Part shown: positions 1 to 64,000 of the stretch, piece after piece
Layout: each line of letters starts with the position of its first letter
Position numbering within the stretch: position 1 is the stretch's first letter
DNA from: Heliocybe sulcata
Lineage: Eukaryota > Basidiomycota > Agaricomycetes > Gloeophyllales > Gloeophyllaceae
DNA: 64,000 bases
Assembly: GCA_004369045.1 (NCBI GenBank)
Contig: ML213506.1
Span: 1,486,732-1,550,731 of the forward strand
Direction of reading: 5' to 3'
Notes under the pieces: generated by a model
What the model saw: only the letters and a program-made list of their open reading frames with translations
Database searches by the model: none
Told to the model about the DNA's origin: nothing
Made by a program: the position numbers and the translations under genes

Positions 1-213
1 TCACTGTTCTGAAAACCGTCTCCTCTGTTTGAATCTGCGTGTGCCGCCACCTGCTTAGTCAGCTAGCGTCACACCGTGACTGCCTTTTACGGTGAACCGA
101 GTCCATGATGAATTAGCTTGTTCCCGAACCACGACCACTTCGAATGTATACTCTGCTTTGCCGGTCATAACCTATCCCACGACTGAGCTCTGCAGCTCGG
201 GCTTTGATCTTTG

Positions 214-3200
214 ATGTCTATGTCTTTCGGCAATGCCGCCGCGGACGCCAGCAAAGCGCAAGACCCCTTCGAGCTGGAACGACTTGCGGAAGAGCTAGCC
301 GTACGAGAAATCTCAGATAAAGCAAAAGAACTACAAGATGAGACCGGTCATGATCTGCCCATATACATTCCGCTCTCCCATGACGATCCCTATCTGGCGG
401 CTGAGACTTTCGACGTAGAAGAGTTTCTCCTCTCCCGGTCTTACACATCCCTCCCTGACTTGCGCTCCGAGTTACGAGAATATCTGGCGACACTGAAGGA
501 GTCCTTGGTAAAGCTTATCAATGACGACTATGAGGCTTTTATTAGTCTCAGCACGGACTTGCGGGGAGAAGGTGCGAGGCTTGAGAGACTGAAGCGCCCA
601 TTGGGAGACGTGAAGACTCACATAGTTGTGCGTGGCTGTTGTTTAGATTGATGTATGCGCCAGATCTCTGAAGTAATGGTATATCGTGTTAGGAGTCTCG
701 TGATGAGCTGCGAGCTATCCAGGACAACATCGAGGATAAGCTACAGAAACGGGCGGTTTTACGAGAGAACAAGGTAGATTTATGCACGCAAATGACGAGA
801 AAGTTATATAACTTGGTTGGAACAGGCATTCTTACATCTGCTATTGAAAATCTCGGAAAGCGTCACCCGTCTAGAGTCTCTTCTTCTCATTACGCTGCCT
901 GAAAACGAGTCTTCTCCGTCTGAAGGCAGGGCACACGGATTAAGTCCTCTTCTGAATATCCCGGATGACGATGCTCGTGATGACAAGTTCGTTCGCAGAC
1001 GACTCGACACTCTGTTGCTGATACTTTCTTCAGAATAAGAGGGAGTCGCGCGAAACATCTATCTCGCGTAGCTTCCGAATATACACAACTCTTGTACCAC
1101 GTGTCTAAGGCGGAGGAGCAGAGGGCCGCCTTCCTGGATGAGATCCGCTGGGTTTGTGAGATATACGATACCAAACCAAGGGCGTAGCTCACGCGCTGTT
1201 TCCAGAGAGTCGATAGAATACGGTCCACTCTGTCTTCAGACTTAGATCATCTCTTCGGAACGACTCTCACCGCATTAACTGATGGGAAGGAAGAGGGCAA
1301 TGCAAATAAGGCCAGCGAAGCCGAAAGGGCCAAGTGGATGTCGGATTTGGTCGAATGCCTCAGGTCTTACGATATGCTGGGCCTTTGGCGAGATGCGGAA
1401 GATGTTCTTAGAAGAGAGGTCGTCCGTGGTTTTGTTAAGAACGTCGGTTCTTGTATCCCTGTTACAGTATCGCACTGGCTGATGACCGAAGCTTCCAGAC
1501 TGTATTCCCGGGGTCGCTAACGGCGCCGCATTCGCCCCTTCTGCCTCACACGCCGTTCGTACAACCACGAAGTCCTGGCTTTCCGAATACAGCTTCCTAC
1601 TTCCCTCCTCGGACGCCTTATACCCCGTTCACCGCTTTCGCCTCTAAGGAAAATCCCTTCCAGTCCCTGCAGACTGGAAATACTCGATCATCGGTGCCGC
1701 TTCTCGACGAATCAGACAATGCATTGGCCACTCTGTACAACAGAATCTTGAGATTCGTAGACCGCGACCTGACCAAGATTATGGAGGCTGCCGAGAGAGT
1801 CAGCATCAAGTCGGGGTCCAGAGCGAAAGGATCTAATCTTGCAGCATCTCTTGCGGTCAAACAGGCGAAACAGAGTACAGATTCGCGGAAAGATGGAGAA
1901 GCGTTCGCAATTATGGCCAATGTTGTGTGGGCGGAACTTGCTAGGGCTATTATCGATGAGCTCGGTAGCGTCGTCTTCGCGGCAGGCAGACCAGACGAGT
2001 TCCGAAAGGTTAGGATCCTATTTTGGAACATAATTTGGGTCCAGAGATGGTAATGAAAGACACCCATAGAACTATCATACAACGCAAGCATTCATACGGT
2101 CACTCGAATTCCTCGCACCTTCCATTGCGTCTGTGGAATTGATGCGCAATCACCCACTCTTCACATCTTTTGAGCGCTGCTGGCAGTTACCTGTTTACTA
2201 CCAGCTACGATGGAAGGAAATCATCGCGCACCTTGAGGATGTTCTCTCCAGCACGCGTATCGAGCCTTCACCAAACAGAAGTAGGTGAACGGTCTGACGC
2301 TTCGGAGATGAAGCTGAAGTGGGCTTTCACAGGCGAAGCGCAGCCCTTTGTGACCACTCAAGCCAAGGCCATATGGGTGTCGATAGAGACCTGCTGGAGT
2401 GACCAAGTCTATATCCCAGAGTTGGCCCACCGTTTCTGGCGCTTCACTTTGCAGGTTTGATCCACGTCCATATGTGGGCTTCTTGCACAAACTCATGCCG
2501 TCACCATTAGCTGCTGAGCAGGTATAAAACGTGGCTGGACTCTAGTCTTCCAACATTTGAACCACTGCCGAAAACGAAGCTTGTGACAAGCTCGGATGCC
2601 TCGGTTCGTCTGATGTCCTATCCACTGTGATACACCCTCTCTAAGATAATAACTCCCGTAGGGGTCAGGTACACCGCGAGCATCCACGCCTGTACCGCAA
2701 GGCGCTGAGACCACCAGTTCAGAAGCGAATGCAAAGGATGAGGAGCTTCTGCGCCAGCTTGGGACTGCTATAACGGATATCAAGACCATGCAGGAGCAAA
2801 TGATGAAGATTTGGCGTGAAGAGATATCAGTCATGCTGCCCGATATGGCTGATGTCGAAGGTCAGGAATTTATCAATCCGGAAGGTGGGTTCAGGATTCT
2901 CGAGCTGCAGGAGCATGAACCTTACGTTCCATAAATCAGACGTTTTGGACAATGCATTGAAGAGCTTGGCCTCACTGATCACTCCCATGGCTAATCAGGT
3001 TGTCGCGATCCTTGCAAGGCGAGCTTGTGAAGCGGTGCAAGCTGTAAGGTCTATTCCGGCGTCACTTCGAGCTATGTCCTTGAAACGGGCACCAAGCGAA
3101 CCAAGCTATTTTATTCCGACAATCATGCAGCCTGTGAAATCCTTCTTCGGCATAGGCACTGGCGAGGGACCGGGCAGCGCCTTAAAGGATGTTTACTTGG

Positions 3201-3556
3201 GTCCATGCAGTACACAAGTATTTGAAAACGCCGTCGAAAGGTATTATTGCTATCTGCGAATCCGCCCATAGCATACCTGATTCCTTTCGACATCTAGATA
3301 CATTTTCTGGATTACTTCCCTCAGGCGAACGGAAGAGTCGCTCAGGAAACTGCAGAAAGCCAAGAAGCCCTTATTTGGCAGAGCGACCACGGGCAGGGAT
3401 GACAAAGGGAAAGATGAGGAGAGAATACGATCTCAGATGATACTGGATGTCGAAGCCTTTGGGAAGGACGCTGCTTCGCTCGGCGTCGTAGTGGAGGACG
3501 TGCCTGCTTTCCAGTCTTTACGCGGTATGGTCCATGCTAGCCTTAGCGAAGGTTAG
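214..3556 (+). CDS. COG2: Conserved oligomeric Golgi complex subunit 2 (COG2), spliced
   Basis: COG2 is a subunit of the COG tethering complex, which captures retrograde vesicles at the Golgi. The first exon carries the COG2 N-terminal signature: an FDVEEFLLS block, then LRSELREYLATLKESLVKLINDDYEAF, and LSTDLRGEGARLERL (each a short conserved segment around residues 65-125). The first intron runs from a GTGCGT donor near 628 to a TTAG acceptor near 691 and keeps the frame into VESRDELRAIQDNIEDK. Later exons are visible near 1340-2000, 2300-2460, 2700-3180 and 3300-3556, ending ...GMVHASLSEG-stop at 3554-3556. An upstream in-frame TTG at 211 is not a start; the first ATG is 214. Internal exon borders were not all resolved. 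The N-terminal identification is strong; the rest rests on continuity of coding frames. Confidence 0.85.
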
Positions 3557-3705
3557 TTGTGGCTGGAACCAGCGGTCATGCATACTTGATTAACTTGCGC
3601 CGACTCCGGCTAGATTCGTGAAGAAATCACTGTCGACGTCTTCCACCCTTGGTAGGATTTCATGATTAACAACTGCAGCCCAGAACTCATAAGCATGTGT
3701 GATTA

Positions 3706-6700
3706 CTATACAGTGCTAGCATTAAACTCAGATGGTTGACATCTACTATGGTATACGGCCCCTGTCCGTGATATGATAATACCCCTCGTTTGTCCATTAT
3801 GTGCCTCACTCTGGTCCCGACTGTGATCCTCCGACAAGATCTGGCGACAGCCTTGACAGATGCCTCTGGTCGGAGCCCATCCTCGGACCTTCGCACGAAC
3901 CAATTCCTCTGTGGTTTCGAACACATCCCTGTCAACCAGGTGCTTTGTGATGAACAGCATATCTCCGTCTTCTCGATAAGACTCCAACATCCCCGTTAGT
4001 ATTGCTCTAAACTCAGTGTAAGGTGTGCCCTTTGCTCTGTTGGCCCCAGTGGATGAATCAACCAGACGCTTGAATAATCGAGGGAAGGATACGGCATTCG
4101 TTGAACTGACGGACATCAAGGTTGTGAACGTCTCTTGAACCAGAGCACGTAATGAGGACAGCACCCATGTTTCCGCTTCTGACGCCTCCACATCACGTCC
4201 ACGATTGGGTGCAGAATAGCAGGACGAAACATCCTGGACACAGTCGATCTGGCTACGGAGCAGTCGGAACCACATGTCTTCAAGGGAGGTCTTCTCTATC
4301 GATACGGCACCTGAAGACTGCATGCAAACCGAGATTCCTGCTCGCCCTACGGATTGAAGGGCAGAGACCAATCTTGCTAACTCCTCCTGTGCCGATGTTT
4401 CGTCCCGGGACTTCTGAACGACGTCTGTGATCTGTCTTGCGAGTCGGCCTTCAAATGCCTGGACCTTTGACATCGATGACGTTGCATTTCCCTCCGTGCT
4501 GGATGCCCATATAGCTGCATCGTACACCTGACTCTCCTCGCAGATACGAACGGCGGCTTCACGGTCCATAAAGCCGTCCGGCATAGTCCTCAGGAATTCA
4601 ACGACGTTTGCCGGATCAAAGCGGCAAAGCAGCTGCATGTAGAGCAACCGCAATTCGGAAGGTACGTTCTCTGAGGGACCGCCGCGTCGCTTGAGTTGCA
4701 CAAACTCTTCTTCTTCTGCAGGCCCCGGTCCAAGCAACCGGTGGAGGTATAGAAACTGGGCATGCTCCCGATCATTCCCTGGAACAGCATCGACAGCATC
4801 TGAATGCAAGTCCGGCACGTACGTGTCAATCAGCGAGGCTGTGTAAGCAATACTGAGGTGTAGAAGGCGAGGAAGAGCATCGGAAACTGCGGCGATAACG
4901 TCGAAAGGTAGCGATCCCTTGTTCAATCGAGTCGCCATCGTCATGACTTCACTTGCACCGCTGAAGATTTCGACGCCATCCAGGTCCGGATCATCCAGAT
5001 ACGCCAAGAACAAGGGAGCCCATTGCTGCTCGCGTTGGTACCACGACCTCAGAATGCGATAGAAAGCGGCCTTCTCGAACAGTTCCGCTATCGTGTCGCT
5101 GTCATGAGGCACATAGGCAGAAAGCAGATATTCAGCTGCGAGCTGCCGGTCCTCGCGAGTGCTCTCATCGGGATCTTCAGCCAAGCCAATCAAGATATTC
5201 TGCATCACGGTAGGAGGTATGTGGATGACCCGAGGATACTTGGCAATATTACGGGCGAGGAAGATGTGAATGAAGGTGATATCGCTCTGGGACAATCCGC
5301 CAGAGGAGAGGACCTCCAAGAGGATGTTGCATATAATCAACCTGCTGATACTCGGCGCTTCGTCGTTGAAGTAAGAATCCTCGAAAGCCAAATCAAGAGA
5401 ATGCAGAAAGGCTTCAGCATCGAAGCGTAACAGAAGACGAAGATATGGATATGTCGGCTCTATACCACCCTCTTCGTCCGCTGTGAGCACCAGCCTCCCA
5501 CCTTCACCACTGGGCCAGACACTCGATCGACCGAAGAACAGGAATGTGTAGACATCATTCCGTGCTGTATGAGCTTCATCCTCAGGCAAAGGGTCTTCAC
5601 TAGGGTAGGTGAGTCCCGATAGAACATCACCTAAGTACGGGTACACCTTGTAACCATTCATGATGATCGGTTCCAACTGAGCTTCGTCCATGGATGCTCC
5701 GGAGTCCTGGGATCCGGAGAAGTGCTCCATCTGAATCCTGCGATATTGCATGACCCTCCTTATGAGACCCAGCAATTCGACAACAGGAGCCACATAGTCC
5801 TTCATCGCCCGAGTATACACATAGATCAGAGCATCGTAGAGCTGATGTGTCTTGCACAAGTGAACAGCCTGATTGATGTCAAGACAATCCGGTTCAATGT
5901 GCCAGATGACCCGCTCGACCAGGTCAGGCCGCCCGTCTTCATCATGCATGGCCACAAGTCGCTGTGTAATCCGGGGCGGGACATATCGGATGTCCCCCTC
6001 AAGCACGAACGTCTCCAGCTGGACGAGGAACATCCGCGAAATCCCGTAGTCATCATAATACTGGAAGAGGTCCTCAAACAGGAAGTCATAATCGTCCAAA
6101 GCCTTGCACGCACGGGCGCACGTTTGCACGAGGCCTTCGAACAGCTCCGTTCGGTCGACACCGCGGCCATCTTCAGTCATATGGTTCTCGACGAGGCGTT
6201 CTTCAGAGAACGCGTAGCGCGCCGAGGCTGTCATCAAGTCCCGCAGTTTCTGGCCTACAATCTCCTTCACCTGCTCCGGCGTATCAGGCAGTCCATTTCG
6301 ATTACCTGGTGCTTCACCCGTGTAATATGTTCGTGTCAGCTCAATAGCCGAAAGGAAGTCGCCGTGCGAGACGAGCGACAGGATCCGGTCTGCCCAGGTC
6401 AAGAGCGTCCCAACCGATATATCTTGTCGGCCCTGTAGCAGTCAGTAGGCATGCGGCACAGTTCGAACATAAATGCGCACGTACGAGGAGGAACACTTTC
6501 CCCTTGTATACCCGCACACTGTGAGCAATGTCGCTGACAGAGTCGGCGTAGGGCATCATGCCATTGACCGTATACCCCAGAGTAGGCGATACAAGCAACG
6601 ACGCATCGTAGCCAGCCTTCTCGACCACTTTCGCAGTCCGGACATCATACACCTCCAGTGATTGCGCGGTAACAACGACGATTTGCTGGCAAAGACGAAT

Positions 6701-8739
6701 TAGTTTTCATCACATCAACGGAGGACAGCTACGAAGCAGACGAACCCACATTGGCGTTTAACCACTGCAAAGCCAGCACATCCGCCCCGCCCACGGTCAC
6801 CCAGCTGCGCTCCTCCTTAAACGCAATCGCACCCACTTCGTACGTGCTCGCCTTTCCACTTCTCGGATTCTTCGCCTTCTGCGTAACCTTCGTCTCCGAC
6901 ACCCTCAGCAGATACACCGTATCCGCCCAGGAGTAGGCCAGGACCGGATCAGTCATCCCCTCATTCGTTTTGCCATTCTTCAGATCTGTGCTAGGCTTGT
7001 CACCGGGAATCACGCTGGGCCACCAGGCCACCGTCCCCTTCCATTTTGACCTGGCACCCTTCTCGTCAGCGTCCTCCCGATGCCGGCGGAACCACGTCTT
7101 CGGCGTCGGCTTCAATCCGACGACCACCAACTTCATTGGAGTCAACATCGCCACTACATGGTACGCATCCGTGGGGTGGGGCGCGGTGCCCAAAGGCAGC
7201 GCCGCCATAGCAAGTATCGTATTCGACTTGCGTAACCGCCGCCGTCGAGATGGACCAGCGAAAGGTCTATGGATGTGGCCATTCATAGGTGCACTGGGAC
7301 CACTGCCATTTACGGGCATGCCTTCCATTGGGTCTTCCTCGGGATATTTTCCCAATATCCTTAGGATGTCACTTGCCTCCACAAAGAGAATTTTGCCGAG
7401 ACTGTGATAGAAGGCAAGCCCATTTTCGTCAGCGGAGACAATAGCAGTGTGTCGGCCAGCCACAAAGCCGATGGACACGATCCTAGAGCCTAACAGATGG
7501 CCTTCCTGGCGTCCAGCGAGCACAGCGGAGAGCGATGTCGGAGCGACAAAGCGGGCAGGTGTTTGGGGCTTCGACAATTCAAAAAGCTGAATGTGTCCGG
7601 AGACATGGCCAGATGCGACATAGGTATGGTCGTGAGACAGCGCTATGGCACTAACAGGGCCAACAGTTGCGGCTGGGGATGGATCTTTGAGCACGCCAGA
7701 AAAACATAATTGTAATTCACCTACCTGACGTCTCATTCCCACAGATGGCCTTGAGATTTTGTCTGAAGTCAAACACAAGCAGCTTCCCCAAGTCGGTCCC
7801 GATGCAGATCATCCCATTCGCGGCCATAACCGTAGGCGAACCAAGATTTGGGGCGCCCAGGAGCGCTGAAGCCTTCGCGGTTAGCTTTTTAGCATACAGA
7901 AGATCCGAGATTGTCTGGAGGACAGTCCACTTGAAAACCTGTCTATCGAGTGTCCCATGCCCGTTAGATCTATCCAGGTAGTGCTCCAGGTTCGTGGGCG
8001 TGGTCGATCGGGACATGGCGGAGAAGTGGGAAGGGGAGGGGGATGCAGTGCCCTGTGCAGGAGTGCGCGTGGTTAAACCACTGCCGGTGGCTGAGTTGTT
8101 TCGTGATGCCTGGGGAGTGAAGGAACGAAGTCGAGATATTGTAGGGTGCAGGAAGGGTCTGGCCTGTCTGGAAGGCGTACCAGGAAGACTCGCCGGTATG
8201 GGCGATGCCATCCTTGACGGCGTAAGGGGAGCAGGCGAAGGAGTAGACGGTGGTGTATTATCGGAGGAGACTTCAACGTGCTATCAAGTATCAACATGAG
8301 TGCCGCAGTCCGTGATACGTGCGGAAAACCACGAGAGACTTACCGGCACGCCCTGGCCATTCACGCCGTTGAGGATCGCATCTCCCGATGCATGCAGGAG
8401 CGACTTCTCCACCTCCTTCTCCTCTATCTCGTCGTCCTCCGGTGCATGTTCTGCACCCAGGATATCCCGCAGTCGGTCTCGATACCCAACATTGTCCGAG
8501 GCATCCACCCCGTCATAGACAAATCCTGCTTCCTCGTCATCGTCGCTGCGGTCAGCTTGAGCATCTTCTTCCGAATCACCCATTAACTCCTCCATGCGCG
8601 ACGAATACGAGTAGTCTCCAGGCTCCTCATGCTGCTCGCTCTCTTGTTCATCGTCGAAGGAATCGAGAGACTGTTGCTTCAAGTGATATGCACTGTTTCC
8701 GGCGAAGCCATTGGTAGGTACATCCTGCGAGGAGGCCAT
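3706..8739 (-). CDS. VPS8: Vacuolar protein sorting protein 8 (VPS8), CORVET complex subunit, spliced
   Basis: VPS8 is the Rab5-binding subunit of the CORVET tether, acting in endosome fusion on the way to the vacuole. The start is the ATG at 8739 (MASSQDVPTNGF); upstream in-frame GTG codons were ignored. Residues 1-150 are acidic and low-complexity. The exon at about 7717-8211 contains the VPS8 core (LGSPTVMAANGMICIGTDLG, then LVFDFRQNLKAICG), the first blades of the N-terminal beta-propeller. The propeller continues in exons 6729-7690 and about 6440-6650. The last exon (6402-3706) is a long open frame of about 900 codons with alpha-solenoid character. It ends in a Cys-rich CQGC...YHSRC module that looks like a reduced version of the C-terminal RING. 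The total, roughly 1,500 residues, fits the family. The gene is convergent with COG2, leaving about 150 bp between stops. Confidence 0.88.
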
Positions 8740-9234
8740 AGAGCACGGCACGCGAAGCAGGACCTCGCGTATATTGTGTGACGTTGCGAGTTGCACTGCT
8801 TGCCTTCGGCTACTTCAGCCACACCGGACACATCAATGTTCAAATATGCCACGTGGGCAACCTCCGAGTTGAATTACCCCTGGATTACCCCCTGATCCTC
8901 GTCGCGTCTCTCACCAGCAGCAGAACTCATTTGACATATCATTGCAGGTAATCATTCGGACTGTTGGTGACTACTGATACAGATTAACAAAAGATATTGC
9001 AATTCGGAACCGGTCGTAAGACAGAAGTACACAATAGCAATAATGAAATCAGAGACCGAAGCGGCGTGGCAGGACGAGGAGCAATGAGGGTAAAACAAGC
9101 AGACACACAGACATGGTAACGATGGCAGGAGACGAAGTGAGGATTGGAGTAATGAGAGGGAGCAGTAATACAGGTATCTATCAGTACGAAAAATCAAGAG
9201 GGTAATCCGGCCGATACCTCCTCAAAACAAGCAA
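8740..9234. other. Intergenic, VPS8 5' side and PHD gene 3' side
   Basis: This 495-bp stretch holds the upstream region of VPS8 and the 3' flank of the PHD-finger gene, both on the minus strand. The ORF at 8952-9197 is low-complexity and shows no recognisable protein. No RNA gene or repeat seen. Confidence 0.5.
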
Positions 9235-11446
9235 TCACGATACCGCAGCAGCCCTCCGTTCCCGTTCTTTTGTCTTCGCACTGGGCCCGAACCTGGTCCC
9301 AAAGTCAAGGAGCTCCTGCGTAAGCTCCTCCATCATCTTTATGGTCGCTTGCGTGGAATATCGCGGTTCCAGTGATCCGGGAGAGACTGCTGCAGCTTCC
9401 GTCTTCTCCTGCAGCGGAGACTCCGTAAGGCCTTCTGCATCCAGCAGCATCCGTTGGTCTACCGAGGAAGACTCCGCCCGCGCCCGTCCATGGATTTCTT
9501 TCAGAGCCTTCTCGAGCGCTTCCCTCCGCCTCATCCTATCGGTCGCGCTGACCTGCTCCCTGCCCACCCACTCCAAGATCGCTCGGACCCTCTTATTCAT
9601 ATCACCCACACTCATCCTTTTCGCCGGCCACTTCACTTTCACTCCTCTCTCTATCGTGACACCATCCGGAGCCAGGGAATCTCGCCCTTCATTGTAAGAG
9701 AGATTGACGCTGAGGCTTTGCATCCCATGCAAGCCCGAGCTCTGGACCATTAGCGGCGCGGGTTCCTTCGACGGCAGCATCGGCTCCAAGTTTGCGAGGT
9801 AGTCGGGCAGGTGCCAAGAGGTGTACAGCGCTTGCTGTGAAACCGCGTACTCGTGAGACTGGTGATATGCTCGTGCTGCTGCTGCTGAAGTCGGTCCCCG
9901 TGCGCTGGAGTAGGTCCCTGCTATTGCAGTGCTTGTAATTCCGCGCCTGTGATCCGCGGAGCCAGACGCCTGCGAAGCCGGAGGACCACGCTTGATGCCT
10001 CCCTGTCCGCTTTTAGTTCGGCTATTTGCCTGGCGTTTGGGTGCAGTCCCGCCAATAGATTCTAAAAAGAACGCCCCGTTGGATGTTTGACAGACACGCA
10101 AACGTAATGGAAGCATACCTTCGTCGCCCGCTACCGAGAGCAAATCCGCTGCCTGCGCACTCTTTCGACCACCTCGTTTATTACGTCCGGCGGCACTCTT
10201 TGGGGCAGCCATTGAGCCGGAATTACTCCGTGCTGCACTGCTCGAGTTGAATGGAGTTTCCTCGCGTGCTACGACCACCGGGGCAGGCCGATCAGAGACG
10301 GCCGACGGTGATCGCTGCTTCTTGAGTGACGCTCTGCAATGGAATATGAGAGATGCTCACGAGGGTTATGAAGAAGAGACTCACATATCGTCCTCAGACC
10401 GTTTGCGTTTCTTCGCACCACCAGGTGTTACTTCGCCGTCGTCCTCGACCTCAGCCTGGTTACTTGGGCTATTCTTGTTCTCAACTGCGGGAGATGCGAC
10501 GCCTCCATGCGCCGCAGCTTGAGCGGCAGCGGCCTCCGCGGCAGATTGCTCAATGACTTCCTGCAGGCTCTCATCGTACGCCGCGTCTCTGCTGTTCATA
10601 GTATTGCGCCTCTTTGCTGGTTTCTGTAGGACATGAGACGGTGAATGAGAACGCGAAGAGCGTGAGTTGCTGGCGATGGAATTGCGATGAGAGGCAATCG
10701 AGGCGTGGCGCATCTTCTTCGCAAGTCTCCTGAATAACACGTTGATGAGACACGGCAGTGGCGTAGATGATGAAGAGGGGCATACTTGAGCAGGGCTTCG
10801 TGCAGATCAGGTCTGCATTGCTCGCAGTAGTAGTTCACGCCAATGTCTTGGAGCTCCTCTTCATTCTCGTAGCCCATGCAGAGCCCGTGCTGCCAGGCAT
10901 TGCACATCTCGCACTGGACCATGAACTCTCCACCGGTTTCGGGATCTTCATCGCCTATGCCACGCATGAATAAGATTCCTCGACGCGTCTGGGCGAGATG
11001 CCCTACGCACCACATATGCACCGTGTGACACTGTTGTCCTCAGCATCCTGGGCCACCACCGGCGCGTCCTGGTCGTCCTCAGCGTTCCTCGCCTCGTCGA
11101 CGCTGATATCCACAACAGACGCCCTATCCTTCTCCACTTCTTTCTCCTTGCCCTTTCTTTTCGCCCGCCCGTTGGTGGCGCCGTTGGTGCCGTTCTTGAA
11201 GGGCTGCTCCTCGAGGGCATCGTCGAGATCCTCTTGCTTGGCCCGCTTGCTCCTCGTCGAGCCGTTGGACGCGGAGCGTTGAAGTGGCTCCTTCATCCGG
11301 GGCACGGTGGGCGACAGCGGTGGGGGGTCTGGGGAGTGAGACGGCGGACTGGCGATAGCATTGAACAAGGCTGCAGGCCGCCTGCCCGACCGGCGAGGCT
11401 CCCTGGCGAGCGGAGAGAGCGGCGGGCCCATGGTGACGGTGGCCAT
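9235..11446 (-). CDS. PHD-finger protein, Cti6-like (Rpd3L histone deacetylase complex type)
   Basis: The gene starts at the ATG at 11446 and ends with TGA at 9235-9237. Exon 1 encodes a Ser/Pro-rich, basic N-terminus (KRAKQEDLDDALEE; GRAKRKGKEKEVEKD) and ends at the first zinc pair, TRCICG. The next exon (about 10,790-11,000) completes a C4HC3 PHD finger: VQCEMCNAWQHGLCMGY, then YYCEQCRPDLHE. The spacing and the CRPDLHE ending match yeast Cti6 and its fungal relatives, which read methylated H3K4 and tie Rpd3L to promoters. After two more introns, the long last exon (9235-about 10,250) has a conserved tail with WPAKRMSVGDMNKRVRAIL and helical segments. The role in a deacetylase complex is inferred from family resemblance. 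Confidence is high for the PHD finger and moderate for the Cti6 assignment. Confidence 0.8.
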
Positions 11447-12064
11447 CGTGCGCGACGACGACGGCGGTAGGGCGTAGTGGATAAGAAGAGGCTAGGGCGC
11501 AAGGGTCTTGTCTTTGGCCGAGTTTTGCCAGTCTGCTATTGCAGTCCGCACGGTCACGCTCAGACTCTCGGTTAGCTGCTGCCGATGGCTCTTCCCTTTT
11601 CGGGTGATGCTCCCACGCCTGCTCTTGCAGTGAAACTTCCACCTTCGCTGCCCTCGACGTCCCCTGGTCCAGTAGCGAGCAGCCTCGCCTCTACTCGACA
11701 GTCCTCTAGATTCTACTCGACGGTCTTGGAGACTGGCACGAAACTGCCTTCCGAAAATAGAGGCTTATCTGACTACGGCCCGCTGATTATCCGCGCGCAC
11801 CAGAAAGTTGGGGCCACCCGGAGAGGACGTATTATGCGGAGCACGGCGACTATGAGGCCAATCGCGAAGGACTGAACAGAAAGCATGACGATTGAGCACG
11901 GTTGGTGCAACGGCGGCACCGAGTGCGGCTTGCTCGTGCCACTCTCTCAAGCGATCTTCAGGAGCGAGAATCAAAGCATCAGACGATTGCCTTCTGGACT
12001 GCACTGCTCGACGCTATGCACTTCGGATGAAAGAAGAATTGAAATATTAGATGTCAGTAAAGCG
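11447..12064. other. Intergenic with a weak plus-strand ORF
   Basis: This 618-bp stretch lies between the PHD gene start and the 3' end of the luciferase-domain gene. A plus-strand ORF from ATG 11585 (MALPFSGDAPTPALAVK...) runs to 11875. In another frame, codons ending at 11897 read ESWGHPERTYYAEHGDYEA, which looks coding. No canonical intron joins the two frames cleanly, so no gene is called; a small divergent gene remains possible. Confidence 0.3.
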
Positions 12065-12960
12065 CTAGATTGTACAGGTCTGTCTAGCCCCGGTGTTCGT
12101 CATGAAACCGATAGATGCCCTCATTATCCTCTCCACCACAGCCAGTTCCTCTTCGTCCCGAGGTGCGTAGATCAACATGAGTTCCACTGGAGCCATTCGT
12201 GTCCCACCCAAAGGATGTCGCTGACCCCATCCGTGCTGCATCACTACCCCATAACCGTCAGTCTCCGTGGATTACTATAGACAGGTGGAGAGCTCACCGG
12301 TTTTGCAATCTGTAGGCGACAGCACGAAGTGCATGGAGTAGTCGACGACGGCATGGACGTGGCCGATCTCGCTTTTGAACGCTGATGCGGTCTGGTGTGG
12401 CGATGGACCTTTGATGAACAGGGCTGCGTCGGTCCTCTCTGCCTCGGAGGCACCCACCCTCAATTGTTGGAGGTTCTCGCTCGCGGCCTTCAGGAAAACT
12501 TGCATAATCCTCTGTTGATGGAAGGCCTTTTCAGCATACGATGAGAACGGTACCAATCTGATCTACGCACCTCCTTCATCTGCTCGGTTGGAATCTGGTC
12601 CACTTGACGTTGAGGGGGAAAGTGCCATCCCAGCTTCGGTCTAGGACCGTGCCTGTACGGAAATTCCTCTGGGCTCCCCAACCAGCTCTCCGACGGTCCC
12701 TTCCTGTCATATGGCTCCGTGCTCAGTGCGTCTCCCTCGAACGGCTTCAGCATGCACGCCACAGCCCATCCGAAGACGTTCACTGGCAAGGCTCCCTGAC
12801 CCAGGTCCTTGAACGCCTGGTAGTTCCTAGCGAGCGCAGGATAGGAGAACCCCAGCAGCGCAGCCACGCCTGAAGCAACAGCAGTGAGAGTTTGATGGTG
12901 CGAGCAGAATGCTCGGATGCTGGCGACTGCCAGGTTGGCTCTCTTTGAGACGTCGGACAT
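12065..12960 (-). CDS. Luciferase-domain (DUF5519-like) protein of fungi, 260 aa, three exons
   Basis: Exons are 12960-12571, 12511-12298 and 12243-12065, with introns GTGCGT...CAG and GTGAGC...TAG; the frame was checked across both. The protein (260 aa) opens with a hydrophobic stretch (LTAVASGVAALLGFSYPALA, residues 25-44) that may be a membrane anchor. The domain core follows: EIGHVHAVVDYSMHFVLSP, then KTVMQHGWGQRHPLGGTR across the second junction, then VELMLIYAPRDEEELAVVERI. This pattern is the small fungal domain that databases call luciferase or DUF5519. The name comes from a remote similarity, and light emission is not implied. The biochemical role is unknown. A TATA-like sequence lies about 45 bp upstream. 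Confidence 0.75.
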
Positions 12961-13000
12961 TGTGATGGACGTTGTCCACGGAGATGGGAGGCTGTTTATT

Positions 13001-13007
13001 TTATATA
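13001..13007 (-). promoter_or_regulatory. TATA box for the luciferase-domain gene
   Basis: Read on the minus strand the site is TATATAA, 41-47 bp upstream of the ATG at 12960. The position and sequence fit a core promoter. Confidence 0.45.
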
Positions 13008-13242
13008 CTGTACGCTCCGTATAGAGCCGGTAGAATGGATCTAGTTCTCTATTGAAGTGATGTTCGGGGTTGAATATGGCCGCCGCAGCTGAGCTGAGAC
13101 AGCATCGCTGACGTCATCCAGAAATAGAGTACTGTGCCTTGCACGTGGAGGCCACGAGTACAATCGAATCTGCCGGCTGTCACCGAAAGTGTCCGATCTG
13201 AATTCGCGGCCGGAGTCATCTCTGCCTGGCTGCGTCTCTACC

Positions 13243-15138
13243 ATGTCTGAAAGTACGCTCGAATACTCGTCGCATGCGCCAGAGCCTCTTCCGAGCTCTA
13301 GCAAATACCCTCGGCTTAGCAGTCACAGTGTCTTGCCAGATGGAACGCCGGACTACCTGCGACTGATCCTGACCTCGAAGGTCTATGAAATACTCAAAGA
13401 GACGCCGCTCGTGTTCGCACCGAATCTCAGCGCGAAACTGGGCAACCAGATATGGCTGAAGCGAGAGGATCTCCAGGAGGTGTTCAGCTTCAAGATTAGG
13501 GGTGCTTACAACTTTATGGCGAGCTTGACGGACGATGAGCGATGGAAAGGCGTCATCACATGTAGCGCTGGTTAGTGTGCGTAGCCCTGACAATCTGTAC
13601 CAACTCCATTCTCCGTAATATGGTCATAATGACGCAGTGCTAACTTGGTTCCCCATGTAGGAAACCATGCGCAAGGCGTAGCACTCTCCGGAGCCCGACT
13701 GAATGTGCCATGCACTATCGTCATGCCCAGCGGCACTCCCTCCATTAAAATCCGCAACGTCCAGAGACTGGGCGCTCAAGTGATCCTCCACGGGCAGGAC
13801 TTCGACGAAGCAAAAGCGGAATGTGCACGCCGCGCGAAGGAGCAGGGTCTTACCTTCGTGCCCCCATACGATGACCCGCTGGTTATCGCCGGCCAAGGTA
13901 CAGTGGGGATGGAGATTTTGAAACAGCTCAGCCACTCAGAGAAGCTGGACGGCATTTTTGCTGCGGTAGGCGGCGGCGGCTTGGTTGCCGGCATTTCGGA
14001 GTACGTCAAGAGGATAGGAGGTCCGAATACGAAGGTTATTGGCGCGGAGACGTTTGACGGCGATGCGATGGATAAAAGTCTAGCTGCCGGCGACCGGCAG
14101 ACCCTGCCTGAAGTTGGACCATTCAGCGACGGTACAGCTGTGAAAATTGTCGGCGAAGAACCTTTCCGGATCTGCAAGCAGCTGCTCGACGGAGTAGTCA
14201 AAGTCGACAATGACGAAATCTGTGCTGCCATTAAGGACATCTTCGAAGGTGATCCCTTCCTTAAAATCTCATCTCACCTCTGAGTTGACACTTTATTAAG
14301 AAACGCGATCGATAACCGAACCCGCCGGCGCACTCGCTCTAGCAGGCCTCAAGCGACACATTATCAACCAAAAACTCATCGGCGCGCAAAGACGCTTCGT
14401 CGCCGTCGTCAGTGGCGCGAACATGAACTTCGACCGCTTACGCTTCGTCGCGGAGCGCGCCGAGCTCGGCGAGGGCCGCGAAGCCCTTTTATCTGTGGAA
14501 ATTCCTGAGCGCCCGGGGAGCTACGTGGCCCTGCACGGTCTCATATACCCAAGAGCCATTACGGAGTTCATCTACCGCTATAATTCGCCTGATGCGGCGC
14601 ATGTGTTCCTAAGCTTCAAGTTGGAGTCGAAGAGTAGGGCGAAGGAGGTGGCAGATGTGCTCGCGGCGCTGGAAGGGGAGGGGATGAGAGGGTATGATAT
14701 TAGTGATGATGAGATGGCGAAGAGCCATGCGAGGTATATGATTGGAGGGGCGAAGGTTGTGCCTAATGAAAGGCTGTTTAGGTTCGGTGAGTGTAGTTAC
14801 TCGCATCTATGTGTAGATGCTGGTGTGCTCATGGGTGTTGGTCAGAGTTCCCGGAACGGCCTGGTGCGCTGAGGAAGTTCCTCCTTGGTATGCGGACGGG
14901 TTGGAATATCTCACTATTCCATTATCGGAATCACGGAGCTGGTGCGTCCTCTCTCTTGATCAAGTCGACTCATTCCCCGTGTTGATCACGCTGCGAGATA
15001 GACCTGGGTAAGGTCCTGGCTGGGATTCAGGTCCCTCCCGAAGAGAAGGAGCAGTTTGACGAGTTCCTGAAAACGCTGGCATATCCGTACGTTGAGGAGA
15101 CAGAGAACGAGGTCTATAAAAGATATCTCAGAGGGTGA
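13243..15138 (+). CDS. ILV1: Threonine deaminase (threonine ammonia-lyase), mitochondrial type
   Basis: ILV1 converts threonine to 2-oxobutanoate with PLP, the first step to isoleucine. Five exons were read: 13243-13570, 13661-14248, 14301-14786, 14846-14941 and 15002-15138. All junctions are GT-AG and in frame, giving 544 residues. Fold-type II PLP features are clear: [19 protein letters not shown] with the Schiff-base lysine in SFKIRGA (about residue 84), [11 protein letters not shown] across intron 1, and the phosphate-binding loop [13 protein letters not shown]. The C-terminal part holds the two ACT-like regulatory modules ([19 protein letters not shown], and [14 protein letters not shown] across intron 3), so isoleucine feedback is expected. 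The start is ATG 13243; the in-frame GTG at 13189 is not used. The N-terminus is short and Ser-rich, so a mitochondrial presequence is not obvious. Confidence 0.95.
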
Positions 15139-15297
15139 TCATGTACGCGAGGCTTAATGGACGTATGGGAGATGAAACCATCCGCAGTTTGCTACATGAT
15201 GTCGGTGGTTCCACGTTTTATCGAACAGGCGTTAGGAACTTACACGTCGTCGTATGTACAGTAGAGAGCCTTGTGCATGCAAGATCGGAGGTTAGGC

Positions 15298-15573
15298 CTA
15301 CTCTGTATTGACGTCTTCATGCGCCAGACAAGGCGTTGCCATTTGGATCTCCGCCTCACGCGCCTGTTCAAGGTCGCTCTCTTCTCTGTACTTCAAAGCT
15401 TTACCACTGTAGCTCATCTGTCGGCATCCGAAGATATGTTCCACACATTCTAACCTGAGACCGGCGGCGCCAAGACTATTGAAACAACCGACGGTCATCT
15501 CCTGAGCTCTGTCCTGTCCCCGAGCCTTCCTGTCGTCCCCTGCAGCAAGGGCTTGGCAGAAGTAAGTATTCAA
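15298..15573 (-). CDS. Possible exon of a small unrecognised protein
   Basis: The minus-strand frame ends at TAG 15298-15300 and encodes a protein-like, Cys-containing segment (TVGCFNSLGAAGLRLECVEH, then HIFGCRQMSYSGKALKYREE) with a charged helical tail. It has no ATG at its 5' end. An upstream frame starting at ATG 15677 (MILGHLKDICCGSWATIHDE) also looks coding. I found no GT-AG pair that joins the two in phase, so the gene is either disrupted or my model is wrong. No function is proposed. Confidence 0.3.
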   Translation of the reverse strand: MNTYFCQALAAGDDRKARGQDRAQEMTVGCFNSLGAAGLRLECVEHIFGCRQMSYSGKALKYREESDLEQAREAEIQMATPCLAHEDVNTE

Positions 15574-15960
15574 TAATCAATATTAATGACAGTGCATGGA
15601 ACTCCGATATCCGGATCCTCGTCGTGGATCGTGGCCCAAGAGCCGCAGCATATATCCTTTAGATGACCCAGAATCATTATATCCCTTGAAACCGTCCCTC
15701 CGCTACACAGCAGCACCTGGTCCATGGTCCGGGACCTTTTGGCTTCTCAGCATAATGCTGGGGCCTTTCTAGAACGGACTAGCCCAAATCCGTTACTTCG
15801 GCTACACTTTGGAAGTGCTACACTCCCTACATAGGTAATCTCCGGCGCAGTCCGTCTCAATCGTCGCTCGTGAACTTGTGGCCTCAGTCCGCTGCCACTC
15901 GTGTTGCTATTAACTTGCTCATTCTCAAGTCGCAAGGGCCCCCTTATACCAGACTACAGC

Positions 15961-17639
15961 ATGCCGAGATCGGCATTCCAGGACAAGTTACTGAGTGCGG
16001 AGCTCCTGCGCAAAATATTCACCCACCTTCAGAGCGAGTCCGACAAGTTTCACGCTGCACTCATATGTCGGGACACGGCGGAGATCGCTTTGGACGTGCT
16101 CTGGCAAAGATTGGGCTCTGTCATCCCACTGCTTCAGGTGCTATGTCCTGTTCGTAAAGTTCAACAGCGATATGTGAGTGTCTAGTTCATCTTGCTCGTG
16201 TATGCATGACATTGTGACCGATCTCCTTGACTACGCAGGTTCTCGAGGACACGGTCTCTCAGGAAGCTCGGGAATTGAAAAGGTTCTTGATGTATGCTGC
16301 CCGAGTCCACCACCTGAAATATGGTGGAGAAGACGAGCTCGATCCGTCCGTGCTCGTGGAAATCGCGCAGCTTACGGGTGGGGCGTCCTTGCTTCCCAAT
16401 ATCCGTTCGCTGCATTGGACTGTAAATGCAGCGTCTACAGCAGGCATACAGATGCTGCTTGGACCTAAAATCTCCTGGCTACGAATAATCCTGGATGTCA
16501 GTTCAAACGACCTAAGCCGTGATAGGCTCCCTGGGCAGGCGTTATGCAAGGTTTTGTCCAAACTTACCCAGCCAGGGGCCCATTTGGATCGGCTTTCCTT
16601 GAACACATTGAATGATGTTTCATTACCACGCTACCACATCGACGCACTCCAACGCTTGAAAGGTATCAAACGGTTGAACCTAGGAATCTCTAAGCTACCC
16701 TCGATGGATATATTTGACTTGGAACTTGACGAGGACCTCCTGAAGGAGCTGCAGTCTCAGTGCTGTGGCCGCTGCCCTACTTTCGCTGCAAGCTACCTTG
16801 ATCTCGTTGACGGCCAAGCTGACTTGGAAGCTTTGTCACTCAATGTCAGCGGTCTGCTGACCCTCGAGAATGCCCGGTCCGTTAAACTTCAGTCACTTCA
16901 GACATTATTCGTCAAAGGGCCCATGGACTGCATTCTGAAGACTTTGCAGCTGCTATCAGCCCCGAAGCTTAAAGATACGAGTGTTTTCATAACGGACTGC
17001 CCGCCAGGACCTAAATTCTACAAGCTATTCACGGCTTTGGCGAAATTATCTCTGAAGCGCATCGCCATCTGGTCTTTCGCGAGTTATCCGCTCAAAAGCC
17101 AGTTCACTATGAGCTGGAAAAATATGTTTCCTCAGCATCTGCAGTCGTCGCTCTCTGGTCTCGAAGAGCTCACCATCCTGGTTTATGACATCCGCATTCG
17201 CATGAGCAGTGAGGATGTCAAGAACCTGTGTCAGTCATGGAAGGCTCTGAAGGTGTTCAGGGTTCGGCACTGGGGATACCTCGAGGGTCGCCTCCCTTCT
17301 ATGAGTTCCCTTGTGCATTTTGCGCAGAATTGCCCCCATCTCAGGGAGCTGCGCCTTGATGTCCGCAATGACATTCTTCTCCCGATGGACTGTCCGATCC
17401 TCTGTCACCCACTCCAGAAACTGGACCTGATGTTTGCCGAATGGAAGAACCCAGAACCCGAGGTTCAAGCCATGGCACATTACTTTGACTGCTTGTTTCC
17501 CTGGCTGGACACGAGAGCAGCACCGAATGATCACGAACTCTATATTCGGATGTTGCGTCTCATTGACGAGAAGCGGAGATCCAGGCTCGCGGAGAGGCGA
17601 AGGCTCTTGCCTGCCCGAGTTGTTCATGGAGGACACTAG
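15961..17639 (+). CDS. F-box-type protein, 537 aa, agaricomycete family
   Basis: Two exons, 15961-16173 and 16239-17639, are joined across GTGAGT...GCAG with the frame kept. The N-terminus reads LLSAELLRKIFTHLQSESDKFHAALICR, an F-box-like motif (residues 11-38) of the kind expanded in polypores. The rest is a leucine-rich, repeat-like body (LPNIRSLHWTV, LDRLSLNTL, IKRLNLGISKLPSMD, LRELRLDV) expected to form a solenoid that binds substrates for SCF ubiquitin ligases. The target is unknown. The class is clear; individual function cannot be told. Confidence 0.75.
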
Positions 17640-18087
17640 ACTAATCCGCGGCGATGCCATGACTGCGATTCGTACGACCTCTCGTATTTCTATGTCATTT
17701 CCAAGTACTGCTTTCTTGCTTCTCGGACTGATTTGCCCATGGCAAGTACGTATCTCCGGCTTCGTTTCGCTGTCTGTCGCATCGTAGCGTATCTTTACCT
17801 TCTGCGAATATCACATTTTCGATCGCAATCTCTTCCGACAGACTCGCAATGACCCACCGATCTTGGACCCCAGCGGTCACTGTTCCCTGGACCATCTACA
17901 TGACCTGACTGTCCTCAGTCTCACCGGCATATCGTCCTAAGGCTACGGACGTGCGGAGTCTGCTCAGTTCGGCCAAGATTGCGTAGGCAGAATGATGCCG
18001 TAGTAGAGACATTATAAATTTATACGGTGGTAATATTACAGGGTTGTATGCGCGTCATTCATGTGTACAAGGCACTTTCAACATTCA
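17640..18087. other. Intergenic
   Basis: This is the 3' flank shared by the plus-strand F-box gene and the minus-strand BLI-3-like gene. Short ORFs here show no protein character, and nothing else was seen. Confidence 0.5.
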
Positions 18088-18866
18088 TTACGCGGAAGTG
18101 CTGTTGACACCCTGCGTCAACTCGATCTATGAAATCGGGCTCAGTTACTGAAACATCCGAGAAAGCAAGAGCACCTTACCTCTTGCTTCGTAATCTGAAT
18201 GAGCTCCCCAGGGACCGACACCCGCCCTGTGGCGGCGTCGATTGCGTTCTCAAGAGTGCGAGTAATGGAGGACTCCTTTGATTTCCAGTATCGGATATCT
18301 GTTGGGATAACCTCGATGACCGAGACACGAGGATCGTCCTCGTTACCCTTATGGACACCGTCCTTCAAGTCACCAAAGTAGGCAGCAATACTGAGTGTTT
18401 CTTGTATTCAGACTATGCAAGGGTTGAAGTGAATGTAGAAGCGTACAGAGAAGACCAGTGCTTCTTGATCAACGCCTTGTCCTGGCTGATCTTGGCGGTA
18501 CCAGCGACGCTGACCCAGTCCGTGGTCTTGCTGTCGTAGAAGCTCACGTTCACATGCGAATCATTCTGCAGTTCATCGAACTTGTGGCTGGCGTTGTTCG
18601 CGATGAAAACCAATGTGGTCTGAGTCGGGCTATACGCTGTCACCATCGTCAGATACTCGGCAGTACGGCTAACAGGCATGGCACTCACGACTAGCTGGTG
18701 CCATTGCCCGGGAATGCAGGTGTCCGTCGGAAGACCTGGTGACGAGCATGCCAGTGCCGGCAGCCTTGATGATAGCATGAAGACCGTCAATCTTCTGCTG
18801 GGGGGTAAAGTCGTGCTTCTCCGCCTTTGCGGTGTAGGGGTCGAGGTTCTTGTCAACGGTAGACAT
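18088..18866 (-). CDS. BLI-3-like protein (pyridoxamine 5'-phosphate oxidase fold, general stress protein 26 type)
   Basis: Start ATG is at 18866. Intron 1 joins MAPAS to PYSPTQTTLVFIANN (GTGAGT donor), intron 2 (GTACGC...CAG) joins KHWSSL to IAAYFGDLKDGVH, and intron 3 (18127-18179) joins ELIQITKQE to a last exon IELTQGVNSTSA with TAA at 18088-18090. The split-barrel motifs are typical: TGMLVTRSSDGHLHSRAM near residue 38, HVNVSFYDSKTTDWVSVAG, and the C-terminal RYWKSKESSI. The family binds flavin or related cofactors, and in Neurospora the bli-3 gene is blue-light-induced. Light or stress control here is inferred only. Without intron 3 the frame would end at 18141, but the spliced tail matches the family better. 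Confidence 0.85.
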
Positions 18867-19223
18867 GGTAAGAGTAATGCTGAGTTGTCGAGGGCTTCAT
18901 GCTGAGTCTATATATGCGCGAGCGCGGGCACGAGACTCTACTGACGTAGAGTCGATCCAAAGCACCAGCCTTGATGTCATTCAGCCACAGTGCACAGCCA
19001 CATATCCCGCTTTGGAGGGCATCAGTCTATATAAGGTAAGTACTCAATCTCACGCGGACAAGACGCGAGTAGAGCTCCTGCTCCCATGGCGCCATGGGAT
19101 GCATGGCATTCCTCATGGGCAATATCATGGAAGAAACTCCGAGATTTCTCGCGTAATGTTTTGCACCGTGCCATGGATATTACGACTGGACAGTATGAGT
19201 GCTCGAATACATCGTTCAGTTAT
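18867..19223. other. Intergenic between BLI-3-like and carboxypeptidase genes
   Basis: This is the promoter of the BLI-3-like gene and the 3' flank of the carboxypeptidase gene, both on the minus strand. Apart from the TATA-like box, nothing specific was seen. Confidence 0.5.
18908..18915 (-). promoter_or_regulatory. TATA-like box for the BLI-3-like gene
   Basis: On the minus strand the site reads ATATATAG, about 42-49 bp upstream of the ATG at 18866. It is a reasonable core promoter. Confidence 0.4.
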
Positions 19224-22087
19224 CTACGCAACGGTAGACACGGCCGCGCTGGCTGTGGTGATAGCAGTAGCAATAAAACTGTCCCAGGCAGCGACGGTGG
19301 CGCTGGCAGGGACATAAGACGACACAGTAGTGGCCGACCCGTAGTAAATCGCGTCACTAGCAGCCGACATAATGTCGTTGTCGAAGACGTGATCCTCGCC
19401 ACCGACGACAGTTACCGTTCCGTTGCCAGAGGACTCCACAAGACCCGTGGTGTTGGATCCTAGAACGAACTCTCGCAGGAACACATACGCCTAAGAATAG
19501 ATCAGTATAAGACAGAGTCCTGAGGAGCCGAGGGAAACATACCGTAGCAGGTTCATATTCCGGAACCTACAGAGCATCGTCAATAAAGGTGTCCCAAAAT
19601 GAATGGAAGCTGCCGCTCACCTCGTGACCAGCACCATTAAACAGAACATAGGTCAAGTTCCGTTCTTGGTGGACAATCCCAGCGAATTTACCAGTGTCGT
19701 CATACCAGGGAGTGTCAGGCTTGCGCGTGAAGCCTTGGATCCCGCCCCACGTTGTGTTCTACTCGCCACGCTGGTCACTAAAAAGCTTAGAGACGAGAGA
19801 GGATCCGCTCACCTGGATCGTCACTTCCGTACCGAGGTGAGCCACAAGCATGTCCGCGTTTCCAGAGTAGAAGATCATGGAGACGTTGTGCAGACTGGCA
19901 TTTGTGGCCAGCTCGGACAAGAATGCCATGGGCCTACGGTGACCGTCAGTAACGACAGCAGATAATCATGCTAATAAAAGTCATTACTCGACACCTGGCA
20001 GAAGAAGATCAACGTAAACTCATGTACTAAGGCGAAACTACACCACTCACTAGGGTCACCGAACTCGTTCACACCCCCGTCTGATCTCTTAAGTCCAAGT
20101 CTGACGCTCGCATAGGAAAAGTGGCGTACCTGGGAAGGTGTAGTCGTAAGTGCTGTTGAAGGGGTAGTTGATCTGCTCCGCCCAGTCCTGACTAGTAGGC
20201 GCGTGGACAGCAGCACGGGTACGATTATCTTTAAAAACGCGATAGTCAGATCATCAGCTGCTGATTCAATGGCCATACATACCATTGAAGAAGATAGTGG
20301 GATCCAGAGGCGCCTCGGGGTCAAGGGCATCCGGCACAAAGTAAACGTCAAAACCGTTAAAGTCGCCGCCCTCTGGACACCGGATAATGAGCTGATGTTT
20401 TACGTACCCAGTAGTCAGAGGGATGGAACTCACCCCAGGGAAAGCTGTAGTTCAAGGCATAGTCAATCACGAAGTCCAACAGGTCGCACCCATAGTACGG
20501 GTCGATCGTGCCATTAACCCGACCCGTCAGGTCGCGCTTCCACGCCATCTTGCGCTCTTCTCTAGTCTCCAGATCCCGCGCAGCGAGCAACTGACCCGCC
20601 TCCTGTTGCTGCTTCACCTTGGACACGAGCGTATTCTTGAATACCGACTTGCTGTAGCCGCCGCGGCTCCTCTCTGCAAAGGCCGAGGCATCCGCGATCG
20701 AGCCCCAATTCACGGGGATAGTAGGGAAGTGTGCGGTCTCTGGATACGTAAGGTTGAGATCGTAGCCACAGAGATGCGTCCTTGGAATAAGAATGAGGAC
20801 AATAGCCAGCATACACTATAGAATATGTCACTTACTGCGTCTTAAAGTACTCGTAGACCTCGGGATCGTAGCCGATGAGCTGCGGATATGTCTCAATGAC
20901 ACTCAGCTGCAGAGTTGCATATGCGTGAGGATAGCAGCACTCGAGACGGACTCGATTGGTAACCGACCATAGGTAACATCTCAAAGACGGAGAGCGCAGC
21001 CGTAGCACCATCGCCGATGGCGAACTTGGCAAGCTTCACGGGTGGATTGGGCGTGGAGAAAATCGCTTTCACGATGTATGGCTGAGCATTCCATTTAGTT
21101 AGGCGGCAAAGTGATTACGCATGCAGCAGGTACTGACGATGTAAGTTCCAGCATAACTTTCGCCAGTGAGGTAGAATGGCCGTTCGGCCAGACTTGGAAA
21201 GACTTTGACGAGGTTGGTCAAGAAACCGAGCTATAACACGTACTAAGCGATAGTGTCCAAGATGGAACGCAGTTACGTACGAAATCCTGTCCCATCTGGT
21301 CCTCGTCGGGAACTTCAATAGTGTTAGACGAGTGTGTGGGCCAAGCATATATGGTACGTACTATATCCCGTAGCGTCGGCGGTCGAGAATCCAGTGCCAA
21401 CTGGGGAGATGGATCATCAACAATGCTCGTCGATTAAGAGTTCATTATCATACCAGGTTGGTCAACCCAGAATGCGTCGGCGAGTTTATTCCAGCTGTAA
21501 TTGTTAGGCACGATGGAGTAAGTGTTCGTGATATGCAGCGGTCCGTTCTGTGAGGTTGTGTTAGGTGGCTAAAGCGACAATGATCAATGGGCAGGCAGCA
21601 CACCTCAGCGAAGAAACCCAAGAAACTCGAAGCTCCAGGTCTGATCGACACGGGATCAGTACACTATATACCACCGTGTCCAGGAGGCTGATCATACCCT
21701 CCGTTCAGCCAAATCAGCCAAGGTTCGTCGGACCGCTCTCCAGCTTCAGCGGCTAGAGAGCCCTCTTCCTTCTCGAACCCCCAGAAGAACAGGGTGTCAT
21801 TGGCATGTCCAGCACGGTTCACGCTGAGACTTCCGGCGTAGTTCCTGGGTAAGGGAACAGTGACATTCGGAAGAGGCTCGGTGACCTCGAAGTCTAGAGT
21901 GCGGCCGCAATGTCCACGTCGATATGGGATGTCGGAATAGAAGGTCATGGCGCTTACAATGTTGCCACTCTGGACCATAGCCAGTCGCTGGTATACCAGT
22001 GTAATTGTGCGGGTAGGTGCTTGGTGGAGTATCCTGGCTAACTGCCAGGGCAGCAAGACCTAACAAGACGGTCCCGAGTTCCAACAT
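19224..22087 (-). CDS. Secreted serine carboxypeptidase (peptidase family S10), many short introns
   Basis: Start ATG 22087 gives a signal peptide (MLELGTVLLGLAALAVSQD). Read across introns, the exons give DEPWLIWLNGG + PGASSFLGFFAE + NGPLHITNTYS, then FWVDQP + VGTGFSTADATGY + IPDEDQMGQDF + LGFLTNLVKVFPSLAERP, and FYLTGESYAGTYI with the catalytic serine in GESYAG. Downstream exons include the region NVSMIFYSGNADMLVAHLGTE, whose Asp suits the catalytic acid, and VLFNGAGHEV, which supplies the histidine. The C-terminal exon (19224-19484) is a Ser/Thr/Ala-rich tail ending VAAWDSFIATAITTASAAVS, possibly a GPI-attachment signal or linker. The enzyme should trim C-terminal residues from proteins outside the cell or in the vacuole. 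At least eight introns of about 45-60 nt are present, and not every border was fixed. Confidence 0.9.
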
Positions 22088-22573
22088 GTCTGCTGTTCAA
22101 TGAGGACACGGAACAATACTTCCACGCAGACGGCCTTCTTATATTTCAGAGATAATTCCATGCCGGCGGTAGAATCATCCTTGGGAGTCATCGCGAAGCG
22201 TTTGGGGTTAAAGTTAGACGGCATGCCATCTCGGAGGCGGAAATGATGGCTGATCTGTCGCGGTCTTCGCTCGACTACGGACGCAGCATTCGGAGCCTTT
22301 CTGGAGTATATGGGGATGGATTAATGGATGACTTTCCGTAACGGCTAATTCCTAAATTCATGTCTGTAAACAGGTTGTTATGGCCTTCGTCACAATCTGC
22401 GAGAAGCCAGTGACCGAGAAATACAGATTGGCGCTAAACCGTAACGTATCGTGCACGCCACGAGCGGGGAGAACATTTCAGATCCATTACAGGGATAATC
22501 GGGAGGATTCACGTGGCGGAAGGCGTAAGCGAGTGATACGCGTCTCTAAGCGACAATTTACAGACGCTCAAAA

Positions 22574-22605
22574 ATCTGTAGAGGGGTCCCGACCCCTCTA
22601 CAGAT
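22574..22605. repeat. Perfect 15-bp palindrome with 2-nt spacer
   Basis: Two 15-base arms (ATCTGTAGAGGGGTC and its reverse complement) flank a CC spacer. It lies in the left half of the outer MITE-like element, 5 bp before the KDZ target duplication. It could extrude as a cruciform or form an RNA hairpin. Confidence 0.85.
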
Positions 22606-22610
22606 CAAGG

Positions 22611-22618
22611 ATTTAGAG
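22611..22618. repeat. Left 8-bp target-site duplication (ATTTAGAG) of the KDZ element
   Basis: ATTTAGAG directly abuts the left terminal inverted repeat and is matched exactly at 29523-29530. Confidence 0.92.
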
Positions 22619-22765
22619 CACCTCAGGCAGGGCGAGATGCATGACGTCATAGACTGCCAGGCCGATTGTTGTGCTTGGTGGAATGGGCTTCTGAGGTAGC
22701 ATCTCCATAGATGTTCTCTATAGAATCCAATAATAGAGCTGCCCGCATTTGGACATGGTCCCGCC
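22619..22765 (+). repeat. Left terminal inverted repeat of the KDZ element
   Basis: These 147 bp begin CACCTCAGGCAGGGCGAGAT and match the reverse complement of 29376-29522 at 146 positions. The match stops sharply at both ends. The repeat contains a possible start codon and a GT-AG intron-like segment. Confidence 0.95.
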
Positions 22766-22774
22766 ACTCAAGCT

Positions 22775-23392
22775 TTGTTATATAATTCTAGCGCTAAGGC
22801 TAAGCGATCCGTATACAGTGCAGCATCATACAAGAAGACCCATGGGCCCAGCCAACATGCTCTGGCTGAGCAAATCATCGAACGGACAGCACTCTTTGAA
22901 GAAGCTCTGAAGGGCCCCGAATTCATCAATGAATCCGAACTACACCTATGGGATACCTTGCCTCCTTACCCAAGCACAGTGAATTCCACATCGGCAAGAG
23001 AACGGCGGTTCACAGAGAGCCTCATACAAGTCCAGCACGGTAGACGCCTGCGGCTTCTTAAAGGAGATATGACAAGGTGGAATGCAGAGATCATGGAGAC
23101 TGATCCCCGGGCCGCAGCATGGCAGAGGATAGCTGAGGCGATGACATCAGAATGGGCACGTTTGCAGGACGAGTTCAGTACCCTATCCACCTACCTGGAC
23201 AGCAGCGAACGTGAAGCGGATGAATGCGCTGAAAAGATGGCCGAGCATCTGAGGAGCTGGCATGCAAAGCGTATGGTATGTCTTCGAGACCTGATTGTGG
23301 CTCATAGGGAGGGGAAAAAGCACTACAAGAGTCTAATTGAGTCGCAAAGCATGCAATTTCAGAAACTAGACATGTACATTCATTCTAGATAG
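22775..23392 (+). CDS. Unknown KDZ passenger ORF (helical, coiled-coil-like), 5' end unresolved
   Basis: The open frame runs about 205 codons to TAG at 23390-23392 and begins at a TTG, so the true start is probably an upstream exon, perhaps inside the left TIR. The product is rich in charged residues and helix formers: QHALAEQIIERTALFEEAL, then WQRIAEAMTSEWARLQDEF, ending SLIESQSMQFQKLDMYIHSR. I recognise no domain. It converges with the Ulp1-like gene, with 12 bp between the two stops. The composition looks like a real protein rather than a shadow frame, and it does not overlap another coding exon. A cargo or accessory gene of the transposon is the simplest reading. Confidence 0.5.
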   Translation: MLYNSSAKAKRSVYSAASYKKTHGPSQHALAEQIIERTALFEEALKGPEFINESELHLWDTLPPYPSTVNSTSARERRFTESLIQVQHGRRLRLLKGDMTRWNAEIMETDPRAAAWQRIAEAMTSEWARLQDEFSTLSTYLDSSEREADECAEKMAEHLRSWHAKRMVCLRDLIVAHREGKKHYKSLIESQSMQFQKLDMYIHSR

Positions 23393-23404
23393 GCTATATA
23401 CATG

Positions 23405-24107
23405 TTACTTCAGTGCAAGAGTCAGAACTAAGTTCGATAAGTATCGCCGGAAAACAGGTACTTGATGCTCTTGCATACCAGTTGCATCATAACCCCGGAA
23501 GATGGCAGCCATACATGCCAAAATCCAAACGCCGCAATCGTAACTGTTGTGCTGTAATTGTGTGGACTACAGATGGTCATATACCATTATCAACCAGTAA
23601 AATACTAAAGTGCTCACCGAGATCGGATGACAAGTCCAGCCGTCCATTCGGAGATTCATAGAAGCGGCATTTGACAGCCGTCGTAACATCTCCATTATAT
23701 GCTGTATGTCGTGAGCATACTATTATAAACATCTGTTAACAGGTGCACATACCTCTGTATCATCTTGCCAGACATCTTGAGCTGCCAAACTATCGAAGTG
23801 GAAGATGTATTGGAAGGCGTGGTTAACGATGCCGAGCGTCCAGTGCCCTATACATCCTCGAGGACCTGGGCGGAAAATGGGGATAACCCAAATCCCTCTT
23901 TCCCAGTACCGATAGCGTCGAGTGTATTTCCATAGCTCTTCATCTGGCACCTGCTGCCGAACCAAGGAGAGGATCAATGTCGAAAAGACTGCAATATGAT
24001 TCCGTTCATCTTGAGGTACGAGATCCGTGAACAGAAGTGCTGCGCATCCGTTCACGCATTCGTCATTGAGTGGAGATCGGTCACCGCTGATATGGCCGAT
24101 CAGGGTT
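23405..24107 (-). CDS. Ulp1-like cysteine protease (C48 family) carried by the KDZ element, 5' end in or beyond assembly gap
   Basis: Exons on the minus strand read SPLNDECVNGCAALLFTDL, then GHWTLGIVNHAFQYIFHFD with the catalytic His (GHW) and Asp (HFDSLA). Next come TEHIMEMLRRLSNAASM after a GTATGT intron, and HNSYDCGVWILACMAAIFRG after a GTGAGC...ACAG intron, with the catalytic Cys in DCGVW. TAA is at 23405-23407. His, Asp and Cys occur in the order and spacing of Ulp1/SENP proteases, which remove SUMO or related modifiers. The exon at the 5' side begins near 24107 after an AG acceptor; further upstream exons would lie toward the N run or in the CpG-dense block. Such proteases commonly accompany KDZ transposases. 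Its role in transposition is inference. Confidence 0.82.
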
Positions 24108-24223
24108 CTGCGCTCCGAAAACGCGTTTTAGGGTTGTTTCATGATCGCGGCGACATTGCGACTCTATTGCACGTTCGCTCGCCGCTGACAGCTCCTTGGA
24201 AGGCGAGCGACGACTATACTGGC

Positions 24224-24883
24224 NNNNNNNNNNNNNNNNNNNNNNNNNNNNNNNNNNNNNNNNNNNNNNNNNNNNNNNNNNNNNNNNNNNNNNNNNNNNN
24301 NNNNNNNNNNNNNNNNNNNNNNNNNNNNNNNNNNNNNNNNNNNNNNNNNNNNNNNNNNNNNNNNNNNNNNNNNNNNNNNNNNNNNNNNNNNNNNNNNNNN
24401 NNNNNNNNNNNNNNNNNNNNNNNNNNNNNNNNNNNNNNNNNNNNNNNNNNNNNNNNNNNNNNNNNNNNNNNNNNNNNNNNNNNNNNNNNNNNNNNNNNNN
24501 NNNNNNNNNNNNNNNNNNNNNNNNNNNNNNNNNNNNNNNNNNNNNNNNNNNNNNNNNNNNNNNNNNNNNNNNNNNNNNNNNNNNNNNNNNNNNNNNNNNN
24601 NNNNNNNNNNNNNNNNNNNNNNNNNNNNNNNNNNNNNNNNNNNNNNNNNNNNNNNNNNNNNNNNNNNNNNNNNNNNNNNNNNNNNNNNNNNNNNNNNNNN
24701 NNNNNNNNNNNNNNNNNNNNNNNNNNNNNNNNNNNNNNNNNNNNNNNNNNNNNNNNNNNNNNNNNNNNNNNNNNNNNNNNNNNNNNNNNNNNNNNNNNNN
24801 NNNNNNNNNNNNNNNNNNNNNNNNNNNNNNNNNNNNNNNNNNNNNNNNNNNNNNNNNNNNNNNNNNNNNNNNNNNNNNNNNNN
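24224..24883. other. Assembly gap (660 N)
   Basis: This is a run of N inside the KDZ element. Apparent open frames crossing it are artefacts. Confidence 1.
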
Positions 24884-25600
24884 AGTAGTGTAGCGGCGAC
24901 GTTTGTACTTAAACCCTTTCTCTTTGTATCGAAAATGCAAGTTATCTTCACCCTTCATATCTCGTTCTCGGCGCAAGAGTTTCCTCCAGAGTATAAGGCT
25001 TTCGACGGTCTTCTGACTTCAACCAGAGTTTGCGCGAACCTTCCAACAGCGCGCGCGACAAGTGAGCTCTTTCGTTTCAAAGTTTTCTCTTAAGTCCGGC
25101 CTCGTGCGCCGCCCGTCTCGTTAACCGCGTTCGAGTTGTCTCGAGTTTTAGAAGCGTCGCACATCACACCAATGGCATTGTACGCGTGCCTCGATCGCAT
25201 TGTGTAGGCAATCCCGATCCCGCTCCCTCCGAGACCGTGCGACAAGCGCGCGCTCCGCGACAGCCCGAGAAGTTATCGCACCAAGAGCGCACCGGGTGCA
25301 TTAGAATCGCATCGTCAAGCAGAGTACGATACAAGCGTCTCCCGAAGTGTGCGTATCGAATTGAGACTGCTGCACGACCGCGACTGGTCTGCGCCAATCT
25401 ACCTTTTGCCCCACCTATACGTCTTACCCTACCCTATCCCTCCGAACGTCTATTATACCCTTCGTCGCCCCGGACCTCGCAGCCATCTAGCACCAAGGGA
25501 TTGGTGCTACGCTTTGTGGTTGTTGTTCCCCTTTAGGTCTGTGCGGGTTTCATCGCGTGTTAGTGCCTTTCACCACGCAGCTGAGAGATATCCTGTGGAG
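24884..25600. other. CpG-dense, unassigned segment next to the gap
   Basis: The sequence here has far more CG dinucleotides than the neighbouring KDZ exons (about 7-11 per 60 bases across 25081-25260, against about 4 in a sampled transposase line). The flank left of the gap from about 24100 is similar. No protein domain was recognised in either direction. It may be the promoter and first exon of the Ulp1-like gene, or a separate insertion hidden by the gap. Confidence 0.5.
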
Positions 25601-25715
25601 TAAAATCCAGGCGGGGAGAGGTGGCAATTGCGGGACAGAACCTCCCTTGGTTCAGGTACTTTGAATATGGAGGCGCATTGATGGTATCAACCCATCGATC
25701 CGTATGCATGTTATC

Positions 25716-28700
25716 CTATCGCAAAGATGCCGTGAGATACATCATGAAAAGAAGATAATTATGCACAAGTTGCTGCCAGATCATGCTTACTTCACAGCAG
25801 TTATGAGCGCCTAGTTCAGAATCTGGTGGCAGCCCATCATCATCATCGTCAGCACCGCCTGCAAGGATATCAGCCAGCAGAACGTGAGAAGGATCTTCAG
25901 CAACAGATGCCGGAATGTCCACATCTTCATCATTGTCCACGGCATCAGTGAGCACCTCTATTGCTGCCAGATCAGTGTCTGACAACTGGATCAATGGAGG
26001 CATCCAATGATATTGAGCGGTGGTGGACTGTCCCGAGAGACGGAGTGCCGTGTTGATGGAGGATGAGAGATGGTAGTCGAAGATTGTTGTCGACATCAGG
26101 GGGCTGGCCCAGCGCTGGCGCAAGAGACGAGTATCTTGCAACCGATGCTGGAGCTCAGAGACATATTCGACATCTGGAGGACATCGTCAGCATTGGCAAA
26201 CACATCAGATATACTGCAGCTTACTTTCGGGTAACCGTAGGGCAAGCTCAAGTGCTGCTAGCTCCCGCCCAAACCATCTGCCCAGGTTATCAGCCTCGAT
26301 GCCAAGACGACGCCGCTCCTCTCTGCACCGGTCAATCTTCAACATAGCTCGGATTCCAACGCGGACATTGCTGTCGTAGAGCCAGCGGGGAGGATCCACA
26401 TCGCAAGGTTCGATCCAGACATCCTGCAGTAGTATCGGGTCATCCTTTAGAGTACTCAGATCAGTAGACAGCTTTGATGGTACAGGGACGCGCCATTCCA
26501 GCTTGTGTAACTGTTGGAGAGCATCGCAGTACTTGTTAAATTTGCGTATAGCTCCCAGGAGGGCTGGACGCCGTTTGCTCATCGTCTTTCGGGTCTGCTG
26601 ATGTAGCTTAGTCCCTGTACAAAATCAGAATGATTGCACCACAGCAACAGAGATGTCATACCTAATGGATTGTCATGTCCACCAACAGCTTGATCGAGCC
26701 GGTCCCACTCCAAGAAACTCGCAATAGCTCGTTTGCGGATGTTCATCTTCAGATCACGCGCAAGGATAAGCAGCCGGACGAAATCGTAATTGACACCTTG
26801 CAGATGCGGAAAGGAGTCGGTAATGTTAAGAGAGGCATATAGGGCCTCCGCATGTGACATCAACTTGCTGTGTGTCGATATGAGCTGCTGTAGTATGACA
26901 AGAGATGTTTCGGGGGCTGCAGCTTTGGCAAGGTTCGTTTGGGCTGTGGATAAGGCCCGTTCCAAATCATCAATTTCAGCTTGTAGGGTGAGGACCACAT
27001 CAAGCTCTTTCTTCAACTGCGCCGGTGCATCTGGATGAATGATCGTGACTCAGTAACAATGATGATGGGGAGAGGGTCCACCACTCACGTGCCCGGATAG
27101 ATAGCTGTGCAGCACGCTGCATTTCCCACTGCCTACGGAGCTCCGGCAAGGGGATACCACACTCCTCTAAAGTCCTCTTAGCCTCTTCACCTTGCCTTTG
27201 GACTCCACGAGACAGCCGGCGCTTCAGAAAATCACCAAGGTCATCCCGCAGTTCATCTCCGATGGCTCCAGCCTGGCGGTCTAGGAGCCAGATCCTTCTG
27301 GAGCGCTATCATGTAGAGCACATCAGACGGACACCGTGCAGGGTACTGAATGAACTACTAACCACTGACGTTCGTGTGATAGGAATTAGTTTCCTCGACC
27401 TGGACCAGAAACGCTCTGTTCCTTCGCCATCCGTGAGCCCTAACCCTAGCGACATCCTCGGATTGTAGACAAGCTGACACGACCATTCATGTCCGTATGC
27501 GTGCATGGCAGATGTGGACCACGAGATGCGGCTGCTGATGTTGTCAGGGAGTAGATTGTACTATAGAATATCGAGTTACTCAGTGAAAATAGTCAAGCAG
27601 AATGGAGGGCAACGCACAAGCTCGATACTGCGCTCCACTACACATGCAACATCATACAAGACCCGGATAAGGGCTCTTGCAGGCAGATATGCAAAGAGAT
27701 GACTTATCAATGCGAGTGCATATTTCTGCTGCTCTCCGGGCGTATCAATATTCGCAAGGAAGATGGGAACATCGTGCCGGCATACGAGAGCCATCACTCC
27801 TGTATCATCGAAGATGTCTTTATTAGTTTTTGTCTTGTGCTCGTCAGCTGCATCATGACCACGTTCACACGAGTCAACAGCTTCATTAGGGACTTTAGGG
27901 ACATAACTCCGGCTGGGTGGTTTCTTCCTCTGAGCGTCAATGAGTGCGCCCATAGAGTCGACCTGCACCTTCGATATGAAGTACTCAGGTTCATAGAACC
28001 ACGGACTGTCACCAGCACTGCGGAGATGACGCTGGCTGAAGTTTCCGTCAACGGGGAGTTGTATATCGTAACCCCTGCAGGCTGCTATTCAGTCGAGTTG
28101 TGACGAGGATGACCATACCACAACTTACTCGTGTTCCGAACGTCCAAATGTCATGCCTGAAAAGCATGCCGGGCACCGCCTTTGCAGAAGACTAGCACAT
28201 TCTTCATAGGGACCTGCTCCGGGCGGGCGTAGTGATAGTTCATCATCCCGAACAGTACCCCTTGCATTATTGACGATTTCCTCAAGCTTACGGCTGACCT
28301 TTGTAGACAGGGCATCATACCATTGAATGGCATAACCCAGGCCCCTACGAAAGGGGTCACGAATAGGCTGGCCCTTGTCGTCGAGCATATGCCAGCCACG
28401 ACAAGCGTAAAAGTTCCGTAAAGCCCCTGCCAAAGCCGTCACAGCATCTCCGGAGCGCTCAAACAAGGCAAAATAGAAGTCGAGCAATGCAATGGATACC
28501 ACCATGCGTGGCTGCGAAGGGGATGTCGGAAAGAGGCCTGATGCAACCAGACATTCTGGTAGCGTAGTACAAGTGCAATATATGACCTTGCGTGACTCGA
28601 AATCTGAGTGAAGATGAATAAAGCATATATATCTAATATGTAGGTCACTTACGATCCCAGAATAGGCACAGAATACTTGCGGTATTTGTACTGCAGGAGG

Positions 28701-29163
28701 GGTCTTGACACTTGTGAGCATCCAGAAGTTCCTGTTCTATAGGTGTCCGGAAAACCGCCTTGCGGTACTGTCGGAGAGGGTGGATCAGCTTTGGCAGTAG
28801 GTCCTTCCAGCGATCGTACAGCCTGAAGGCCTCTTCGTCCGGCAGGATACGTCTGCGGGATGATGGATCGGGAGTTGCGTCGGGAAGTGGCTCAGTATCA
28901 ATCATCTCGAGATCGATGTCAAACCCTATATCAGGGGCCATCTCAACATCTGACTCATTGAGTGTAGGTACATCTTCGGTCGCCAGACTTTGCTCTTTCA
29001 GGGCATTGTCCAGGCGGTGCATGCGTGCCAGCAAAGCCTTCTCACGTTGATTGCGCCCGGGAATTTCATATTGTTCATGATGTCGCGAGGGTGCACGTCG
29101 GCGCTGAGGACTTGTAAAATGTGGGCCAGTAGTATGAATATATGGCTGGGCACTACGAGACAT
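25716..29163 (-). CDS. KDZ transposase with CxC1 cysteine cluster, spliced
   Basis: Start is ATG 29163 (MSRSAQPYIHTTGPHFTSPQ). Exon 1 has a charged N-terminus and the first half of the cysteine cluster (DAHKCQDPSCSTNTASILC). The next exon continues it (VIYCTCTTLPECLVASGLFP) and adds RMVVSIALLDFYFALFERSG, the CxC1 pattern. The catalytic-domain blocks follow: KVQVDSMGALIDAQRKK, MALVCRHDVPIFLANIDTPG, ALIRVLYDVACVVERSIEL, MHAYGHEWSCQLVYNPRMSL, LGLTDGEGTERFWSRSRKL and IWLLDRQAGAIGDELRDD. These are the usual KDZ landmarks. The C-terminal exons (27016-25716) are helical and end in an Asp-rich tail. The frames between introns appear open, but not every border was resolved. It should cut and rejoin the 147-bp ends of the element. 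Confidence 0.9.
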
Positions 29164-29375
29164 AGCGGGACATTTGATGGGACAAGAACCAAATGCACTA
29201 ACCTGCAGGGCGAAGCGCCCTGTGACTCATCTTGCAAACATCCGAACGGGATGATGGAAATATGTCGCTGAGGCGCGCAGGATGAATGGCAGAGGCCATG
29301 GCTGAGCGGAGCGAAGGCCATCCTGCGATGTGGTTGCGCAGGCGTCCCCGACAACAGCGGAGGAGCAGCCGATGC

Positions 29376-29522
29376 GGCGGGACCATGTCCAAATGCGGGC
29401 AGCTCTATTATTGGATTCTATAGAGAACATCTATGGAGATGCTACCTCAGAAGCCCATTCCACCACGCACAACAATCGGCCTGGCAGTCTATGACGTCAT
29501 GCATCTCGCCCTGCCTGAGGTG
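29376..29522 (-). repeat. Right terminal inverted repeat of the KDZ element
   Basis: This is the reverse-complement partner of 22619-22765, with a single mismatch (at 22675 versus its partner). It lies upstream of the transposase gene. Confidence 0.95.
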
Positions 29523-29530
29523 ATTTAGAG
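29523..29530. repeat. Right 8-bp target-site duplication (ATTTAGAG)
   Basis: This is an exact copy of 22611-22618, directly next to the right TIR. Confidence 0.92.
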
Positions 29531-29664
29531 ACGTGCTCTGCTTGACGACCTCCATCAAGAAAACGTTACTATGGCGAGCGTGACAATGCGGGATCTCCGA
29601 TTGATGCCATTTAGTGAGCGATTTAGAGAATACAGCACTGTAAATCGTTACGGAAAGTCATCCA

Positions 29665-30362
29665 ATGATTTGCGACTATGTAAGAGGACCCTACCGATGA
29701 ACGTAGCAGGAACAATTGACGTACTACGGCACCTCTAAAAATAGGTTGAAGCAACGTGAAATGCTCCGCTACACATGTGCTGGCATTGCTGCATATGGGG
29801 CAAGGGTCTGATTAGCCTTACCAGGAGATGCTTGATACCGTAAGGCAAGGCTACGAACTTGACATGCCCGATGCCCGGTGTCCGCCTACAAAGACATTCA
29901 AACTTCAAATAGGTGCTCCAGCACCTAGCATGTGATGAGTGAGGACTTGCTAGTCGAACCGAGCGCCGGAATGACTCTGGGGCCCCATGGCTTCACACGC
30001 AGATATCAGGTTACACACGCCTTGATATCTACTCTCTCGAAGTCCATCGGTACCGCAGCAGTCCGGAGAAGATGATGAGTCACTCAAGACGGATCTATGG
30101 ATGTGGACCTTGTGACAAGCAACATAGCGAGAACGAGATGAGACCGGCGCTATCAAGATGCTGCGCTCGCCAGCTGCCTTAAGTGAGCTAATGCAACGTA
30201 GTCGTTGGACCGTTGTAGCGCGCGGACAGGTCGGAGGGGCCTTCACCGTGCCCGTGCTTTCAACGATGAATCCTACGAATGCCGCCTGTCCAAAGCAAGC
30301 CATCAGTCTCTCAGACAAGTACGAAACTGGTGAAGTCATACCTAGAACAGCATCCCTAGCAA
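29665..30362. other. Intergenic, right of the nested elements
   Basis: This stretch of about 700 bp lies between the outer TIR element and the stop of the first WD40 gene. The minus-strand ORF at 29950-30378 has no recognisable features and partly overlaps the WD40 stop region, so it is not called. Nothing else was seen. Confidence 0.5.
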
Positions 30363-31715
30363 TCAAGTTAAATTCCATATGCGAACCGCCTGATCACCAT
30401 CCACGGAATAAACCCTCCCGCCATCGCCAGTTACCATAAGGTGCTCGACGCCATTTTGCCCGTAATTCGACTCTCCAGGAACAATTTCCCACTTGTAGTT
30501 CCGCTCGACGTCGTACACAACAGTGTGGCCCTTCCGAATGAATATCCTGCTGCCTTCCCATCGCACATTCTGAACTTCCATAAATGCCTGGCCATGCTCA
30601 GGCACTGCAAGCTGCCATCGCTGCAAGCAGTTGCCCGTCCTGACATCGAACACCCGCACCGTACCTCCCCGACCCCCAACAACGAGCTGGGTGCCCTCTG
30701 GGCTGAACCTCATGGTCCTGACCCAGCCTGCAAAGCCACCGAGGGAATGAACAAGCTCGGCAGTGCATGTTTCCCATATGCGCACATGCTTGTCTCCCGA
30801 ACCGGCAGCTATCAGTCGACCGTCAGGTGAGAAGCAGGCAGCCCAACTTTGAATGGTAGCTCCGGTGAGGACCTTCAAAAGAGACCCATCGATAGGATCC
30901 CACAAGCGAACGGTCTTGTCCCAAGATGATGTCGCAATGAATCTGCTGTCAGGGCTCTGACTCACCCACACAACAGCATCTTCATGTCCCACCATAGCAT
31001 AACGTTCCGTGTAGTGTCCCCGCAGGGTCTCGTGCACGTCAACCGCTACTACAGTCTTGCGACCAGGCTTGATGTAGAATAACAGCGATCCATCGTTGCT
31101 GAATGGGTAAGAGCCAAAACTGGCTACGTGCCCGCTATAGAGCCGTCCATGCCTCTCCTGCTGTGCGATCGCCGCGTTGACTAAGACGTTCGTGAATTGC
31201 TCGACGATGTTGGAATATCCGATGTCGTCAAACGACAGGTCTGGATGTTGCGATCCTAGAGCTGCAGCCGCACTCGCTGCGGCGCGGGCGGCGTCCTCTA
31301 TATCATGCAGAGGTAGTATGTCTTCAGGAACATCGTCTCCGAGACTGAGGAGAGTAACAGTATCTTTATCCCCTCTCGCCCCGAGAGGAGACATCTGTAT
31401 GACAACAACAGCGCCATCAGGGCTAAAATGCACTGCCGGCTGGTATGGAGCACGAAACGTCCGGATGAGAGAAAGAGATGCGGTATCGTAGATGCGGAAC
31501 TCCTTGGGAAGACAGACAGCCAGCTTGCTGCCGTCGCGAGTCAGAGCAACGGACTTGACTTCAGCCTGAAACTGCAGCTTGGCGTCCTCAGATCCCCAAG
31601 ACTGAGGCCCTCCTGCGGCCCACGTAGCTGATTGTCCGTCCAGCTGGAAATCGTGGTCGATCTTAAACTCGTATGCACCGAAGAACTCGGCGGAGGTCGT
31701 GGTCCTTCCAGGCAT
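30363..31715 (-). CDS. WD40-repeat protein, 450 aa, copy A of a tandem pair, intronless
   Basis: A single uninterrupted frame from ATG 31715 to TGA 30363 encodes 450 residues. The N-terminal box TTSAEFFGAYEFKIDHDF and AAGGPQSWGSEDAKLQF are shared with the neighbouring copy. WD-type blades are clear in the second half: GHEDAVVWVSQSPDSRFIAT + SSWDKTVRLWDP, SWAACFSPDGRLIAAGSGDK + HVRIWE, and TMRFSPEGTQLVVGGRGGTV + RVFD, ending AVRIWNLT. The N-terminal half also has beta-propeller-like repeats but is more divergent. A seven-bladed scaffold for protein interaction is expected. The specific role is unknown. Confidence 0.85.
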   Translation of the reverse strand: MPGRTTTSAEFFGAYEFKIDHDFQLDGQSATWAAGGPQSWGSEDAKLQFQAEVKSVALTRDGSKLAVCLPKEFRIYDTASLSLIRTFRAPYQPAVHFSPDGAVVVIQMSPLGARGDKDTVTLLSLGDDVPEDILPLHDIEDAARAAASAAAALGSQHPDLSFDDIGYSNIVEQFTNVLVNAAIAQQERHGRLYSGHVASFGSYPFSNDGSLLFYIKPGRKTVVAVDVHETLRGHYTERYAMVGHEDAVVWVSQSPDSRFIATSSWDKTVRLWDPIDGSLLKVLTGATIQSWAACFSPDGRLIAAGSGDKHVRIWETCTAELVHSLGGFAGWVRTMRFSPEGTQLVVGGRGGTVRVFDVRTGNCLQRWQLAVPEHGQAFMEVQNVRWEGSRIFIRKGHTVVYDVERNYKWEIVPGESNYGQNGVEHLMVTGDGGRVYSVDGDQAVRIWNLT

Positions 31716-32345
31716 GATGGACGTTCAAGCCTTCAAGGAGTCTTCGTTGATGTTGTCCAGAGAAACTTTCATACATTGAGAAACTTTCATACATTGAGTA
31801 TTGCTTGGAGTATGCTGCGCACAGAAGATGATGGAGTAGCGCCCTGAGGTTCCGTACTACGAAGTCTTGTTCCCGTGCGGCGATAATCAGACCGGCGCAG
31901 CTTACTATAATAGCTGCGTAGACGGTGAAGTTTCCGCCATATGTGGGTCCGACCTCTGCGAAAGGCGCCACAAAAACATGGAGAAAGCGCAGTATATCAC
32001 AGCAGATTTGCGGCATGCACAGCGGTCGTATGGCGGAGTGTTAGGTTCTCGGCAAAATCCGGCGCCTTCCCGATGGAATCTGACTCTGGCAGTCATTGCA
32101 GGAAGGAAAACCACAATACTTGCTGAACGTGCGGATGTTGATACTCCTAGCGGCCTATGCATCATATAAATACATTACGAAAATTCAGACGAACAGATCA
32201 GAGATCAATGACTCAATTCCCGACATACGCTTACGCGTGGAAGCTTCGCTATATGCACAGTGAATTTCAGTCGTTCTGGAGACGGCTGCTGCTAGATTGG
32301 TGCACTACGCCGTACGGTAAAGCCTCTGACAGATGTGTACAGCAA
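31716..32345. other. Intergenic between the WD40 pair, with an 18-bp tandem duplication
   Basis: This is the upstream region of WD40 copy A and the 3' flank of copy B. The 18-bp unit AGAAACTTTCATACATTG occurs twice in a row at 31761-31796. No gene was recognised. Confidence 0.55.
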
Positions 32346-33695
32346 TCAGTCCAACTCCCAGACCCGGACAGCTTGATCATGATCAGCGGAATAAACCACC
32401 TTGCCACCGAAACGCGCCAACGGCTGGCCATAGTGATTGTAGGGCCCCCTGCCGTTTGCTGGTTTTGGTGCCACAAGCTCCCATTTGCGATGGCGCTGGA
32501 CGTCGTAGACAACGGTGGATCCATCTGGAATCCGAATCAATATCCTGTCGCCGAGCCATCGCACGCCAGGGATCTCTAGGAACGCCCCTATGCCACGTCC
32601 GCCTGCAAGCTGCCAGAACTGCACGCTCTCACCCGACACGACCTCGAATACACGCACTGTGCCACCCTCAGCTCCAGTAACTAAGTGAGTTCCCTCAGGA
32701 TGGAACTGCATGGTCCTGATCCACCCTGTGAATCCACCGAGTTTGTGCAGGAGCTCCCCGGTTGCAGTCTTCCATATCCGCACATGCGTGTCTCCTGAGC
32801 CAGCAGCTATCAACTGGCTGTCCGGTGAGAAGCAGGCAGCCCAACTTTGACCGGTGGCTCCGGCCAGGACCCTGATATTCTTGCCGTCAAGGGGATTCCA
32901 TAGGCAGACGAACTTATCCCAAGCCGATGTGGCAAGGAGCTTTCCGTCCGGGCTCTGACCAACAAACATGACAGCATCTTCATGCCCCACAAGAGAAAAC
33001 GACTCCGTGTATCCTCGATGCAGAGTCTCCTGCACGTCAACCACTGCTACGGTCTTGCGGTCAGGCTTGATAGAGAACAAGAGCTTCCCGTCATTGCTGA
33101 AGGGATAGCAACCGAACCCGGGTATGTGCCCATCCCAACATTTGCCATGCTTTTCTTGCTGAATCAGCGATGCGTTGAGCAGAGCGTTGGTGAAGTGGTC
33201 GACGATATGCGCCGATTCAATGTCGCTATCGGACCAGCGCTGCGAGAGCACTGCAGATGCCGCAGCGGCTCCCGACTGGGCCGCCTCTTTGATAGTGAGC
33301 AGCGAGAATGCGTCTTCCGACGTGCCGTCTTTGAGGCGTATAAGAGTCACGAATTGCTTGTAGCGTCGATCCTCGACGAAGGACATCTGCATGGCTACGA
33401 TCTCACCGTCGGGGCTGAAAGAGACGTTCGGGGGATGCGGACATTGAACTGTCTGCAGGAGTGAGAGAGATGTGGTATCGTAGACGCGGAACTCCTTGGG
33501 GAGACAGACGGCGAGCTTGCTCCCGTCCTGAGTCATCGCGATGGAGTTCACGTCTGCGTCCAAGGACAACTTGGCTTTCTCCGAGCCCCATGACTGGGGT
33601 CCGCCTGCTGCCCAGCTAGGCTGCTCTCCGTCTTTCTCGAAGTCGTGCTCGAGTTTGAATTCGTACGCGTTGAAGAAGTCGGCAGAGCTGAGCAT
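32346..33695 (-). CDS. WD40-repeat protein, 449 aa, copy B of a tandem pair, intronless
   Basis: The frame is a clear paralogue of the neighbour at 30363-31715. They share the N-terminal box (SSADFFNAYEFKLEHDF; AAGGPQSWGSEKAKL), LAVCLPKEFRVYDTTSLSLL, VGHEDAVMFVGQSPDGKLLA, SWAACFSPDSQLIAAGSGDT + HVRIWK, and a final AVRVWELD. Two ATGs are possible. The one at 33740 would add MCVSFPLPEDHKPPT. I chose 33695 because it aligns with the neighbour's start and because a TATA-like box at 33756-33762 leaves only about 16 bp before 33740. The two genes are in the same orientation and clearly arose by tandem duplication, now well diverged. Function unknown. Confidence 0.83.
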   Translation of the reverse strand: MLSSADFFNAYEFKLEHDFEKDGEQPSWAAGGPQSWGSEKAKLSLDADVNSIAMTQDGSKLAVCLPKEFRVYDTTSLSLLQTVQCPHPPNVSFSPDGEIVAMQMSFVEDRRYKQFVTLIRLKDGTSEDAFSLLTIKEAAQSGAAAASAVLSQRWSDSDIESAHIVDHFTNALLNASLIQQEKHGKCWDGHIPGFGCYPFSNDGKLLFSIKPDRKTVAVVDVQETLHRGYTESFSLVGHEDAVMFVGQSPDGKLLATSAWDKFVCLWNPLDGKNIRVLAGATGQSWAACFSPDSQLIAAGSGDTHVRIWKTATGELLHKLGGFTGWIRTMQFHPEGTHLVTGAEGGTVRVFEVVSGESVQFWQLAGGRGIGAFLEIPGVRWLGDRILIRIPDGSTVVYDVQRHRKWELVAPKPANGRGPYNHYGQPLARFGGKVVYSADHDQAVRVWELD

Positions 33696-33755
33696 TGTCG
33701 GTGGTTTATGATCTTCGGGAAGAGGGAAAGAAACACACATCGGATTTACGAGCGC

Positions 33756-33762
33756 CTTTATA
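33756..33762 (-). promoter_or_regulatory. TATA box of WD40 copy B
   Basis: The site reads TATAAAG on the minus strand, about 61-67 bp upstream of the preferred ATG at 33695. It supports the shorter protein. Confidence 0.5.
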
Positions 33763-34119
33763 GGGCGGCATCTGCATCATAGATGTGGGTCATATGTGGT
33801 CCATGATAATCACTGCGGAAGAAGTCATGCAAGTAACTGTATGTTCCATAAGCGCTCGTCCAAAGCTGCGTCGACGACTAGATCTAGAAGTACGGGATAT
33901 CAGCAGGTGCCCCGCCGGATCTCCCACCACGTCCTCGGCAGTAGACATCATGACGAGAACTAAGGCAGAGATGACTGGAACAGACCATTATTGAGTAGAG
34001 CATAGTGTGTGGGAGCCGCTTCAGCCTTCGAGGTATGACTGTGTATTCGGACTCACGGCGAACTCCGGCCCCTTCCCGATACAATCTGCCGTCCCGCTTC
34101 ATTTGACCGCACCGCTCTG
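33763..34119. promoter_or_regulatory. Divergent promoter region between WD40 copy B and MSY1
   Basis: The two genes point away from each other across about 400 bp. Apart from the TATA box of copy B, no specific site was recognised. Confidence 0.4.
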
Positions 34120-35898
34120 ATGCATGCCCTCTTGCATGGCAAGGCATGGCTACGCAATGGACGGTACACACTCAGCAAGAGAATGCATTGCCGCGACTTC
34201 CATATGGAAGTGGACCTGCTATCGGATGTGAAGCGTCGTGGGCTCATTTCTCAAATATCATCGTAAGAATATACAACCTTCTCGCCCCGTAACTCCTCTG
34301 AAGGCGTGCAGACCTGAAACCTTAGAGAAACTGCTGAAGGAGAAACAAACAATATATATGGGTATTGATCCTACGGCGCACGCTCTTCACGTCGGACACC
34401 TACTACCCGCCATGTGCCTAATGCATTTTCATATCCGAGGGCACACTGTCCATCCAGTTGTGAGTCCATGCTCCGCGATCTGATGCGTCAGTTTATGAAG
34501 TGCATTAAGATAGGAGGAGCCACAGGACTAGTAGGAGATCCTTCTGGCCGGACAAAGGCTAGAGACACGGACAGTCTGGCGGACGATCGCATCGAGCAAA
34601 ATGCCCAGAAACTCACCGCGAGCATGGATCTGTTCTTTCGGAAAGGAATCCAGTATGCGGAGAGAAGATGGAATCACGAGGGAGAGTCTATACAGGCGCC
34701 TGAGATCCTCAATAACCTAGCTTGGACGAAGGACGTCAGTCTACTGGAATTCCTGCGCACGGTAGGTGTGCATGCAAGAATGAATACAATGCTGGGAAGA
34801 GAAAGGTACGTGATGCGGAAGTCTCGCATCGACTGGAGCATGACATCCTCTCAAGTGTGAAGCTGCGCCTCTCATCAGAGGAAGGCATGTCCTTCACCGA
34901 ATTCACCTACCAACTCCTCCAAGGTTACGACTTCTACAAGCTCTTCACCGACCGAGGGTGTCGCATCCAAATCGGCGGGTCGGATCAGTGGGGAAATATC
35001 CTTGCAGGACAAGACCTCATCAGTCGACTGGCTGGACCGGAACAAGAGGTGGTATGCCTTACGACTCCACTGTTCACTACTTCATCTGGGGAGAAGTTTG
35101 GGAAGAGCTCTGGGAATGCTGTCTGGTTAGATGGTACTTTAACAAGTCCTTTCGACTTCTACCAGGTCAGTAGACCGCTCAGCTAAATTCCTGCATGAAT
35201 AAATAACGTGGAACAACAACCAGTTCTTTGCCCGTACGACGGACGAAGACGCTCCGAAACTCCTAAAAATGCTCACACTGCTGCCAATGGACAAAATTGA
35301 GGCGACCCTTGAAGAGCACAAGGTTATATCCTATTTCCCTCGACCGAGGAGTATCTAATCAATCGCATAGGCTGCGCCTGAACGACGGGTTGCGCAATAC
35401 CTGCTTGCAGATGAGTTGACCGATCTCGTGCACGGCGGTGAGTCTGTCGCGCTCCTTGTTTAACGGGCAGGTCCCTCATTCTTAACAGTCGACGGGGTGC
35501 GCCAAGCCCAAGCGGCGACAAAAGCACTATTCGCAAAAGACTATACAGGAATCAAAGCGGAAGATGTTATTGATGCTCTACGTGGCGATCCAAGACTAGT
35601 CTGTTGCCTAGAATCAGAGCTCTTCGACAAGCCCCTACTACGCCTTGCCCACGAACATCACCTTGTGCCATCGATGTGTTAGTCTTTGTCATATATCGGC
35701 CGCTACCCGATTCCCCTGATGCATATTTTCATAGCTGCTGCGCGCAACCTGGTATCATCAAGAGGGTTCTACATGAACAATCGACGGGTGGAGGACACTG
35801 GTTTCATGCTGCAGCGGTCGGATTTGCTGGATGGGCGTCTTGCTATCGTGCGAGCGGGCAAGGGCAACCACCTTATACTTGCGCTGTCAGACGCATAA
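34120..35898 (+). CDS. MSY1: Tyrosyl-tRNA synthetase, mitochondrial
   Basis: The enzyme charges mitochondrial tRNA-Tyr. Exon 1 starts at ATG 34120 ([20 protein letters not shown]), a basic presequence-like start, and ends [16 protein letters not shown]. Intron 1 is 34263-34311. Exon 2 has [20 protein letters not shown] with the class I HIGH-type motif HVGH. Across the next intron comes HPV + [18 protein letters not shown], then [60 protein letters not shown], and the KMSKS-type loop KFGKS. The C-terminus carries the S4-like RNA-binding domain: [20 protein letters not shown] + [23 protein letters not shown] is at 35896-35898. This bacterial-type domain order fits the mitochondrial enzyme. Confidence 0.93.
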
Positions 35899-36248
35899 AA
35901 GTGTTGAGATCTCTGCAATGCGTATCTGTACCCAGCTCTCTTTAGTCGCGCGATATACAAACAGGCATAGGCCGCATAGCCACCTCTTCTATTGCCACAG
36001 ATCGCATCGGGACCTGTATCTTCTGTGATCGACGCTCATCTTATATCGCAACCTTGCCTACCGTTTACCTTGCATACGCATCTTGAGTCTCCTCTCGTTC
36101 ATTTGGCTGACTCAGCAGTCTAAGGTACTCGAGCGCTCTGCTAATCCCTAGCAACTCGATATTGCATCGACCAGGTTCTCGTCTATAAAGCCAGACCCGA
36201 GACAACTTCTCCTCCTTAAAAGAGGGCATCAAGTGTGCACTCTCAAGC
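35899..36248. other. Short intergenic region before the TGT gene
   Basis: This is 350 bp of 3' flank of MSY1 and promoter of the queuine transferase gene. No specific element seen. Confidence 0.5.
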
Positions 36249-38091
36249 ATGCAGTTCGAAGTACTTGCGACATGCCATACAACGAAAGCTAGAGTCTCTC
36301 GGATGACTCTCGCTCGTAAGCCATCTTCAACCCTTTGGAATCCTACAGTCCTTCTAATTCTAATAGACGGTGTAACTGCCCTACCAACTTTTATGCCCGT
36401 CGCCACGCAGGCGGCAATAAAGGGTCTGACACCTCAGCAGGTGGAGTCATTAGGTATTACCTTGATTCTGAACAACACGTACCACCTCAACCTACGCCCT
36501 GGGACGAAAATCTTGAAAGAAGCAGGCGGGGCGCACAAATTCCAAGGATGGAATCACAATCTGCTCACTGTGAGTACTAGCTAGACTTGGGTGCTGCTTG
36601 GATGCAGATGGCTTATACAGGACAGTGGCGGGTTCCAACTTGTTTCCCTCAGCAAGTTCACGAAGATCACTGAGGAAGGCGCTCTGTTCTCCAGTCCCTT
36701 CACCGGGGAGCCTACCATGCTCACGGTATGTCTGGCTCTCAAACGATATTTCAAGGCTCTCAAGACTAATGGACCGTGCTCATGGCTTCTCAGCCAGAGG
36801 AAAGTATGTCGATCCAGCATGCTATAGGAGCCGACATCATGATGCAACTGGACGACGTTGGTACGTCCAGGCTTTAACTATCCTTGAAAGAGGCTGAAAC
36901 ATAGGATTTTTAGTCCCGAGTCTGACTACAGGCCCTCGGGTCGCCGAAGCAATGGCGAGATCCGTGCGCTGGCTCGACCGATGCATCGAGTTCCACGAGA
37001 AATCAGGAAGAAAAGATGTCCAGAATCTTTTCGCCATCGTTCAAGGCGGACTTGATCCCGAACTACGGGATCAATGTCTAGACGAGATGACCAAACGCAA
37101 GGATGGAGTGGCCGGATATGCGATCGGCGGACTGAGCGGCGGTGAAGCTAAAGGTCAGTCATGATCTTCGTGCGCTGAAAAGAATATGCTCATCATACAA
37201 TATGCTAGATACTTTCTGGCGGATGTATGTAGCCGCAAAGATTCTTATCGCCGCTACTAACATCGGATAGAGTCAAACAGTGCGCCGATAAATTACCAGC
37301 AGACAGTATGTCGCAGGTACCGCCAATATCAAATAAGACCTAACAATCTGTCAATGTCCATAGGACCGCGGTATTGCATGGGTGTAGGCTTTGCCGAAGG
37401 TATAGCGTGTCTCTATCCTTCCCCTTTCCAAGCCTGAGTAATCGTTATCTTCGCAGATCTGCTCGTATGCGCCGCATTAGGGGTCGACATGGTGAGGTTT
37501 CTACAATAGTGGTGCAAGGGCTCGACTGACCTCTGCAGGCCGATTGCGTGTTCCCCACCCGCACAGCGCGTTTCGGTGTGGCTTTAACATTCCGGGGGGC
37601 AATGAATCTGAGTGAGATGTTTGCGAACAGCTCGTATGGCGATTCGCTAACACCTAGTCAGAGCTGAGCAAGTACGCGACGGATCTCACTCCGATAGATC
37701 AGAACTGTCCGTGTCCTACTTGCAAGGGTGGCACGACGCGTGCCATGCTGCATCACATTGTAACCCTTGAAACTGTTGCTGCACACGGTCAGTTCTTCAC
37801 AATCAGACTATGTTGCAAAGGTGCTGATACCTCTCTTCAGCCGTCACGATGCACAACCTCACATTTCAGGCTCAAGTCATGGGCGGAGCACGAGATGCCA
37901 TTATGCAGGGCACCTTCCCAGCGTACCTACACAAGTTCTTCGACAACTACTTCGGCGACGTAGGCTATCCCGAATGGTGTGTCAACGCCTTGCGCAGCGT
38001 TGGAGTCGATTTACTTGAAGGCAAGGAGAACGCCAAGGTAATCCCTGGAGACGGAGGAAATTGGGATTATTCCAACCCAAAAAAGCAGTAA
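36249..38091 (+). CDS. QTRT1: Queuine tRNA-ribosyltransferase catalytic subunit (TGT)
   Basis: The enzyme swaps guanine-34 of tRNA-Asp, -Asn, -His and -Tyr for queuine. Exon 1 begins [20 protein letters not shown]. The intron GTAAGC...ATAG then joins TLAH + [20 protein letters not shown]. The family blocks follow: [90 protein letters not shown], and the zinc site [17 protein letters not shown]. The last exon has [20 protein letters not shown] + [16 protein letters not shown]. Catalytic aspartates lie in DSGGF and in the [12 protein letters not shown] block. At least six introns. Fungi such as Saccharomyces lack this enzyme, but basidiomycetes often keep it. Confidence 0.93.
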
Positions 38092-38122
38092 AAGGATTAC
38101 AGAGCACACTTAAGCCTATATA

Positions 38123-41100
38123 TCATCGTCTACCTTTGCGTCGAGGCGCCCTCGCATTCTTGGCCTTCTTCTGTTCGGATAGCTTACGATCTTTCCGGAT
38201 TTGTGCTACATTTTTGAGTTCGCTCTTGACCCGTCCAGCGGATTTACCGCCATGTCTCTTGCTGGCCGCAAATCCCTTCTTTCCTCCGGGGCCTGATTTT
38301 CTTGATTGCGAGCCGGCGTCTCCGCCAGCAGCTGCAGCCCCCTTCTTGCTAAGCTGGCGCGACTTCCGCTCGAAATCCTTGCTGAGCTTATCGAGTGGCT
38401 TAGCTGCGACGATTTTGTTGTGCTTGAACTTCGTCCCCCCGAAGTGCTTACTCCGGGCAGTTTCCGGCTCTGCTTCGCCCACCCTGGGCAAATAGACTTT
38501 GCTCTTGGCTTTCCATTCGTCAAAGCGGCCACTTCGATATGTAGCGGGGAGGCGGACACCGCTCTCCGTCTTGACCAGCTTGACGTTGTCAGCACCTTCT
38601 CCGGCGCCCTTGACGTATTTCTTTTTCTTCTTATCCCAAGTGAGCTGAGCTCGTTTCTGGGCCGCAAGGACTTCATCGTTCGTGAGATCGAATGTCGCGT
38701 TGCGTGCTTGCTCGACGAAGGAGGCACCGTCTCGTAAGGAATACCCTTTCTCTGTATCGGCGCCAGCTTGATGGTAAGACATATAGAACTCTTCGTCGCG
38801 GAAGCTGGTTGCTTTCCCCTTTCCCTTCTTACTTGAGACATCGAAGACAGCCTGGAGAAGCATCAGCGATAGCCCTTCAACAAACACTGCACTTACCGCT
38901 ATCTCCTCTTCGTCCGCCATGGCCACAGGTTCGCCACTTCCACCAGCTTCAGGCTCATCGTCTCCATCAGCCTGAGCTGCAGCGGAGGTAGTAGCAACAG
39001 GTGTCCTACTAATAGCCTTATCCAACGCCTTCCTCCTATCCTTCATAAGCTGTGCACTCGCCGTCTTCCCGCGGGACCCGATCTCAAACACCGTCTCCGC
39101 TGGCCTGAACGCATTCACCTTCTGCAATAGCGCCTTCCGCGCCACATCCTCCTGTCGGTCCGCCTCCTTCCCCCTCAATAACACGGGATGCACACCAGCC
39201 TCCGACCCCGCCAAACCCCACTTGGCACCTTCCTTAATCATGTCCTTCGCGCGCTTGTAGCTTGCCTGGCTCGCCTTGCCCTTGCTGCGCTCGTACATGC
39301 TGTGGCCCTTGCGCATCACCTCGCGCAGAGCAGGGAGGTTGTGGTTCTCCTCGTCCAGGGAGCGGACGAACTCGACCTCCTCGTCCAGCCTTGTGCGCTC
39401 GAAAGTACCTAAGATTAATGACTCTGCATAAGCGTCATCGCCCGAGGTTGTCGGGATATCGGTTTTGACAGGACGAGCAAGGAACAGCTGGAGGTCCAGT
39501 AAGTACGGCAGCTCTGTGTTCGTGACGAACGACCATGCCCAACCCGTCCTGCCGGCACGCGCGGTTCTGCCAACACGGTGGACGAACACCCTCGCGCCCT
39601 GCGGGAAGTCGTAGTTAACGACGTTCTCAAGGACGGGGATATCAATGCCGCGTGCAGCAACATCCGTAACGACCAGGATGTTGGTATGGCCACGACGGAA
39701 CTCCTCCATCTGTTGTGTGCGCGCAGACTGGTCAAGGGAGCCGTAGATCTGCGAGACGGAGTAGTCGGCCGTGCGCAGTAACTGAGTGAGATACTCGACG
39801 TGATGCTTCGTCGCAGCGAAGATGAGGGTCTGATGGGGAGCAGTGACGCGATCGAACTTCGACTTGCCCTTCCCTTTCTTGTCAGAGGCTTCATCCTTCT
39901 CTTCCTCCTTGGATCTGCCGAGAGGCACACCGATAATGTTGCGCAACAAGAAGAACAGGCTCGCATCCTTCTCCGCTTGCTTGACAGAGAAGAACGCCAT
40001 GCGCAGCTCCGTGCTGATCTTCGTTTCTGCGTCTAAGCGGACCAGTTTCGGGTTTTGCAGACCGGCCTTGGCGAATTCGACGAGTGACTTGGGGAGGGTA
40101 GCGGAGAAGAGGAGGGTTTGTCGTGATGCTGGAAGACGGCCCAAGATCTCTGTAAGCGCTGTCTCGAACCCCATTTCGAAGAGGCGATCGGCTTCGTCGA
40201 ATACAACGTATTGTACGGACTTGAGGTCAAGATTCATTTCGACAATGAGATGGAGCAGGCGACCGGGAGTAGCGATGATACTGAAAATCTTTTATAAATA
40301 TAAGCAGACTGATCAAGATGAAAGCATACATGTCGGGGTTATTGGTGATCATCTCGAATTGCTCGTCCATTCCCTCACCACCGACCACCAATCCCCATCG
40401 TAGGCCCTGACTCTTCTTGGAATCTTCCGTGCTCTTCTCCCCTGCGTGGTCACCCTCGCCTGCATGCCATCCTCTCGCAAGCTCCTTGCCGACTTTGAGG
40501 ATCTGCAGAGCCAATTCTCGAGCAGGTAATAGAATAAGTGCGCGCGCACCAAAGGCGGTGGAATGCCGACCACCGAGCCGTTGAATGAGGGGTACCATGT
40601 AGGCAAGGGACTTTCCTGAACCAGTCCTAGCCATTCCTACGAGATCGCGAGGAGGACTCGTCAATAGCGAAGGTATAGCTAGACGTTGGATAGGCGTGGG
40701 CGTTCGGTACCCTTGCAAAGTTAAAGACCGTAGCAGCCAAGGGTATAATCCTATACATCAGAACAAAGTCAGACTCTGAATTCTCATGATTTATTGAATT
40801 GGCAAACGCACCCATGCTTTGGAAGCTACCTCCCCCAACTTCGCCCTTGACCATCTTGTTCTTTCCCTTGACCTGCTTCAACACTTCGGTACCGCCCTTC
40901 TTGTCTCGCTTTGCGATGGACTCGCGGATGATATCTTGAAGATGTTCGTCGTCATCTTCGTCGACCTGACCAACCCCATCATCTATAGCAGTCTTCTGCC
41001 TCTTGCTGCCGACCAAGGCAGACGCTATGTCAATTTCTCCGTCCGGCTCGACGTCCGGTCTCGAAGAAACGGATTCCAAGTCGGACACATCTAAATCATC

Positions 41101-41139
41101 TGTGCTGCGCTTGCGCTTAAGAGCCGCTGCCTTGACCAT
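38123..41139 (-). CDS. DBP10: ATP-dependent RNA helicase DBP10 (DEAD-box, 60S ribosome biogenesis)
   Basis: Start is ATG 41139 (MVKAAALKRKRSTDDLDVSD), with an acidic N-terminus ending in GGGSFQSMG. Helicase motifs in order are GYRTPTPIQRLAIPSLL (Q motif), MARTGSGKSLAYMVPL (I), ALILLPARELALQILK (Ia), VVFDEADRLFEMGFETALT (DEAD, with the RLFEMGF that marks Dbp10/DDX54), LLFSATLPKSLVEFAK (III), NILVVTDVAARGIDIPVLEN (V) and HRVGRTARAGRTG (VI). The C-terminal part is long, Lys-rich and ends RKGRR, as in DBP10. A 45-nt GTAAGT...CCAG segment (38852-38896) lies in frame without a stop, so it is probably an intron but could be retained. The gene is convergent with QTRT1, with 31 bp between stops. Confidence 0.93.
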
Positions 41140-41382
41140 TAGGAAAGGCGAGACTTCGAGCTGCCCGAGACGGCAAACGCAGAAATTAAGGGAGGCGATC
41201 TATTTTTAGACCGAGCCCTCCGCAACATAAGCTATTTTAAATACGTAGTGGAATTTTCTCCTTAAGTTTGGATGGAGGAGAGCGCAGCCCAGTGAGTAGT
41301 CCCGGGTGCCAGTACGTTTGGATTGAACCACATACACTTCTCTAGACTCAGTGCGTCTTCGCTCGACGAAGGTGCCCTTGTA

Positions 41383-43047
41383 ATGGCGGCTCGAGAGGCC
41401 TTCGCGAGCAGAACTACAGGGCATTTGACCGCTATGAACAAGCTGCTACCGATCTCCCGACTTCCACCCGAACTTATGGCCCGCATCTTCATGTCCTACA
41501 TGAACGGGAACCCACATAATTCTGATAACCGCTGTCAAGTATTTAGCCCCTGGATGTGGTATGCCTACCGGTATATCATCACACAAGTATGTCATGACTG
41601 GCGTGAAGTAGCTCTTCAGAATGCAAGGCTATGGGCGGAGATCCATGATACCAGCCCAGCCCATGTCACGGAGATGTTGCTCCGCTCCAAACAAGCTCCA
41701 TTAAAGATTCGCCAGGTGCATGATCACTGGCATGAGGACCGGGATTACGTGGAGTCATACAGACGTATCTTTGAAGAGATACATCGTATACGCGACCTTG
41801 AACTCTTTCTCTCTCGAAGGACTCCGCAAGTGTTCGATGGTCACCAAGCGCGGAGTGCAGATTGTCTACAGGTCCTGAGACTGAGAACGGGGTTTGACCA
41901 GAATGACGCATATCTCTTGCCCTTCGTTTCGAGCTTGTCCGCACCTCACCTGCAGGAGCTCGATGTCGAGAGCTACTCTCTTCCCTTCTTCAAAATGCTT
42001 CTTTTGCCCTCCCTTACCTCCTTTGCATGGTCCATGTGCCGGGTCGAAACTACTGTGCCTATCCTACTGGAACTCCTTCGCGATATGCCCTTGCTCCACA
42101 ACCTCATACTGTCAAGTTCTCTGGTCAGTAAGGCAGAGGAGGGTCTGCCCAAGGATGTTGATAATCAAGTGGCCCTCCGCCACCTGCATTATCTGGAAAT
42201 CGAATGCATGGCTGCGCCTTGCGCAGACCTCCTGGCACATCTCAGTTTGCCCTCGGAGGTGAAAATGCACATCTCAGTCGTTTCGGGTCGCGAGAGAGGA
42301 CATGGGGCGAGCCTCGCGCTGTCTCAGTCACTGAAACGCGTATTTTCCACGATCAACGGCATTATGAGCTCTCAGCCTTTACGTGTCCTCCAACTAGAAC
42401 CCTATGGATCAATGATTCAGTTTCAAGGCTGGACGACCGTCCATCCTGACGAGACAGGTGTGCCCCACCCTGCTGCCAAGCTCCAGCTCACCGTCCCTGA
42501 CACCTTTGATCGAGTGATCGAAACTGTGGTCACTGGGCTATCTCTCTCGGACCTCAGCCATCTCCATTTGCTGGATCAACCTTGTGACCTGCCATGGAGA
42601 CAAACCTTCCAGCAACTGGTGAACGTCACTCACCTGCGAGTCAAAGGAGTCGGAGCGAGAGGACTTACTGATGGTCTCCGCATTCAGAGCAAGACAAAGA
42701 AACCCGGAATGGGGGCATGTTCAACTGCGAGTGGCGCCTCCGGGAACCTTGACGCTTGCATCCCGCTCTTCCCTCGTCTCGAGTGCATCCGGCTCGAGCG
42801 GATCCGGTTCTACGAAGCTTATTCGGCGCCTGGCGCTGACGACTTCGTAGAGCAGTTTAAACTAGCGCTGAAGTCCAGGGAATCTGCAGAGCGGAAACTC
42901 CGCCGCTTGGAGATTGTTAACACGATCAACTGTATGCATGACGAGGTTGAGTTCCTTAGCGAGGTCGTGGAGGAATGCACGTGGGATGGCGAGGAGGAAC
43001 TTGGCAGCGACGAGGCCGATTTGGAGTACCCGTATTACTATAAATGA
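41383..43047 (+). CDS. F-box-type protein, 554 aa
   Basis: A single exon runs from ATG 41383 (MAAREAFASRTTGHLTAMNK) to TGA 43045-43047. An in-frame TTG upstream was ignored. The motif LPISRLPPELMARIFMSYM (from about residue 21) is an F-box, followed by VCHDWREVALQNARLWAEI, the typical agaricomycete extension. The body has leucine-rich segments (LLLPSLTSFAWSMCRVETT, LRHLHYLEIECMA, LERIRFYEAYSAP) expected to form an LRR-like solenoid, and the C-terminus is acidic. It likely delivers substrates to SCF ubiquitin ligases. Targets are unknown. Confidence 0.8.
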   Translation: MAAREAFASRTTGHLTAMNKLLPISRLPPELMARIFMSYMNGNPHNSDNRCQVFSPWMWYAYRYIITQVCHDWREVALQNARLWAEIHDTSPAHVTEMLLRSKQAPLKIRQVHDHWHEDRDYVESYRRIFEEIHRIRDLELFLSRRTPQVFDGHQARSADCLQVLRLRTGFDQNDAYLLPFVSSLSAPHLQELDVESYSLPFFKMLLLPSLTSFAWSMCRVETTVPILLELLRDMPLLHNLILSSSLVSKAEEGLPKDVDNQVALRHLHYLEIECMAAPCADLLAHLSLPSEVKMHISVVSGRERGHGASLALSQSLKRVFSTINGIMSSQPLRVLQLEPYGSMIQFQGWTTVHPDETGVPHPAAKLQLTVPDTFDRVIETVVTGLSLSDLSHLHLLDQPCDLPWRQTFQQLVNVTHLRVKGVGARGLTDGLRIQSKTKKPGMGACSTASGASGNLDACIPLFPRLECIRLERIRFYEAYSAPGADDFVEQFKLALKSRESAERKLRRLEIVNTINCMHDEVEFLSEVVEECTWDGEEELGSDEADLEYPYYYK

Positions 43048-43585
43048 ACTGTTCCTGCTGTCTTGTGTGCCGTAGGTCACAGCGCGCATCCGCGTTAACA
43101 AAGCAATCCATTTAATGTCGACAGCGGAGATCAAAGCCATATTTTGTCTTTTGCGTAGAGGCCTGCTCCCCAAGGGCGGCCGGCGTTCTTCGGCGTCGGA
43201 GGATCGGACCTACTGCCATTATCACCATTGGCAGTCGTCACTGAAGCGATCGCACGCATGCCGTCCGACCAGCACTATATGAGGAGGAGCGGGCCTCTGT
43301 TGGTGCAAATGTCGGAATCGCGGTAGAACTGAGTTCCACTAGAAGTAGGTTAATGGCAGGGAACGAGGATACAGATAGTGCAATAAGGATACAGTTTGGT
43401 CCGTCAACCTGGGTATAGGATTGAGAATCTGTCATATCCAATCGTTGGTTTGCTCAGTTTCATCTTCTTCTGTTGGTGCCTGATCCTCGTGAGATGGAGG
43501 ACCCTGTCCCTCGAGCAATTCCTGACCTCCCCGCACTACTGGGTCTAGGAACACCGGATGTTGCGCCTATCCAGGTTGCACATAT
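43048..43585. other. Intergenic between two convergent genes
   Basis: This is the 3' flank of the F-box gene and of DUO1. Small ORFs here are not convincing. No RNA gene or repeat seen. Confidence 0.5.
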
Positions 43586-44500
43586 TCAATATCCCGCAAT
43601 GTTAAGCCTGAACAGTGATTTACCTGCACGATTAGAGGCGCGGGCACCCCGCATAGAGGCTCTGGTACCTCTCACTCCAGTCACTCGTCCTCTAGAAGCC
43701 GCAGTGAGTTGCCGCTGTTCTACCTCCAGCAGCCGCCGTTCTTCTCGTTCCTGCCTCTCCTGTTTCTCTCGTTCCCGTCGTTCGTGTTCCAACCGCTCTG
43801 CCTCCAGACGTTCCTCTTCCTCTTGTCTAATTCGGGCTTCCGCCTCCTCCAACTCTTTCTCCAGTAGGTCTTGGTCCTGGATGCGAGTTGCGTCAGTCTA
43901 GTAGGTAGGGTTGGACTTTGGCATGACATACCGCATCTGCGCCCTGCCATTTCTCGTCAAATATCAGACCGGCAACAGACTGGGTCTTGACCAGGATATT
44001 CATGTATTTATCTAGCAAGGCATCGGTCTGCTCCAACTGCGCAGAGACTTTCTAGACCGTAGTCCAACAAACTATCACATAAGCGAGGAAAGCTAGGCAC
44101 CCACCTCACTGCTCGTCTTGGCCTCACGTAGCCCCTCATTGAAGACGGAGAATGCGGAATTCAATCTGCGCAAGATGAATAGGTCGTGCTGCAGTTTCTC
44201 CTCCCTTGTCCGCGAGGCAGCCTTCCGTCGGTTCTCCGCCTCTTCCTCGTTCTCCTCTTGCCCTTCTACACCTGCATCGTCCCCCTCCTCTTGATCAATC
44301 GACTCGTCTTCTGGGGGCTGAGCAAACAGGCTGAACCGTTTTCTGGACGGAGCCGGTCTGTCCTTGAGAGAGAGTTCTGAGAGGGACAGATCGTCTCCGC
44401 CTGGCCCGGTATTGGATTGCGAGGGGAACAGCGGCGACTCCGAAAGAAGGTGCGGATCGTCTCTTCGAACTGTGATGTCAAGCGAGTCTTCGGAGTACAT
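43586..44500 (-). CDS. DUO1: DASH complex subunit DUO1
   Basis: Duo1 is part of the DASH/Dam1 ring that couples kinetochores to spindle microtubules in fungi. Exon 1 (ATG 44500) ends with the Duo1 core HDLFILRRLNSAFSVFNEGL + REAKTSSE. The core resumes after an intron with KVSAQLEQTDALLDKYMNIL + VKTQSVAGLIFDEKWQGAD. The last exon is a long Glu/Arg coiled coil (LLEKELEEAEARIRQEEEE onward) and a basic Arg/Gly tail (RGRVTGVRGTRASMRG) that could touch the acidic microtubule surface. TAA lies at the 43586 end. Three ACGCGT boxes lie 76-103 bp upstream. Confidence 0.88.
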
Positions 44501-44575
44501 GGCTAGTCCCGAGTTACGATTGTCAGAAGAAGAGGAGAGCGACGGGGACGCTAAATGTCAGTATCTTGTAATCGA

Positions 44576-44603
44576 ACGCGTCCGACGCGTCTGCACGACG
44601 CGT
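44576..44603. promoter_or_regulatory. Cluster of three ACGCGT (MCB-type) boxes upstream of DUO1
   Basis: ACGCGT occurs at 44576-44581, 44585-44590 and 44598-44603. The motif is palindromic, so strand is moot. It is the MluI cell-cycle box bound by MBF in yeasts. Three copies in 28 bp, just upstream of a mitotic gene, are unlikely to be chance, but binding is inferred. Confidence 0.6.
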
Positions 44604-44672
44604 CGTTCACGGGCAAGACAATCTGACAAGGTATATTTGCGACTTAGTATTTTTGCAGCCTACTGGCCAATA

Positions 44673-44750
44673 TCCCTCTTAGCTCAGTTGGTAGAGCGCG
44701 ACACTAGTAGCGCAATGTCGAGGTCAGTCGTTCAAGTCGGCTAGCGGGAA
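44673..44750 (+). tRNA. tRNA-Thr (AGT) with a 5-nt intron
   Basis: The cloverleaf reads as follows. The acceptor TCCCTCT pairs with AGCGGGA (one T-C mismatch at the fifth pair). The D arm is GCTC-AGTTGGTA-GAGC. The anticodon stem is CGACA/TGTCG, with loop CTAGTA-A interrupted after position 37 by GCGCA (44710-44714); the anticodon AGT is at 44706-44708. The T arm is AGTCG-TTCAAGT-CGGCT. The A box (TAGCTCAGTTGG) and B box (GTTCAAGTC) fit Pol III signals, and TTTT follows the gene at once. The T loop lacks the usual GGTTCGA form and the acceptor has a mismatch, so it could be a weak or decaying copy. Confidence 0.75.
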
Positions 44751-47311
44751 ATTTTAGAGATCCTTGTTCTCGTTCTCAACAATTTTACTCTAAATTTGCC
44801 TGCACTGCACCCACATTCATACACAATATCTCGCTCGCGCTTCCTGTAGATATATTATGACAACAGCATGGAAAACGATGCCATACCCGTTGAACCTGAA
44901 CGTCGTGCAACGAGGCACGCAGAACACACCTGCTGCGATGCCAGAGCATTGAGCCTTGTAATGGCCCGCGTGCATCGCCGAGGGGTGTTTGGCAGGTCGT
45001 CTACCTTCGGAGGAATCCTAGCACCACACGAGTCCACGATCTCTATCCGTTTCCCAGCCAGCCAGCCGCGCTGCAGTCATTGCCTGAAAAGAGAAACATT
45101 CGCAAGGACGTTCAGTTCTACTTTCAATTAGTCAACCGCGTCATCCCACGTTGTAGAGTGCTTACTAACCTACTTTTCATGCGCCAGAGAAGATTGTTGA
45201 GCGTCGACATGGGAAGGGATGTACGACCGACGTCATCGTCCTCGTAGTTGTATGGCATCGGCAACTGACATCTAGTTGGTACCACTGAGCGGCGTGTCTC
45301 CAGAAAATCAAATACATAGCTGAGCCAGCATCCCCGAGAGAATATTTTTGAACTTCCTGCGGGTTACGCAGTACTGAGGTTGGGTTATTCAGCCAGAGAT
45401 GGACCTCGGGAAGCACAGCAGCCAATACTCAACGTCCGCTGCTTGAACAGTCGAGACAGACACAACAACTATTAACAGTGACCAAGTTGCGTGAGTTTAT
45501 CCCAGCAACGGGTAGACAATGCGATGTGGACAGGGGCTCGGATAGCAAGTCTGGAGACACGGCCAGTCGCCGCAGCGCAGTCTCGGACCTCGGTAAGCCC
45601 CATTTCAGAAGTACAATTAGACGTCGCTGCAGTGTACAACCGGCCGTAGGGACAGAGCGAAATCTCAGAGCATCGCCCACCGTCGTTAAGCGGACGATCG
45701 ACAGATGTCTCAGTATTGGGGTCAGAGTTTCCGCATGGCAGCCAGTCCGGGCGTGGTCCAGGGATGTAATGATAGGATGCATCAAACGGAGGAAAAATAC
45801 ATGCACACAGCTCCCCGTGGTGGCCGTTGGCAGTTACAGAGGGATAGGTGACGAGCCATACAACATGGCAGCAATTAGAGAACCAGATTCAGTGGCGTAG
45901 GAGGGGATGCGTGCGAAAGCAGCTTGTGGGGCGATATCAACACCTAACCGAAATTGAGACAGAATGTTTGGGTAGCTAGTCCTGGACTTACGAGGCCTTG
46001 TCTCTCGAGACGAATGTCGCCTGCCTTCTCCACCCGGAGCGTTTGATTCGTTATTGCGGCCGACATATTCCGTGCGCCGGTCTATGTGTTCTACCGCCGC
46101 AATTCGGAAATATTGGCGTGAAAGACCCAGATGCTGTACCGAGATGGAGAACATACGTGAATATTCATATTCTGTCATTTCATTCTGAACAGTTTGTCGG
46201 AGCCATAGTCACCAGGCCTGACATGCCAGATAATAGGACGCCCAAGGGCAGGGATGAAATGAGTATATTCTTGAATAGCGGAGTCCAGGGGCAGCTCTCA
46301 AACATGTATGATCTCCACGAGGCCAGCCCAGGTAGCTTGCAGCCTGGACAGCTCATCGCAGCGGCGGGTCAAGAGCCCTCGGAGAGTTGATGTCTCTCCG
46401 AAGTCCCAACATGGACAGCGAAGCTCCGGTGTACCTGGGTGCTCCGAGATAGTGAGCGTCGGGACCATCCCCCATGCTAATATGCCCGTTATGAAATGAA
46501 CGCACGGTAAGACCAGCAGCTCTCCGAATATCTTGATAGGCACTTTGATGGTCGTACCTGTTGCCGTCGCGGGTATACTGGATACAGGGCTTTATTCCTG
46601 TACCGGAAACTTGTTTGTCCTGATGCGCCTGTGTGAGGCTCTCGTACTTTCGGAGAGCTACGCAGGGCTTCCACGGCATTGAATCGCATCTTGTCGTCTC
46701 GGCAGTGAGCAGCATCAGCCTACTCCAAGGCCGAGGTAATGGAGAAACAACAACTGAAGGACATTGGTGACCGCTGAGATCAGATCAGAGGGAAGCGGGA
46801 CTGGAAGAGAAGCGTGCACAATGCATAGCCACAGCCATCCGATGTTAATGCATAATGTCCGCATTCCACCACATCACGTCCAGATGGTCGCTGCCTCATA
46901 TGACTCAGAATCGCAGAATTGCTACATGTCGGCGCATCGTTTCTCGCTGTGGCCGTGATGCACCGTGCACGACAGCAAAATGATCCACAACATCCACTTG
47001 GGACCAACGGCCGCGGTGCTGTCTCGGAGGGTCAAGAATGTTATCCATCAGACTATGGCGGGTCGCAAGGGATCCGGTACAGCATCCTGTAGTACAGGAT
47101 TGGGCCACGGTCTCTCCTTGCCCTGATCGCCCTCCGTCGCTGAGTGCTAAGGCCTCTCAGTGTCTGTGGCGTCGACTGCGATTGTCCAGATCATGTCCGC
47201 CGACTGACCGTCCTTACACCTAACGCAGAGGTCCTTCACTGCCCTGCATCTCACCATGGTGCTCTCTGGGCGAAGACAGCAAAATGTAAGCTTTCGGAGG
47301 AACTGCAGCGG
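44751..47311. other. Gene-poor region, no feature recognised
   Basis: This stretch of about 2.6 kb on the left of the laccase contains only short ORFs in all frames, such as 45478-45900 (+), 45998-46390 (+) and 46353-46715 (-). Their products look compositionally random, and I found no in-phase splicing into a known protein. No clear repeat or RNA gene was seen. Confidence 0.4.
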
Positions 47312-47318
47312 TATAAAA
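47312..47318 (+). promoter_or_regulatory. TATA box of the laccase gene
   Basis: TATAAAA lies about 115 bp upstream of the ATG at 47429, a normal distance for a strongly regulated fungal gene. Confidence 0.6.
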
Positions 47319-47428
47319 TGTCAATCTAGTCTCAGACAAACCATAGAGTCATCGAGACACCTTTAGAGTCTCAACACATAGAACTACTCACTACCATTCA
47401 TTTCTAATCCTAAATTATCCTGTTCTTT

Positions 47429-50033
47429 ATGTCGCTCTCTTGTGCTTTTTTTACCTTCATTACTTTAGCATTCGTCTCTGGCGCACTGGGCATCACGTCA
47501 GTGGGCCCGAACACTAATCTTACCATCTCCAATGTCCAACTTGCTCCTGATGGATACACTCGGTCGTGAGTTCCATTCCTTCTTTTCCTACCCCTGCTCA
47601 ACTATAAACTTGATATGTAGCACTGTTGTCGCTGGAGGAACATTCCCTGGTCCTATTATCAAGGCAAACAAGGTACAGTCCAACTGCTTTGATCCACTCA
47701 AAATACAATGCCAAGCGACAATTAGGGAGATAACTTCCAGATCAATGTCGAGGACCATCTGACCGACAATACAATGCTGACCAGCACCACGGTTGTAGGT
47801 GTCTCTGCTTCCCGGTCATGCAACAGCTCTTACTCTCCATTCAGCATTGGCATGGGCTATTCCAGAATGGTGCTAATTGGGCCGATGGAACTTCCATGGT
47901 CACGCAATGCCCTATAAACCCGGGGAACTCATTTCTGTACAACTTCGATGTGCCAGATCAGGCGGGTACGTACTGGTATCACTCCCACGATGGCACACAA
48001 TACTGCGATGGTCTGCGGGGACCGATCGTTATATATGACCCCAATGATCCGTTCAAGAACATGTACGATGTGGACGATGGTTAGTTTAAGCTTTCATATG
48101 CTTGACAGGGAAAGACACGCACACTCATGAATCTCTCCCTGACAGAAACAACCGTTATAACCCTTGCCGACTGGTACCATACTCCGTCTACGCAAGCTGG
48201 ACCTTTCCCGTATGTCGCATCCTCAATTGTTTGTTTATTATGGTTACTCACGGATGCATCACCTAGTGTCTCCGACTCGGTTCTTATTAACGGGCAAGGC
48301 CGCTCTATTCAGTACCCAAATAACAATCTGTCCGTTGTAAACGTGGAGTCTGGCAAGCGGTACGCTTCTGTTCATCCCCACATATCTTCGATGAGGATTG
48401 AACCGTTTGTCACTCAGCTACCGCTTCCGTCTGATATCTATGTCGTGTGATCCAACGTTCACCTTCTCCATCGACGGACACAACATGACCATCATCGAAG
48501 TCGACGGAGTTAACCACGAGCCGCTCACTGTCGACTCGATCCAGATTCTTGCCGGTCAACGGTATTCATTCATCGTAAGCTGAGTATGCTGTCCGTCTTT
48601 GTGCTACGGAACTCAACCAGTAAGCAGCTCGAAGCCAACGAGAAGGCCGATAACTACTGTGAGTGACCACGATACCCCATGTCGCAAGGTATATACTGAT
48701 TCCTGCACCCTCAGGGATCCGATCGCTTCCCACTAGCGGCGCGACTTCGGGCAAGAACTCCGGCGGTTACAATGCCGCCATCTTGCGCTATACGGGTGCC
48801 ACTAACTCCGAGCCGACTACGCAGCCCACCACAAGCATCGCGCCTCTGCAGGAGATTAACCTCCACGTGCGGGCTCCGTTTCCCCCAACTCTCGTGTGTT
48901 CCTGTCTCTGACGACTTTTGTTCTGTTATAGCCCTTGGATAAGACTGCGGTCGTAAGTACACTATCTCGTGAATCAATGTCAGCACCATTGATTTGCCAT
49001 GCAGCCTGGAGGAGCATGCGCTGGTTGCGGCGTCTATGCACTGAACATGGACATTAGCTTTGTAAGCCTCACGTCGCCTAATTCCAGCACATCATTTCCG
49101 ACCGGTTCCCTAGGCGAACGGGGCCCAGTTCACCATGAACGATGTTAGCTACACGAACCCTCCTATGCCTGTTTTGCTACAGATCATGAGCGGAGCGAAG
49201 ACCGCCCAGGAGCTTATGCCCAAGGGTAGTGTTTACACTCTCCCAAGTGCGTATATTTACCTGGCTCTGTGCATGCCTGTCTTGATTAGTGACTTGATCA
49301 TCAGAGAACCAAGTGATTGAGTTATCTTTCCCAATGGATTCTTCAACGTCTGCAGGTGCTCCTGTGAGCAAGCTTTGCCATGTTATTCACTTCTCCAGAT
49401 ACTTATCTTCTATTTCTTCCTCAGCATCCCATCCACTTGCATGGAGTGAGGATTCTACTCGCATATCTTGCCGTGGAGATTATTCATGCTTCATACCCCT
49501 AGCATAACTTCTGGGTCGTCAGGAGTGCAGGCCAAACCGAGCCCAACTATGACAATCCTGTTAAGCGCGATGTTGTCAGCCTCGGAGGTAACGATCCCAA
49601 CGGCGACAATGTTACGATTCGGTTTGTCACCGACAATTCCGGCCCGTGGTTCTTGCACTGGTATGTCCCGGTTTACCTGGTGTTTCTCATTTATCTGAAC
49701 CAACAATGGTTTCAGCCACATTGACTGGCACTTGCAAGCGTAAGTCTGGATGTCCTCAACTTCGAGCTCATCATGACTTTGTGTTCTAGTGGATTTGCAG
49801 TTGTTATGGCGGAGGACCCTGATGGGACGGTGGCCGCACAAGGGAATATCCCTAGTAAGCCTCCTGAGAAAGTTCTGTGATGAATCAGACTGAGATTGCT
49901 TGCCGCAGCTGCTTGGGATCAACTCTGTCCTGAGAGCATCAATAACGGTACCGCTCCAATCACCAACAACAAGATGCGCAGGGTTCGCCATGCCCACGCC
50001 CGCCATCTCCATCATGGGTCTCACAGCTTCTAA
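47429..50033 (+). CDS. Laccase (multicopper oxidase), secreted, many introns
   Basis: The start [20 protein letters not shown] is a signal peptide. All four copper motifs are present when exons are joined: [15 protein letters not shown] (L1), [19 protein letters not shown] (L2), HPIHLHG + HNFWVV (L3, the first seven residues on a 21-nt exon at 49425-49445), and WFLHC + HIDWHLQA + GFAVVMAE (L4). The residue ten after the L4 cysteine is Phe, typical of high-redox white-rot laccases. Other family blocks include [25 protein letters not shown] and [13 protein letters not shown]. The last exon gives [20 protein letters not shown] and ends with TAA 50031-50033. More than ten short introns occur. The enzyme oxidises phenols with reduction of oxygen to water outside the cell, in lignin turnover or pigment formation. 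Confidence 0.95.
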
Positions 50034-50718
50034 GTATTGTGCTCTATATTTTACTTATCTCCGGGGACAAACCATACGGCCCTTACCCGATTTCTCACTA
50101 CCCACTCGCTGTGATTTGTATTCCTGCGGTCACTGCCGACTACAATCCTTTGTGCTATTTATCTCGAGGCAGCTCCGCCCTCGGACCAAGGACTTGCTGT
50201 ATATGTTCTATCACTGTAGGTGTACCGTAAAGGCTGGGCCGTAGACCGCTTCCTGCCGTATTTATCCTGACAATATTTGGTTTGTAATGCAATCATAGAA
50301 ATAATATTCATCACCGCAGGTCGGTCACAGCATGAAACAGTAATACGCCATTGAGACTTGGTGTACTTTGTATTCTTGTATTAACCTGAGCTACTGACGC
50401 GCCGACAATCGTATGAGTCAGTCCAGCGATGCCACTGTGGCAAGCGACGCGTCAATAGGAACAAATAACGCGTCCCCCAAATTGGGTATGGCTGCTAGCC
50501 GAATCGCTGGAACAGCGTTCTTTACGGTAATATCTTCATGCTATCTCGTATTACCTCTCGAGAAAGGCGCACATCTATAGCATTACTCAGTCCTGAAGTT
50601 ACTGTCGTACTGTTTCGACCCTGGCACCTGCGTCTTGCAACATAGCTGCCATGCTAATCCCCTTCAACACATTACACTACTGCGCCTCTACCGGGTACGT
50701 CCAGAAAATACACTGTCC
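50034..50718. other. Intergenic between convergent laccase and GNAT genes
   Basis: It contains the 41-bp dispersed repeat described at 50446-50486. No other feature was recognised. Confidence 0.5.
50446..50486 (-). repeat. 41-bp dispersed repeat, copy A
   Basis: Its reverse complement matches 63023-63063 at 37 of 41 positions. Both copies carry two ACGCGT boxes and begin with CCCAATTTGGG. Confidence 0.75.
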
Positions 50719-51492
50719 TCAGCCAGATGGTCGCTTCCTGTCCATCAGTCTTATAGCTGCATCTTTTGTACCTCCCTCCCAGTCATCCCAGCACATAGCA
50801 TACATCGCACTCCCTCTGCCCGGCAGCTCACCCTCTCTAGCCAGCACAGCACCTTCCTTTCCCTCCGGCACAACCCATGTCCACTTCATGGACCCCTCTC
50901 TGACAAACTGGAACTTCTCAGCAACTCGGGCAGACGCCGCGTTCGCAGGATGCGCGGACCACTGCAAACGCCTGATGCCTAATCCTGGTCTCTCTGCTGA
51001 AGGCGACGCGAAGCAATACTGCAAGATGATGCCGACCATGTTCGTTGTGACATGAGTGCGCTGGAAGGGCGGGAGGATGGTCACGGCCCCGATCTCTGTA
51101 GTCAGGTGCAGAGCCGAGGACCGGATAAGGGCGACCATCCCTGCTATACCGCCTCCCTCGCTTGCGAGATAGGTTGGATCATCACTTTTCCTCGTCTTAT
51201 CAATGATGACAAGGGTGAGCCATGTCGGATCGAGACGCCAGGTTTCCAGCTTCGCGAGGAGGTCGTCGATGGTCAAGAAATCCCATGGTAGGAAGCGATA
51301 GAGCTCCGGGTGGTCCTTGGAATGTTTCCAATATGCCTCAGCGTGCTTGGCCGGCACGAAGGGTGTGACCTTGACCTTGTCATTTTCGAGATATTTGGGA
51401 TCGATGTCAAAGACAAAGTTAATGTCGTATGGATCAGGACCCCATGTCGGACCGGGCGCAGGGGAAGGCTTGTACAGGTTCACGTACGCCAT
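50719..51492 (-). CDS. GNAT-family N-acetyltransferase, 257 aa, intronless
   Basis: Start is ATG 51492 (MAYVNLYKPSPAPGPTWGPD); the in-frame TTG at 51540 was ignored. The first part, KVKVTPFVPAKHAEAYWKHS, leads into a RimJ-type acetyltransferase fold: GGGIAGMVALIRSSALHLTT, EIGAVTILPPFQRTHVTTNM (the acetyl-CoA loop region), RRLQWSAHPANAASARVAEK, then FQFVREGSMKWTWVVPEGK. This layout matches the RimJ/RimL-like group that is abundant in basidiomycetes. The substrate cannot be told. It is a single exon of ordinary length. Confidence 0.83.
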   Translation of the reverse strand: MAYVNLYKPSPAPGPTWGPDPYDINFVFDIDPKYLENDKVKVTPFVPAKHAEAYWKHSKDHPELYRFLPWDFLTIDDLLAKLETWRLDPTWLTLVIIDKTRKSDDPTYLASEGGGIAGMVALIRSSALHLTTEIGAVTILPPFQRTHVTTNMVGIILQYCFASPSAERPGLGIRRLQWSAHPANAASARVAEKFQFVREGSMKWTWVVPEGKEGAVLAREGELPGRGSAMYAMCWDDWEGGTKDAAIRLMDRKRPSG

Positions 51493-51923
51493 GGTGCAAC
51501 GGTTGATGCGATTGCCGACAAGCTGAACCCTTTGAACCAAGGATGCATCGATGAAGTCGAGTCATTTCCGGGCGCAGGGTCTATCGGACCGTCGGAGAGC
51601 GGGCATCCGGTTAAGTCGACGCATGCAGATGCAAAGCCGATTTCACATCGGTTAGATGTGCAAGGAACGAATCACGGTTACTTACGCGGGCCTCTAGATA
51701 GGTACGGATCCGAATTCAGTCGGAATATCGAAACGAATACGCAATACATAACATACACGATCCTAATGCAAGACATCCGATCCAATAACTTGAATTGCCC
51801 GTACAGCTACAGCCGAAGGACATGCATGTCCTCAATACACGAAAGCAAGTGCACCAGTGCTACAAAAATTACTCCAAGATACATGCACACCAGATCCATT
51901 TCCGATTTCCAGCAGATCGCTCC
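51493..51923. other. Intergenic between GNAT and GABA transaminase
   Basis: This is the promoter of the GNAT gene and the 3' flank of the aminotransferase, both on the minus strand. Nothing specific was seen. Confidence 0.5.
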
Positions 51924-53951
51924 TTACCCCTCCCTGACGACCTCCTTCACGGCCTCATTGAAGATCTGGCACCCCTTGGCCAGGTCCTCCTTGGAAATAT
52001 TAAGAGGCGGAATGAACCGGATAACCTCGTACACCGAAGTAGTCAGGATAAAGAGGCCCTTCTCCTGGCAGCGCTTCGCGACTCTCTTCGCAAGGTTCGC
52101 CGGTGCTGAGGGGTCAAGGAAGGGGTCATTGGGGTGGCCGGTGGGAGAGGCAAACTCGACGGCAACCATGAGCCCCTTGCCGCGAACGTCCAAGACCTTT
52201 GAGCTGACTTCGGAATCCTTCTGCAGCTCTGCGAGGGAGGCGAACAGTTCCTTCGACCTTGAGATATCATAAGATTCGATATGAGATGGGCATAAGGCTG
52301 GGGTATGGCACATCTTACCGTGCGGCAACGTTATCCTGGATGTTCTCTTCTTTCATGGCATCCGCTACAGCGACACCTGCGGCGCATGCGACTGCATTAC
52401 CAGCGTAGGTTCCTCCCTGGACCAAACGTATGAGCCTTCGTGCCGCTTCAGTGCAAAAGGCACGGTCCTCACCATCGAACCAGGGGAGAGCTTATCCGTG
52501 ATCTCCTTCCTCGAGACGATCCCGCTGAGGGGGAAGCCATTCGCCAAACCCTGATGCGCGGAATCAGTATACCAGCCTCCCAGTGACACGAGTCCCGACC
52601 TTCGCTATGACCATGATGTCGGGCCTAACCCCGCTGTACTCCACTGCAAAGAACTTGCCGCTCCTCAAGAAACCACTCTGCACCTCATCGATGATCAACA
52701 AAATGCCGTGTTTGTCGCAGACCTCTCTGAGGCCCTTCAGGTACTCGGGAGGCGCGGGCACGTACCCGCCCTCACCGATGATGGGCTCAATGAGGATAGC
52801 GGCAACATCTTTCGGGTTGGTCTGTTGCGTGAGGACGAGGTCGAGCTGGTATAGGGAAAGCTTGGAAAGCTCCTCCGGACTGGTGGAAGGGGGCAGGCCG
52901 TGCTGGTGCCAGAAGGGAAAGGCGACTGGGAAGACACCCGGCTAGAGCGCAGAGTGATATGAGTATGACATTGTGAGATTGCGGTGGAAGTTCCGAATGG
53001 AAGCTGACCATAAGTGGATGACATCCTTCACTGTATATCGTCTTGCTACGGGTAACGGCCATAGCGCCGAACGTCCTTCCGTGGTAACCGCCTACGACAA
53101 ACCGATATCAGCATTCAACCGATGTTATCACGCGCTCGCTGGTTAGATGCGAACTCACCTTGCATAGTGATGATGTTCTGACGGCCGGTGTACCACCGCG
53201 CCATCTTGATTGCCCCTTCGACTGCCTCGGATCCCGAGTTCCAGAGGAAGAAAGAGTCGAGTGAGGGATCCGGCATTAAGGGGAGGAGTTTTTCAACGAG
53301 CCTGAGGTATGGCTCGTTGAAGGCGATGCTGCACTAAAATGAACCGGCCTCATTCGACCGCACTGTGCAATGCAGCATAATAACATACCTGGCCGTGGAC
53401 GAGGTTCATACATTGTTCCGCCGCTGCCTTGCTGACCTTCGGATGGCAGTGACCTGGTAGACGAGGGAGATTAGACTCAATATGACTGCGATATGGCAAC
53501 AGCTTACCGAGATTGGTGACACCGATGCCGGTCGTGAAATCAAGCATCCGGCGCCCGTCATCCAATTCGACCCAGGAGCCCTCTCCTTTGGTGAAGACAG
53601 CTTCAGTCAAACGGCCTAAACCCTTTGTGACATGTTTCTGTCCGAACTGTGCCAAAGCAGAGACTGAGCGCTTTTGGCCGGGAGAGGTGATGATTGCTTT
53701 GGGTCTCGCAGACGAGGATGTCGAGAGGCCCCGCCGGCTCGGGACGCCCCTCACTACGTTCCCTGGCTCACCTCTACATTCCGAATCACCATCAGCAAAG
53801 CCCCCAATGGTCAAGTCAGCAATGATGCAACCCAGAAGTCTTCGAGTTAATTAAAGACGTACCCTACCGCTCCAGCCTGTGAGATAAGGCTTTTCGCCGC
53901 CGTCTGGGGCAGCGTTGCCGGGTGCAAGGACTTGGATACTCTAGCCAACAT
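51924..53951 (-). CDS. 4-aminobutyrate aminotransferase (GABA transaminase), mitochondrial
   Basis: Exon 1 starts at ATG 53951 and encodes a presequence ([20 protein letters not shown]). A GTACGT...TGTAG intron then joins it in phase to [20 protein letters not shown]. The body is a class III PLP aminotransferase: [14 protein letters not shown] + [95 protein letters not shown] (PLP-binding Asp in IIDEVQ), and VIAK + [10 protein letters not shown] with the Schiff-base lysine at the exon edge. The end is [13 protein letters not shown] and TAA at 51924-51926. It moves the amino group of GABA to 2-oxoglutarate in the GABA shunt (Saccharomyces UGA1 type). A related omega-aminotransferase substrate cannot be excluded. 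At least seven introns. Confidence 0.9.
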
Positions 53952-54859
53952 GGTGGTAGGAAGTAAAGAGGCTGGAGGGCAAAGTGCAAGTGGCCGGACG
54001 GCCCATGGCAATGGAGGAGAGTGGCCGAAGCATAGCCGATGGCAGGGGTTCCGTGACGCGCAAACCTTCTTCCCAGATTCGCGGACTCAATTACAGCCAA
54101 ACGATCTCGAATCTATTTACGGATCTCATCTCTCTCTCTCTATCCTTGACTCGAGCCACTTGCCTGGTTATGTTTCAACAGCACTGGATTTCCTATGTTT
54201 TTGTGGATATATCTTCCGTTTCAAATGCCTGGAATGCCGAGATAACAGGTCCAGTCTACGCTTCACCCAGCCGAGACCTGCAACTTCTAAGCGCTCTAGC
54301 CTACGCAAGCATTGGCCTGCTGACCTCGTTCGACGCCCGCCGGATTTTGCAAAGGCCCTCCCGTGTGTAAGATGTCGTAAAAGCGCAGCCAAGATATTAA
54401 AGGACCCGTATTTCTCTGCGACGCCTTACAGAACGCCTCTCAGCACTTTGTTCATAGAGCGCAAGCGAGCGTTCAGCGCACGCCACGCGGTACGCTTAGC
54501 TCTCGGCTATCGTTGGAAGCACCTTTGCACTCGCTTCGAGCTAGCCGAGCGTTCTGTCGGATGCGACGGCATTGCATGGATTTCAATCGTGACCGATGTC
54601 CCGAAGGACTATCGTGTCGGACCGGTCGGACCTCAAGCCTTGCAAAACGTTGCGGGCGGCTGCAGATATCTCAACGAGTTCTCTCAGTCTGGGGTCCATC
54701 CTGCTCAGTGCATCTTGACCGAGGTCTTCCTTTCAAGAGCATGGGATTGCAATCAATAGGGCACGGTATTTGGCCTCGCAACGGCGTATGTTCAAGTGGG
54801 GTCGCGCAGCATCAGCAATGGCGTTATGGAATACACGAAGGTCAGCAATACTGGCTCTA

Positions 54860-55378
54860 CGTGATGATGTTACGGAACGCACCGGGATCTGGTAGAGCAG
54901 CACAGCCTTCCTGTCTCCTATGGCGTAACTCTCGCACCCAATCCTCCAGCTCATATCTCTGCCCGGCTGGTGCGCTCTATACTTGACGTCTTCGTACAGC
55001 ACATCGATGCTGCTACGAACTGCATTGAGATCTGGTAAAGCAGCACACTCTTTGTGTGTCTCGGGGCGTCACTTTCCTACCAACTCTCCAGCCCATATCT
55101 GCCCGGCTGGCGCATTCTATACTCAACAAATTCGAAGCTGAATGGAAGGCTTAGCTCCTGGTTCCATTGCTACACCTCAAGGATGGTCCCGTTCTCCCTC
55201 CTCGCACGTCTTCGTTTCGACCTCAACGTACAGCGCAGCGCTATAGATCCTATCAGCGGCGGAAAGGATTCCCTAGCTCTCTGGATCCTAAAGCTTACTC
55301 GGGAAAAGAGACGTTCGAACAGAAGAAGGAAGTTCAGCTCGCCCTCCAAAGGTTGTAATAGCGCAGCTCTCTCACAAT
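54860..55378 (+). pseudogene. Decayed, partly duplicated coding relic of unknown family
   Basis: Two related segments, about 54860-55000 and 55002-55142, lie 142 bp apart. Conceptual products share the core HISARLVRSILDVF and PISARLAHSILNKFEAEW. The second copy continues into a protein-like stretch (LHLKDGPVLPPRTSSFRP; YRSYQRRKGFPSSLDPKAY; FEQKKEVQLALQRL). The reading frame is not intact. I do not recognise the family; it could come from a host gene or a mobile element. Confidence 0.45.
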
Positions 55379-56619
55379 AACTGGAGCGGCTCAGGTGGAG
55401 ACAGAGCAAGACGCCGTTGACGACTGGCGACGGACATCCCGTCGACCGCTTTATTTCCACTGCAATTCACGAGCGGGAACTCACATTGCCAGGTAGGATG
55501 ACGCCCACCCCAATCGCTACTCCACTGGCGAGTGCTTCCACATGCCAGGAAGCCCGCACATACGAAACGAGGCAGATTCCGCAGGCGGCTTGACCATACA
55601 ACTTGGTGATTGGAGACCGTCCAGCGTCCACCAGCGTCCGCTAGATGCCGACCACCCTTGCGATCCTCTCTTTCTCGCTATGGGTTAGCACGAGCCACCT
55701 CTAGAGTCTAAACCCGACAGAAAATCAGGGCCTGTTAACTTCACGTAAGTCAGAGGGTGCTGCCGCTTCAGTTATGGGGAGATGAGTCAACGTAAATGAA
55801 CGACATGTATATGTGAGACGGGTTGAATTTTGGGTAATCCCATTCCGCTACTCACTGCGGTGTAAGATAATGATAATGAGCGGAGTTACGTAAGCAACAT
55901 TCAAAGCCCGAACGTGGCGTCGTCTGTGGCTGCAGTATGAAATGCTCTTAGTGGTTGATTCCTGGTGACAGAGATCCCTCAAGCTCATTAAGAATAGGAG
56001 ATTAATAATGATATTATAGCAGTAAATATAGTTGGCAAGTAAATGTGAGTGCTGTACCTCTAGAGCTCTATAGGATGGCCGGGACCTGTATCAGCATTTG
56101 GATACAAGAACCACATATATATTCAAACCTCTCTAAAGAAGCGTTCTCCGTACTTTTAGGCTCAAACTTAAGCTATATCAGATGGCAAACAGCACTTGTC
56201 AGTAGATTGCCTAAGCCTTCTCCCTGCTTGGTGACACCCAGAGGTCGGAGATTAAATCGGACGCTCGACGGCAAAATCCCGGACATGTGGCGGGAGATAG
56301 AAATGCAGCCTTGTAGCGGACCCGGCTGTATTACATGCTACGTATGTACCTATAAATCTTCTAAAATGCAGTTCATTAGATGCTGCCAATTTTGATGCCA
56401 CTTGATGCTGAGCGTATCTCTGCAGCAGAGCGCTCGGATAATGAGCGGGGTTCAAACTCGGCCAGATACTGAGCGGGGTTTGAATTGAGCCACCACATGA
56501 AATATCCGGCCATCGGCCGGGAAGAAAAATCGAATAAATTACCGGATGGTACATAGTGCATCATACAGTTGCTAGACTTCAGATTGGATTGACAAAAGGG
56601 CTCTTAGAGCCAATCCCGA

Positions 56620-56666
56620 TCTTTCTTTTCCTTTTTCTTTTTCTTTTTCTTTTCTTTTCTTTTTTC
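56620..56666 (+). repeat. Pyrimidine tract (CTTTTT-type microsatellite)
   Basis: Near-pure C/T sequence runs for 47 bases, about 450 bp upstream of the RING-finger gene. Such tracts are common in fungal promoters. Confidence 0.8.
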
Positions 56667-57114
56667 ACATCTTAGTCATTATCGTGCCTTCCGTCGTGAC
56701 AGATCACTGGACGTTGAACGCCAAGATGAGGAGACGAGCTGCGAAGTTCGACATTTCGCGTGCCCCATGCAGGGACGGTTCTTCCATCCACCTCCGCCAA
56801 GTCGACGTTAGAAAATACCTTCTCTCGATATGTTATGCCCTTGCGCCTCCGTCCTCAATAGCCCGGGTTAATGAAATCGACAATTGCATTTTTCTATTTC
56901 CGGCGGCCGGACTCGTGCTGAGTGGCCCGCGCCTGCGCAGCCCCGCCTGCCATTGTCTCGACTCTCGACTCAACGCTCTGGACGGCATGAGCTTATTCTG
57001 ACGGTGCACACCAAGCACCAGACTTGTCTCACCTCGCTCGAATCTGTTGCACCTCGCTCTCGGTTTCCTGTTCTTGTTTTCGAATCTCTTAGGCGCTCGT
57101 AACGTTCCGTGGCC

Positions 57115-59184
57115 ATGATCTTCTCCACATTGTGCGGTGTCTTGTGCACCTTCTTGGCTCTGTTCGGGCAGCACCTCTCAGTATGGGCCTACATCCCCGC
57201 CGTGCCGACGAATGACTCGACTGGCGTAGCTGGTGGTCCGAATGTGACGGATATCTCGATGCTGTATTTGCGGTGGTACATGGGGTGCGGGTTGATCTAA
57301 GTTGCCGTCCGAATCCATCTTTAACTTACCCATCATGATGCAGCTCATACTCGGAAACCGTGTCGTATCAGTTAGTTGGGAACGGCAGCAATGGCGTGAG
57401 CCAGGTGAGATTTCAGAAGAGATATGGCCGACTGGAGTGTAGAGTATCCTAAAGAGAATCGCAGGGCGCGCTGGTGCACTTTTCTGAACCCATGAGCTGG
57501 AACAACGAGACGAGTGAGCAGTTCCCCTCCCTTCATCTCCGCAGCCGAGACCAACAGCCCTGTTCCCATTGCGGTACAGCCACCACGCCCTGGATCGCCC
57601 TGGTCGCATGCGACAACAACGCGACCAACGCCTCGCAGGTCGACGATATCTTCACACTCGCGCGGGACCGGGGCGCCACAGCCGCTGTACGTCCCCTTCA
57701 CTCCACTGGGTCATCCCCGTCCCGCTGACGCGTGGGGTAGCTGCTGTATTCCGAGTCCTCGCAGGCGTGCGTGATCAACCCCGACTACGCGAACCCGGAG
57801 AACTTCGAGCAGGTAATGGACATCTTCTCCACCCAGTCGCTTACGTCTGCAAAGTGCGTGCCCCCCGCTTCCATCTCACGCGTCCCGCTGATGCCGTGCA
57901 GGCTTATTGAGTACCAATTCTCGACGTCGACGGTGAATAAAACGATCTACGGCAACTACAACGCCTCTCTGCTCAACGCCTCCGCCGCCATCATCAACAA
58001 CACCATTAACACCGGCACGATGAACGTGTCTAGTTACATCTTTGCAGAGCTCAAGGCGTACAACGCGACGGGCAGCGGATCCGTGGATGGAAGTGCGAAT
58101 ACCGATCCCTCGACGTCCTCTTCCAGCGGGAGCACCGGCGCCGCCGGCAGGTCAAATTCCAGCCTGGCGATGTTCGTGATCTTACCTCTCTCGGGAGTTG
58201 TGAGGCTGACGTGCTCCGTAGGATAGTCCTGTATGCGATTACGGGATGCGTGTCAGCGTTATTCTGCGTGGTGATTATCACTGGGGTATGCGCACTTTTG
58301 TCGGTTCGGATCCTTGATGTCTAACCAGTGTCTCAGGCTGTTCGAGCCATCCGCCACCCAGAGCGCTATGGACCTCGCAACAGTAATTCGGACGGGCGTG
58401 GCTCGGGGTCGCAATCGAGGGCGCAAGGTCTGACACGGGCGATTCTGGATACGTTCCCAGTTGTCAAGTTTGGCCGTACCGAGGGCCAGGATGGCTCGCG
58501 TGATACGGACGCCAAAGATATCGAGCTCGGAGGAACGCTTCCGGCGTTACCTAAGGAGGGCCACGAAGCTGAGAGTGCAGTCGACAAAGACACCGCAGAG
58601 GAGCATAGGGTCGAGAGAAGCGAGGGTGGTCACGAAGTTCGCTTTGCGCTGGAGGACGAGGAGGGAGAAGAAGCCGAGGCCAGCACGTCGCGAGCAGTGC
58701 CCGTGCGCAGGCCGTCGGGGAGGGCGCGTCCTGCCGAGGACGTTGTTCCGGATGTGATTGGGCGCGAGACGTGTCCGATATGCATCCTGGACTTTGAAGA
58801 GGGAGACGATTTGAGGATACTGCCTTGCGAGGGGAAGCACAAGTTCCACCAGCAGTGCGTGGACCCGTGGCTGCTCGAGCTCTCGAGCTCGTGCCCGATC
58901 TGTCGTCATGGTACGTGGGCCAACTGTTTGCCAAGCGAGGCTGGACTGATGAGCGCATGCCCTGCCCAGACTTCCAGGCGCTCACGACGATGATGCAAGG
59001 GGAGGGAGAGGCGGAGGGCCCCGCACATGATTTCCACCAAAACCACAGGGATTCTGCCGGCGGGGGGAATAGGTTCTCTCGGTACCTGAGGTCAGCCATA
59101 CGTCGCCGCCGGTATCGCGAGGAAGCCGCCGGGTACGATCCTACGGACCCTTACATGCCTTATGCCCCTGAGACGGGCTTGTAA
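57115..59184 (+). CDS. PA-TM-RING type E3 ubiquitin ligase
   Basis: Start ATG 57115 (MIFSTLCGVLCTFLALFGQH) is a signal peptide. Exons joined by short introns read SYSETVSYQLVGNGSNGVSQ + GALVHFSEPMSWNNET + TTPWIALVACDNNATNASQ, then DIFTLARDRGATAA + LLYSESSQACVINPDYANPE. This is a lumenal protease-associated domain with several N-glycosylation sites. A membrane span follows (ILYAITGCVSALFCVVIITG). The cytosolic part is acidic and Ser-rich and holds a C3H2C3 RING-H2: CPICILDFEEGDDLRILPC, then HKFHQQCVDPWLLE, SSSCPICRH. TAA is at 59182-59184. The order signal-PA-TM-RING matches fungal and animal endosomal ligases that ubiquitylate membrane cargo. At least six introns. Confidence 0.9.
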
Positions 59185-59380
59185 ACTGTATCGATAGTTC
59201 CTGTTTGTACTAATATTGGGTGCTCTATGTGTGTAGGCTAGGACGATCTAATCGATGTTATCTTTGCTCGGATTGGAGTAGATGCTGCGCGAGTGGCTGC
59301 CGGATCATGAGGAGGGAGGAGCGACGAGGGAAACCGCATTGCATGATATCACGAGTTCCGCCGTGTCGGGAGGAGTGGCG

Positions 59381-59385
59381 CCCCT
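59381..59385 (-). promoter_or_regulatory. Possible stress-response element (CCCCT) upstream of HSP12
   Basis: CCCCT (AGGGG on the minus strand) lies 216-220 bp before the HSP12 ATG. It matches the yeast STRE core, but a five-base site is weak evidence. Confidence 0.25.
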
Positions 59386-59510
59386 GTCATGGAGTCCTGA
59401 CCTCAAAAAGAAATCCCACTACCATGACCAGCTAGGTCATGTGATCAGAATACGCGTCATGGTGCGTCACTGCAACGGTCTCGTCGAGTTGGGACGCGTC
59501 CCAGAAAATG

Positions 59511-59518
59511 TATAAAAG
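59511..59518 (+). promoter_or_regulatory. TATA box of the HSP12-like gene
   Basis: TATAAAAG lies about 83-90 bp upstream of the ATG at 59601. A palindromic GGGACGCGTCCC lies just before it, at 59491-59502. Confidence 0.65.
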
Positions 59519-59600
59519 CCTGGGTACATCGGTCGAGGTAGATCATCAGCTCTCCTACTCTTACACTCACAACCAAACCACTCAACTCTTATAATCAATC

Positions 59601-60034
59601 ATGTCTGACACTGGTCGTCAATCCCTCGGTGACAAGGCTGAGGCCGCCCTGAAGGTTCGTCTTCTCTCCCCCTCATCGTCGTACATGATGCTCATCATCC
59701 TATCTTCTCCAGCCCGACTCCCAGAAGAGCTTCACCGAGCACGCCGGCGACAAGATCACAGGCAAGGCCGACTCTGCCGCTTCCACCGCTCAGCCCCAGG
59801 TTAGTACATCCGAGTACTCCCAGTCTGTCGCAACCCGCTCACCGTTTCCTTTCCCAGAGCGAGAAGTCCTACACGCAGCGCGCCGGCGACACCCTGAGCG
59901 GCAACTCCAACAACAACGACGTTTGTCTCTCCCACTTACATGCTCATTGCTTCACGTGCTGATTACTCGTGCAGGCGTCGCTCATGGACAAGGCGAAGAA
60001 CGCTGTTGGCCTCGGCGGCAACAAGGACGTATAA
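59601..60034 (+). CDS. HSP12: HSP12/HSP9-type small stress protein, four exons
   Basis: The exons read MSDTGRQSLGDKAEAALK, then PDSQKSFTEHAGDKITGKAD + SAASTAQPQ, then SEKSYTQRAGDTLSGNSNNN + D, then ASLMDKAKNAVGLGGNKDV, with TAA at 60032-60034. All three introns are GT-AG and lie between whole codons (phase 0). The product is about 80 residues, Cys-free and highly charged. It carries the repeated K-S-(F/Y)-T-(E/Q)-(H/R)-AGD motif of the Hsp9/Hsp12 family. These proteins are disordered in solution and fold into helices on membranes, protecting cells in heat, osmotic and stationary-phase stress. A strong TATA box fits a highly inducible gene. Confidence 0.93.
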
Positions 60035-60499
60035 GCGTATTCTGTGCAGAAATGTAATAGCAATGTATCCTTGGATGTACTCTGTAGTATCGCCCACTCA
60101 TAATCCAGCATATTTCTTGTATTTGTTGACGTACCTCGTTTAACTTGGCCCGAAACCCAACTGTGCAACCTGCATGTGCACTTGTCCGCTATTCGACTTT
60201 GTCAGAAGATACCACTGCGGTTATGCTGTAAACGTACTCATGTCCCATGTAGCACAACCTTGATGCTTGCATATCGATATGCTATGCCCGATCGTAGGGA
60301 CTGCGCGGACGATCAGATCAGACGCGATTCTCTTCCAAAGAGGGACGCGAGGCACATACCTGCGACCATGAGAATGACCGGATCGATCGACCGACGACCG
60401 CGCGCTAAACCCAAGTATCGCTGCTTCGAAGAGAGAGGAGTGACCTACCTAAATACGCCCAGCCGTTAGAAGGTGACCACTTACAGAGATAGATGAACC
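60035..60499. other. 3' flank of HSP12 up to the repeat array
   Basis: No gene was recognised. The small plus-strand ORF at 60176-60469 has no features. Confidence 0.5.
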
Positions 60500-62600
60500 C
60501 ACCGCCTGCTAGATCAAGTATCACTCTCCTCCGAGAGGAAGGGGAGGAACTCACCTTGCAACGGAATAGTATCGCTCGAAGACGACTGATTTCGCGACTG
60601 AGAATGACGACTCACTTACCAAACGAGAAACTAAGAAGAGCAGTCAGCTGGAAGACCTAGAATATCGTCCGCATGTCAGACAGGGGTCCACTCTCCGAAA
60701 CCGGAGGCTCACTTACTTTTCATAAAACCGCGGAGTGCCGCGAATAGGAGGCAAAGAATAACCAGAGATCGACCCATTGCTATACCAGATGTCCACCCTT
60801 CGCCGAAGAAGAGACGGATTACTAACTTTTGTATCACGAGAACCACCTGTCAACCGGAGAGATCGGCCTCTTGCTAGACCAGACCACTGCTGCGAGGAGA
60901 GAGTTGCTGAGATGATGAAGAACGAGAGAAGCCGCACTAACCTTCGTACACCACCAACAATGAGCCCAGGGATGACCAGACAAACCGGCCGCTTGCTAGA
61001 CCAGGCTGCACTCCTCGAAGAGGAGAGAGATCACTCACCTTGTACCGCGGGAACCGCTGTTAGTGAGTCTAGCGTAACCAGCGAGATCGACCGCTTGCCC
61101 CACTACACCAAAGAGGAGAGAATGACCAGATATCGACCGCTCGCCGGACCAGGCCACCCTCCTCCGAAGAGGAGAGGGACCACTCACCTTCTACCACAGG
61201 AACCGCGACAGTAAGCCCAGCGTAACCAGAGCGATCGACCGCTTGCTAGACCAGACCGCACTCCTCAGAGGAGAGGCTGTTGAGACTATAAGGAAAATCG
61301 CCAGGAGCATGAAAAGAATGACCAGGGAGGTCGACCGCTTGCTAGACCAGGCCACGCTCTTCCTCCGAGGAGAGGGTTGCTGAGAGCCGCCAGTAGCAAG
61401 ACCGAGGATATCCAGAAAGGTCGACCGCTTCCTAGACCAGGCCACGCTCCTCTGAAGAGGAGAGAGTTGCNNNNNNNNNNNNNNNNNNNNNNNNNNNNNN
61501 NNNNNNNNNNNNNNNNNNNNNNNNNNNNNNNNNNNNNNNNNNNNNNNNNNNNNNNNNNNNNNNNNNNNNNNNNNNNNNNNNNNNNNNNNNNNNNNNNNNN
61601 NNNNNNNNNNNNNNNNNNNNNNNNNNNNNNNNNNNNNNNNNNNNNNNNNNNNNNNNNNNNNNNNNNNNNNNNNNNNNNNNNNNNNNNNNNNNNNNNNNNN
61701 NNNNNNNNNNNNNNNNNNNNNNNNNNNNNNNNNNNNNNNNNNNNNNNNNNNNNNNNNNNNNNNNNNNNNNNNNNNNNNNNNNNNNNNNNNNNNNNNNNNN
61801 NNNNNNNNNNNNNNNNNNNNNNNNNNNNNNNNNNNNNNNNNNNNNNNNNNNNNNNNNNNNNNNNNNNNNNNNNNNNNNNNNNNNNNNNNNNNNNNNNNNN
61901 NNNNNNNNNNNNNNNNNNNNNNNNNNNNNNNNNNNNNNNNNNNNNNNNNNNNNNNNNNNNNNNNNNNNNNNNNNNNNNNNNNNNNNNNNNNNNNNNNNNN
62001 NNNNNNNNNNNNNNNNNNNNNNNNNNNNNNNNNNNNNNNNNNNNNNNNNNNNNNNNNNNNNNNNNNNNNNNNNNNNNNNNNNNNNNNNNNNNNNNNNNNN
62101 NNNNNNNNNNNNNNNNNNNNNNNNNNNNNNNNNNNNNNNNNNNNNNNNNNNNNNNNNNNNNNNNNNNNNNNNNNNNNNNNNNNNNNNNNNNNNNNNNNNN
62201 NNNNNNNNNNNNNNNNNNNNNNNNNNNNNNNNNNNNNNNNNNNNNNNNNNNNNNNNNNNNNNNNNNNNNNNNNNNNNNNNNNNNNNNCTCCGAAGAGGAG
62301 AGGGTTGCTGAGAGTCGCCAGTAGTAAGAATAACCAGAGAGGTCGACCGCTTGCTGGACCAGGCCGCACTCCTCCGAAGAGGGGAGGGTTGCCGAGAGTT
62401 GCCAGTAGAAAGACAAAGAATAGCCAGACAGATCGACCGCTTGCTGGACCAGGCCACACTCCTCCGAAGAGGAGAGGGTTGCTGAGAGTCGCCAGTAGTA
62501 ACCAGAGAGATCGACCGCTTGATAGACCAGGCCACACTCCTCGGAAGAGGAGAGGGTTGCTGACAGTCGCCAGCAGAGAGATGGAGGACAGCCAGGGAGA
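60500..62600. repeat. Minisatellite array of about 80-bp units with a conserved hairpin, interrupted by an assembly gap (61471-62287)
   Basis: Units right of the gap start at 62288, 62372, 62462 and 62540, so steps are 84, 90 and 78 bp, all multiples of three. Each unit has CGACCGCTTGCTGGACCAGG or a close variant, then a palindromic CTCCTCCGAAGAGGAG and GGGTTGCTGAGAGTCGCCAG. Left of the gap the units grow more divergent towards 60500. On the minus strand the palindrome gives CUCCUC-UUCG-GAGGAG in the best units. Several frames on both strands stay open across short runs, so coding cannot be decided. The N run is very likely a collapsed part of the same array. Confidence 0.85.
61471..62287. 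other. Assembly gap (817 N) inside the repeat array
   Basis: This is a run of N. Open frames drawn across it carry no meaning. Confidence 1.
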
Positions 62601-62709
62601 CGACCATTTGCAGACCAACAAGAGAATGATCACTCACAAGCCTAGAGAAAATCAATGCGATAGACGGTAAAGACACATCTGTCGCAGCATGTATCAGTGG
62701 AGAATATCA

Positions 62710-62790
62710 GTTCGAGAGATTATATGGGACGTACCATTCTCTTGAGCGTGGGCCGGGACTAGACTGAACAGAGACTGCTAGAGATGGCAT
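62710..62790 (-). CDS. Candidate first exon of a minus-strand transcript leading into the repeat array
   Basis: A minus-strand ATG at 62790 opens MPSLAVSVQSSPGPRSREW and reaches a GTACGT donor near 62734. If unspliced, the frame ends near 62710. A CATAAAAG box lies about 130 bp upstream, while the earlier ATG at 62901 sits too close to it. In the left part of the array the same strand shows repeated GTGAGT/GTAAGT donors and AG acceptors. A gene of tiny exons is possible but not proven. Confidence 0.3.
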
Positions 62791-62915
62791 ACGATAGAGA
62801 GCGGTATGGTAAGCAATAGAGCACGAAGGCGTTGGGTGAGGAAGAAGCAAAGTAGGAGGTTGTTGAGGGAGAAGAGGGAAGAGGTGCTGATGTCGTATCA
62901 TCGTCCGAGGCCTGC

Positions 62916-62923
62916 CTTTTATG
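62916..62923 (-). promoter_or_regulatory. TATA-like box facing the repeat array
   Basis: The site reads CATAAAAG on the minus strand, upstream of the candidate exon and about 110-145 bp from two ACGCGT boxes in the 41-bp repeat. Confidence 0.4.
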
Positions 62924-63022
62924 CCCTGGCGGTAGAGGGCGGCTGACGGTCAGAATTGATATGAACCGAAGTTGAAGCGCGTCAGCCGCCCGCCAGTCTC
63001 GGTCGGTCGCGTCGGTTCACTG

Positions 63023-63063
63023 CCCAATTTGGGTGACGCGTTATTTGGCCCTGTTGACGCGTC
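63023..63063 (+). repeat. 41-bp dispersed repeat, copy B
   Basis: It begins CCCAATTTGGG and contains two ACGCGT boxes, at 63035-63040 and 63058-63063 (give or take a base). The reverse complement of 50446-50486 matches at 37 of 41 bases. Confidence 0.75.
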
Positions 63064-63444
63064 AGCCGCCGGCTACGACGTTAGACGGTACAGCGGCCTG
63101 CTCCTGATTTTTTGACCCTTTAATCAAGTGCTTCGGATGAGTACTCTGTAAGCCCTCTGGCCACTACATATCATCAGCCACAACAGCAATACTCCTGGCC
63201 AGACTTGAACTTGGGTAGAGCTAAGCTGTCGCCGTGGACCGCATTAATGATCAATTTGTTGGATTTACAATATACCCACCCCTCACAGTTGAATAATCTG
63301 CTGACGACGACGATAGCCGTTACCACCGCCCTGGACAAAGAAAGCCGCCTCGTAAGACTGGCGCAGTTCCTCAATGTACTCTCGTCTGGAAATTCTGCTC
63401 TCCTTCCTTGCTCACAATGGAGCATCCAAGCGAACTTGCAATGA

Positions 63445-64000
63445 TCAGACATGTCCGAATGTAGTGACCGCTTGAGCTACAGCGTCAAGAAATTCCGCTG
63501 GCTGATCCCAGTGCACCTACGGATTACGGTATGAGCAGCAGAAGCGCCAAAATATGAACTTCCAAAACTTACGAAATGATTTGCTTTCGGAATCTCTACG
63601 AAATCGAACGGGCGTGGCTTCTGCCCCTTCGCCACGCAGCTCTCATACTCCTTCTTGGCCTCGATATACCCCCATATACAATGCCAGTGGGTCTGCAGGC
63701 ACACAACATGCACGACCCGCAAATCAGGCAACACCGTCCTCGCCAGCTCCTCGTTGAACAGTGCCATCTTAGCCTGTTCTCTGATAGTGGGCTGCATCGG
63801 CTCGATGACCATGTGCAAGTCTGTCCTAACAGCGGCCGACTCCTCGTACATCATCGCCATATCTTCTTTAGCTGTGTTGTCAATGGATGCCTGGTCGGTA
63901 CGGTGGCGGTAGTCAAGACCCCGCATAGAGCCGGAGCGGATGTCAGGGTGCGAATAGTAGGACGAGACCCAGTATTGGAACGTCTTGTACCGCTCTTCAG
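63445..64000 (-). CDS. Alpha/beta hydrolase, 3' end only (gene runs off the window)
   Basis: The minus-strand frame entering at 64000 reads KRYKTFQYWVSSYYSHPDIR, EESAAVRTDLHMVIEPMQPT, and a long helical cap-like stretch. It then gives FVEIPKANHF, a GTAAGT...GTAG intron, and VHWDQPAEFLDAVAQAV + TTFGHV with TGA at 63445-63447. The histidine in ANHFVHWDQPAEF is where the catalytic His of fungal alpha/beta hydrolases lies, followed by the usual WDQP helix. The nucleophile and the N-terminus are outside the window, so the substrate cannot be inferred. Confidence 0.75.

Follow-up and report, generated by a model that had tools for sequence, protein, structure and literature searches.

The segment of Heliocybe sulcata DNA examined here raises the question of whether a stretch bounded by long inverted repeats is a complete KDZ transposon that moved recently and may still be mobile. 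The window is a 64,000-nucleotide stretch of contig ML213506.1 (assembly GCA_004369045.1), and all coordinates are numbered within this window and not along the contig. The segment is very probably a CxC1-type member of the KDZ superfamily of cut-and-paste DNA transposons, which measures 6,904 bp from TIR to TIR and was inserted into a MITE-like repeat with an 8-bp target duplication. The borders and the target are as follows.

22611-22618, no strand: left target duplication (TSD) ATTTAGAG, 8 bp, exact
22619-22765, + strand: left inverted repeat (TIR), 147 bp, starting CACCTCAGGCAGGGC
29376-29522, - strand: right TIR, 147 bp, with a single mismatch against the left TIR
29523-29530, no strand: right TSD ATTTAGAG, 8 bp, exact
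22320-29669, no strand: MITE-like repeat that is the target, 438 bp long when the KDZ element is left out

The two TIRs are identical at 146 of 147 positions and are flanked on both outer sides by exact copies of the 8-bp duplication, in agreement with the original prediction. Inward similarity ends at base 147, and the outer limit of inverted-repeat identity is the TSD. A separate repeat comparison, which gave 165 nt at 95%, corresponds to the 147-bp TIR extended on each side by 18 bases that belong to the TSD and its flank, and an additional ATTTAGAG at 29621, about 90 bp outside the element, is not a border. The MITE-like target has 24-nt inverted ends of its own (22320-22343 and 29646-29669; 92% complementary). 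Contig C10 carries a paralogous empty copy of the middle part of this repeat, in which the flanks are joined by a single ATTTAGAG, and relatives of its ends are present on contig C11. The search for an empty site was therefore positive within the same genome, the C10 site being a paralog and not an allele, and the empty paralogous site together with the TSDs supports the arrival of the transposon by transposition.

The exact end motif occurs at 20 places in the genome. All seven copies in which both ends are readable start with CACCTCAGGCAG, end with CTGCCTGAGGTG, and carry perfect, mutually different 8-bp TSDs; a perfect 8-mer was found in 7/7 and a 9-mer in 0/7, and 7,616 control pairs at other offsets of these flanks gave no match. 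Further copies with different duplications, proposed beforehand as a check on mobility, are thus present, and the genome holds more than one pair of such ends, the 18 others being just 74 to 85% alike to the end of the window copy. No other copy in the genome has ends more than 85% like those of the window copy, so the window subfamily is single-copy in this genome and any later movement of its own is hypothetical. Two pairs of shorter copies are nearly identical at different sites (768/769 and 95/95 positions for L018 and L021; 543/543 for L010 and L012), with flanks that match at 26 to 33 of 100. These pairs indicate that members of this KDZ family moved recently. The recently moved copies are 1.6 kb in size, and trans-mobilization therefore probably occurs in the family. 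Gene-bearing copies are two long, anciently diverged elements, that in the window and that on contig C9.

The possibility that the inverted repeats are part of a larger segmental duplication, or a chance pair, has a negligible probability, and no point in its favor was found. The repeats do not continue past the borders, both flanks stand together without the element on C10, and the two pairs of near-identical copies have unrelated flanks. Segmental duplication is ruled out by the TIR limits, the empty site, and the TSD statistics, and a chance repeat is ruled out by the contrast between the two-ended copies and the control offsets. The preferred reading, an inserted KDZ transposon, has the following internal features.

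25573-29163, - strand: 5' portion of the KDZ transposase gene, from the ATG at 29163 to the nested insert
28129-28603, - strand: exon with a Pfam profile match to CxC1
about 27354-28067, - strand: KDZ domain, Pfam profile match
25573-25715, - strand: start of the Ulp1 domain
24088-25572, no strand: nested LTR-like TG..CA insert, 1,485 bp including 660 N, splitting the Ulp1-coding exon
24224-24883, no strand: N gap inside the nested insert, 660 N
24084-24087 (left, CCGC) and 25573-25576 (right, CCAC), no strand: 4-bp duplication of the nested insert, one mismatch
23405-24087, - strand: apparent transposase 3' exons, Ulp1/SENP-like (C48) protease part, with the stop codon at 23405-23407
within 23723-24087, - strand: Ulp1/C48 exon ORF of the ORF list, one of two further ORFs predicted
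22724-23392, + strand: ORF1, 222 aa from stop to stop

Models of the transposase gene from the ATG up to the nested insert contain 1,036 to 1,051 codons and 8 GT-AG introns, several of whose borders are not unique. The KDZ domain (PF18758) scored 173.7 bits against a cut-off of 26.6 and covered profile positions 2 to 213 of 217, whereas CxC1 passed its cut-off of 26.9 by a small margin (31.1 bits on the exon ORF and 28.1 on the spliced model). A CxC1/KDZ transposase does lie between the ends, as originally proposed, with both domains above their Pfam cut-offs. A CxC-type cysteine cluster is present upstream of the KDZ domain, the CxC2 profile fell below its cut-off, and the gene includes further conserved exons. 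Candidate Asp, Asp, and Glu residues of the DDE type, by our own assignment, are found in VDGNF, YDVAC, and DGEGTERFW. The KDZ domain, the CxC cluster, the 8-bp TSD, and the TIRs are all features by which the superfamily is recognized. A DDE-type KDZ transposase would pair both 147-bp TIRs, probably aided in DNA recognition by the CxC1 zinc cluster, and would excise the element and join it to a staggered 8-bp target, where gap filling would yield the 8-bp duplication.

The one close relative found, the C9 element, allows selection to be estimated. The dN/dS values are 0.10 for the transposase over 987 codons, 0.13 for the Ulp1 exon, and 0.22 for ORF1, all approximate because dS is about 1.5 and near saturation; the shifted-frame control, covering 4 of 10 pieces, gave 1.05 to 3.7. 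These estimates indicate that the transposase gene is under purifying selection against this relative. Aside from the insert, the aligned C9 codons contain no stops; the pieces from the window were chosen so as to contain none. Among nine other KDZ stretches of this genome that were compared, seven aligned to the transposase, at 24 to 29% amino acid identity.

Catalytic-type residues of the Ulp1/SENP-like part, namely, His (GHWTLGIV), Asp (FHFDSL), and Gln plus Cys (QHNSYDCG, 23531-23554), are visible in both the window and C9 copies. The C9 counterpart passes the PF02902 cut-off of 20.7 with 28.4 bits on a conceptual splice, whereas single exons fall below it (15.5 in the window and 16.3 in C9). 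Sequence searches of the PDB gave only weak matches: the window exon matched 6gzu (named a conserved membrane protein) best, with an E value of 0.73, and the C9 splice matched SENP8 2bkq and 6gzu, with an E value of 0.15. The reading frame that opens at the ATG at 29163 continues across the final intron (25790-25716, GTAAGC..TAG) and enters the Ulp1 exon. The transposase gene thus seems to end, on its 3' side, with the Ulp1/C48 exons, a putative fusion based on this open frame and on consensus splice sites that were searched for. It is possible, if rather unlikely, that the protease is instead a separate gene beside the transposase: an in-frame Met (DNMHTDRW) at the start of exon 25573-25715 could provide its own start. 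The continuous frame argues against a separate gene, as does the C9 copy, which has the same order. Both of the further ORFs predicted do exist, but the one with the Ulp1/C48 exon seems to belong to the 3' region of the transposase gene and not to a gene of its own. This apparent KDZ–Ulp1 gene is the most interesting part of the element. Its protease domain could strip SUMO from the transposase or from host factors.

ORF1, a second ORF belonging to the element, is convergent to the transposase gene and has no Pfam match above cut-off. Elsewhere in the genome it was found just once, in the C9 element (58% amino acid identity). The first in-frame Met of the window ORF1 is codon 116, whereas in C9 candidate Met codons precede the conserved part of the frame, and the 5' end of the window ORF1 is therefore either lost or spliced from elsewhere. 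We tentatively consider, at well under even odds, that these elements form a KDZ lineage with transposase and SUMO protease in one selected protein, control of host SUMOylation being built in, plus a conserved ORF1 restricted to these elements in this genome.

The nested insert belongs to a family with 42 rows at no fewer than 40 places in the genome and is flanked by CCGC/CCAC in the window and by GCGG/GCGG in C9. With TG..CA ends, these short flanking repeats, and many copies, it may be a solo LTR, and no internal retrotransposon region was read in it. Neither the insert nor its N gap had been mentioned in the original prediction. CpG observed/expected ratios (0.77 to 0.79 in the KDZ parts, 0.94 in the window, and 1.41 in the insert) are suggestive of an older KDZ element and a younger insert, though this depletion was not used as proof. 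The element had been called apparently complete, which applies to its ends; its coding part is impaired, the insert splitting the Ulp1 exon and ORF1 having no in-frame ATG before codon 116. Since the Ulp1 exon is cut, the window copy could at most encode a shortened transposase or rely on mobilization in trans, and with its transposase gene split by another mobile element, it is probably unable to move on its own. Recent movement had been argued from the near-identity of the TIRs, but both TIRs travel with a cut-and-paste element and give no date, and dating by this method was rejected. Continued mobility is conceivable only with a transposase supplied in trans, or if the element can do without the Ulp1 part.

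A related reading, to which we give perhaps a minority chance, is that this is a nonautonomous passenger, an inactivated KDZ copy that was carried here or is now movable just by the transposase of another copy. The interrupted Ulp1 exon, the probable trans-mobilization of the 1.6-kb copies, and the interruption of C9, the sole close relative found, by the same insert at a different place are consistent with a passenger, as are the giant KDZ and EnSpm elements described in Ectocarpus, which harbor nested insertions, frequently have disrupted transposase genes, and are thought to be moved in trans (PMC12477816). Against a passenger, the stop-free C9 codons make the break look late.

Complete KDZ elements with ends have already been published, some of them seen to move (PMC12810828), and TIR motifs of KDZ/Plavaka elements have been characterized in Marasmius oreades (PMC8290104), so the view that such copies are rarely annotated is out of date. 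Three Cryptococcus elements caught moving, KDZ1, KDZ2, and KDZ3, likewise encode a CxC1 and KDZ transposase (PMC12810828). They are described with TIRs of 241, 139, and 169 bp (147 bp here), TSDs of 8 bp in KDZ1 and 4 to 8 bp in KDZ2 and KDZ3 (8 bp here), and sizes of about 9.2 to 11 kb (6,904 bp here); their movement was seen in the laboratory, unlike that of the window element, and the main text of that report contains no word beginning with "Ulp" (PMC12810828). Zisupton and Dileera, compared by description, share the KDZ transposase and 8-bp TSDs, and TIRs are stated for Zisupton as well (PMC12730594). Some Zisupton and Dileera elements carry a TET/JBP dioxygenase (PMC12730594), whereas no place in this genome exceeded the cut-off for one (three weak rows lie on other contigs, and the 660-N gap is unreadable), and the element was not placed among TET-bearing KDZ elements. 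Kyakuja shares the KDZ transposase and CA..TG termini, but the two families described have 7-bp TSDs and no TIRs (PMC12730594), a pattern that differs from the 8-bp TSD and 147-bp TIRs found here, and assignment to that clade was rejected.

A literature search found no paper combining KDZ and Ulp1; Iyer 2014 and Böhne 2012 lie outside its coverage, and unpublished status is not claimed. Within a single fungal genome, the H. sulcata elements make up a KDZ family with clear bounds, defined by its TIRs, with short copies of recent movement and an exact empty site. An Ulp1-type protease domain is also encoded by Ginger1 and Mutator elements, which belong to transposase families other than KDZ (PMC2836005). 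In Ginger1 this domain is C-terminal to the transposase (PMC2836005), as is apparent in the window element, a concrete case of a KDZ transposase gene seemingly running into an Ulp1 domain, through which a role of SUMO removal in transposition becomes testable in the KDZ superfamily.

The KDZ element is a real insertion of a KDZ transposon, and its ends are of textbook form. It represents a known kind, the copy is damaged, and its family has been mobile in the Heliocybe sulcata genome. Excluding the target site duplications (TSDs), the element measures 6,904 bp, including 660 N. The likeness of its terminal inverted repeats (TIRs) ends inward at base 147, and the original prediction of 147-bp ends with an exact 8-bp duplication was borne out:

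22611-22618, TSD ATTTAGAG, directly outside the left TIR
22619-22765, left TIR, matching the right TIR at 146 of 147 bases
29376-29522, right TIR, matching the left TIR at 146 of 147 bases
29523-29530, TSD ATTTAGAG, directly outside the right TIR

A search with the element's end, proposed along with that prediction, was carried out in the 31.6-Mb assembly (51 contigs; the window is C4:1486732-1550731) and revealed further copies, of which those with paired ends each carry a different perfect 8-bp TSD. The 190-base left-border query, TSD included, matched 20 places: both ends of the element itself and 18 further places at 74 to 85% identity. The 21-base end motif CACCTCAGGCAGGGCNAGATG was exact at those same 20 places and occurred at one more with 3 mismatches; the reversed pattern, used as a control, matched 3 places with up to 3 mismatches allowed. 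Fourteen of the ends form seven paired elements. All seven have a perfect 8-bp TSD, the ninth base matches in none, and no matching 8-mers were found among 7,616 pairs of other offsets in their flanks.

Paired elements of the TIR family
Window element, TSD ATTTAGAG
C9:1004868-1008462, TSD GACTCTCT
C12:44337-46690, TSD CCCTAGTA
C4:1678415-1680027, TSD ATAAAAAC
C4:1016003-1017649, TSD GTCAGTTC
C12:941729-943355, TSD GGAAATAC
C9:841946-856872, TSD GTTTTGCA

The last of these (L019/L020) is a 14.9-kb relative with about 8 kb extra between the left TIR and ORF1, containing a 2-kb gap and open reading frames of 527 and 325 amino acids, neither of which had a Pfam match. Four of the six single ends lead into N stretches, in which longer family copies could be hidden, and two (on C25 and C38) do not. 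The single ends L010 (C10:512910) and L012 (C2:35096) run identically until long N stretches, and longer copies may lie in the gaps beside them.

These two loci are identical at 543 of 543 bases inside and match at 33 of 100 outside; loci L018 and L021 are identical at 768 of 769 and 95 of 95 bases inside and at 26 to 28 of 100 outside. Such near-identical copies in unrelated flanks indicate that some copies of the family moved recently, as originally predicted for the window copy. However, the movers belong to sister TIR subfamilies (75 to 80% identical to the window's TIR), so the evidence for movement concerns the family and not the window copy itself.

An empty counterpart of the insertion site was found on contig C10, where the left flank (22433-22586) has a 92% match. 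The right flank matches there as well, beginning with the TSD, over 48 bases at 96% and, past a gap, over another 28. Fusing both flanks over one TSD aligned 196 of 230 positions to C10, with 24 gap columns, 20 of which represent a palindrome arm lost near the border. The site contains only one ATTTAGAG, at the flank junction, and is a paralogous locus of the same genome rather than an allele. The target is a MITE-like repeat that measures 438 bp once the KDZ element is subtracted. It is possibly flanked by a 3-bp AAT duplication, and relatives of its ends are present on C11:

22320-22343 and 29646-29669, 24-nt inverted ends of the MITE-like repeat

Near the left border, part of a serine carboxypeptidase-like gene (21664-22059, minus strand) scores 18.0 bits against PF00450, short of the 21.9-bit cut-off; the insertion may lie within the upstream region of this gene. 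Elsewhere in the window, two similar adjacent minus-strand frames of 453 and 476 amino acids (30363-31724 and 32346-33776), presumably WD40-like, are apparently a tandem duplication, and an 817-N gap (61471-62287) adjoins a 90-bp tandem repeat (3.5 copies, 62288-62579) that is open in several frames.

The transposase gene model lies on the minus strand. It opens with an ATG at 29163, has eight GT-AG introns, and reaches as far as the border of a nested insert. Since introns were sought in hand-picked regions, the open frame by itself is weak evidence for the model; better support is the conservation of every exon in the C9 element, a close gene-bearing relative on contig C9. In total, 268 splice combinations passed filters that required a pair of junctions indicated by the alignment with C9, and three of these gave models of 1,036, 1,037, and 1,051 codons; another set gave 1,040 to 1,046. 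Confidence is lowest for the third and sixth introns. The 1,046-amino-acid model scores 28.1 bits for CxC1 (cut-off, 26.9) and 173.7 bits for KDZ (cut-off, 26.6).

24088-25572, nested insert with TG..CA ends, flanked by CCGC and CCAC (a 4-bp duplication with one mismatch)

This insert appears to interrupt the transposase gene; the original reading of an apparently complete transposon holds for the ends but not for the coding sequence. In length and termini the insert resembles a solo LTR, and its family comprises 42 matches at 82 to 100% identity in at least 40 places (82 to 97% outside the window), with 40 of 158 candidates scored. The C9 element bears a related insert (1,498 bp, 91 to 92% alike) in another transposase exon, with GCGG on both sides; thus, neither readable long copy is intact.

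The transposase frame reaches the start of a Ulp1-like domain just ahead of the nested insert, and exons beyond it carry the domain on with GHWTLGIV, FHFDSL, and QHNSYDCG, whose His, Asp, Gln, and Cys we take to be the usual Ulp1 peptidase residues. The C9 counterpart, uninterrupted there, scores 28.4 bits for PF02902 (cut-off, 20.7) on a conceptual splice; single Ulp1 exons fall below the cut-off (15.5 bits in the window, 16.3 in C9). Searches of PDB sequences with the Ulp1 part gave weak matches only, with best E values of 0.73 and 0.15, the latter to SENP8 and an unrelated-looking membrane protein. At an E value of 0.001, the Ulp1 exon, CxC1 exon, exon G, and ORF1 matched only the KDZ and C9 elements in the genome. 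Judged from sequence, KDZ and Ulp1 form an apparent joined gene.

Between the window and C9 copies, the transposase exons gave a dN of 0.153 and a dS of 1.485 (ratio 0.10; 987 codons), the Ulp1 exon a ratio of 0.13 (106 codons), and ORF1 a ratio of 0.22 (200 codons). A shifted-frame control on 4 of the 10 pieces gave 1.05 to 3.7. The aligned C9 codons contained no stops; on the window side, the pieces are free of stops by construction. It seems that function was maintained in both lineages for a long time after their split, although dS is near saturation.

22724-23392, plus strand, ORF1
within 23723-24087, minus strand, Ulp1 exon

ORF1 converges with the transposase gene, with 12 bases separating its end from that gene's stop codon, and had no Pfam match over the cut-off. 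In the window, the first Met in its frame comes at codon 116, but the C9 frame (294 codons) offers Met codons upstream of the conserved part; the 5' end in the window may therefore be broken, or ORF1 may start in another exon. What deserves a specialist's second look here is the apparent KDZ–Ulp1 gene, along with ORF1.

The KDZ profile gave 21 matches in the genome, which we grouped by our own judgment into eleven places, including the window and C9. In tblastn searches, the window's KDZ domain aligned to seven of the nine other places at 24 to 29% identity and not to L037 or L038. None of the ends found with the 21-base motif lies within 20 kb of these nine, which therefore appear to be of other families.

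No paper combining KDZ with Ulp1 came up in the literature searches able to show one; this is weak evidence that none exists. Published accounts place Ulp1 domains C-terminally in Ginger1 and also in Mutator elements, with a role in transposition discussed (PMC2836005). They further describe CxC2 accompanying intact KDZ elements in Pleurotus (PMC7641404), a characterized TIR motif of KDZ and Plavaka elements in Marasmius oreades (PMC8290104), and giant KDZ elements bearing nested insertions in a brown alga (PMC12477816). TSDs of 8 bp are reported for Zisupton and Dileera, and two Kyakuja families have 7-bp TSDs without TIRs (PMC12730594). Cryptococcus KDZ1 to KDZ3, which carry CxC1 and moved into a reporter gene, have TIRs of 241, 139, and 169 bp, with TSDs of 8 bp for KDZ1 and 4 to 8 bp for KDZ2 and KDZ3 (PMC12810828).
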